Virus record (IMG/VR): IMGVR_UViG_3300049738_000015
Span: 1-32,823 of that record
Length of the DNA stretch: 32,823 nt
Source of the DNA: a virus
Direction: 5' to 3' (one strand)
Position 1 is the stretch's first letter. Each line of letters opens with the position of its first letter. The notes under the pieces were generated by a model that saw only the letters and a list, made by a program, of their open reading frames with translations, did no database searches and was not told the origin of the DNA. Both the position numbers and the translations under genes were made by a program. Positions 1 to 32,823 of this stretch are shown here, piece by piece.

Positions 1-446
1 TCAGCAGTGGTCTGGGAGCCGTCATGGAAATTATGAAAAACGTAGGTTCCCCATGTGCCAACATAGGAGCCTTCCCATACCTTTTCGTCATTCAGATAGA
101 TAGACTCTAGCGCGTCAACTTCATGTCCGGCTAACGCGATAACCATGTGCATGTATTTATTTTCTGCACCTGATGTATCAAGGAAAACAATAGAGCCGCC
201 AACTCGCGCACGACCATACACTAGCTTTCTAGTTGAAGCAGGTTCTCGCACTGTGCTAGTTGTGCCAGACATTTGATTGCCCATTGATGGTTTAGGCATT
301 AATGCCTGTGAAACCATTGACAGTCCCGCACCTAGGGCAAATGCCGCAAACAGTGAGCCACCTGCGGCGGCGAATGCCGCAAAGCCACCAGCCGCAATTA
401 CAGCTCCACCCATTGACGCCAAACCTGCAATTACTGCTGTAGCCAT
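1..446 (-). CDS. Tail tip attachment protein J-like, N-terminal part (runs off the left edge)
   Basis: The frame opens with ATG at 446 and is still open at base 1 (148 full codons plus two bases). It begins with an Ala/Gly-rich hydrophobic stretch (about residues 3-45), then the phrase RKLVYGRARVGGSIVFLD and a VIALAGHEVDALESIYLNDE segment. This is the usual start of lambda J-type or GTA-type central tail-tip proteins, which form the baseplate hub and recognise the host. The stop of the GNAT gene lies one base before this ATG. Its missing C-terminus could be the J C-terminal fragment at the right edge of the window. The family assignment rests on motif memory and position at the end of the tail operon. 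Confidence 0.8.
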   Translation of the reverse strand, partial: MATAVIAGLASMGGAVIAAGGFAAFAAAGGSLFAAFALGAGLSMVSQALMPKPSMGNQMSGTTSTVREPASTRKLVYGRARVGGSIVFLDTSGAENKYMHMVIALAGHEVDALESIYLNDEKVWEGSYVGTWGTYVFHNFHDGSQTTA

Positions 447-447
447 T

Positions 448-906
448 TTATTTACCTAAAAAACATTTATGATAGACGCGCTCTAGAAGATTAAACCCTT
501 GCTTCTCCATTAGACTATCAAACGGGAAATCAACTTTCATGTTTAATGTCATTAATGACGCACCTTTTTCTGCGCATTGATCTTGGGCAAACCTACATAA
601 ATCTGCACCAATAGAGCTTTTTCTGTATCCTTTCTTCACATAGAAAACATCAGTGGAGGCGAACAGATGCCCCTTATGATGTATGCTATTCGAGAGTAGA
701 ACTACACAATATCCTAGTAATTCACTATCTTTTCTAGCTGTGAATATATGCAAAATGCCAGACTGATCAAGCCTAGCATATTCTTTCCAATCAACATCAA
801 GCGGTATAGTTTCCTGATTTGGCTCTGTCTCCATCCAGTGTTCTTGTAGGAGTGGTATCAAATCTGGTTTCGCGCTTAGTAGACTTTCATGCTTTAATAT
901 TATCAC
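448..906 (-). CDS. GNAT-family N-acetyltransferase in the tail-tip operon
   Basis: 152 residues. The segment around residues 90-110 (YVKKGYRKSSIGADLCRFAQ) looks like GNAT motif A, the acetyl-CoA pyrophosphate loop, preceded by the strand pair ELLGYCVVLL and followed by a C-terminal MEKQGF segment typical of the GNAT fold. The ATG at 906 overlaps the stop of the upstream tail gene (ATGA). In GTA-like and lambda-like tail operons this slot, just before J, often holds an NlpC/P60 peptidase; here an acetyltransferase sits there. The substrate is unknown: a virion protein, a host protein or a small molecule are all possible. Confidence 0.7.
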   Translation of the reverse strand: MIILKHESLLSAKPDLIPLLQEHWMETEPNQETIPLDVDWKEYARLDQSGILHIFTARKDSELLGYCVVLLSNSIHHKGHLFASTDVFYVKKGYRKSSIGADLCRFAQDQCAEKGASLMTLNMKVDFPFDSLMEKQGFNLLERVYHKCFLGK

Positions 907-1520
907 CTATGATCTCTCACTCCGCGCCTACCAGAACTACCGCCAGACATTGATGTTGGTGATACTCTACCCCAAACAATTTCCTTTTCTTGAATTTTAG
1001 CGACAAACTCAAATCCTTTATCTGCTGGGTGGTCTATCTTTTGATCTTCAGCGGTGTAGCGTCTGACAGCAGTTGTCTGGAATGCGATCAACTTGTTTTC
1101 TGCTGTTACATTTATTGTTGAAGTTTCGCCAGCGTCGGCGATTGTCATAACATCCATGAAACCACTGAACATAATGACTGGGCTAGAAATTAAATCACCG
1201 GCATCATCAAATGCGCCAAGCCTGATAATCAAAGGGCGACCCTGATATGGTTCATCCCTAGCAATCGTTAACAGTGACTGCTTGATTCCTGACAAGGTGA
1301 CGCTTGCCCCGTTCGCTGTCAACTCTGTAGTTTCTTGTATCGCGCCGATAGATAACAAATCACCCGCACCGATATATGTATTAGAGTTAAAAGTCAGGTC
1401 GCCTAAACCAGACCAAAGGTAAACGCTTCCAGAGGAAAACTCCATATCTACCAGATATACAGGCCTGACAACCTCGGCTGTCGCTACCGCTTGCATTTCA
1501 CTGCTAAGTGTTCTGCTCAT
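903..1520 (-). CDS. Distal/minor tail protein, DUF2163-like
   Basis: 205 residues. The N-terminal half (VYLVDMEFSSGSVYLWSGLG, then ITELTANGASVTLSGI-like text) and the central GRPLIIRLGAFDD...MFSGFMD segment resemble the DUF2163/gpL-like tail-tip proteins that lie between the distal tail protein and the hub. The C-terminus is Gly/Ser/Arg-rich (SGGSSGRRGVRDHR). It starts at an ATG that overlaps the stop of the upstream gene (TAATG) and ends overlapping the GNAT gene start, so translation is coupled. The role is inferred from position and local motif likeness. Confidence 0.65.
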   Translation of the reverse strand: MSRTLSSEMQAVATAEVVRPVYLVDMEFSSGSVYLWSGLGDLTFNSNTYIGAGDLLSIGAIQETTELTANGASVTLSGIKQSLLTIARDEPYQGRPLIIRLGAFDDAGDLISSPVIMFSGFMDVMTIADAGETSTINVTAENKLIAFQTTAVRRYTAEDQKIDHPADKGFEFVAKIQEKEIVWGRVSPTSMSGGSSGRRGVRDHR

Positions 1521-2080
1521 TATAGTGCCTCAGTGAACGCGAAGCTGAATCCATATATAGAAGCAATATCTGTAGACCAGCCTATATCGTTGCTCGATAA
1601 CCGCCAAAGACTTTTAGGGAGCGTGAAGTCTAATGCTGTTCCTGACGCTACGGCCTGACGCAATGGTGGCTGAAATTTTAATGTTCCTGCACCAGAAGCT
1701 TTCGCCTCTGTCACCATATATAGATAATCACCAACCTGAAAATATGTACCGGCTGGAACCGCACTAGAACCTGATGTGCTAGTCAGCGTTTCATCTCTGA
1801 CGGCAGATGCACCAGATGTGGTACACGTTGCTGTGCTTGTATGAAGCGGGTGGCCGAACGTGAACGTACCAGAACGGCCTTTTAAGCCGACTATAAATGC
1901 CTCGACTGATCGTGCCTCGTCATAGCTTAATGGCGGGAGAGTGACCTCACACTGCCAAGAAGCGCCACTGTGGTCAAACACCTGCTGGTCATATGTGAAA
2001 GGCGACTCTGTTACAGCGACACTACGCTTCAATCGCATATTAATGTTCTGTATCCCAACAGATGGAAATGCAAGTGGCAT
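1520..2080 (-). CDS. Distal tail / minor tail protein (gpM-like position)
   Basis: 186 residues, beta-rich. It starts MPLAFPSVGIQNINMRLKR, contains QCEVTLPPLSYDEARSVEAF and a FTFGHP segment, and ends with a strand-rich FSFAFTEAL tail. It is directly downstream of the tape measure gene (stop TAA, one base, then ATG), the place of the distal tail protein in GTA-like and lambda-like operons. The repeats of Thr/Ser/Gly around residues 85-115 look like an inserted loop. Assignment is mainly by gene order; I did not recognise a catalytic motif. Confidence 0.6.
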   Translation of the reverse strand: MPLAFPSVGIQNINMRLKRSVAVTESPFTYDQQVFDHSGASWQCEVTLPPLSYDEARSVEAFIVGLKGRSGTFTFGHPLHTSTATCTTSGASAVRDETLTSTSGSSAVPAGTYFQVGDYLYMVTEAKASGAGTLKFQPPLRQAVASGTALDFTLPKSLWRLSSNDIGWSTDIASIYGFSFAFTEAL

Positions 2081-2081
2081 T

Positions 2082-3950
2082 TTATGCTCCTACTAATGCT
2101 TTCGAGAAACCGCCGCCACGCTGTCGGGCATCTGCTACTGCGCCTTTCGCGGCATTGGCAATTTGTGGCATCAGTGTAGCAATTTCTGCCCTAACTGTCT
2201 GCTGTACGCCAGTTGTGACATTAATGGTCTGGTTGACAACGACATTACCGCCACCGCCTCCCATTTTATTATTCGGAATAATGTTACCGCCACTGTTAGG
2301 CACAAATAACTCAGGACCTCGCTCACCAACCAGATATGGAGTGTTACCTTGTACCGGCCCTCCTAGTGCTTTTCCACCGACAGCAGGTGCGGTTGTTCTT
2401 GCGCCTGGGAACATGGCGTCAAATAGAGGCTGTACTATCATGTACTTAACATACATTTTCATTAGAGAGTCAATAATAGACCGCGCCATATCTTTCATAG
2501 CATCTTTGAAGCTTTTCGCGCCCGACATCATATCTGTGAAGCCCTGCACCATAGCGTCAACAGAGCCCGTCACCAATCCATTTAAATCAGAGTCAAAATC
2601 AAAAACCTGATCTTTTACATTCTTAAAAGCACCGCCAACCTTATCCTTAAAATCAAGAGCGCCTGAGACTAGCTTTTCAAACCAGTTCTGCGACCCTAGA
2701 GTGACGATTTCATCCATCAGCGGCTTGACCGCTTCATCCTTGACTTGGCCAACAGAGTCCCTTATTCGCTCTAAACTAGCGACAAGGCCTGATTCGTCAA
2801 ATGGAACAGGGGCTTGTGGGCCAGCTTGCAATTCAGCCAGTTCTTTTTCTAGCTGTATTCTGCGGTCTAGTTTAGCTTCTAACTCTGTATTGCCTTTTCC
2901 TCTTGAAGCCTCGCTGGCTCCTAGTCGGTAAAGCTCTGTATTTAATTCTTTCAGCTCTTTCTTTTTCTTTTTGGTTTCCTCAGAGTCAAAGAACTTTCTA
3001 TACACAGATTGCACTTTAAATGCCATAGTCTGTAGTGCATTCGCTATCCCTGCTATAACCTCTACTATCTTAATGAACGCATCAATCGTGCCTTTCGCTA
3101 TGACGTCACCTATCTTAGAAACATCACCGTCAGCGGCTTTTAGGCCGAGTTCAACCAGTTCATCAGAGATAGCTTTGATAGCAGGGGCGAATGAAGCTAC
3201 AGCTTGACGGCTAAACCCAGTTATCAGCGTCTTGAGTCTACCGAAAGCGTCAACAGAATCTTCAACGCCATCTACTGCATCTTCGGAAAGAACCAAACCG
3301 AGCTGTTCGGCATCTGCAAACATCGCTTTTAATGCTTCAGAGCCAAGCCCTAATGTATTGACCAGCGCGACACCTTCACTGTCAAACAGCTTCATAGCGA
3401 CACGAACCTTGTCGGCTGGGTCGGTGACTGTCTGGAATGCTTTAGAAAGTTCTAGGATTTGATCTTCAAGAGGCAGTTTCAATAACGCTTTAGCGTCAAG
3501 GTTCAACTCTTTGAGCGCACCTTTCGCCTCACCTGTACCTTTGGCGGCTTCAGCAGTTCTTCTTGTGAATCGCTGTAACGCCATATTCATGGTATTGGTT
3601 TCAACGCCAGTTTGCTGTGCGGCGAATTGTAGTTTCGCCAGTGAACCAGCACTAGTGCCTATCTTTGATGAAAACTTGCCGAGGTCATCTATAGACCTCA
3701 TCGTTGAGATAGTTATCGCAGTGAATGCGGCGCCGAATGCGGCTCCTAAACCGAGCGCTATTTTGACTACCTTGCCTATAGCGGCTTTCATCATACCGAA
3801 AGTTTTAGTGACTATAGATGTGAGCTTCGGGAACCTTTTCTTTAAAGAATCAACAGATTTCCCGACTTTGCTAAGATTGCTTCGGACAGCAAGGAATGCT
3901 TTCTTAGTGCTATCTAATCCTTTCAGTGTTATTAGAATTGGTTTTATCAT
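2082..3950 (-). CDS. Tail tape measure protein
   Basis: 622 residues from the ATG at 3950; an upstream in-frame TTG at 3962 is possible but GAGG lies just before the ATG. The N-terminus is basic and helical, followed by a hydrophobic Ala/Gly stretch (about residues 55-80) of the kind that spans a membrane during DNA ejection, then a TMP repeat-like core, a Lys/Glu-rich coiled coil (about 325-375), and a C-terminal part with GGPVQGNTPYLVGERGPELF and a Gly-rich loop, which is highly characteristic of lambda gpH-type tape measures. The length suggests a tail of roughly 90-100 nm. The frameshifted tail chaperone reading frame overlaps its first 41 bases. Confidence 0.92.
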   Translation of the reverse strand: MIKPILITLKGLDSTKKAFLAVRSNLSKVGKSVDSLKKRFPKLTSIVTKTFGMMKAAIGKVVKIALGLGAAFGAAFTAITISTMRSIDDLGKFSSKIGTSAGSLAKLQFAAQQTGVETNTMNMALQRFTRRTAEAAKGTGEAKGALKELNLDAKALLKLPLEDQILELSKAFQTVTDPADKVRVAMKLFDSEGVALVNTLGLGSEALKAMFADAEQLGLVLSEDAVDGVEDSVDAFGRLKTLITGFSRQAVASFAPAIKAISDELVELGLKAADGDVSKIGDVIAKGTIDAFIKIVEVIAGIANALQTMAFKVQSVYRKFFDSEETKKKKKELKELNTELYRLGASEASRGKGNTELEAKLDRRIQLEKELAELQAGPQAPVPFDESGLVASLERIRDSVGQVKDEAVKPLMDEIVTLGSQNWFEKLVSGALDFKDKVGGAFKNVKDQVFDFDSDLNGLVTGSVDAMVQGFTDMMSGAKSFKDAMKDMARSIIDSLMKMYVKYMIVQPLFDAMFPGARTTAPAVGGKALGGPVQGNTPYLVGERGPELFVPNSGGNIIPNNKMGGGGGNVVVNQTINVTTGVQQTVRAEIATLMPQIANAAKGAVADARQRGGGFSKALVGA

Positions 3951-4430
3951 TAGCCTCGCCAACTATATTGTGATATGCCACCCACTCATTCAAGTGGGTT
4001 ACAGGTGTCTGCTCTGCTTCAGCAATGCTCATGTGAAGGCGATCAGCCAAAGATAATAACGTCATCCTTGAGTGATCGCTTTTCAGTTTTTTTCGTGTGC
4101 CTCAACCGAGTCCATATCGGCGAACATCTGATTAGCAATCTCAGAAATAATGTTGGTTTCTTCACCCATTAAATCCATTCTATCTTCTGAGGAAGCAAAT
4201 AGCTTTTCACCGGCTTCGTCTGTAGCTTTCATGCAAATCAAATCCACCATTGCACCAATGGTAGTGTTGTTTAGAAAGTTGGGGTGCTTCTTCTGAAGGA
4301 CATCTAAGTCATAGCAGGTTATCGGCCTGCAATACATCTTAAATGCTCCAGAATCGTCACCCCACGCAGGTACAGTCACTTCTTTTGCATCTACCTTTCT
4401 TCTGCTTCTTAACTCTTTAGCTAATCCCAT
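3910..4430 (-). CDS. Tail assembly chaperone GT, -1 frameshift fusion product
   Basis: If ribosomes slip -1 at the A AAA AAC site (4086-4092), the 115-residue G protein is extended by 58 codons to a TAG at 3910. The extension begins LKSDHSRMTLLSLADRL and continues HMSIAEAEQTPVTHLNEWVA, which resembles the T part of lambda-type GT proteins and related chaperones (LAERLGMS..E....ELxEWxAY pattern). No start codon with a ribosome binding site serves this frame on its own. Position immediately before the tape measure gene, the slippery heptamer in the correct phase and a hairpin six bases downstream all support frameshifting. GT is known to bind the tape measure and recruit tail tube subunits. Confidence 0.85.
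4039..4079 (-). promoter_or_regulatory. Stem-loop downstream of the frameshift site
   Basis: Minus strand GCGATCA (4079-4073) is perfectly complementary to TGATCGC (4045-4039), giving a 7 bp stem with a 27-base loop. It starts six bases after the slippery heptamer, the spacing expected for a stimulatory RNA structure. The long loop leaves room for a pseudoknot, which I could not test. Confidence 0.6.
4083..4430 (-). CDS. Tail assembly chaperone G
   Basis: 115 residues, ending ...DSVEAHEKN followed by TGA at 4083-4085. It lies between the tail tube and tape measure genes, where lambda-like phages encode gpG. It contains the RPITCYDLDVLQKKHP segment and an acidic helical C-terminal half (MVDLICMKATDEAGEKLF) typical of these chaperones. 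A purine-rich AGGGGA precedes the ATG by six bases. The normal product stops here; a minority of ribosomes are expected to slip just before the stop to make the GT fusion. Confidence 0.8.
   Translation of the reverse strand: MGLAKELRSRRKVDAKEVTVPAWGDDSGAFKMYCRPITCYDLDVLQKKHPNFLNNTTIGAMVDLICMKATDEAGEKLFASSEDRMDLMGEETNIISEIANQMFADMDSVEAHEKN
4086..4092 (-). other. Programmed -1 ribosomal frameshift slippery heptamer
   Basis: On the minus strand the last codons of G read GAA AAA AAC TGA; the heptamer A AAA AAC fits X XXY YYZ in the zero frame. Slippage to AAA AAA places CTG next and opens a 58-codon frame that overlaps the stop by continuing into the tape measure start. Confidence 0.85.
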
Positions 4431-4449
4431 GGTTTATCCCCTAAGTTAA

Positions 4450-4851
4450 TTAAGCAGTTGCTTCGACTACAGCGCCACTGCACTGAATGGTAAAGCTGGC
4501 CTCAACCATTCCATCAAATGCGCCAGAGATGTTACGAGAAGTAACAATGCCGCCACCTGAGAAATAAGTTTCTCCAGTACCAGTGCCAGTTGGGTAGATT
4601 TCAAAATCAACGTCAGCACGCTCGTCAAGAATTAATTGCTGTGCATCAGCTTCATCCCAATAGCATTCAATGCTGACTGTGTTAGTTGCTAGACCCTGCT
4701 TGTAAGTTCGTGAAGTGTCACCCATTACTGAATCTTCAATGGTGTCCGCTGAACCTTCAAACGTGAAAGAACGTACTTCGCCAACCACGGCAACAGTCGT
4801 GCCTGAGACTTGTACTTTTACTACTCCAGATGCGCCTGTTTTAGTCGCCAT
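4450..4851 (-). CDS. Major tail tube protein
   Basis: 133 residues, beta-rich, with the pattern GASGVVKVQVSGTTVAVVGE followed by VRSFTFEGSADTIEDSVMGD and SRTYKQGLATNTVSIECYWD. This layout matches small tail tube proteins of GTA-like and lambda-like siphophages, which polymerise into hexameric rings around the tape measure. GAGG lies nine bases before the ATG. It sits between the tail terminator and the tail chaperone, the standard place. Confidence 0.85.
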   Translation of the reverse strand: MATKTGASGVVKVQVSGTTVAVVGEVRSFTFEGSADTIEDSVMGDTSRTYKQGLATNTVSIECYWDEADAQQLILDERADVDFEIYPTGTGTGETYFSGGGIVTSRNISGAFDGMVEASFTIQCSGAVVEATA

Positions 4852-4873
4852 GATTTATACCTCAAATATAAAG

Positions 4874-5308
4874 TTAGTTTGTGCCGCGTGTATATTGATA
4901 CAGAACGCGGATTGTAATAATGACCCCACCAATGGGGTCAATAGAACCTTCGTCAACCTCAACTGTAATAACCTGAGTATCTAATGCGTTGCCGCCACGA
5001 TACCTGTCAACGTCAAGGGCTTCCTCTACGACTTCAATTATTTTGTTTCTGGCTGTATCAATGACAGAGCCTTTAACATAACAAATCAGGTCGTAATTTA
5101 TTGTTCCCATTCTCTGGGTAATAGAACCGCCGATAGAGCTATCTTCTCGGTTCTCCCCTGCGCTTCTAACTAGAATAGCAGGAAACTGTGCGTTTGATAG
5201 TTTAGCGAAATCAAAAGGTTCGCGGGTAACATAGCTAACATCGCGGTTAGGAACAACAGTTTGCAATGTCGTGACTATGTTGTCGGCTATCTTTTCCCTA
5301 ATGCTCAT
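4874..5308 (-). CDS. Tail terminator / tail completion protein (gpU-like)
   Basis: 144 residues. The start MSIREKIADNIVTTLQTV and the alternating alpha/beta pattern with SITQRMGTINYDLICYV and the C-terminal IGGVIITIRVLYQY strands resemble gpU-like tail terminators that cap the growing tube. It is immediately upstream of the tail tube gene and its ATG overlaps the stop of the preceding gene (ATGA). Assignment is by fold impression and gene order. Confidence 0.65.
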   Translation of the reverse strand: MSIREKIADNIVTTLQTVVPNRDVSYVTREPFDFAKLSNAQFPAILVRSAGENREDSSIGGSITQRMGTINYDLICYVKGSVIDTARNKIIEVVEEALDVDRYRGGNALDTQVITVEVDEGSIDPIGGVIITIRVLYQYTRGTN

Positions 5309-5727
5309 GCAATTACCTTTAAGAATATATCTGTCAGCTTTCTTTCTTCTGCTCTACTGAAACCGAAGAATGGTCGCTTTTCGTTATTCTTTGCCGCTTT
5401 CGCCGCTTCTGTTGCCCTAGTGAAAAATATTTCAGCAGATACACCTTTAACTCTGCTGGTTATACTTCCCATCATGGTTCCCTTAAATTCAAGGTCAGGT
5501 AGTTTCTGCCTTCCCTTCGACTTCCTGAATGCCGCATAATCTGAAGTGTAAGGCTTAAAACTTCCACCTTTAAAACTCCTGCTTTGCGATGTCCTGTCTT
5601 GAATGATATTGACACCAGCCATCCCAACGACAGACAGTGCTCTAAGAGCTTTTTTACTGAAGTCTTTTTCGGTCTGGCTTATCTTAACCTTACCTTCTAA
5701 TCCTTCCCATTCAAGCTTAATATCCAT
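5305..5727 (-). CDS. HK97 gp10-like / minor tail Z-like head-tail completion protein
   Basis: 140 residues, basic. It has a central KGGSFKPYTSDYAAFRKSKG segment and PDLEFKGTMMGSITSRVKG, which resemble the virion morphogenesis/gp10-like family that helps join head and tail. It starts at an ATG overlapping the stop of the connector gene (TAATG) and ends overlapping the tail terminator start. The C-terminal GFSRAEERKLTDIF is a motif I associate with this family. No enzymatic motif is visible. Confidence 0.65.
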   Translation of the reverse strand: MDIKLEWEGLEGKVKISQTEKDFSKKALRALSVVGMAGVNIIQDRTSQSRSFKGGSFKPYTSDYAAFRKSKGRQKLPDLEFKGTMMGSITSRVKGVSAEIFFTRATEAAKAAKNNEKRPFFGFSRAEERKLTDIFLKVIA

Positions 5728-6137
5728 TATCTATCTAACCATTGGCCTACTGGTTGCTTTTCTTCAGCAGTCACAGAGCCGTCACCATCAGCATCGTATT
5801 CAACTCCATCGCTTAAAACGGATTCTAACTCTTCGCCATATCTAGCTTTATAGAAATCGATCATATTGCCGAACCTGTCGCCATCAACCCAGTTTGTCAG
5901 CTGGGGTAAAGCGTAACGCCATAACACCAAATAAGAAGATGCCATAGTGAACTGCGACCCGGTCAGCTTAGTAGGATCCATTTCTCCAGATATGCCTTTT
6001 CGCGGCCACCACTTAATTCGTAGCTCGCGGTCAATATCTGCTTTTGCTTTCGGGTGCTCAAGGTTAAATGACTCAATCCCTAGACTAAGGATGTCAGGAA
6101 CAAGTTTCATCAAATCCGAATCATTACTGTATGACAT
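5727..6137 (-). CDS. Head-tail connector protein with an EF-hand-like loop
   Basis: 136 residues from the ATG at 6137, which overlaps the stop of the upstream gene (TAATG); an ATG at 6143 two codons upstream is also possible. The N-terminus (MSYSNDSDLMKLVPDIL) and the helical body with MASSYLVLWRYALPQL match small gp6-like head completion/connector proteins. Near the C-terminus, residues 115-126 read DADGDGSVTAEE, a textbook EF-hand/dockerin calcium loop (D1, D3, D5, G6, V8, E12). That loop predicts calcium binding at the head-tail joint, which is inference. Confidence 0.65.
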   Translation of the reverse strand: MSYSNDSDLMKLVPDILSLGIESFNLEHPKAKADIDRELRIKWWPRKGISGEMDPTKLTGSQFTMASSYLVLWRYALPQLTNWVDGDRFGNMIDFYKARYGEELESVLSDGVEYDADGDGSVTAEEKQPVGQWLDR

Positions 6138-6412
6138 TACCATTTCACCTTATCAGCCCAATATGCTCCAGACATCTTGCCTCTGGCTATGTTCTTTGCG
6201 TGCCTTGCCTTGAATGATTTTCGCTTGGCTTTGTCTGCCGCACTTTCGCCTTTTCTTGGTGGCTTAGTGTCAGCGCCTTTCGCGCCAAACCTAATCATCT
6301 TAATCTTATCGCCTTCCTTAGCAAGAACCGCGTGACTTTTAGTGTCATGCTTCGGAGTGCGCTTCGGTTTATTGTAACCTTCAAACCTTTCACCGCGATA
6401 AGTGATAGCCAT
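6137..6412 (-). CDS. DUF6321-like small basic phage protein
   Basis: 91 residues, strongly basic. The text MAITYRGERFEGYNKPKRTP, then KSHAVLAKEG...IRFGAKG and the C-terminal FKARHAKNIARGKMSGAYWA match a small protein family that I recognise from cyanophages and other marine phages (DUF6321). Its function is unknown; it lies between the capsid gene and the connectors in the structural operon, so a virion or assembly role is likely. GAGG precedes the ATG. A terminator-like hairpin separates it from the capsid gene. Confidence 0.8.
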   Translation of the reverse strand: MAITYRGERFEGYNKPKRTPKHDTKSHAVLAKEGDKIKMIRFGAKGADTKPPRKGESAADKAKRKSFKARHAKNIARGKMSGAYWADKVKW

Positions 6413-6420
6413 ATATACCT

Positions 6421-6449
6421 CAAATAAAAGCCCCTCCCGAAGAAGGGGC
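6421..6449 (-). terminator. Terminator-like hairpin after the major capsid gene
   Basis: Minus strand GCCCCT, an eight-base loop and AGGGGC form a 6 bp stem followed by TTTTATTTG. It lies directly after the capsid stop and before the next gene of the same operon, so it may be a partial terminator that enriches capsid mRNA over downstream messages. Confidence 0.75.
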
Positions 6450-6457
6450 GATTAGTC

Positions 6458-7291
6458 TTAAAGTGCCGCGTCAGCAGTGATCTTAACACCGAAGCTGTCA
6501 TCAAGCTCAGCAACGCCATATACAGCGGTTGCGTTGAGTTCAAATGCACGTAACGAAGCGTTACGCTCGGCTTCAAGGTTGAAGTCACGCTTAACAGCGA
6601 TAGCCAATGCCTCTGGAGCAAATACAGCCGCAACTGCATCACCGGCTCCGTCAACAACAATGTTGGCAGACTCGTAGATGTCGATGCCAGCGATAGTTCC
6701 AACATAACCATTACGCATTGCTTCGTTCTGCAAGTCGCCACCATTCGGGTTAGCGAAGGTATTGGTCAGGTTAGCTTTCAGCTGATAGGCTTGGAAAGGA
6801 TGTACTACTGCGGCCATAGAGCCAGTCACTTTGTTAGAGCGCAAAGTAGCGGCGGCTTTAAAGAGATCAGCAACAGTGATTTCCGCACCAGCGGCACCAA
6901 GGGAGCCAGAGAATCCAGCGAACAATGCAAGCAAATCTTTGTCCATCTTAGTAGCGATAGCGTTACCAAGAATAGTACCCATTGCTTGAGCTGGAGAGTC
7001 AGCGCCATAAGTAGCCATGTCGGTCAACAGAACCTGTGCGCCAACTTCACCGATAGTTACTTCAACTTTAGAAGTAGATACAGTGGTTGATGTCAGGTCA
7101 GTTCCTTCGGCAACATCAGCGGCTTCAATCGCTGGGTACTTAGGAATCTGGATAGTCTTTCCAGCTTGGCTTTGAATATTGTACTGAGTTACAAGACCCA
7201 TCATTAGGGATTGCTCTTCAGCAGTGAAGCGAGCCTGTGCGATGATATTTACAAACAGGTCGTCAAGAGTTGTACTAGTTGTAGCGGCCAT
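6458..7291 (-). CDS. Major capsid protein
   Basis: 277 residues. The pattern LMMGLVTQYNIQSQAGKTIQ, a PKYPAIEAADVAEGTDLT segment (E-loop region), then GEVGAQVLLTDMATYGADS, and the C-terminal LRAFELNATAVYGVAELDD is typical of compact HK97-fold capsid proteins. It lies downstream of a coiled-coil scaffold gene and upstream of the connectors. GAGGAA precedes the ATG by seven bases. A terminator-like hairpin directly follows the stop. Confidence 0.88.
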   Translation of the reverse strand: MAATTSTTLDDLFVNIIAQARFTAEEQSLMMGLVTQYNIQSQAGKTIQIPKYPAIEAADVAEGTDLTSTTVSTSKVEVTIGEVGAQVLLTDMATYGADSPAQAMGTILGNAIATKMDKDLLALFAGFSGSLGAAGAEITVADLFKAAATLRSNKVTGSMAAVVHPFQAYQLKANLTNTFANPNGGDLQNEAMRNGYVGTIAGIDIYESANIVVDGAGDAVAAVFAPEALAIAVKRDFNLEAERNASLRAFELNATAVYGVAELDDSFGVKITADAAL

Positions 7292-7330
7292 GATAATTCC
7301 TCAAAATATAATTAAATAGTGGTTTGGTGG

Positions 7331-7990
7331 TTACTTTTTCTGCATAGCACGCCAAGCTTCTCGCCCGCCGTCATTCCAGTTTGCAACCATATCTTCCACA
7401 GATTGAGGCTTCTGCGTAGAGCCACCAGCGTTACCCTTTGAGCCAATGCCACCCTGGGAGGCTTTGACCATGTGCGGGTTTACTGTCAAGAACTCAGTTA
7501 CCATCTCATTGACTGATAACAAATCACCGCTGTCATTGTAACGCGGCGAACCATTATCGTCTAGCACCTCGACATTGCCATTATCGGCTAGTCTAGTATT
7601 GCCTTTAAGTAACTGTGAAACTTGATTCGGGTTTACAGCGTTATTGTTAGATGCCGCTCCCAGTATCGCCCCATCAACTAGGGTTTGCTGTAGCTTGCTC
7701 TTATAACTCTGTATTTCCATGTCTTTCTTTTCGACAGTCTTTTTCAGGATAGAATCAAACTCGCCTCGCTCTTTCTGTCGCTCAAGGTCTGCGGCTTCTT
7801 TTTGTGCCAGCAATTCTTTTGCTTCATCAAGGTCAATGCCTGATACCTTCTTGTCAAACTTGCGTTGCTCTCTTGCAACACGATCAGCGACAATTCGGTC
7901 AAGTTCTTCCTGAGTGAATGTCTTACCTGCCTGAGTTTCTACTGCCGCAGTTTCAGTGTCTGCTTCTGTATCCATGATTTCATCGCTCAT
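7331..7990 (-). CDS. Capsid scaffolding protein
   Basis: 219 residues, highly charged and helical. It starts with an acidic segment (MSDEIMDTEADTETAAVE), continues with FTQEELDRIVADRVAREQRK, and has a Lys/Glu-rich coiled coil to about residue 105; the C-terminal part is Gly/Ser/Gln-rich and ends in a short basic helix (WRAMQKK) of the kind that contacts capsid subunits. This is the common scaffold (DUF4355-like/gp20-like) architecture, and it lies directly upstream of the capsid gene. GAGG precedes the ATG. Confidence 0.8.
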   Translation of the reverse strand: MSDEIMDTEADTETAAVETQAGKTFTQEELDRIVADRVAREQRKFDKKVSGIDLDEAKELLAQKEAADLERQKERGEFDSILKKTVEKKDMEIQSYKSKLQQTLVDGAILGAASNNNAVNPNQVSQLLKGNTRLADNGNVEVLDDNGSPRYNDSGDLLSVNEMVTEFLTVNPHMVKASQGGIGSKGNAGGSTQKPQSVEDMVANWNDGGREAWRAMQKK

Positions 7991-8041
7991 GTAACGTGCC
8001 TCTTAAAGAGTGTTGGTGAATTTGGAGTGTACCACAAATGA

Positions 8042-8122
8042 TTACTTTTTAACCATTTTCTTCTTTTTCTTCTTTTTAGGTCTACCGACCTTGTTTCCAT
8101 ATGTTCCTTTACCTGATGGCAT
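8042..8122 (-). CDS. Short Lys-rich protein, MPSGKGTYG family
   Basis: A 26-residue reading frame: MPSGKGTYGNKVGRPK followed by a run of lysines and MVKK. I recognise the N-terminal motif MPxGKGTYGxKVGRPxKK as a recurrent tiny protein next to phage portal and head genes. GAGG lies about seven bases before the ATG, just downstream of the MuF-like gene stop. The extreme lysine content suggests nucleic acid binding or an internal virion peptide; this is inference. Confidence 0.7.
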   Translation of the reverse strand: MPSGKGTYGNKVGRPKKKKKKKMVKK

Positions 8123-8124
8123 GA

Positions 8125-8880
8125 TTATGTCTCCTCAATAAATACGGGTCTAAATCTGTGACCACAGTTGTAGCCACCTCTCACTATGAACGGGTCACCT
8201 GCGGCTTTACCCGCCCAATCACCCGACCAGAGTTCTTCAATCCTTTCGTTTGTCATAACCTCGCCTTCATGGTCTCGGCAGAAAGGTCTTGATGTTTCAA
8301 CCAAGCGGCCAACATATCGCCATTTTGTGACGCCAGCCTCTTTTCCTATAGCCACGTTCACAGATGCGTCAAACTGCATTAGCGTGTCGTGCATTTGCTG
8401 AGTAGCATATCTAGCCAAGCGACCATTGGAGACTTGCTTGATGGTCTCTACACTTTCGGAAAACGCTCTGCCGGTTAGAGTGTTCTGATACACCTCTTTA
8501 GAAATGACATCTATGTACTCGTTCCCTATATCGGCGAATCCCTGAAAGGTTAAATTCTGCAATTGGTTAATTATGCGCGGGTCTAATCTAGTAAAAGAGC
8601 CATATGTAGCTAACATGGTTGTCGCTTGAGCGGCTACAGCAGGATAGCTTCTTATTATCTCATCAACAGCTGTAAGGTATTCTTCTTCCACCAACTGCCT
8701 GATCTGTGGCCTCGCGGCTATAGCCCACTCTAGGTCAAACAGTTCGCCATTGTCCATCGGGGCTGTAGCAAGTAAATCAACAATCCTTTTCTCTAAGACG
8801 AGAAGTGCTTCAGCAAGCCTCTTTTGATGCTGTGCGGCGAGTTTATTCAACTCCTCCCCATGATCAATGTCTGCGGCCAT
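8125..8880 (-). CDS. Minor head protein, MuF/SPP1 gp7-like
   Basis: 251 residues, mostly helical. The C-terminal part has CRDHEGEVMTNERIEELW and GGYNCGHRFRPV; the paired CRxxxG and NCGHxxxP motifs are the signature of the MuF head morphogenesis domain. The ATG overlaps the portal stop (TAATG). Proteins of this family are minor capsid components packaged near the portal and may be ejected with DNA. Confidence 0.8.
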   Translation of the reverse strand: MAADIDHGEELNKLAAQHQKRLAEALLVLEKRIVDLLATAPMDNGELFDLEWAIAARPQIRQLVEEEYLTAVDEIIRSYPAVAAQATTMLATYGSFTRLDPRIINQLQNLTFQGFADIGNEYIDVISKEVYQNTLTGRAFSESVETIKQVSNGRLARYATQQMHDTLMQFDASVNVAIGKEAGVTKWRYVGRLVETSRPFCRDHEGEVMTNERIEELWSGDWAGKAAGDPFIVRGGYNCGHRFRPVFIEET

Positions 8881-10265
8881 TATTCTTCTTCAGCAACCTG
8901 ATCTGTGAAATCACCTAGACTGCCAGTGTCGGCTTCTATCTCTAAATGCGCCTTCGCCAGCTCCTCGTCATCGAGAATCAAGTCGCTTATCTTTTTATCT
9001 ATCTCCATTCCTAGAGTTTTAGACTTGACGCCAGTTGCTCTCATCTGCTGTAGGAACATTAGCTCTTTATCGTAGTCACGAAGGTCAAACGCGTCAGGAT
9101 AATAGATTTCTATATCGTTGGTTATGTCTTGCCAGTCACAGAACAAGCCCCACAACTGTTCTTCTGCCAACTCAAGCAAGTCAGCTTTTTCCGATAGCTT
9201 CGCGTTCAGCATTTGAAACTCTGTCTGCATAGCTACGCCTGACATGGTTAATGCTTCTGTGCCGCGAACAGCACCCATATGGCTCATTCGGTTAATAGAC
9301 TGTATCTTGTCTTGTATTGATGCGCGTACAGCGTCAAGGTTCTGACCGCTTGGCTGTAACTGGAATGGCTTGAGGCTGGCATCCATATCGTCTGGCATAT
9401 TGATAATAGAACCTGCGCCAGCGGTAGCGTCTGTTCCAAACGACTTAACCAGTGTCGGGTGGTTGCTGATACGAATCAACTGTTCTATTTCAGACAGTTC
9501 TTGATAGATGGCTCTCTGCATATATGACGCATCGGATATGTCGCTGATACCTATCGCCCTAACTACTGACCTGTTCGCCGGTAGGAATACAGCAGGGATT
9601 CTGCCTAGAACATTGTCATCGGTCTCCATCAGCTTATCTAAATCATTTGTTGATTTCCATAGCTCTACCTTGTCCTTGTACCAGACCCGGTAATACGACT
9701 CTGTAGTGGTTTGGTCAACTCGTATTACTGACTCCCTGACCTTCAAATAATCAAGCTCAAATCTACCACTGGCCGTTCTTTCATAGTTCCAATCCAGAAC
9801 ATTCTCTGGGGTGAACATTGTCACGTAGGGTCTTATATCCTGATCAAGTTCTTCGGCTTTGGTTCCCGCAGTAGACTTCGGCTTGTCCATCATTATCCAG
9901 ACATGGCCGTAAACACTAGACCATATCTGACACTCTCGAATGAAAGCATTAAAGCTTCTGCCATCGAGGTCAGCGTCTTTCAAGAAAGGCTCTAGGGCTG
10001 GGTTGTTCTGCAAGCTGTTGTAGGCTCTAGTAGGCGGGACTCGCCACAGGAAGCTAGAATAGATATGCACGATGTTCTTGCAGTGATTGTCTAACGGAGT
10101 GAGGTCTATTCTTCTTTCATAGTCCTCTGATGTTTCGCTAATATAGCGAGTGAGGTAATTGCCATCTTGATACGCTTGACCGCCCATATAAGAGCGAACA
10201 TAGAACTCCCACTTGGCTTCATTGCTATCATATTCGGGGTGCGTTGTATCGGTATTCAATCTCAT
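8880..10265 (-). CDS. Portal protein
   Basis: 461 residues from the ATG at 10265, which overlaps the terminase stop (TGATG) and is preceded by AGGTGG at five bases; an in-frame GTG at 10274 is less likely. The N-terminal EFYVRSYMGGQAYQDGNYL, DNHCKNIVHIYSSFLWR and the middle QRAIYQELSEIEQLIRIS stretches resemble portals of the DUF4055-like group. It forms the dodecameric DNA channel at one capsid vertex. Gene order terminase-portal-MuF-scaffold-capsid supports the call. The C-terminus is acidic (DFTDQVAEEE). Confidence 0.88.
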   Translation of the reverse strand: MRLNTDTTHPEYDSNEAKWEFYVRSYMGGQAYQDGNYLTRYISETSEDYERRIDLTPLDNHCKNIVHIYSSFLWRVPPTRAYNSLQNNPALEPFLKDADLDGRSFNAFIRECQIWSSVYGHVWIMMDKPKSTAGTKAEELDQDIRPYVTMFTPENVLDWNYERTASGRFELDYLKVRESVIRVDQTTTESYYRVWYKDKVELWKSTNDLDKLMETDDNVLGRIPAVFLPANRSVVRAIGISDISDASYMQRAIYQELSEIEQLIRISNHPTLVKSFGTDATAGAGSIINMPDDMDASLKPFQLQPSGQNLDAVRASIQDKIQSINRMSHMGAVRGTEALTMSGVAMQTEFQMLNAKLSEKADLLELAEEQLWGLFCDWQDITNDIEIYYPDAFDLRDYDKELMFLQQMRATGVKSKTLGMEIDKKISDLILDDEELAKAHLEIEADTGSLGDFTDQVAEEE

Positions 10266-11479
10266 CAAGTCCACCTAGTCGGTTGTGGTGTATCGTATTC
10301 TGTTCGCACTGGGAATAGGTATTCTACCAAATAGCCTAAGGCATCGTTCATATGATCATAGCCGTCGTCTTTATTTGGTATGCTAGTCCCTTCTTTGTAC
10401 GTCTGTCTTTCCAGAGACTTAATTGTCTGCTTACATTTTGGGCTGACAAACAAATGCCGCTCACCATCTGCTGACAGTAAACGACTATTCACAGCGTTGA
10501 TTCTATCCCTAATCATTGCATGTGACTTTTTCGCCTTAACGCTAAATCCTGCGTTCTGTAAGATCGACAAATCAGTGCGACCACCTGCGGAAGTTTTCCG
10601 CTGTCTTGATGCAGGGTCTGGATAAATAATAATATGCCGAGCCGGGTAGCGGTCAATAATTTCCGCAACCATCTCGTCAGTGTTCGACCCATACATGACT
10701 ATCTCGTCAACTGCATACAGCGTCCCGCCTTTACGAATGCAGATTACGGCAGACATGGGGTCAAGATTAAAATCCATCCCTATGTGCAGTGTACCATTAT
10801 CGTCATTCATATCAAAGACGCTATGCTCTCTACTGAACCCATAGTAGATCAGCCCTGCATATGTAACGAACTCAGCGCAATATTCTTGATTAAATGTTCT
10901 TACATCAAGGTCTAGTTTAGCCTGTTCTATCTCTGCCGCAGGAACATTCCCTCCCTGCAATGTCGTGTACTGGAATGACTCCCATCCTTCAAGGCCATTG
11001 ATACCGGAAGCCCAAAGGTCATAGAAATGATTCCTTCCTTTGGGTGTCCCAATAAATAATGCAGACCCTAAGCGGTCAGATAATGAAGGTCTAATTACCT
11101 CGTACCAAGTTTCAGGCCTCATGTCAGCAAACTCGTCAAGGACTACAAAGTCTAAAGCTCGCCCTCGCAAGTTGTTCGGCTTTTCTGCCCCTTTCAGTGA
11201 TATAGAGGAGCCATTGATAAGTTTGACGTTCAGGGCTGATTCGTTTGTTCTGGCAATATATTCATCAGGAACGCAGTCCATCAGCATATCCCAGGCGATT
11301 TCTTTCGCCGAGCCATAGGTAGGGGCTACATACCAGACGTTCTTATTCTTGCCCTGTGTGGCGAATCTAAGTATCTCCCCTGTAGATAGGAATGTCTTGC
11401 CAAACCTTCTTCCAGCGACAACAGACCGGAATCTAGCGTTAGAGCAGAATATTTCACTCTGAGGGAGCGTTAGTTGCAC
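10265..11479 (-). CDS. terL: Terminase large subunit
   Basis: 404 residues. Walker A is VAGRRFGKT (residues 21-29), Walker B FVVLDE (111-116) followed by FADM. The C-terminal RNase H-like nuclease shows the first acidic motif in HIGMDFNLDP and a late acidic position in YDHMNDALGY. It powers DNA packaging at the portal and cuts the concatemer. The start is GTG at 11479, overlapping the terS end by 26 bases; no clear ribosome binding site is visible, and an in-frame TAG lies two codons upstream of the GTG, so translational coupling to terS is likely. Confidence 0.95.
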   Translation of the reverse strand: MQLTLPQSEIFCSNARFRSVVAGRRFGKTFLSTGEILRFATQGKNKNVWYVAPTYGSAKEIAWDMLMDCVPDEYIARTNESALNVKLINGSSISLKGAEKPNNLRGRALDFVVLDEFADMRPETWYEVIRPSLSDRLGSALFIGTPKGRNHFYDLWASGINGLEGWESFQYTTLQGGNVPAAEIEQAKLDLDVRTFNQEYCAEFVTYAGLIYYGFSREHSVFDMNDDNGTLHIGMDFNLDPMSAVICIRKGGTLYAVDEIVMYGSNTDEMVAEIIDRYPARHIIIYPDPASRQRKTSAGGRTDLSILQNAGFSVKAKKSHAMIRDRINAVNSRLLSADGERHLFVSPKCKQTIKSLERQTYKEGTSIPNKDDGYDHMNDALGYLVEYLFPVRTEYDTPQPTRWT

Positions 11480-11825
11480 GAGGGTCTACCACTATGTTGA
11501 TTTGAGGGATTTCTTGCGGCTCTGCTTCTTGCTCTTTCCAGCCAGCCTGAGTCTTTAAATAGAATATGGCGGCTGTAACATTACCGGCCATAGCCATCTT
11601 AACTAGGTTCTGTGCCATTCTTACAGTCTGCTTCGCCCTTCCTTTTTTATAAGCCTCAGAAACCTCCGGCTGTCGCTCCTCTACTGCGCGGAAAGTATTC
11701 TCACTTATACCGTAATAATCAGCCAGTTGGCCTTTGGTGAGATAGGAAGCCAATTGCTCAAGGTTAGATATCTGATCTTGCTCAAATACGAAAGCAGGTC
11801 TGCCACCCTTGTCTTTTTCACTCAT
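11454..11825 (-). CDS. terS: Terminase small subunit
   Basis: 123 residues. It has the GGRPAF start, a helix-turn-helix (LTKGQLADYYGISENTFRAV, about residues 29-48) and a second helical block VRMAQNLVKMAMAGNVTAAIFYLK, followed by GWKEQ; this is the standard small-terminase pattern (HTH plus oligomerisation helix). It recognises phage DNA and regulates the large subunit. Its ATG overlaps the end of the dioxygenase gene, which places the base-modification cassette and packaging in one translationally coupled series. Confidence 0.85.
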   Translation of the reverse strand: MSEKDKGGRPAFVFEQDQISNLEQLASYLTKGQLADYYGISENTFRAVEERQPEVSEAYKKGRAKQTVRMAQNLVKMAMAGNVTAAIFYLKTQAGWKEQEAEPQEIPQINIVVDPRATNAPSE

Positions 11826-12627
11826 TTAGAAAACCTTTTAGTGCATAGAAAACCAAGCTGTTCCTGTACCCGCCATCATGGGTTGGAACGATAGGAGTCA
11901 CTGCGTGGACATTCCTCCATGCAGGATATAGTAAAAGACTACCTGTTGGCATATCAAAGCATGCGTCATAATCTGGGACATATAGACATCCACCTTTCGC
12001 GTTGTGTCTGTGCGTGTATATACAGTTCAGCGTCTGTTTCACATTTGCTCTATCTCTGTGGAATGGCGCGGATATGTTGAAATTGCTGATGCTAGAGGTA
12101 AACAGGTCTCCGAACTTATACTTTTCATCAATGCTAGAAACAGCGACAGAATGCTCCTTGTGCTGTTCTGGCATATAGTCAGCCATAACCTTCCCCATCT
12201 CCCTAGAAGCCATGAGCATTGCTTTCAGGAAGGGCTTTGCGCTTTCAACAGAATGTACCCGGCTTCTGTTGTGATAGTCACGCCTCATATGCGGTTTCTT
12301 GACTATTGAACCGATAATGGTACTTTGCTGAACAGTCCCCAGCTTCTTTGCCTCTGCTCGCGTTATCTTCAGCTTTTTCTGTATCTTCATAACATCGGAA
12401 CGCTCAAGCAGGTCTTTAGGAACTCTGTCTGATAGGAACTCCCTGTTAGCCAAAGCCATCAGGTTTTTGAGTTTTGAGTATTTTTCTGGGACGCTCTGCA
12501 AATATAGACCAACCAGCTCATCTCCATCATAAAGATATGCTGATTCGCAGACATTAGGCTCTATGTATTCACATCTTGCGCCAGTCTGTCTTTCATGCTC
12601 GACCTTTTCCATCTGTAACTTTTTCAA
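11818..12627 (-). CDS. TET/JBP-family 2-oxoglutarate/Fe(II) DNA base dioxygenase
   Basis: 269 residues from a TTG at 12627 (GAAGG four bases before; TTGA overlap with the upstream stop); an ATG at 12612 is the alternative. The double-stranded beta-helix core lies at about residues 178-265: FNISAPFHRDRANVKQTLNC supplies H190 and D192, RNVHAVTP supplies H241, and YRNSLVFYAL supplies the 2-oxoglutarate arginine R255; KGGCLYVPDY is the usual strand before the second metal ligand. This combination is characteristic of TET/JBP enzymes, which hydroxylate 5-methylcytosine or thymine in DNA. The N-terminal 170 residues are helical and unassigned. Neighbours (TAGT-like glycosyltransferase, ParB-like protein) match described phage TET operons. 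Substrate base is not determinable here. Confidence 0.8.
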   Translation of the reverse strand: MKKLQMEKVEHERQTGARCEYIEPNVCESAYLYDGDELVGLYLQSVPEKYSKLKNLMALANREFLSDRVPKDLLERSDVMKIQKKLKITRAEAKKLGTVQQSTIIGSIVKKPHMRRDYHNRSRVHSVESAKPFLKAMLMASREMGKVMADYMPEQHKEHSVAVSSIDEKYKFGDLFTSSISNFNISAPFHRDRANVKQTLNCIYTHRHNAKGGCLYVPDYDACFDMPTGSLLLYPAWRNVHAVTPIVPTHDGGYRNSLVFYALKGFLNE

Positions 12628-13352
12628 AGCACCTTCCTCATACAGTGTTTAGCGTATCCCTTAATGTCTGCCTTAATATCTAGCCTGTCTGGTTTCTGCT
12701 TCAGTGTTACCCATGGACTCCAAGTCATAGCCATCTTCCTCGCCGCGTCATGGTCTTTGTTCGTCTTGTACCAATCATGCAAGCCACCTGCATTGCTACC
12801 TATCTTGGGGGTATTGAACCAATAGTGGTTAAACCGCAATACACCATTACCCTTCTCAATAGACTGTAGCAAGAAGTCCCTGTCCTCTTTGGTGTTTTCC
12901 CTGTAGTTCCAATGTATCTTAGATATGTGAAGCAGAACACAACCTTCCGCGAACTTGCTGTTGATGCTATGACGTTTCTTTTCAGTCCAAGCGAACTGGG
13001 CGAAACTCATACCTACAATCTCAAACGGAAGCTTCATAGCTTTGGCCTCTATTTCCTTGAGGATACTTCCATCCTTGCGAACTGTCTTTCCGTTGTATAT
13101 ACCGAACGCAGTGATATCGTCATCACACACCCAAGCCCATTCGTGGTTCTGCTGGCGACACCAGTCAAGCATGAAGTTTCTAACGAACGTCATACCCATA
13201 TCATCCTTGCCGATATTGACTCTATTAGTAACAGCCTCATAGCTGTCATAGTCCTGCGGCTCAACGAAATGATAGACATCATAACCCGCATCTTCGAATA
13301 TCTTATGGGTCTTTGTTTTCGGCCTTCCCTTACTGGGGATACAGACTATCAC
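12624..13352 (-). CDS. TAGT-like DNA base glycosyltransferase
   Basis: 242 residues from GTG at 13352 (GTGA overlap with the upstream stop, coupled translation). The N-terminus MIVCIPSKGRPKTKTHK is a GT-A fold nucleotide-sugar start, FVRNFMLDWC lies at 57-65, and WAWVCDDDI at 73-80 supplies the metal-binding acidic triplet (D77-D79). This matches the TET-associated glycosyltransferase (TAGT) group predicted to transfer sugars to hydroxymethylated bases. The dioxygenase gene follows directly, with a 4-base overlap. It could instead be a glycosyltransferase acting on protein or on host surface, but the context favours DNA. Confidence 0.72.
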   Translation of the reverse strand: MIVCIPSKGRPKTKTHKIFEDAGYDVYHFVEPQDYDSYEAVTNRVNIGKDDMGMTFVRNFMLDWCRQQNHEWAWVCDDDITAFGIYNGKTVRKDGSILKEIEAKAMKLPFEIVGMSFAQFAWTEKKRHSINSKFAEGCVLLHISKIHWNYRENTKEDRDFLLQSIEKGNGVLRFNHYWFNTPKIGSNAGGLHDWYKTNKDHDAARKMAMTWSPWVTLKQKPDRLDIKADIKGYAKHCMRKVL

Positions 13353-13954
13353 AATTTGTTCATTTCTTTTCTAAGGTAATCAAGAATAATGCCGCCAACA
13401 TATGCGTCTTTCTGCCTCCAGAATTTGATAACCTCTTGCGCCTCCTCGAAGTCATCAGAGTTGAACTCTATCTGTATAGCCTTCTTCACATCCCTTGTCA
13501 TCTCATCAAGTTCAGCGTCATCGTCGTCGTCATCAAGAATAGAGTAGTCAAGGTCGCCAGCAAAATCAGGTATGACATCCCAGCCCAACAAGTCTAGGTC
13601 TAGCCCTTCTAGTTTGATAGCCTCTATTTCCTGCTCTAGCATGACATCATCCCAGCTAGAGTTAAGGCTAAGTTTATTGTCAGCGATAATGTAGGCTTTC
13701 TTTTCTGCCTCAGATAACCCTTCTACTGTCACCACTGGAACCTCATCTAAACCAAGCAACTGAGCGGCATACATTCGACCATGGCCAGATAGAATCATTC
13801 CTTTCTCATCAACCTGTATCGGATTATTGAACCCGAACTTATCAATGCTATTTGCTATCTGCTGTATCTGCTTTTCGCTATGGAATCTTGAGTTATTTTC
13901 GTATGGGTGTATATCTTCTATGGGTGTAATCTTAAAATCTTCATCAGCTATCAT
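13349..13954 (-). CDS. ParB/sulfiredoxin-fold protein
   Basis: 201 residues from ATG at 13954 (ATGA overlap with the upstream gene; AAGG ten bases before). The ParB-like domain spans about residues 8-95: ITPIEDIHPYENNSR, a NPIQVDEKGMILSGHGRMYA segment with the GHGR motif (57-60), then KKAYIIADNKLSLNSSWDD. The second half has the GLDLDLLGWD phrase common in ParB-like proteins adjacent to DNA methylases, and a run of aspartates (about 130-140). No methylase is adjacent here. In phage TET operons such ParB-like proteins recur; whether it binds sites, acts as a nuclease or as a transferase is not established. Confidence 0.8.
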   Translation of the reverse strand: MIADEDFKITPIEDIHPYENNSRFHSEKQIQQIANSIDKFGFNNPIQVDEKGMILSGHGRMYAAQLLGLDEVPVVTVEGLSEAEKKAYIIADNKLSLNSSWDDVMLEQEIEAIKLEGLDLDLLGWDVIPDFAGDLDYSILDDDDDDAELDEMTRDVKKAIQIEFNSDDFEEAQEVIKFWRQKDAYVGGIILDYLRKEMNKL

Positions 13955-14613
13955 TTCACTACCTTTTTGTCGTGGTCTATCCAAGTGTTGGCTTTCAAAT
14001 CCTTGATGTAATACTGCTCTTGCCCATCCTTGCTCCATTTTGTGTGAGCGATGTGCATGGGCTTATATGATGGGGCTACTTTCTTGATAAATCTTGACAG
14101 AAACCTGGGACCTGTAGTCTGCAGAACAAATCGGCCTTTCCAAATATCGTAGATATTTATAGATTCTTTTTCTTTGTAGTTCTTCACGCATTCTTTCATT
14201 GCCGCTTCCCAGAGCCTTGACCCCTGAACAGAACCGATGAAGTCGTTTTCTATCCAAGACCATCTTTCTTTAACGTGACGTATATTGTGGAATACAAACT
14301 CTTTCCCCCGCAAAGCGTCTAGCGGCTTCAAGATAAACATATCCATATCTATGTAAAACCCTCCATGGCGGTGCAATATACAGAACCTGACAAAATCAAT
14401 CTTCTGTATCTCATAGCGGAACGAGTCATAGAAGTCTAGGTAACTAGGATAGTGTTCAGATATCAGGTTTCTGCAACTTTCTTCATTCCATAGAGTGTAT
14501 TCATAATCGCTGTAACTCTGGCATATCCCCTTGCTTTTCAAGAACATAGGGAACTGATCTATTTCTTTGCCTGTCAGGTTGAAATAGATTTGGTGTATTT
14601 TCTTTGGAATCAC
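13951..14613 (-). CDS. DXD glycosyltransferase, GT32-like
   Basis: 220 residues from GTG at 14613 (GTGA overlap with the upstream stop). It starts IPKKIHQIYF, and has KIDFVRFCILHRHGGFYIDM followed by D91, giving the DMD (DXD) metal motif at 89-91: the hallmark of the glycosyltransferase sugar-binding DXD family (GT32; capsular mannosyl/galactosyl transferases). A later IGSVQGSRLWEAAM and TTGPRFLSRF support the family. The operon position, upstream of a TAGT-like glycosyltransferase and a dioxygenase, suggests it adds a second sugar or an alternative sugar to the modified base, or modifies virion proteins; both are inference. Confidence 0.85.
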   Translation of the reverse strand: MIPKKIHQIYFNLTGKEIDQFPMFLKSKGICQSYSDYEYTLWNEESCRNLISEHYPSYLDFYDSFRYEIQKIDFVRFCILHRHGGFYIDMDMFILKPLDALRGKEFVFHNIRHVKERWSWIENDFIGSVQGSRLWEAAMKECVKNYKEKESINIYDIWKGRFVLQTTGPRFLSRFIKKVAPSYKPMHIAHTKWSKDGQEQYYIKDLKANTWIDHDKKVVK

Positions 14614-14861
14614 TGCTCAGTCCCAAATACTTCTTCTGTGTTAGGGAGTGAGGCGAGTTTCTGGCGCACAGATTCTTCAGTGACCCGGTCTACTTTCTGC
14701 TTAACCTTTTCGCACCAATCAGCCATTACCCTGCGAGTCTGGTCGGCAGGGGCATCTTCTTTTAGAAACGAATTTATGATTCCGGTGAGTTCTGATTTTT
14801 CTGGGTCAAGCTCTAGCTCATAGCAATCAAGGATTAGCTTACAGAAGTTGATTTCGCTCAT
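14610..14861 (-). CDS. Hypothetical protein opening the late operon
   Basis: 83 residues from ATG at 14861, preceded by AGAGGG at seven bases; a longer open frame reaching 15038 has no ribosome binding site and runs over a good promoter. The protein is acidic and helical (NFCKLILDCYELELDPEKSE, then KEDAPADQTRRVMADWCEKV). I do not recognise a family. Its stop overlaps the GTG of the GT32-like gene (GTGA), so it is the first gene of the coupled base-modification and packaging operon and could be a cofactor or a regulator of it. Confidence 0.6.
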   Translation of the reverse strand: MSEINFCKLILDCYELELDPEKSELTGIINSFLKEDAPADQTRRVMADWCEKVKQKVDRVTEESVRQKLASLPNTEEVFGTEQ

Positions 14862-14892
14862 TTGCATACCCTCTACATGGATAGTAAAGGGT

Positions 14893-14922
14893 ATTGTATA
14901 TCTTTTGTTACGGAATTGTAAA
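14893..14922 (-). promoter_or_regulatory. Candidate sigma70-type late promoter
   Basis: Minus strand TTTACA (14922-14917), an 18-base spacer and TACAAT (14898-14893); TATACA two bases earlier gives a 16-base spacer. It lies after the terminator at 15091-15125 and just before the first gene of the modification/packaging operon. No activator site is recognised. Confidence 0.5.
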
Positions 14923-15090
14923 TTAATTAGAGGTCGTCTACCGCCACAGCAGTTAGAGATATGAGGGTAAAAATTATCATGTAAATAAGCACAGTTGCCT
15001 CCTAGTTGGTTAGGTGGGCATCTTAATGATAATGACATATGATTTGAAATGATTGTTTTGGATTAGGGGTATATCGTTAATGGTATGTAA

Positions 15091-15125
15091 CAAAAAAAAC
15101 CCCTACAGAGCAAATCTAGCAGGGG
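15091..15125 (-). terminator. Rho-independent terminator between early and late modules
   Basis: Minus strand CCCCTGC pairs with GTAGGGG (seven pairs including one G-U), extended after a bulge by AGA/TCT, with a small loop, followed by eight T. It is the strongest terminator in the window. Confidence 0.8.
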
Positions 15126-15135
15126 AGGGAGAAGT

Positions 15136-15202
15136 AGAGAGCGCAGAAAACGGTGAAGCACTCTCTCAGGATTAGTAGCCCGTTTCGGCCCCCAGTGGGC
15201 TA
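15136..15202 (-). other. Two tandem RNA stem-loops upstream of the terminator
   Basis: On the minus strand TAGCCC and GGGCTA (15202-15197 and 15181-15176) form a perfect 6 bp stem, and ten bases later AGAGAG/GC pairs with GC/CTCTCT (15166-15136) with one internal mismatch, forming an 8 bp stem. Two stems ahead of a terminator recall RNA antitermination sites, but no family is recognised. Confidence 0.4.
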
Positions 15203-15245
15203 TTCTGGGTCAAAAGGTCAAAGTAACCTCGGCCTTAGGGGGAAA

Positions 15246-15419
15246 TTAGAATATCAAGCCGACAATCAGAAAACTAATTGATAAGAACACTACCTGACCA
15301 TAGCTAAGATTGGCTTGTCTTTTGTGCCAACCTTGCAAACCTTGAGCCTCGGCAATAAGCCTGTCAGCTAACTCATTCGCTTCTTTAATTGCTTCTTTAA
15401 CTTTATTGTCCTCTGGCAT
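15246..15419 (-). CDS. Small single-span membrane protein
   Basis: 57 residues from ATG at 15419; GAGGAG lies ten bases upstream, while the longer open frame to 15476 lies inside the preceding gene. The N-terminal part is a charged helix (MPEDNKVKEAIKEANELADR), then a short linker and a C-terminal hydrophobic segment (QVVFLSISFLIVGLIF) ending at the stop: a tail-anchored topology. It overlaps the upstream gene by 17 bases. Function unknown; a host-takeover or lysis-timing role is possible. Confidence 0.6.
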   Translation of the reverse strand: MPEDNKVKEAIKEANELADRLIAEAQGLQGWHKRQANLSYGQVVFLSISFLIVGLIF

Positions 15420-15762
15420 AACCGGGGAACTCCTCTGGTTGAACATTGTAGGCCACATCATACGCTTCCTGAACAAGCTCGCGCAAGGTAGCCTCTAGAC
15501 TCAGATATATGTCATCTCGAATCATACATGATATCTGCGTTTGCATTGAGTTCCAATATAGCTCTTCTAAGAACTCAGCCTGATTGATTATTACAGGCGG
15601 GAAGTAGTCATCCCACCAGCTCGGCATATTCACTAGAAAATAATAACAGAACGCATCCTTGTCCCTATCGGTCAGGTCGATTAAGTCACCTTCCCAGCTT
15701 CTGTACTCAGATTCTAAACCCAAGACTATTTCTTGAAACTTTTCTTCTATTGCCTTTTTCAT
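15403..15762 (-). CDS. Hypothetical protein
   Basis: 119 residues, acidic, rich in Trp/Tyr/Phe (SEYRSWEGDLIDLTDRDKDA, MPSWWDDYFPPVIINQAEF). It is helical by appearance, with no cysteine cluster or enzyme motif that I recognise. It follows a weak terminator hairpin and overlaps the small membrane-protein gene. It belongs to the third promoter-module operon. Confidence 0.6.
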   Translation of the reverse strand: MKKAIEEKFQEIVLGLESEYRSWEGDLIDLTDRDKDAFCYYFLVNMPSWWDDYFPPVIINQAEFLEELYWNSMQTQISCMIRDDIYLSLEATLRELVQEAYDVAYNVQPEEFPGYARGQ

Positions 15763-15777
15763 ATTAGATTCCCCTAT

Positions 15778-15796
15778 GGAAAGCCCCCGAAGGGGC
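15778..15796 (-). terminator. Weak terminator-like GC hairpin
   Basis: Minus strand GCCCC-TTC-GGGGGC followed by TTTCC, between the 128-residue gene and the next gene. The T tract is short, so it is probably a partial terminator or an mRNA 3' end stabiliser. Confidence 0.4.
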
Positions 15797-15806
15797 GATT
15801 GATTGA

Positions 15807-16193
15807 TTAGAATGAAGGGTCGCGGTATGACTCTCTGCGGCCAATGAACGCGCCACCATGACCTTTTATGTAACGGCCAGTTTGGCTACTCTTGCGAACA
15901 GGCTGTAGTGAGCCGTCAACAATTCGGAATGTTTCCTTCCGGCCATCTGGGTCGCGGCTATATTCGTAGACTTCATCACCGAAACCAGTTCCACCAACCA
16001 CTTTGGCTTCATCGGCCTGAATAACGACGTATTGGTATTTTCCTTTAGTGAATAGACCAGAAACTGTAGCGGCTTTACGATCAGTCCAGCCAGTGAGTGT
16101 AGCCGGGTCGCCAACATTGATCTCGATTTCTTCGTTGTTGTAACGTGAGTAGAGGTAGTTAACGAGAGAGCCTGTATTAATTCCTAATTTCAT
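15807..16193 (-). CDS. Conserved small phage protein, first gene behind promoter module P3
   Basis: 128 residues. It starts MKLGINTGSLVNYLYSR, has GDPATLTGWTDRKAATVSGL and KGKYQYVVIQADEAKVVGG in the middle, and ends GGAFIGRRESYRDPSF. This start, the GWTDRxxAT motif and the IGxRExYxDPSF end recur in a widespread small phage protein of unknown function. The family is likely beta-rich. It lies alone behind a copy of the repeated early promoter and is followed by a GC hairpin, so it may be made in large amounts. Confidence 0.75.
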   Translation of the reverse strand: MKLGINTGSLVNYLYSRYNNEEIEINVGDPATLTGWTDRKAATVSGLFTKGKYQYVVIQADEAKVVGGTGFGDEVYEYSRDPDGRKETFRIVDGSLQPVRKSSQTGRYIKGHGGAFIGRRESYRDPSF

Positions 16194-16226
16194 AATTTAT
16201 TACCTTTATTTATTGATTGAGGTGTA

Positions 16227-16265
16227 ACCATGCGCTCAATAATCATAAAAGTAAACCTTTTTGTT
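16227..16265 (-). promoter_or_regulatory. Repeated early promoter module, copy P3
   Basis: Minus strand AACAAAAAGG (16265-16256), TTTACT -35 (16255-16250), 17-base spacer, CATGGT -10 (16232-16227). The leader that follows (TTACACCTCAATCAATAAA, then TAAAGGTAATAAATTATG) is almost identical to copy P2. Of the four copies, -10 is degenerate here. Confidence 0.7.
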
Positions 16266-16283
16266 AAAAAAAGATAAAAAAGA

Positions 16284-16715
16284 TTATCCTTCTCCTATCC
16301 TCCATTCTTCTTCTTTTATTTGCTCTTTGAGGTTTCTTGAAAACTGAAGGACATCATCCCTTTCAAACTTTGGTGAAGCTCTCCATGCTAGACGCTCCAT
16401 CGCTTTGATTCTGCGCTCGCCGTATGTATCTACCATGTATTCCCTGTATTTCAAGACGTAGTGGGCTTGCTTCATTCCCCAGCAATTACAGTGGGGACAT
16501 TGGGGGTGAATATTTTCTTCAAAGAGTTTGAATACAGTTCGGCCTCTAGGCATGAAGTGCCCACCCTGCATATTCTTATAATGATCGACTTTCCCGCAAG
16601 TCACGCAGGAACAATACCCATTGTCATCTGACGCTTTCAGCCTTACCAGTCTTTGGAGTAGCTTGGCGGCTTTTTCAACTTCTTGAGCTACTGTAGACTT
16701 CTTCCTCTTGGCCAT
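16284..16715 (-). CDS. ninG: NinG/Rap-like recombination nuclease
   Basis: 143 residues. It contains KLLQRLVRLKA, the cysteine set YCSCVTCGK (C35, C37, C40), GGHFMPRG (H53) and HPQCPHCNCWG (C73, C76, C78), then VDTYGERRIKAME. This is the lambda NinG (Rap) pattern, a structure-specific endonuclease that resolves recombination intermediates with the Red-type pathway, fitting the Sak3/exonuclease genes here. GGGG precedes the ATG; the gene overlaps the DUF3310-like gene by 41 bases. Confidence 0.88.
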   Translation of the reverse strand: MAKRKKSTVAQEVEKAAKLLQRLVRLKASDDNGYCSCVTCGKVDHYKNMQGGHFMPRGRTVFKLFEENIHPQCPHCNCWGMKQAHYVLKYREYMVDTYGERRIKAMERLAWRASPKFERDDVLQFSRNLKEQIKEEEWRIGEG

Positions 16716-16917
16716 CCTTTTCCCCCTCTATCAAGAAATCACAATATTCTTTAATCTTCTGCAAGTCTACCACCCCACCTTTTTCTTTCCATCGGGTGAT
16801 GTATTTGACGATATTACCTTCGCAGAAAGGCAATTTGTTAGCCATGATGTATTCAATCGGCTGTATCTTCTTGTTGGCGTAATGATCGCCGCCAACCTGA
16901 GTTCGTGGTATTTCCAT
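16675..16917 (-). CDS. DUF3310-like protein
   Basis: 80 residues from ATG at 16917, which overlaps the stop of the zinc-ribbon gene (TGATG) and has AAAAAGG nine bases upstream. It contains VGGDHYANKKIQPIEYIMAN, PFCEGNIVKYITRWKEKGG, and DLQKIKEYCDFLIE. This is the classical DUF3310 pattern (GGDHYxxxxIQPxEyixxNxLxFxxGNvvKYvxRxkxKxG). Family members are often called nucleotide kinases in phages, but the biochemical role is not firmly known. Confidence 0.88.
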   Translation of the reverse strand: MEIPRTQVGGDHYANKKIQPIEYIMANKLPFCEGNIVKYITRWKEKGGVVDLQKIKEYCDFLIEGEKDGQEEEVYSSSRS

Positions 16918-17096
16918 CAATGAACCTTTTTAGTAGTGAGAATAACTTCGTCAGGTTGATGAAGATCGCAAGTGTGACATAGGCCATAAGAATCCCCGTC
17001 ATCAGAAACCCAATACTCAAGAGGGCTACTGCACTCATCACAATAAAGACGAATAAGTTTGATACCGCTTTCAGGAAATTTAAAAACATTGCTCAT
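16917..17096 (-). CDS. Small zinc-ribbon protein (hidden in another frame)
   Basis: 59 residues, MSNVFKFPESGIKLIRLYCD and onwards, with C19-x2-C22 and C40-x2-C43, i.e. two CxxC knuckles 17 residues apart. It starts at an ATG overlapping the phosphoesterase stop (ATGA) and its TGA overlaps the DUF3310-like ATG (TGATG), so it fills exactly the space between these genes; both junctions match the coupling pattern of the rest of the operon. A longer frame on the same strand (16853-17089) would encode a hydrophobic protein but lacks a ribosome binding site and overlaps the DUF3310-like gene. Function unknown; zinc binding is predicted. Confidence 0.75.
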   Translation of the reverse strand: MSNVFKFPESGIKLIRLYCDECSSPLEYWVSDDGDSYGLCHTCDLHQPDEVILTTKKVH

Positions 17097-18265
17097 TGTC
17101 CAACCTTTACTTTGACCCGTGAATCTTCACCGCTGTCTTTATGATACACCACAGCCGTCATTGATCTCTCTGCCCCATATCCTGAATCACTATGCCATTG
17201 GTCTGTAGCTGTCAGGCTACCCCAGTGTTCAAAGTGCATAGAGCCTACTTCCCTTGCGGTATGGTGGTGTATATGCCCTAAGTGGCAATATCTATTTTTG
17301 CTTTGACCCCATTCATCATCGAGGTTCTTAATTACCGCCTGAAGTATCTGTTCGTGTTTTATTCTATCACCATGATGGAATACAAACAGATTATTCTTCC
17401 ATTGGTAGCTAATGAATTTAGAATAATTGGGTAGCACCTCAACCCTGCTTTCCTCCCTGTATAGAAGGTCGATACAGCTAGAAAGGTGACAGGCCATATC
17501 ACTATCATGGTTGCCCCTGACATTAATTACCACGACTTTGCTGTGAGTCAGTAGCATTCGGTCAATAAGAATCTGGAACAATCTTCCAGCAAGCCTAAAC
17601 GTCTTCCCTATCCTAGTGTCAACATCAACCATCGTTCCGGCAGTTGTCGCATTTTTGCTAGAATCAGCGTGAAAGAAATCGCCTACGTTCAGCAGAACAC
17701 CAATCTCCGCAGGACCTACCCGGTCAGAAAGGTTGCTGGTCGCGTCTAACAATATTTGTGTAGCTATCTTCACATCCCAGTCATCATCATCCATTTTGGT
17801 TTCTGAGTCTGCAAGCATACCGAAATGGTGGTCGCCTATCATATACATAGCCAAGTGATCAGAATCTACCAGCTTGGGTAGCTTTGCCGGTTTCTTAAAA
17901 CTAGAAAGATTATCGGTAAGACCTTCGGCTATAGATTCCACTTTCGCTTTCAGGCTTCTTTTTTCAGGCTCTTGGATAACCCATTGCAACGCTACAGAGC
18001 CATCTTCCTTGTAAGCAGTGGATATGCGCTTCGCTTCAAACCCTTCCGCTGTCTGATGTGTCAGGTCTCTATGAGGCGCGACTCCCTGAGTTGCCGCCAA
18101 ATACTCAAGTCTTTTGACCATCCTATCCACAACCTGACGAGAACATTTAGCTTTCTTTCCCGCCTTTATGTGGGAGCCTTCAGATATTACCGCATTGATA
18201 ACTTCTCTCTGCCTGTCTGTTTTAGCAAATTCTATCAATATTCTAGGGTCAACTTTCGACATCAT
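17093..18265 (-). CDS. Calcineurin-like metallophosphoesterase with N-terminal HTH-like domain
   Basis: 390 residues. The N-terminal 60 residues (TDRQREVINAVISEGSHIKA, then KCSRQVVDRMVKRLEYLA) look like a winged-helix DNA-binding domain. The catalytic part has all the phosphoesterase motifs: GDHH (144-147), GDFFHAD (195-201), GNHD (251-254), HHGD (297-300) and GHIHHH (330-335). Metal-dependent hydrolysis of nucleic acid or nucleotide phosphoesters is the expected reaction; DNA binding is inferred from the N-terminus. It is coupled to the NinB gene (ATGA-type overlap) and the zinc-ribbon gene, suggesting a role in phage DNA metabolism. Confidence 0.85.
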   Translation of the reverse strand: MMSKVDPRILIEFAKTDRQREVINAVISEGSHIKAGKKAKCSRQVVDRMVKRLEYLAATQGVAPHRDLTHQTAEGFEAKRISTAYKEDGSVALQWVIQEPEKRSLKAKVESIAEGLTDNLSSFKKPAKLPKLVDSDHLAMYMIGDHHFGMLADSETKMDDDDWDVKIATQILLDATSNLSDRVGPAEIGVLLNVGDFFHADSSKNATTAGTMVDVDTRIGKTFRLAGRLFQILIDRMLLTHSKVVVINVRGNHDSDMACHLSSCIDLLYREESRVEVLPNYSKFISYQWKNNLFVFHHGDRIKHEQILQAVIKNLDDEWGQSKNRYCHLGHIHHHTAREVGSMHFEHWGSLTATDQWHSDSGYGAERSMTAVVYHKDSGEDSRVKVKVGQ

Positions 18266-18708
18266 TCATCCTGTTGTCTTTTCAGCTTCTGGTATTCACT
18301 GTCAGCGTCTGACTCCAGAATCAAATCATGGTTGTGCGCCCAATGATACACGTTATCAAGAAAGTGTACCATCTCGCCCTTGGTGAGAGCCGAACTTTGC
18401 TTGACCTGACCTTTTATGATTTCTTTGCCGACCTTTATATCTTCTGTACCCAAGAATCTATTTTTCATCATTAGCTTCATGTTTTCAGGTGTCGCTGTCG
18501 GTATCTTTTCTATAAAATGTTTAGACATTGTTCTACACCAAGCATGGAACAGAGCATTCTGCGATATACTTCTAGGGTTCTGATATCTCTCAACCCTGAT
18601 AACAAGCCCCTTAGAAAAGTCCCAGCCATTGATGGCCTTCATAATGAACGGGAGTTTTGCCTCTAGCTCCTTCGGGTTAAATACAGCATAGTGATCTCCC
18701 TGACTCAT
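18262..18708 (-). CDS. ninB: NinB-like recombination protein
   Basis: 148 residues from ATG at 18708 (ATGA overlap with the upstream stop; GAGGAG seven bases before). The signature NPRSISQNALFHAWCRTMSK (about 45-64) and the later LTKGEMVHFLDNVYHWAHNH match NinB/Orf-like single-strand annealing mediator proteins (RSxxQNALFHxWCR). It likely helps load the annealing protein onto single-stranded DNA. The MPMG/ATPENMKLMMK segment between them is typical as well. A longer start at 18726 lacks a separate ribosome binding site. Confidence 0.8.
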   Translation of the reverse strand: MSQGDHYAVFNPKELEAKLPFIMKAINGWDFSKGLVIRVERYQNPRSISQNALFHAWCRTMSKHFIEKIPTATPENMKLMMKNRFLGTEDIKVGKEIIKGQVKQSSALTKGEMVHFLDNVYHWAHNHDLILESDADSEYQKLKRQQDE

Positions 18709-19085
18709 AGCTTTCTCCTCAACCAATCAGCCGACAATCTTTCTTTCTTGTTTTCAAGTCTTGGCTGGAACTGTATTCTTTCGCGGCGCTCTTTGGTGAA
18801 TCCTCCCCCCTTGAAACTTGGGAGTTCCCCGCACATTCTAACTGGGCGCAAATGCTCAGGGGTACAGAACGGGCTACCATACAGCCTCCCCTTGATAGTT
18901 GCAGGCTTGACGATAGGCTTCACATCTTCAATATTAATGTTGCAATCATCAGCAATGCTTTGAATGTTCTCTTGATTGAACTTCGTGGCGCCTTTCGCAA
19001 ACTGAACGTAGTTGTATTCCTTTCCGTCTTCAAAGTAAGGATGATCACCTCTAAACTCAACATATCTGGTCGCGTTTTTATGCAT
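18705..19085 (-). CDS. Hypothetical basic protein of the replication module
   Basis: 126 residues from ATG at 19085 (GGAG eight bases before; overlaps the stop of the upstream gene); a start at 19103 lacks such a site. It reads MHKNATRYVEFRGDHPYFED and later IADDCNINIEDVKPIVKPAT, KGRLYG, and ends in a strongly basic tail (RLENKKERLSADWLRRKL). I do not recognise a family. The position between a replication-initiator-like gene and NinB suggests DNA binding or helicase loading. Confidence 0.6.
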   Translation of the reverse strand: MHKNATRYVEFRGDHPYFEDGKEYNYVQFAKGATKFNQENIQSIADDCNINIEDVKPIVKPATIKGRLYGSPFCTPEHLRPVRMCGELPSFKGGGFTKERRERIQFQPRLENKKERLSADWLRRKL

Positions 19086-19449
19086 TCTTGAGCTCCCCGT
19101 CATAATAAAAACCGAACTTGGATAAGTAATATTGCTTCATCATTAAATATTGGTCACCGGATAACCAGCTGATGTCAGCCATCTGCATATCTATAGTCTT
19201 AGAACGCAGGGAATCTGCTTTTCCAGAGCGCAAATGCTGTGGGGAACCGCCACGGTCTTGAGCGCGAGTTAACCAAGCATTGACAAATCGCTTGATACCC
19301 TTGGCTGTCTTGCGCTTGGATGGGTTGGCGTCACACCATGATTCCATAGCGGATAATTCTTGATGAACATCTATCTTAGGAAATGCACGCTCCCAGGCGA
19401 TGATATCTTTCTGTTCTGGTTGCCAGTTGGTTTTGTCGTTGAGTATCAT
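19078..19449 (-). CDS. Replication protein C-terminal-like protein
   Basis: 123 residues; AGGAGG precedes the ATG. The phrase WCDANPSKRKTAKGIKRFVN followed by AWLTRAQDRGGSP (about residues 37-69) is the ending found in many phage replication initiator/primosome proteins (xxNPxKRKTxxGxxRFxNxWLxR), normally attached to a DNA-binding N-terminal domain. Here only this part is present as a separate gene, with a C-terminal KFGFYYDGELKNA tail. It may recruit host helicase or primase; an N-terminal partner would be expected elsewhere. Confidence 0.65.
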   Translation of the reverse strand: MILNDKTNWQPEQKDIIAWERAFPKIDVHQELSAMESWCDANPSKRKTAKGIKRFVNAWLTRAQDRGGSPQHLRSGKADSLRSKTIDMQMADISWLSGDQYLMMKQYYLSKFGFYYDGELKNA

Positions 19450-19458
19450 AAATTCCTC

Positions 19459-19965
19459 CTATTGGAATCTGTGTTGGTTTAATCTAGCCCACAAGTTTTC
19501 TATCGGTAACAATTCATCATGTTGTAAGTAGAGCCTATTACCATAGCCGAAGTCTGCAGAATGACAAGTTTTCTGGAAGTTGGTTCTGTCCATATAGCCA
19601 TTTATCCGCATGACGTTGGGGTCTGATGTTTTCCCGACTAGGATACCTATCTGTGATTTGAACTTTTCCATATTGTCGAATATCAGCTTTCCATATTCAT
19701 CATTCGTGAATTTAACGTCGATAGTGAAGTCATCAAACCAAAGGTCAACACCGCCATCAGTTGCCACGTTAATTGTCGGTAGTTCCATGTGGAACAATCT
19801 AGCGACAGCGAACTCAGCCTTGAATCCGTAGACATTGGCCTCTACTCTTGACTGTCTTTTATTTTCCAGCCTAGGAGCAAAGCCCTGCATCTCACAAAGT
19901 TTGACAGTATCTGCTCCCATTAATTGGCAGGTATGAGCGTCCTGTTTACTTAGACGTATTTTCAA
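19459..19965 (-). CDS. PD-(D/E)XK nuclease-like protein
   Basis: 168 residues from TTG at 19965, preceded by GGGGAGG at six bases, so the TTG start is well supported. Candidate active-site residues: E51 (YGFKAEFAVARLF), D74 (DGGVDLWFDD) and D83-V-K85 (FTIDVKFTNDE), the D-x(8)-DxK layout of PD-(D/E)XK nucleases. Such small phage enzymes are often structure-specific or nicking nucleases. The gene overlaps the upstream small gene by 20 bases and lies in the replication operon. The family within the superfamily is not identified. Confidence 0.65.
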   Translation of the reverse strand: MKIRLSKQDAHTCQLMGADTVKLCEMQGFAPRLENKRQSRVEANVYGFKAEFAVARLFHMELPTINVATDGGVDLWFDDFTIDVKFTNDEYGKLIFDNMEKFKSQIGILVGKTSDPNVMRINGYMDRTNFQKTCHSADFGYGNRLYLQHDELLPIENLWARLNQHRFQ

Positions 19966-20206
19966 TGTAATCCTCCCCTAGAAACCTTCTAGCATCTTCG
20001 TCGCCCATTTCGCCTATAGGACTCGCGTGACAATGATAAAGACTATCCTCAGTTCCATAATAAAGATGGTAAGTTGAGATGTTAGCCTTTTCCTGACCAT
20101 CTGAATTTAACACTCTGTCACAAGCTTCTTGCTCGCTATTAGCCTGAACTATGTATTCTCGAGTTTCAGCAATAACAGCAGTACATTTGATAATGTAGTT
20201 TTTCAT
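19946..20206 (-). CDS. Small hypothetical protein, DpnD/PcfM-like at best
   Basis: 86 residues, acidic. The start MKNYIIKCTAVIAETREYIV then QANSEQEACDRVLNS has a beta-strand/loop/EA-containing helix pattern seen in tiny DpnD/PcfM-type phage proteins, but the likeness is weak. It is the first gene after the non-coding control region and has AGGA about six bases upstream. Its overlap with the nuclease-like gene suggests coupled expression. Confidence 0.55.
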   Translation of the reverse strand: MKNYIIKCTAVIAETREYIVQANSEQEACDRVLNSDGQEKANISTYHLYYGTEDSLYHCHASPIGEMGDEDARRFLGEDYIENTSK

Positions 20207-20250
20207 AATGTATTCCTATGGTTCGGCAAGCCTCACCTGTTGATTAATAA

Positions 20251-20280
20251 ATTATATTTTTTATATTTATTTGAGTTGAA
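20251..20280 (-). promoter_or_regulatory. Candidate promoter for the replication operon
   Basis: Minus strand TTCAAC (20280-20275), an 18-base spacer and a perfect TATAAT (20256-20251), 45 bases ahead of the 86-residue gene. The -35 is poor, so activation or an extended AT-rich context may matter. Confidence 0.45.
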
Positions 20281-20288
20281 CGTAACCC

Positions 20289-20304
20289 TTTCACATGAGT
20301 GAAA
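20289..20304. repeat. Inverted repeat TTTCAC-N4-GTGAAA
   Basis: A perfect 6 bp dyad with a 4-base centre in the control region, just upstream of the candidate replication promoter. Size and placement suit a repressor or initiator site. Confidence 0.5.
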
Positions 20305-20373
20305 TAAAATACTGAGGGTTTGAACGACTCAGCGGTAAATTCGTGACTGTATCGGATATCCAACCTATTCTTT

Positions 20374-20391
20374 GATAACTACCGAGTTATC
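20374..20391. repeat. Inverted repeat GATAACT-N4-AGTTATC
   Basis: A perfect 7 bp dyad with a 4-base centre (plus strand ACCG), 18 bases in total, the size of a lambdoid operator half-site pair. A candidate target of the small HTH protein encoded 130 bases away. Confidence 0.55.
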
Positions 20392-20423
20392 GCAGAGGCC
20401 ATGTCTGGAGGGTCAACCACGCT

Positions 20424-20451
20424 CTGACGTTTTATCTAAGGAGTTCGTCAG
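20424..20451. repeat. Inverted repeat CTGACG-N16-CGTCAG
   Basis: A perfect 6 bp dyad separated by 16 bases; as minus-strand RNA the loop would carry CTCCTTA, which resembles the 3' end of 16S rRNA. It may be an RNA hairpin or a split protein-binding site. Confidence 0.4.
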
Positions 20452-20474
20452 CCCCAAGCCCAATCACTTTTTTA

Positions 20475-20513
20475 ATGATGCCTGTCTTATTCACAGAAGT
20501 AAACTTTTTTGTT
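20475..20513 (-). promoter_or_regulatory. Repeated early promoter module, divergent copy P4
   Basis: Minus strand AACAAAAAAG, TTTACT -35 (20503-20498), 17-base spacer, CATCAT in the -10 place (20480-20475). The upstream block and -35 match copies P1-P3, but the -10 is degenerate and the conserved leader is missing. It starts directly behind the HTH gene stop. Confidence 0.5.
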
Positions 20514-20521
20514 TATCTGTT

Positions 20522-20728
20522 TTACAGGGAAATGAATTCTTCTATAGTCATATCTAACGACAAGCATATTACCTGCAAGGTATGTAGCTTGATATTGGCG
20601 TTAGACCTCCACCGAATGACTTGCTGTGGAGATGTATTAGCTATTCTAGCAAGTTCCCTGCTAGTCACTGATTTGTTTCTTTGCGCTTTTTTAAGGCAAT
20701 CGCCTGCATGAATTAATTCCATCGTCAT
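20522..20728 (-). CDS. Small XRE/Cro-like helix-turn-helix regulator
   Basis: 68 residues from ATG at 20728 (AGGA five bases before; a second ATG two codons later). It reads LIHAGDCLKKAQRNKSVTSR then ELARIANTSPQQVIRWRSNA, a clear helix-turn-helix (about residues 22-42), followed by KLHTLQVICLSLDMTIEEFI, the usual XRE C-terminal helices. Its size is that of a Cro-type repressor. It is the last gene of the recombination unit and stands beside the control region with three dyads and one promoter module, so it probably represses early transcription; this is inference. Confidence 0.75.
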   Translation of the reverse strand: MTMELIHAGDCLKKAQRNKSVTSRELARIANTSPQQVIRWRSNANIKLHTLQVICLSLDMTIEEFISL

Positions 20729-20786
20729 AGTTTCCTGTGCTATATTGGCTTGGCGGGTTCCCCCGACTCGCAACCTCCTATGGTTT

Positions 20787-20809
20787 GCCCCTCGAAAGAG
20801 GGGCTTTTT
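20787..20809 (+). terminator. Rho-independent terminator pointing to the plus strand
   Basis: Plus strand GCCCCTC-GAAA-GAGGGGC followed by TTTTTAG: a 7 bp stem with a GNRA loop. Read from the minus strand there is no T tract after the stem. All genes here are on the minus strand, so this signal does not end a known gene. Confidence 0.7.
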
Positions 20810-20813
20810 AGTT

Positions 20814-21125
20814 CTAGAACGGAATATCCTCATCAAAGTTGATTGGCTCATCTGCTTGCTTTGCAGGAGCCTGAGACTGCGCCGGGGCAGACGCTTGACC
20901 ATCGGTATAGAATACCTTGACGTTACCTAGAATCGGGGTCTGAACATTGGCTTCCCTTTCCTCTTTGGTTGTCGCCTGACTGATGAACCCGTTATTCTCA
21001 TATTGATCTTGCTGATCGGTATCCACGAAAGTAGTCAGGTCAAGGTAAGTACCCTTGGCTCCCTTATACAGTCTAGACTTGTCGATCTTTGTAACATCCA
21101 CACGAACATTGATTCCTACTTTCAT
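20814..21125 (-). CDS. SSB-like single-stranded DNA-binding protein
   Basis: 103 residues. A beta-rich body (MKVGINVRVDVTKIDKSRLY, KGTYLDLTTFVD, TPILGNVKVFYTD) is followed by a flexible Gln/Ala/Pro-rich linker and the acidic tip NFDEDIPF, the hallmark C-terminal peptide of bacterial SSB proteins that recruits partner enzymes. It directly follows the annealing protein and exonuclease genes and overlaps the exonuclease stop (ATGA). It is shorter than bacterial SSB, so it may be a minimal OB-fold protein. Confidence 0.75.
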   Translation of the reverse strand: MKVGINVRVDVTKIDKSRLYKGAKGTYLDLTTFVDTDQQDQYENNGFISQATTKEEREANVQTPILGNVKVFYTDGQASAPAQSQAPAKQADEPINFDEDIPF

Positions 21126-21721
21126 TTTAGCTTCTCCACTTGGTTTGCTATTTCTTCAACCGCCGAGTTAACCTCAACGGACAGTTTGGCGATGTATTCA
21201 TCATCGCGTTCAACCCGCACTAGAACATGCGGCATCTCTGGGTGATAAGCAAAGAAGTCCCACCATTGCCTATCGGTTATCCACATACATCCCTGAATCT
21301 GTTGCCAATATCTTTTCACCCCTTCCTGCGGGTTCATCATATATTCGGCGTGAGTTGTGGGCGCAGGGCATTTGATTTCTAGACCTCCTTCACTAGATAT
21401 CAGGCCATCAGGCGAACACCCATATGCGAACTCTGGGGTAACAATGAATCCAGTCTCTATGACTTCATTCCCAGATATGTATTCATAGGCTTCCCGGGCT
21501 TCAGGCTCTAGGTCATTACCCCTTTGCATCCACTCATTCACATAGACAGGCTCACCACAGCCGCGAATAGTTTCCGCTACCAACTGCGCTATGTATTTAC
21601 GAGACTGAGTAGACGGCTTTCCTGTTTGAGTGATAAGACGGCCAAAGCCACTGGCTGAAGGCTTGCCCAGTCTAGCGGCAAACCATTCATCAGTGCCTTG
21701 TTCATGGTCTAAGATAATCAT
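21122..21721 (-). CDS. YqaJ/lambda Exo-like 5'-3' exonuclease
   Basis: 199 residues. It starts with the signature LDHEQGTDEWFAARLGKPSA, then RKYIAQLVAETI, GNDLEPEAREAYE (68-80), YGCSPDGLI with D105, and LEIKCPA with E115 and K117: the PD-(D/E)XK active site of the YqaJ family. It makes 3' single-stranded tails for the adjacent annealing protein. The ATG overlaps the annealing protein stop (ATGA). Length is near the family norm of about 200 residues. Confidence 0.92.
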   Translation of the reverse strand: MIILDHEQGTDEWFAARLGKPSASGFGRLITQTGKPSTQSRKYIAQLVAETIRGCGEPVYVNEWMQRGNDLEPEAREAYEYISGNEVIETGFIVTPEFAYGCSPDGLISSEGGLEIKCPAPTTHAEYMMNPQEGVKRYWQQIQGCMWITDRQWWDFFAYHPEMPHVLVRVERDDEYIAKLSVEVNSAVEEIANQVEKLK

Positions 21722-22296
21722 GCTTCAGTCCTTCTCTTGTTACGCAAAGCGTGCATAGCCCTGTCAAATTGCGAGGCTAGAAGCTTGCTAGGATTTTCGC
21801 ATTTGAAGTGATTACAGAATGCCCCAACATCAGCATCGCACTCATGGAGCATTTCCTTGAGTTCTTTTGCTTGGAAGTCATTGATTATCGCGTTGGCTAC
21901 CACCGGGTTGATATCCTCACCAGCATATATGTGATGCCCGAGGCCGAACATTGCGAAGCACTTAACCAAGCAACGCATTTTGCTAGAATTGATTGCGAAC
22001 TTGTCAGGGTTGGGTATTGCCTTGTTTCTATGATCCATGACAGGTAGCCACATATGGCGCATCATCACCTGATCTTGCTCGCCGCCAGTGTGAATGTGAA
22101 CTACGCAACTGACTTCTACAGTCCCAGTGTCGGCGCACTTGTCAATTTCAAAAGAATAATGCAGTTCAGGGTAATGCTCCATCATAGTGCCGTAAGCCCA
22201 AGCCCACGACAGGTATGACAAATTCCCTTTCTTTTCTATGTGATCGGAAACATCAATAGCAGATAGAGTCTGCCAGACTTCTTTACTCAGGTTCAT
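21718..22296 (-). CDS. Sak3/DUF1071-like single-strand annealing protein
   Basis: 192 residues. The start MNLSKEVWQTLSAIDVSDHI continues EKKGNLSYLSWAWAYGTMMEHYP, the recognisable beginning of DUF1071 (Sak3) recombinases, followed by KFAINSSKMRCLVKCFAMFGLG and the typical IYAGEDI phrase. It anneals single strands during recombination-dependent replication. AGGAGG precedes the ATG. It is coupled to the exonuclease and SSB-like genes, making a complete Red-type set. Confidence 0.9.
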   Translation of the reverse strand: MNLSKEVWQTLSAIDVSDHIEKKGNLSYLSWAWAYGTMMEHYPELHYSFEIDKCADTGTVEVSCVVHIHTGGEQDQVMMRHMWLPVMDHRNKAIPNPDKFAINSSKMRCLVKCFAMFGLGHHIYAGEDINPVVANAIINDFQAKELKEMLHECDADVGAFCNHFKCENPSKLLASQFDRAMHALRNKRRTEA

Positions 22297-22453
22297 TTGT
22301 TTGACCTCCTACGGTCTGTTCCATTGCATATTGCTTACCATATCCATCATAGTAAGACTGTGATTGATCTGGCAGTGAACTGTAGCCGTAAAGACAGTCA
22401 AGCTCACCGCGATCAAAATCATTAAGATCATTTATCGTTGACGGGTCAATCAT
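22283..22453 (-). CDS. Small acidic hypothetical protein
   Basis: 56 residues from ATG at 22453, which overlaps the stop of the upstream gene (TAATG) and is preceded by GGGGAGG; the longer open frame to 22498 lies inside that gene. It reads MIDPSTINDLNDFDRGELDC and is rich in Asp, Tyr and Gln (YYDGYGKQYAMEQTVGG). No family recognised. It overlaps the annealing protein start by 14 bases. Confidence 0.6.
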   Translation of the reverse strand: MIDPSTINDLNDFDRGELDCLYGYSSLPDQSQSYYDGYGKQYAMEQTVGGQTNEPE

Positions 22454-22710
22454 TAAGAAGCCTCCCCATAGAAAACTTCTAAACAATGATGTTCCCATAT
22501 TTCGCCCCAGTTGATTCCATCGAAGTCCACGAAATCACGAAGCATCAAAGAGCATAACTTGATCTCTTCATGGATGATGTCCATGATAATACCTTCTAGC
22601 ATTTCCGCAGAAGTCGCGGCATCTTCTTCTAACTCCTCACGAATAATGTCACCGAACCAAAGGTTGATGAGCCAAGTATTTCTATTTGTCCAGCCATTGT
22701 AATCTGTCAT
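22453..22710 (-). CDS. Small phage protein with NGWTNxxTW motif
   Basis: 85 residues, acidic. The N-terminal DYNGWTNRNTWLINLWFGD is a motif that recurs in short phage proteins of unknown function (NGWTNYETWxxxLW), followed by acidic helices and DFDGINWGEIWEHH. It is the first gene behind promoter copy P2 and so is likely an early gene, perhaps a host-takeover protein. The function is not known. Confidence 0.7.
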   Translation of the reverse strand: MTDYNGWTNRNTWLINLWFGDIIREELEEDAATSAEMLEGIIMDIIHEEIKLCSLMLRDFVDFDGINWGEIWEHHCLEVFYGEAS

Positions 22711-22742
22711 AACTAATACCTTTTTTTATTGATTGAGGTGTA

Positions 22743-22781
22743 ACGATACATCCAATTTGATAGAAAGTAAACCTTTTCGTT
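22743..22781 (-). promoter_or_regulatory. Repeated early promoter module, copy P2
   Basis: Minus strand AACGAAAAGG, TTTACT -35 (22771-22766), 17-base spacer, TATCGT -10 (22748-22743), followed by the leader TTACACCTCAATCAATAAA and AAAAGGTATTAGTTATG. Drives the recombination unit. Confidence 0.75.
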
Positions 22782-22817
22782 AATTAATATGATGGAATCG
22801 TTGATAAATCGGCGATC

Positions 22818-22839
22818 AAAAAAAAGCCCCCGAAGGGGC
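22818..22839 (-). terminator. Rho-independent terminator
   Basis: Minus strand GCCCC-TTC-GGGGGC followed by eight T. It closes the P1 operon after the small membrane protein and lies just upstream of promoter copy P2. Confidence 0.85.
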
Positions 22840-22856
22840 AATATTGCTAGAGGTGT

Positions 22857-23024
22857 TTAGCAAATCCCCCTTTCTATGCAGTCAACGTAAATCATTTCCC
22901 CTGTGAATAACAGGATTCCGACCAGAACCATTGCCAACAGAAACTCTTTTCTAGCAAGCGCGATTTCCTCACGCTTTTCTAGGTTTCTATCAAGACTTTT
23001 AAGACAGCATTGATTAATTTTCAT
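22857..23024 (-). CDS. Small single-span membrane protein
   Basis: 55 residues: a basic N-terminal helix (MKINQCCLKSLDRNLEKREE), then a hydrophobic segment FLLAMVLVGILLFTGEMIYV (about residues 28-47) and a short CIERGIC end. GGGG lies before the ATG and the gene overlaps the upstream small gene by 11 bases. It is followed after 18 bases by a terminator, so it is the last gene of the P1 operon. Possible roles include superinfection exclusion or membrane takeover; this is inference. Confidence 0.65.
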   Translation of the reverse strand: MKINQCCLKSLDRNLEKREEIALARKEFLLAMVLVGILLFTGEMIYVDCIERGIC

Positions 23025-23214
23025 TGTATACCCCCACTACTGTCCATAGGCCTTCATTCGCCAGAGCCTCTTCCAGACAGCCGACAGCACTAGCACGCAT
23101 ATGTGACTTGACAAAATCGCGGACGCTTTCTTCTTGAATTAAATTACGCTTCTGCATATATAGTTCAATTTGATGTTCATCAACTTCCACTGAAAAATTT
23201 ATTGCGACTTTCAT
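23014..23214 (-). CDS. Small hypothetical early protein
   Basis: 66 residues. MKVAINFSVEVDEHQIELYM looks like a beta strand plus helix of a small DNA-binding-type fold, followed by the helical VRDFVKSHMRASAVGCLEEA and a C-terminal strand (WTVVGVYNEN). No family recognised. It is the second gene of the P1 operon, with its stop overlapping the membrane protein start. Confidence 0.6.
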   Translation of the reverse strand: MKVAINFSVEVDEHQIELYMQKRNLIQEESVRDFVKSHMRASAVGCLEEALANEGLWTVVGVYNEN

Positions 23215-23215
23215 A

Positions 23216-23479
23216 TTAAATGCCCCTATAAAGGTTAATGGTTCTGGTTGTGTGACCGATGCGCTCTAGCCTCAGCACAAGGTCAGTGGCTTTGCTTTCC
23301 GTGAGTAAGCCTAAGTGAGCCAGCTTCCATACATCAGCATCAACGACTCCGAGTTCTTTCATTTCTTCACGTTCTTTATCGCACTTTATTCTGCTCAAAA
23401 TTTGATATTTTTTTACGTTACCCTTATGACCGTGGCGTACTGCTTTTCGGCTTGTATTTGGAAGACCTGAACCTTTCAT
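23216..23479 (-). CDS. Small basic early protein, first gene behind promoter P1
   Basis: 87 residues from ATG at 23479, with AAAGG nine bases upstream inside the conserved leader. The open frame to 23563 would run through the promoter and is not used. The N-terminus is basic (MKGSGLPNTSRKAVRHGHKG), the rest helical with VVDADVWKLAHLGLLTESKA. I do not recognise a family. The basic N-terminus suggests nucleic acid or ribosome binding. Confidence 0.6.
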   Translation of the reverse strand: MKGSGLPNTSRKAVRHGHKGNVKKYQILSRIKCDKEREEMKELGVVDADVWKLAHLGLLTESKATDLVLRLERIGHTTRTINLYRGI

Positions 23480-23511
23480 ATTTATTACCTTTATTAATTG
23501 ATTGAAGTAAT

Positions 23512-23550
23512 ACGATACGCCCAATCTATAATAAAGTAAACCTTTTTGTT
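23512..23550 (-). promoter_or_regulatory. Repeated early promoter module, copy P1
   Basis: Minus strand AACAAAAAGG, TTTACT -35 (23540-23535), 17-base spacer, TATCGT -10 (23517-23512), then the leader CTTCAATCAATTAATAAAGG ahead of the first early gene. It stands directly after the terminator that closes the lysis cassette. Confidence 0.75.
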
Positions 23551-23561
23551 TATTATTATGC

Positions 23562-23586
23562 AATAAAAAGCCCCAATTAAGGGGCT
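23562..23586 (-). terminator. Rho-independent terminator after the endolysin gene
   Basis: Minus strand AGCCCC-TTAATT-GGGGCT followed by TTTTATTG: a 6 bp stem. It ends the late transcript (tail fibre and lysis genes) before promoter P1. Confidence 0.85.
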
Positions 23587-23614
23587 CTGGACAAAAGATA
23601 GTAGGTTGTGTCCG

Positions 23615-24022
23615 CTAATATGACCAGATAGCAGGGCTTGGGAACCCATCTTCTTCAGTGCAGTCATCTAGGTGTATGAATCTGCCGCCACCTTTCTGCT
23701 GTATTCCAATTCTTTTAATACCATGCTTCTGAGCCACCCTAACGATTTCTAACGCCTTTTCTCCACTAGCAAGTATATCTACGGCTTTCCCTTGCGAATG
23801 AGCGCCTGGGGACTGTTTACGAGCTTCTATGGGATGCTGTGGACTCCTGTACGCCGATGACAGCGCAAAACTAAATCCGCACTCTTCTCGGATAGCATTT
23901 AGCTTGGCTAGAAACGCTAGATCAAAACCATGCTCCCCGGTATGCTTGCAAGCCAGTTCTTTAGGCTTAAAATAGTTCTTAGGTTCTTGTGAATCTTCTT
24001 TTTTCTTGACAGCTTTAGCCAT
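23615..24022 (-). CDS. Endolysin, peptidase M15 family
   Basis: 135 residues. Motifs: SSAYRSPQHPIEA, PGAHSQGKAVDI with zinc ligands H75 and D82, and RFIHLDD with H117. This is the peptidase M15A (PF08291-like) D-Ala-type carboxypeptidase/endopeptidase that cuts cell wall peptides. There is no signal peptide; the N-terminus is lysine-rich (MAKAVKKKEDSQEP), so export depends on the holin. It is the last gene of the lysis cassette and is followed by a terminator. Confidence 0.9.
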   Translation of the reverse strand: MAKAVKKKEDSQEPKNYFKPKELACKHTGEHGFDLAFLAKLNAIREECGFSFALSSAYRSPQHPIEARKQSPGAHSQGKAVDILASGEKALEIVRVAQKHGIKRIGIQQKGGGRFIHLDDCTEEDGFPSPAIWSY

Positions 24023-24024
24023 TT

Positions 24025-24396
24025 CTATTTCCTCATGTTCATAAGCTTGCTTGCGCCTTTAATGCCGAAGCTGGCAGATATCGCTACAAACAACAGATAT
24101 TGATACCATTCTGGCAAATCATTAAGAGCCGCAAATGCTTCTTTGACTCTATCCACTACAGTCATGTCTCCGACTACTATCGCATACCCAACCATAAAGA
24201 TTGGCACTGCCAACACAATAGTCCAGAACTCGTCCTTCCAGCTATTAGCAGAGGCATCAGCCATCTTAGCTTCCCAGTCAGCGTCATTCTGAATCACATT
24301 CATCTTTGCTTCATGCTTGGCCTTAGACTGCTCGGCTTTGTTTTTAAGGAACCCACCTGCTAATTCTGCAATCGGACCAAGTAATAGTTTGAGCAT
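24025..24396 (-). CDS. GTA-type holin (three-TM family)
   Basis: 123 residues. It begins LLGPIAELAGGFLKNKAEQS, has a charged linker, then two hydrophobic segments (TIVLAVPIFMVGYAIVV at about 58-74 and WYQYLLFVAISASFGI at about 97-112) with DLPEW in between. This matches the holin family of gene transfer agents and marine phages. It should form the membrane lesion releasing the endolysin. The ATG overlaps the stop of the XhlA-like gene (TAATG). Confidence 0.85.
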   Translation of the reverse strand: MLKLLLGPIAELAGGFLKNKAEQSKAKHEAKMNVIQNDADWEAKMADASANSWKDEFWTIVLAVPIFMVGYAIVVGDMTVVDRVKEAFAALNDLPEWYQYLLFVAISASFGIKGASKLMNMRK

Positions 24397-24602
24397 TACC
24401 AGATACCTTTATCCATGCTGAATAGACCAATAATTAAAGGGTATATACCCCACAGCATAAGCTCAGTTTTCTTAAACCTGTCGGCCCCTGCATCTAAGCG
24501 CTTTTCTATAGCTTGGGTACGCTCGTCAATAACCAGCATTCTTACAGCGCATTCACGCTCATGTGCCTCAAGCTTTAAAAGGGCTTCCTTAACCGTTGCC
24601 AT
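24396..24602 (-). CDS. XhlA-like small membrane protein
   Basis: 68 residues. MATVKEALLKLEAHERECAV followed by a coiled coil (RTQAIEKRLDAGADRFKKTE) and a C-terminal membrane segment (LMLWGIYPLIIGLFSMD). The KLExHExEC start, coiled coil and LWGIYPLI end recur in XhlA/haemolysin-like lysis partners in marine phages. It lies between the DUF-type membrane protein and the holin, consistent with a lysis accessory role. Confidence 0.7.
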   Translation of the reverse strand: MATVKEALLKLEAHERECAVRMLVIDERTQAIEKRLDAGADRFKKTELMLWGIYPLIIGLFSMDKGIW

Positions 24603-25074
24603 TGATGGCTCCTAATATCAGTGCAAATACAAAATAAACAGCATAGCCAAGTAAAGCTATCCCAGTGATCTGGACGCTATTCCAGAAGAATGCCTTGCGC
24701 TTTCGGTCTTGCAGGTAAACTGTTTTTTCTCTTTGCGCGGCAATAGACCTGCGGAGGTCAACAAGTTCCTGATAGCCATCCTTGCCATATTGATACATCA
24801 AGAGTTCCCTAAGCTCGCGTTCCATCTGCTGTGTACGCTTAGTCCGAGCGTATGTCTCCATAGCTTCTTCGTTGACAGACTTGGCGGCAATGATCTTCTT
24901 AAACAGCGGGGGATTATCAGCCTGTCGTCTATGCTCTGACAGGTCAGACACAGCACCATAGAATCTCCCGATCTGTGACAAGGTATCTTCTACTTCTTTG
25001 CCAGCGGCAACCATACGCTTGATAGTACCAAAGGCATTGACGGCTACTGACATTGCTGTGACTGGATCAATCAT
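24589..25074 (-). CDS. Conserved membrane-anchored lysis-cassette protein
   Basis: 161 residues from ATG at 25074 (GAGG eight bases before); the longer TTG start at 25086 overlaps the upstream gene. It reads MIDPVTAMSVAVNAFGTIKR, then GRFYGAVSDLSEHRR, NPPLFKKIIAAKSVNEEAME, a coiled coil, and a C-terminal transmembrane segment (ITGIALLGYAVYFVFALIL). This set occurs beside holins in marine phages; the function is unknown. The hydrophobic C-terminus suggests tail anchoring in the inner membrane, perhaps regulating the holin. Confidence 0.7.
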   Translation of the reverse strand: MIDPVTAMSVAVNAFGTIKRMVAAGKEVEDTLSQIGRFYGAVSDLSEHRRQADNPPLFKKIIAAKSVNEEAMETYARTKRTQQMERELRELLMYQYGKDGYQELVDLRRSIAAQREKTVYLQDRKRKAFFWNSVQITGIALLGYAVYFVFALILGAINGNG

Positions 25075-25075
25075 G

Positions 25076-25300
25076 CTACGCCTCAATCAACGCTTTCAAT
25101 GCGTCAGTGTTAGTGCAATCATCAACTGGATTAGTCAGGTCACGCAGTCTCTGTTTCTCTGCCACAATAGCTGTGGTATCTTCGCCAGACTCTATCGCTC
25201 TCTGAAACGCAACGTCTTGCTCCTCAAGCAAAGGCTTGCGAGTCTTGCGTATCTTATCCTTCGTGATTTGCTTTGCTTTATCTAAGTTGACAGTGATCAT
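25076..25300 (-). CDS. Tail fibre assembly partner
   Basis: 74 residues. MITVNLDKAKQITKDKIRKT, then RKPLLEEQDVAFQRAIESGE and VAEKQRLRDLTNPVDD. I recognise the combination (AKxIxxDxIRxxRxPLLExLDVxFxRAxE...KQxLRD) as a small protein that travels with tail fibre genes and is thought to be a chaperone. Its ATG overlaps the upstream stop (ATGA). Confidence 0.75.
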   Translation of the reverse strand: MITVNLDKAKQITKDKIRKTRKPLLEEQDVAFQRAIESGEDTTAIVAEKQRLRDLTNPVDDCTNTDALKALIEA

Positions 25301-25605
25301 TCTAATATTTCCCCTTCGGCATAATTTCTCTCTGTTGGCTGTTCAGCCCAAGGGACATCATTGTCACTTCCATTTCCAAAATCAGCACCTAAGCCAGAAT
25401 CGCATATTGCAGGGTCAATTTCCCAAGCATCTCTAAATGTCCGATCAGTAGGCACTTCAGAATCCTCTACAATCTTGTAGGGTACATTTGGTTCAATATC
25501 CTTTTGCGCTATCTGCTCAATCGTCAAGCCGCATTTAGTGCTAGGCGACATAACAGCCACACCTACATTCACACCATCTTCAATTATTGGAAATAGTATC
25601 TTCAT
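25297..25605 (-). CDS. Tail fibre-associated protein with DRTFRDAW motif
   Basis: 102 residues. The phrase VPTDRTFRDAWEID (about 52-65) is a motif of small proteins encoded directly after marine phage tail fibre genes, usually paired with the AKxIxxDxIR protein next to it. It likely assists tail fibre folding or attachment. The ATG overlaps the fibre stop (TAATG). Confidence 0.75.
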   Translation of the reverse strand: MKILFPIIEDGVNVGVAVMSPSTKCGLTIEQIAQKDIEPNVPYKIVEDSEVPTDRTFRDAWEIDPAICDSGLGADFGNGSDNDVPWAEQPTERNYAEGEILE

Positions 25606-28205
25606 TATCTAACCACCATTACATTCATCTGATCTCTATCTGTAAATCCACTATCAAGGTCTTCAACACTTACATAAAACTGAGTTGTAGATAGTGAGTA
25701 GACGCTAGCAGAACAGACAGAAGCGGTGTAGCTTGTTGAGCCAGTTGTCACATTTACTGAGTAAAAGCCATTAGGCATAGAGTTGGTAAAGTTAAGTCTT
25801 GATCTGCCTGTACTTATATCAGTTACGCTACTAAAGCCTTCATCATCCCGGAAAGAGTGAGTGCCTGACATCTCAAATCGACCCCACGCTCTGCACATAT
25901 AAGCATCTTGAACAGACCCATACCCACAATTAAACCTTGATTGGCTTGCTATTGTCGCAGTATGGGTTGCGGCATTTGTTTCACCATAAAACCACGAAGA
26001 ACCGCCGTTAGCGGCGATAGTAAGATTAGCACTGACCCCGGGTCCATTCTGTATATAAGAGGCAGAGGAAGAACCAAATCTTAATCTACCAGAGGCCGCA
26101 GTTGTTACCGCACCAGATATGCTGGCTTTTAAACCTGAATAAGAACTTCCATTGTAATAATACTTTAAGTCAACATCTCCAGAACTGCCCTGAAACACTC
26201 CGTTACCAGACGCTATTCCTTGCGAACTAGCTAAATTATTAGCATCGAGCAAGCTCACGATGCCATCAGTCACATACCCAGAAATAGTGTTTTGTGTAAC
26301 TGGAGTTACCACTGTGTGGCTAAGGTATCCACCTACGTCAGCTACTGTATTAATGCGAACAGAGTACGAGGAACTAGTTGTTACATAAACCTGTAAGTAC
26401 TTTGTCCCATAGGTTAGGTCACTTGATTGCTCTAAAACACGAACAGCAGTGATTCTATTTTGATGACCGCCAGAGTTTATTACAGTGAATGCAGAGTCTG
26501 CATAACTACGCAACCAGTCAATTCTGATAAAAGAGTGATCGCCTGAATCAGAATCTGAAACAATAACTTCACCATGTTTTCTTCCGCTGGTGTTTGACGC
26601 GACAGTTACCCAACCAGCACCTGCTGTAGCGGCAGAAGAACCCGTCCTTCGGTAAAGCTGTGAAGAGTTAAAACCGTCAACAGTGTCAGCATCTAAGCCA
26701 GAGCCTGAGCCATCAACAGTCTTAATTGCAGTTAGTATCTCTGCCGCTGTTTGGTCGTTAGTGTAACCATTGGGATTGCTTGCAGGATAGTAGTAAGAGC
26801 CGTGTTGCCCATCTAACAAATCAGCATCAAGGCCAGAGCCTGAGCCGTCTACTGTCTTGATTGCTGTAAGTATTTCTGCGGCACTTTGATCTGCTGTTGC
26901 ACCTGCCTCTATCCCATCAAGCTTATTCTTTAGCGTAGTCGTAAAGTTCTTTTGAGTTAAGCCGCCGTCACCGACACTGTAAGTTGTGTTAGTGCTAGTG
27001 ATCGTAAAGTTTGGATAAGTGCCAGATATGCTGGTAGCGCCTGAACCTGTTAGCGAAACAGTTTGGTCAGGTGCTGTGTTAGCAAACTCTGTACCAGTTA
27101 AAGACAGGCCAGAACCTGCGGTGTAAGTAGTTCCTGCGCCTGTAATTGTGAAGTTCGGGTATGTTCCAGATACAGTTGTTGTGCCAGCACCTGTCAAGCT
27201 AACAGTTTGATCTGGGGCTGTGTTAGAAAACTGAGTGCCTGTGAGCGACAGACCACTTCCCGCAGTGTAGGTTGTATTACTGTCAGTCCAAGGTACATTG
27301 ACAAACATCTTTTCAGATGAAAGCTCTACAGGGTAGTTTTTCCCGTTTTCAGAATAGCCAATCTTCACCCCACCGCGTGTACTAGACGATGATAGAGGCA
27401 AGCTGTAAGTTGTGTCGGTGCTGGTAATTGTGAAGTTAGGGTAAGTGCCAGATATGCTTGTAGCACCTGCGCCAGTCAATGCGACAGTTTGGTCAGGGGA
27501 GCTGTTGGATATAACGCCACTGCCAGATATACCGATACCAGCTCCTGCGCTGATTTCGCCTAGTACAGAAGCGGTAAAGTCAGCACTGACTGCTTGATTC
27601 GACCCGTTTCCTAAGAAGAACTGACCATCATTAAGGTTAGGTACAGCATTGGTTCGACCCGCACCCATAACCTTTATGCTACCAGTTGATGCGTGAGATC
27701 GCGTAACCTTACCAATCTTTTGGATTTGTGACGATTCGCCAGTGGGCGCAGTTGTAGTCAGTGTTCCCGTATTGCTGACAAATAGTTCATCGCCTTCACT
27801 AAATGACGATGTATCTAATCCCTGCAATGTGCCGAATGTAACGACAGAGCAATCAGCATTAGCCAACACAGTGGCATCAACAATACCGAAGCAAGGCATT
27901 TTGTTTGCATTGTTGGCATCGGCTTTACTGACTACAGTTTTATTGCCGCTGATACCTGAGATATAAACTGGGTCGCCTTTGGTTAAGGCTTCACCCGCCT
28001 GACCCTTAAACAGAATCGCGCCAGTCAGGTCACCGTTAAATCCAGTAGCCTCTACCTCACCTGTGAACGTGGCGCCAGTTAGCTCCGCATAACCAGTAAG
28101 ATCAGCAGACTCTAACTTATCGTTGTTGAGGTTGGTGAAGTTAGCGTCAACCTCATTATTTGTCAGGGGCGATCCTTTGCCCGATCTTGTTACTATCGTA
28201 GACAT
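25605..28205 (-). CDS. Tail fibre protein with internal repeats
   Basis: 866 residues. The N-terminus MSTIVTRSGKGSPLTNNEVD is the usual tail-attachment start of T7-like and marine fibres. The middle carries repeats of about 45-50 residues containing SGTYPNFTIT and APDQTVSLTG, then two near-identical copies of AEILTAIKTVDGSGSGLDAD. The C-terminal part is Ser/Thr/Tyr-rich and probably the receptor-binding knob (SFRDDEGFSSVTDISTGRSR). It recognises the host surface. It is followed by two small fibre-assembly genes. Confidence 0.85.
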   Translation of the reverse strand: MSTIVTRSGKGSPLTNNEVDANFTNLNNDKLESADLTGYAELTGATFTGEVEATGFNGDLTGAILFKGQAGEALTKGDPVYISGISGNKTVVSKADANNANKMPCFGIVDATVLANADCSVVTFGTLQGLDTSSFSEGDELFVSNTGTLTTTAPTGESSQIQKIGKVTRSHASTGSIKVMGAGRTNAVPNLNDGQFFLGNGSNQAVSADFTASVLGEISAGAGIGISGSGVISNSSPDQTVALTGAGATSISGTYPNFTITSTDTTYSLPLSSSSTRGGVKIGYSENGKNYPVELSSEKMFVNVPWTDSNTTYTAGSGLSLTGTQFSNTAPDQTVSLTGAGTTTVSGTYPNFTITGAGTTYTAGSGLSLTGTEFANTAPDQTVSLTGSGATSISGTYPNFTITSTNTTYSVGDGGLTQKNFTTTLKNKLDGIEAGATADQSAAEILTAIKTVDGSGSGLDADLLDGQHGSYYYPASNPNGYTNDQTAAEILTAIKTVDGSGSGLDADTVDGFNSSQLYRRTGSSAATAGAGWVTVASNTSGRKHGEVIVSDSDSGDHSFIRIDWLRSYADSAFTVINSGGHQNRITAVRVLEQSSDLTYGTKYLQVYVTTSSSYSVRINTVADVGGYLSHTVVTPVTQNTISGYVTDGIVSLLDANNLASSQGIASGNGVFQGSSGDVDLKYYYNGSSYSGLKASISGAVTTAASGRLRFGSSSASYIQNGPGVSANLTIAANGGSSWFYGETNAATHTATIASQSRFNCGYGSVQDAYMCRAWGRFEMSGTHSFRDDEGFSSVTDISTGRSRLNFTNSMPNGFYSVNVTTGSTSYTASVCSASVYSLSTTQFYVSVEDLDSGFTDRDQMNVMVVR

Positions 28206-28222
28206 TGGTAGCCCCTTTCAAA

Positions 28223-28672
28223 TTAGGATGCGGTTAAGGTAATAGTCCAAGTAACTGACATGGTATCGTCAGCTTCCTTATTCACCACTGAAAACACTGT
28301 GCGGCAGAGCATAGTTCCGCTTGACGCGGCATTGAATATACCAGCTTCTGTAACAGCACCAGTGCCTTCGCCAGCCTCAAAAGACGAAACGTAGGTAATT
28401 GTGTTGTTAGATGCAGTAGAGCTATCCAGTGCTTCTCTTGAACCTAGAATAGAAACCAAGTCAGTCTGACCTGCGGCGGCGGCAGTTGTTCCCGACCCAA
28501 GAGCCATGTGGGACATGACGTTAGCAGAAGCCGCTGACATGCGCGAACAGATAAACTCTAGCCCTGCCGACACAATCAGATTCTCAATTTTGCGCTCCTC
28601 TTTCACATTGCCATTTTTGTCTTTCAAGACTAGGGCAACATCACCGCGCAGTTTTAAATTTTCGTTTACCAT
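28223..28672 (-). CDS. Small structural protein next to the tail fibre
   Basis: 149 residues. MVNENLKLRGDVALVLKDKN, a HMALGSGTTAAAAGQTDL segment, AVTEAGIFNAASSGTMLCRT and the C-terminal VNKEADDTMSVTWTITLTAS. This MAxGxGxTAAxAGQTDL...EAGIF...VNKxADDTMxxTWTIT series is common in a small family beside phage tail fibre genes. It likely forms part of the baseplate or fibre base. The assignment is by family pattern and position. Confidence 0.7.
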   Translation of the reverse strand: MVNENLKLRGDVALVLKDKNGNVKEERKIENLIVSAGLEFICSRMSAASANVMSHMALGSGTTAAAAGQTDLVSILGSREALDSSTASNNTITYVSSFEAGEGTGAVTEAGIFNAASSGTMLCRTVFSVVNKEADDTMSVTWTITLTAS

Positions 28673-28681
28673 TTCACACCT

Positions 28682-29821
28682 CTAAAAAGTTCGGCTGTAG
28701 CCGACATAATCTTCTAAAAAATAACCAAACTCTGCATAACCTTGGCCGCGCAGAGAACCAGAATCAGTTGACCCGATTGTATCACTATTTCCCTTGCCTT
28801 GTGTACTAACAAGATTATCTGACAATACAGCCAGATCAGTGCGCACTTTTACAAATGACATCTCCTGATCGTCTTGCGCTGTCGCTTCACCATCCAGATC
28901 ATCTGTAGCAAATAATCCTTCAGTAATGAATTTATGAAAATCCATGCTGTGATCATCCGACCACGTTGCAGAATCGCTTAGAACCTTCTGTCGCAGAATA
29001 TCTATGCTTTCAGATACACTTGAGGAATCAGTCAACCCTTTAGATACTAGAATGGCTATTCCATCGCCTATTCCTGCGCTGTCAGCTTTCACCTTTGAGT
29101 AGGCTAAACTTATCTGTTCAGATAAATCAGCTTGGTCTGATTTGTTCAGGCCGACTAAGAATTGCGCAACATCAGATACAGAAGGAGATTCAGTGAATGC
29201 CCTGACAAATAGTCTGGCTATCAGCAAAGAGTCTGTGAACCCAACGGTATCGCTAAATGGCTTCGATGTACCCTTGCTTTCGTTGTCTGTAGCCACGGCC
29301 TGTTCAGCCAGTGACTTTAATGCCTCTAATGCAATCGCATCTGTTATTTGCGGTAGCTCACCAAACGCTTTGCCGACTGCTTGTCTCTGTATATCGGAAA
29401 GAGATATGTTTTCTTGTCTGTGCTTCCCGTACGCTTTTACGTGCGTTTCGGCGACTGCCAAGCTATCTTGTTTCGGCTTGTTTACATTCTTAGGGATTTG
29501 TTCAGTTAAAGAAACATTTTCTGACTTTGGTTTCCCAATAGCGTGAGTAGAGTCATCAGATAAGGTTCCGCTGTCATTCAGTCCTTTACCTATAATCCTG
29601 GCAACGACATCAGAGACACCGACCGCTTCAGCGAACTCTCTTGCAAGTATCCTGATAGAAACAAAGATCGCTTCAAATACAGCGCGATTGTGACTAATCT
29701 CTGCCTTGGCTCTGCGCTCTTGTATATTCGCTACAGCATTATTAAACTCGACTTGAGCCTTTGCCCGTCTTTCTGCAATAGCGGCGATAGCCCTGTCTAC
29801 AAATGCCGATAGATTAATCAT
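28682..29821 (-). CDS. Fibrous virion protein with 18-residue repeats
   Basis: 379 residues. The N-terminus has two copies of an ERRAKA...N.AV helix (residues about 17-48). From about residue 79 it consists of repeats near 18 residues long (GKGLNDSGTLSDDSTHAI, GKPKSENVSLTEQIPKNV, NKPKQDSLAVAETHVKAY, GKHRQENISLSDIQRQAV and more degenerate copies), consensus GK..(D/E)(S/N)..LS(D/E). The C-terminus is aromatic (YFLEDYVGYSRTF). It is probably an extended tail or baseplate fibre; the ATG overlaps the BppU-like stop (ATGA). Confidence 0.7.
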   Translation of the reverse strand: MINLSAFVDRAIAAIAERRAKAQVEFNNAVANIQERRAKAEISHNRAVFEAIFVSIRILAREFAEAVGVSDVVARIIGKGLNDSGTLSDDSTHAIGKPKSENVSLTEQIPKNVNKPKQDSLAVAETHVKAYGKHRQENISLSDIQRQAVGKAFGELPQITDAIALEALKSLAEQAVATDNESKGTSKPFSDTVGFTDSLLIARLFVRAFTESPSVSDVAQFLVGLNKSDQADLSEQISLAYSKVKADSAGIGDGIAILVSKGLTDSSSVSESIDILRQKVLSDSATWSDDHSMDFHKFITEGLFATDDLDGEATAQDDQEMSFVKVRTDLAVLSDNLVSTQGKGNSDTIGSTDSGSLRGQGYAEFGYFLEDYVGYSRTF

Positions 29822-30147
29822 TCAAAGTCAGCGCGGATATAAAACTCTAAGGTTTCAAATACAGTTTCAACAGTAGAATCGTTGAAGGTAATCTCTATTT
29901 CACCTTCATAGTATCCCTCTGTGCGATCTAACTGACCCGCTTCAAACTGGAAAACAGCGATACCATTCTCCAAGTTGGTTCCTGAGTTACCAGCAGTTAC
30001 AGTGAACAAGGTAGTTGTTGAACCTTTAGCTCTAACTTTTAACCTTACACTGCCGCCACTGCAATCAATTTTACTGCCATCATTTGCCCTAGTCAGGGTT
30101 GCCTGTATAGATACACCTGTATCGTCTTTCACTAATTGATAAATCAT
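29818..30147 (-). CDS. BppU-like baseplate protein
   Basis: 109 residues. MIYQLVKDDTGVSIQATLTR, then GSVRLKVRAKGSTTTLFTVT and GYYEGEIEITFNDSTVET: a beta-sandwich pattern like the N-terminal domain of baseplate upper proteins (BppU_N). It would join the fibrous repeat protein to the tail tip. It starts three bases after the upstream stop. Confidence 0.7.
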   Translation of the reverse strand: MIYQLVKDDTGVSIQATLTRANDGSKIDCSGGSVRLKVRAKGSTTTLFTVTAGNSGTNLENGIAVFQFEAGQLDRTEGYYEGEIEITFNDSTVETVFETLEFYIRADFE

Positions 30148-30150
30148 TTT

Positions 30151-30591
30151 CTACTCCGGCTTAGTCGGCCATATTATATCACTGAGATCGGTTGCATCCG
30201 AATTATTAGCAGGTAGGTTACGCAATGCTTGCCTGTATGTCGCCCACTCTGCTTTTTTGGAATCTGTTAGTTGATTATCTGGAACTTGAGTCCAATCGCA
30301 TTCAGATAGTCTATAAACCCTTTCTGTGCGTATTCCTAGCCACAGCCTATCTGAGTTTAAATGCCATGATTCATCAATCCAATCATGGAAAACAGAAGGC
30401 TTATCTTCTCTAGTTTGCCAACCATCTTTCCAATACCATGTCTCTACAACCTCGCGGTCAACAGATTCGTGGCTTATATGTCTTGCGGTATGTTCATTGT
30501 AAACCTGACCATCAACATACATATCATCAACAGCAGGGCTTATTGTGTATGCCACCTCGCCATTCTGTGCAACCATAGCTACTTTTATCAT
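30151..30591 (-). CDS. Tail fibre assembly / tail assembly chaperone-like protein
   Basis: 146 residues. The C-terminal third has RLSECDWTQVPDNQLTDSKK, then EWATYRQALRNLP, the characteristic pattern of small phage tail assembly chaperone domains (CDWTQ.PD..L......W..YRQ.LRDLP). The N-terminal half (KDGWQTREDKPSVFHDWIDE) is Trp-rich and unassigned. It overlaps the upstream gene and lies between tail-tip and BppU-like genes. Confidence 0.75.
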   Translation of the reverse strand: MIKVAMVAQNGEVAYTISPAVDDMYVDGQVYNEHTARHISHESVDREVVETWYWKDGWQTREDKPSVFHDWIDESWHLNSDRLWLGIRTERVYRLSECDWTQVPDNQLTDSKKAEWATYRQALRNLPANNSDATDLSDIIWPTKPE

Positions 30592-31280
30592 GCGAATTTT
30601 CCCACCAAATTAGTTTTTACTTGATCTGAAGTACTTGAACCTGACCCGCCTACTATAGCCGCGTATGTAATTACAGCCTTAATTTCATCAGTCACGTAAT
30701 CAAATTGTTGCATATAAGCAGATACAGCAACCGTTCCGGGATATTGGTTGGATGGGTGGTAAGCAACCCACCCACTTCCATTCATAAGACGAAAACATCC
30801 AGATATTGAAGTAGGCGAATAAACTGCTTGTGACCCTGCTGTCGTATTATCTGATGCTACAAACAAGCATTTAAAATTTTCATTAGTACTGCTGAACGCT
30901 TCATCACCGTTAGACTTGTAAACCTTTAATCCATATCCATTGTTAGGTGATGATGGCATCTCAAAAGACCTAAGGCAGATTTTATAATCAAATGATCTGG
31001 TGGCGGTACTACCCAGTGGAGTAGTGATATAAAACCCATTGGCATCTGTTTGCAACCAATAAGTGTTAAACCCACCTGATTCAGTTTCTAGGCTTGGCTT
31101 TGCAAATAAAGCCCATGTTGATGGAAGATTTGCAGGCCAATTCACTCTATTTGTGACGTTTCCAAGACTAGAATAATAACTTGTAGTTCCAGTCCCGCTG
31201 GCCAATACAGCAAGATTGTCGTATGTGCCATCTATCTGCGTAAATCCGCTTTGATTCACAGCTAAAAACCCATAACTCAT
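30588..31280 (-). CDS. Tail-tip-associated protein, paralogue of the neighbouring 93-residue protein
   Basis: 230 residues. It starts MSYGFLAVNQSGFTQIDGTY and contains an internal NGYGLKVYKSNGDEAFSSTN (about residues 113-132) that resembles the beginning of the 93-residue protein upstream, so the two appear to share a beta-rich domain. The family resembles small proteins encoded after J in lambda-like phages (DUF6453-like). Function unknown, presumably in the tail tip. Confidence 0.6.
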   Translation of the reverse strand: MSYGFLAVNQSGFTQIDGTYDNLAVLASGTGTTSYYSSLGNVTNRVNWPANLPSTWALFAKPSLETESGGFNTYWLQTDANGFYITTPLGSTATRSFDYKICLRSFEMPSSPNNGYGLKVYKSNGDEAFSSTNENFKCLFVASDNTTAGSQAVYSPTSISGCFRLMNGSGWVAYHPSNQYPGTVAVSAYMQQFDYVTDEIKAVITYAAIVGGSGSSTSDQVKTNLVGKFA

Positions 31281-31558
31281 ATTCTAAATACCTGTATAAA
31301 GTACGGCCTGCTGTTGTAAGAGTCGATATTTTCAACAGTCAAGGTATTTGTGCTTATTGAAACGTCAAGACTAAAATTTATTAAACCTTGCTCGTTAACA
31401 CCCCAAGTCCCATCAGTGCTTAACCCTGAGACTGTTATGTTGACTGTAGCACCTGCCGCTAAAGTTCCAGAATAGTTAGCTACATAACGAAACTCTCTGT
31501 CATTTGTGTCTAGCCTGACATTGCCGTTTGCGTCATATACCTTTAGCCCATAAGCCAT
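31277..31558 (-). CDS. Small tail-tip-associated protein (DUF6453-like)
   Basis: 93 residues. MAYGLKVYDANGNVRLDTND and FRYVANYSGTLAAGATVNIT are typical of a small family that follows J (start xYGLxVYxAxGxxRLD). It is beta-rich and has no other motif. The ATG overlaps the J stop (TAATG) and the stop overlaps the 230-residue gene. Confidence 0.65.
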   Translation of the reverse strand: MAYGLKVYDANGNVRLDTNDREFRYVANYSGTLAAGATVNITVSGLSTDGTWGVNEQGLINFSLDVSISTNTLTVENIDSYNSRPYFIQVFRI

Positions 31559-32823
31559 TACAGATTGCCTAGTTTGACGCGCAATGTTGACCCGTCATAT
31601 ATCTTGATAACGTCAGAAGATATTTCCATTCTTGAACCGCTTGCGGCAGATTTAATATTTATTCCTGAGCTTGAAGTTCCTGCTATGTTTACATTAGACA
31701 CATCAATAGTTCCCGTCTTTAACAGGCCACCATTAATAGTCGTGATTTCAGTGCTAGAGGCATTTGCCAACTCAGAGTTTAATGTTGTAAATGTTACCAA
31801 GCCGTCAAACTGAGTAGATGCAAACGGGGCAGAAAACGTGATTGTCTGTGCGCCTCCGAATGTAGCTTCTGTGATGGTGAAACTACTTGCCCAGAATTTA
31901 CCATCTGCACCATTAATGGTTGGCGGGTTCTTTTGCCAGTTAGCAGTCAGCCCACCGAATGATGCTGTATCGTAATTAAAGGATGACGCGCTTGGGGTAC
32001 TAGGAGCATTAGCGCTAGAAACAGTGTAATAGACATAGCCATTATCTGCCCTTGGCGGTGAAGCAGGAGCATTAGTGGTGGCGCTGACTATTGCTGTGAA
32101 CGCTGACTTGTTCCCGCTGTAATCTACTGACTTAATCTTGTAAAAGTAATCTTCCGAATCATCGAGAGAGCCATTAACAAACGATGATGGCAAGCCATGA
32201 CCGCCAGCAACACTAGCTATTGCTGTATATGTCCCGCCTGTTGTCGGCGCTCTATAAATCTCAGCGTTAGAAAAGTCTTTGTCAGATGGGTTGACCCAAG
32301 CCAATGTAATAGCACCCTGACCTCCGGTAGCAGAAGGAGATGTCGGTACAGCTGGCGGCGTCGTGTCTCCTACCGCTGTGACAGCGGCAGTTACAAAAGA
32401 ACTTCTTACCCCAAGGTCATTGACCGCCCTGACTCTTGTGTAATATGTAGCCGCGCCAACTGTTGGCGTGATAGTAAACTGGGTTCCCTCGACATCGACA
32501 GAGTTCCAGTCGCTATTGTTTAAAGACCACTGAAAGTCATATTTCACAACAAACGCATCTGCACTGGCAGTCCACGACGATACGATCTGATTCACAGATG
32601 TGCCATCTAGGTTTATAGTCGTAGAAGCGACTCCTGTGAACGCTGTTGGCGCCGCGACACTTGACCCGTTATACAAGTCAACCTCACCCCCAGCCAGATA
32701 ATCTTCCTCGTCACTACTCTGCCAGTCAAATATTGAAGAAGCAGTTTCAATAGCGTCAAGGTTTACAATAATTTCACCGCTGTCGGCTATATCAATATTG
32801 TATCCGCTGACTTCAAATACTTT
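31558..32823 (-). CDS. Tail tip attachment protein J-like, C-terminal part (runs off the right edge)
   Basis: The frame is open from 32823 to a TAA at 31558; the TTG at 32676 is inside the gene, since the frame continues upstream (KVFEVSGYNIDIADSGEIIV). It has two fibronectin type III domains (about residues 60-150 and 155-255 of the fragment), marked by ATYYTRVRAVNDLGVRSSF and by TPPAVPTSPSATGGQGAITL plus YFYKIKSVDYSGNKSAF, then a DUF1983-like section and INIAGTSSSGINIKSAASG at the end. These are normal parts of lambda J-type host specificity proteins. Its N-terminal part may be the fragment at 1-446. Confidence 0.8.
   Translation of the reverse strand, partial: KVFEVSGYNIDIADSGEIIVNLDAIETASSIFDWQSSDEEDYLAGGEVDLYNGSSVAAPTAFTGVASTTINLDGTSVNQIVSSWTASADAFVVKYDFQWSLNNSDWNSVDVEGTQFTITPTVGAATYYTRVRAVNDLGVRSSFVTAAVTAVGDTTPPAVPTSPSATGGQGAITLAWVNPSDKDFSNAEIYRAPTTGGTYTAIASVAGGHGLPSSFVNGSLDDSEDYFYKIKSVDYSGNKSAFTAIVSATTNAPASPPRADNGYVYYTVSSANAPSTPSASSFNYDTASFGGLTANWQKNPPTINGADGKFWASSFTITEATFGGAQTITFSAPFASTQFDGLVTFTTLNSELANASSTEITTINGGLLKTGTIDVSNVNIAGTSSSGINIKSAASGSRMEISSDVIKIYDGSTLRVKLGNL

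Follow-up and report, generated by a model that had tools for sequence, protein, structure and literature searches.

We analyzed a stretch of viral DNA, the 32.8-kb virus record IMGVR_UViG_3300049738_000015, which is called the window below at its full length. The whole tail chaperone locus lies on the minus strand of this record. Its central gene, designated G (4083..4430, minus strand), codes for 115 amino acids in the zero frame and ends with a TGA stop that is included in these coordinates. G sits between an upstream gene for the major tail (tube) protein (4450..4851, minus strand; phrog_10528, E 7.1e-15) and a tape-measure protein ORF (2082..3962, minus strand; phrog_9483, E 2e-55, and Pfam Tape_meas_lam_C). 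The same order occurs in nine phage records where the genes are named. G matches phrog_344, annotated as 'tail assembly chaperone' (E 7.1e-5). An AlphaFold2 model of G built from 78 aligned sequences (pLDDT 80.7) had the HK97 chaperone 2OB9 as its top PDB match (Foldseek E 0.022). Comparing the model with 2OB9 (VIA) gave a Z of 9.1 and an rmsd of 4.3 over 101 residues, with the next rows at 7.4 and 5.7. 2OB9 is the best structural match to the model, but the two share 16% identity, and a PDB profile search with G found nothing at the sequence level. The family match, the fold match, and the gene position support G as a tail assembly chaperone similar to that of lambda G/GT.

The 3' end of G carries the elements of a frameshift signal. 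The original prediction placed an in-phase A AAA AAC at this end, and the heptamer is indeed there: it occupies 4086..4092 (minus strand) in the X_XXY_YYZ phase, covers the last two codons of G (AAA AAC), and is followed directly by TGA (4083..4085, minus strand). A -1 frame of 58 codons, predicted to run into the start of the tape-measure gene, was likewise found as described. This extension, designated T (3910..4086, minus strand), starts at 4086 and finishes with a TAG at 3912..3910, and its end is overlapped by the tape-measure ORF, which has a TTG start at 3962 and its first in-frame ATG at 3950. A Shine-Dalgarno-like GAGG (4100..4103, minus strand) lies 7 nt before the heptamer, and a hairpin (4039..4079, minus strand) begins six nucleotides past it. 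With 4 occurrences in the window versus 7.25 expected, AAAAAAC shows no enrichment. The heptamer alone is not unusual, so the case for a frameshift rests on its conservation in relatives and not on its presence.

We collected relatives of the locus from six viral scans, one genome scan, and nine phage records. From each viral scan we kept the best 80 or fewer of the confirmed hits (342, 93, 593, 149, 40, and 427), so the counts below describe the nearest relatives of six seeds and not the whole population. The 450 loci obtained, together with the window, made 451, of which 323 were distinct over positions -90..+120 around the stop; related sequences among these 323 are not independent of one another. 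We sorted them into six groups by best-matching seed: the group of the window (WIN, 54) and those of Roseobacter phages CRP-823 (R823, 85) and CRP-406 (R406, 27), lake phage DSL-LC06 (DSL, 35), and Pelagibacter phages HTVC112P (P112, 59) and HTVC026P (P026, 63). P026 is not a single clade on the protein tree. The genome scan contributed a single relative (L451), on a contig of a Pseudomonadales MAG, which is too little for naming a host.

An X_XXY_YYZ heptamer lies directly against the zero-frame stop in 321 of the 323 distinct nearest relatives, across all six groups. The remaining two (L332 and L333) carry A AAA AAC one codon earlier. An abutting in-phase heptamer is found at the end of one of the 109 window ORFs of at least 60 amino acids, and 4 of 1371 other ORFs of at least 60 amino acids in the relatives' loci have one, versus 321/323 for the chaperone gene. 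The original prediction staked itself on conservation of the heptamer in relatives, and that conservation extends to every group. The 321 abutting heptamers are AAAAAAC (221), AAAAAAG (59, confined to P112 among the 323 relatives), GGGAAAC (34), and AAAAAAT (7). We reconstructed changes in the heptamer on a FastTree phylogeny of WIN G genes (54 tips, last 12 codons left out). The heptamer flips between GGG and AAA starts 6 times on this tree with no intermediates seen, a count that recombination of the whole signal could lower. TAA and TGA swap 9 times on the same tree, and a sense codon never appears at the stop position. Judged from these alignments, the heptamer type changes among relatives while its slipperiness stays. 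The original prediction had proposed lambda logic with a different slippery sequence. The logic is supported, but the slippery sequence is not fixed, because 34 of the 54 distinct WIN members carry G GGA AAC.

The A-rich heptamers raise the question of whether RNA polymerase, and not the ribosome, slips here. Stuttering of the polymerase on the A run would fuse the -1 frame to G in some transcripts. Seven consecutive A occur in the window, and in P026 nine A in a row precede a C in 63/63 members (e.g., L088:2785-2794), a run that is possibly a longer slippery run or a site of transcriptional slippage. G GGA AAC in 34/54 of WIN leaves a run of only three A, however, and the GGGAAAC and AAAAAAC forms interchange 6 times on the WIN tree. 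The fixed spacing of GAGG and the downstream hairpin also point to the ribosome, and we regard transcriptional slippage as highly improbable. One published measurement counts against ribosomal frameshifting as well: in E. coli, A_AAA_AAC is described as far less shifty than A_AAA_AAG (PMC5009743), though E. coli may not represent the phage host.

We compared the three reading frames downstream of G using representatives under 90% identity from each group. The -1 frame had dN/dS values of 0.105 (WIN), 0.077 (R823), 0.034 (R406), 0.072 (DSL), 0.170 (P112), and 0.204 (P026), and the tested stretch contained 0 stops in all six groups. The other two frames had dN/dS values of 0.70-4.28 and many stops. 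Conservation of the -1 frame, on which the original prediction also depended, is therefore found in all six groups, and this pattern of substitution argues that T is a real coding extension under purifying selection in each of them. T aligns between groups around LADRL...I.E........EW.AY. It matches phrog_337, annotated as 'tail protein', with E values of 2.3e-6 (CRP-823), 4.7e-6 (CRP-406), 0.0022 (DSL), and 0.005 (window); the same search with T of the two pelagiphage seeds gave no match. As for sequence kinship to lambda gpG and gpT themselves, neither G nor T has a match above cut-off in Pfam or NCBIfam, and T has the weak phrog_337 match. The T model is a three-helix structure (pLDDT 86.9). 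Its first named structural match, a weak one, is the chaperone of Rhodobacter phage RcRhea (E 0.29, TM 0.66), a protein that is a match to the G model too (E 1.5e-4). Most hits of a PDB profile search with T were short alignments to designed repeat proteins, and we disregarded them. The length of T varies within WIN. In the window, L002, and L009 it continues for 57 codons after the stop, and in the other 51 distinct members for 45-46; the extra C-terminal part in the window (3910-3950) overlaps the start of the tape-measure gene.

T could instead be a separate protein, translated without any fusion from an internal start in the -1 frame, such as the ATG that follows AAGG at T codon 8. The AAGG-ATG arrangement is present in the window and in most of WIN. 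This codon is GTA or ATA in 4/54 members (L008, L066, L033, and L058), however, and no Met occurs at that column in aligned members of the other five groups. T is also conserved upstream of the ATG, and RcRhea and Streptomyces phage Dubu annotate joined products. A separate start for T therefore seems to us very unlikely. Among ten related GenBank phage records (L082-L090 and L458), the GT product is annotated in none, though the frame is conserved. Two of these phages have hypothetical genes annotated on the opposite strand inside the T frame, HTVC112P gp41 (L087:2852-2998) and HTVC111P gp45 (L458:1106-1258), which are probably not real genes.

The position of the stop is not a by-product of T coding. 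The -1 frame codon formed by the last base of the heptamer and the first two bases of the stop is CTN, TTA, or GTN, with A or G as its third base in every one of the 321 abutting relatives. Elsewhere in T, CTY makes up 22-89% of CTN codons, depending on the group. T coding would thus permit C or T at the middle base of the stop, and the stop is kept beyond what -1 coding demands. This observation lends itself to a variant of the same mechanism in which the -1 shift would occur mainly late, with the stop codon already in the A site and slippage competing with release factor. The abutting stop would then do more than end G: it would make the proportion of GT depend on how much release factor is present. 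Besides the retention of the stop in 321/323 relatives, the slip-to-stop distance is also 0 nt in RcRhea, Mcat9, and Dubu, three of six more distant relatives that we inspected, versus published means of 26 and 36 nt (PMC10885494), and work on HIV-1 signals indicates that release factor competes with slippage at a stop after the slippery site (PMC4373837). The stop lowers frameshifting in that study, so it could equally be a brake, and the distance is 3 nt (one sense codon) in two of the 323 relatives and, among the more distant ones, in phi3LM21 and Mcat10, and 39 nt (13 codons) in Mae-JY04. We consider a mainly late shift, and with it a working role of this kind for the stop, a serious but somewhat doubtful option.

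The description of the signal in the original prediction was incomplete, since it missed the conserved GAGG upstream of the heptamer. GAGG is found exactly 7 nt before the heptamer (-11 to -8) in 240/323 relatives overall: 54/54 in WIN, 82/85 in R823, 27/27 in R406, 26/35 in DSL, 51/59 in P112, and 0/63 in P026. The Glu residue at this codon is spelled GAG in 54/54 WIN, 83/85 R823, 27/27 R406, 30/34 DSL, and 51/55 P112 sequences, whereas GAG makes up shares of 0.41, 0.32, 0.11, 0.12, and 0.30, respectively, of the remaining Glu codons in these genes. Protein sequence therefore does not explain GAGG in these five groups. In P026, GAG is used at that Glu codon in 5/56 cases versus a share of 0.20 elsewhere. 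In WIN, synonymous changes number 0 at the GAGG Glu column and 2-10 at nine other Glu columns. Some further Glu columns of R406 and P112 are fixed as well, but there the codon is GAA. An SD-like sequence 8-11 nt upstream is reported to stimulate -1 shifting (PMC6321510), and the effective position of GAGG is given as 6-17 nt before the second base of the motif (PMC4066793). In the latter survey, of E. coli, 3/13 mobile-element and prophage clusters had a conserved SD and 9/69 clusters had both stimulators. DSL members, such as L336:1834-1852, also have a conserved GAGGA just downstream of the stop, which in some members faces CTCC in a possible small stem.

The downstream hairpin has a narrower distribution than the other elements. 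A 7-bp stem was predicted six bases downstream of the heptamer. The position is correct: GCGATCA, starting at 4079, pairs with TGATCGC. The size is not, because these 7 bp form the bottom of a longer, 41-nt hairpin (4079..4039) with 17 bp, arranged as 7 bp, a C.C mismatch, and 10 bp. The 63-nt stretch in the window folds at -21.1 kcal/mol (z -3.73), with 0/200 shuffles as low, and the hairpin alone has -19.3 kcal/mol. The 41-nt segment ranges from -14.9 to -21.7 kcal/mol across WIN (median -18.6, n=54), while two control segments have medians of -6.1 and -3.5 kcal/mol. The hairpin beats -1-frame synonymous shuffles in 16/16 WIN representatives (mean z -3.20). Over the 54 WIN rows (41 distinct), 90.2% of cells are paired, compared with 30-49% in slid versions, and RNAalifold retains 11/17 pairs. 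Two of five pairing measures in WIN do not exceed shuffles, and covariation is limited to one pair, G-C to C-G, which changes 5 times on the WIN tree, on both sides every time.

We looked for a family-wide hairpin and did not find one. Beyond WIN, representatives that beat synonymous shuffles were 11/25 in DSL and 8/25 in R823. P112 has its own short local stem in the consensus, with six pairs that all form in 55/59 members, but it does not stand out against synonymous shuffles (1/14). P026 retains the heptamer and T although it lacks both GAGG and a significant hairpin. The expectation that heptamer and stem would both be conserved thus held for the heptamer in all six groups and for the stem in the group of the window. 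By these comparisons, the 17-bp hairpin is a trait of that group and not of the family. Its lack of conservation outside WIN, its covariation in one pair, the P026 pattern, and the missing Pfam matches for G and T count against the frameshift reading.

A search with G of HTVC026P identified a sister clade in which T lies in the other frame. The marine virus AG-345-A17 (L459) is a relative of this G (E 5e-8) and has its T domain in the +1 frame. We sampled the best 80 of 506 relatives in addition to L459, of which 62 were distinct (L459-L539, e.g., L459:611-1148). The +1 frame stays open for at least 61 codons past the stop in 60/62, and in the other 2 there is no stop before the available stretch ends. 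All 62 run into a -1-frame stop within 8-13 codons, and the -1 heptamer is absent. In 20 representatives, dN/dS was 0.171 in the +1 frame and 1.84 and 1.42 in the other frames. No ATG, GTG, or TTG occurs in the first 25 +1 codons of 48/62 members, which argues against a separate start of T. Just upstream, all 62 have TTR followed by AAA, which places a stop in the +1 frame; the ribosome must therefore change frame beyond this point, at AAA_AG(C). The AAA tRNA would re-pair perfectly after slipping by +1, and it would not after slipping by -2.

The +1 clade has its own candidate signal. An invariant 12-nt element upstream of AAA_AGC, GAGGCTAAAGCC (codons GAG GCT AAA GCC), is identical in 62/62 members. 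Of the 52 codon columns in which a degenerate amino acid is invariant, only five lack synonymous variation: the four codons of the element and the slip codon AAA. GCC is used at other invariant Ala columns in 0-2 of 62 members. GGC-TAAA-GCC can fold as a three-pair upstream hairpin, and work on a bacterial system reports that hairpins placed upstream promote +1 shifting and impede -1 shifting (PMC6321510). Downstream structure was found in 0/23. Profile comparison shows homology of the clade to the -1 families, both in G (E 9e-13 over 81 columns) and in T (E 4e-11 over 47), and a search with its T gave phrog_337 (E 1.8e-7). The protein tree places the clade together with DSL, P112, and P026, and the -1 outgroups fall outside. 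The forks concerned are weakly supported (83/75 and 89/73) and the branch of the clade is long (2.01), so the +1 state is only likely to be derived. We think it probable that the recoding signal is a changeable cassette, with GAGG, heptamer type, hairpin, and A run gained or lost by group and the direction flipped in one abundant clade, and that what is conserved is the T product and not the mode of slippage. The +1 chaperone shifts as such are already known, given the 350 forward cases in the PRFect training set (PMC10885494) and a likely +1 case in a halovirus noted by Atkins 2016 (PMC5009743). Among the titles and abstracts covered by our literature search, none describes frameshift direction varying within one chaperone family.

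We compared the locus with known recoding systems. The gene position between tail tube and tape-measure genes, the short G, the -1 extension T, and the heptamer near the end of G are shared with lambda G/GT. The lambda slippery sequence is GGGAAAG. The window differs from lambda in its A AAA AAC, its abutting stop, its conserved GAGG, and a T of only 58 codons. Frameshifted tail chaperones were reportedly surveyed by Xu, Hendrix and Duda in 2004 (cited in PMC5009743). The chaperone slip site is A AAA AAC in phiCbK (PMC3556154) and Loki (PMC5313236), as in the window, and G GGA AAC in Colossus (PMC3556154), as in most of WIN. The slip site of the Acinetobacter phage Loki is described as lying right next to the stop (PMC5313236), and the available passages on these three phages describe neither an SD element nor a hairpin, unlike what we see in the window. 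RcRhea and Dubu both have G GGA AAC TGA with the stop abutting, a joined chaperone CDS, and a T domain related by tblastn or fold. Unlike the window, they lack GAGG at -7 (read by eye), and their G is very distant. E. coli dnaX resembles the window in combining an internal SD, an A-rich heptamer, and a downstream hairpin (PMC6321510, PMC5600365, and PMC7282821). The window GAGG falls within the dnaX-type SD range of 8-11 nt (PMC6321510), and the 6-nt hairpin spacer is within the 4-10 nt rule (PMC4066793). The dnaX heptamer is A AAA AAG, however, and the genes are unrelated; we note a likeness and claim no membership. A stop against the heptamer is not known for dnaX. The locus is of a kind already known from lambda, HK97, phiCbK, and Loki, a frameshifted tail assembly chaperone. 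New are this member of the kind, its conserved signal of three parts with the stop directly against the heptamer, and the reversed clade beside it.

We conclude that the gene is very probably a two-product tail assembly chaperone that makes G, and GT by -1 slippage at A AAA AAC. Several lines of evidence favor this reading: the heptamer abuts the stop in nearly all relatives and switches type without intermediates; the -1 frame, and neither of the others, is free of stops with low dN/dS; GAGG keeps its spacing and its GAG codon; the hairpin stands out in WIN; G and T have family and fold matches; and the records of two distant relatives, RcRhea and Dubu, join the two frames into one CDS at G GGA AAC TGA. 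The anatomy of the signal and its conservation are directly observed, and from them we infer the shift itself, its rate, its stimulation by GAGG and the hairpin, and the roles of G and GT. Most ribosomes would read G and terminate at TGA. On A AAA AAC a minority would be held back from behind through pairing between GAGG and the 16S rRNA 3' end, and held up in front by the 17-bp hairpin; both elements would act as stimulators. A held ribosome would slip back one base, its tRNAs moving from AAA AAC to AAA AAA, and would then make GT. The abutting stop may help to set the G:GT ratio through competition between release factor and slippage, which is the least certain step of the model. By analogy to lambda, where this logic is described for the frameshifted chaperone (PMC5009743), many G molecules would coat the tape-measure protein and few GT molecules would bring in the tail tube protein through their T end.

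With these results, the known frameshifted tail chaperones gain a large group from marine phages, whose GT product is overlooked in all ten of the related phage records. GAGG, hairpin, and stop would represent three separately testable controls on one G:GT ratio. A_AAA_AAC is poor in E. coli yet kept by phages of other bacteria, which makes differences between hosts in the rules of shifting testable. Finally, the +1 sister clade offers a way to ask how a frameshift may reverse direction with its product unchanged.
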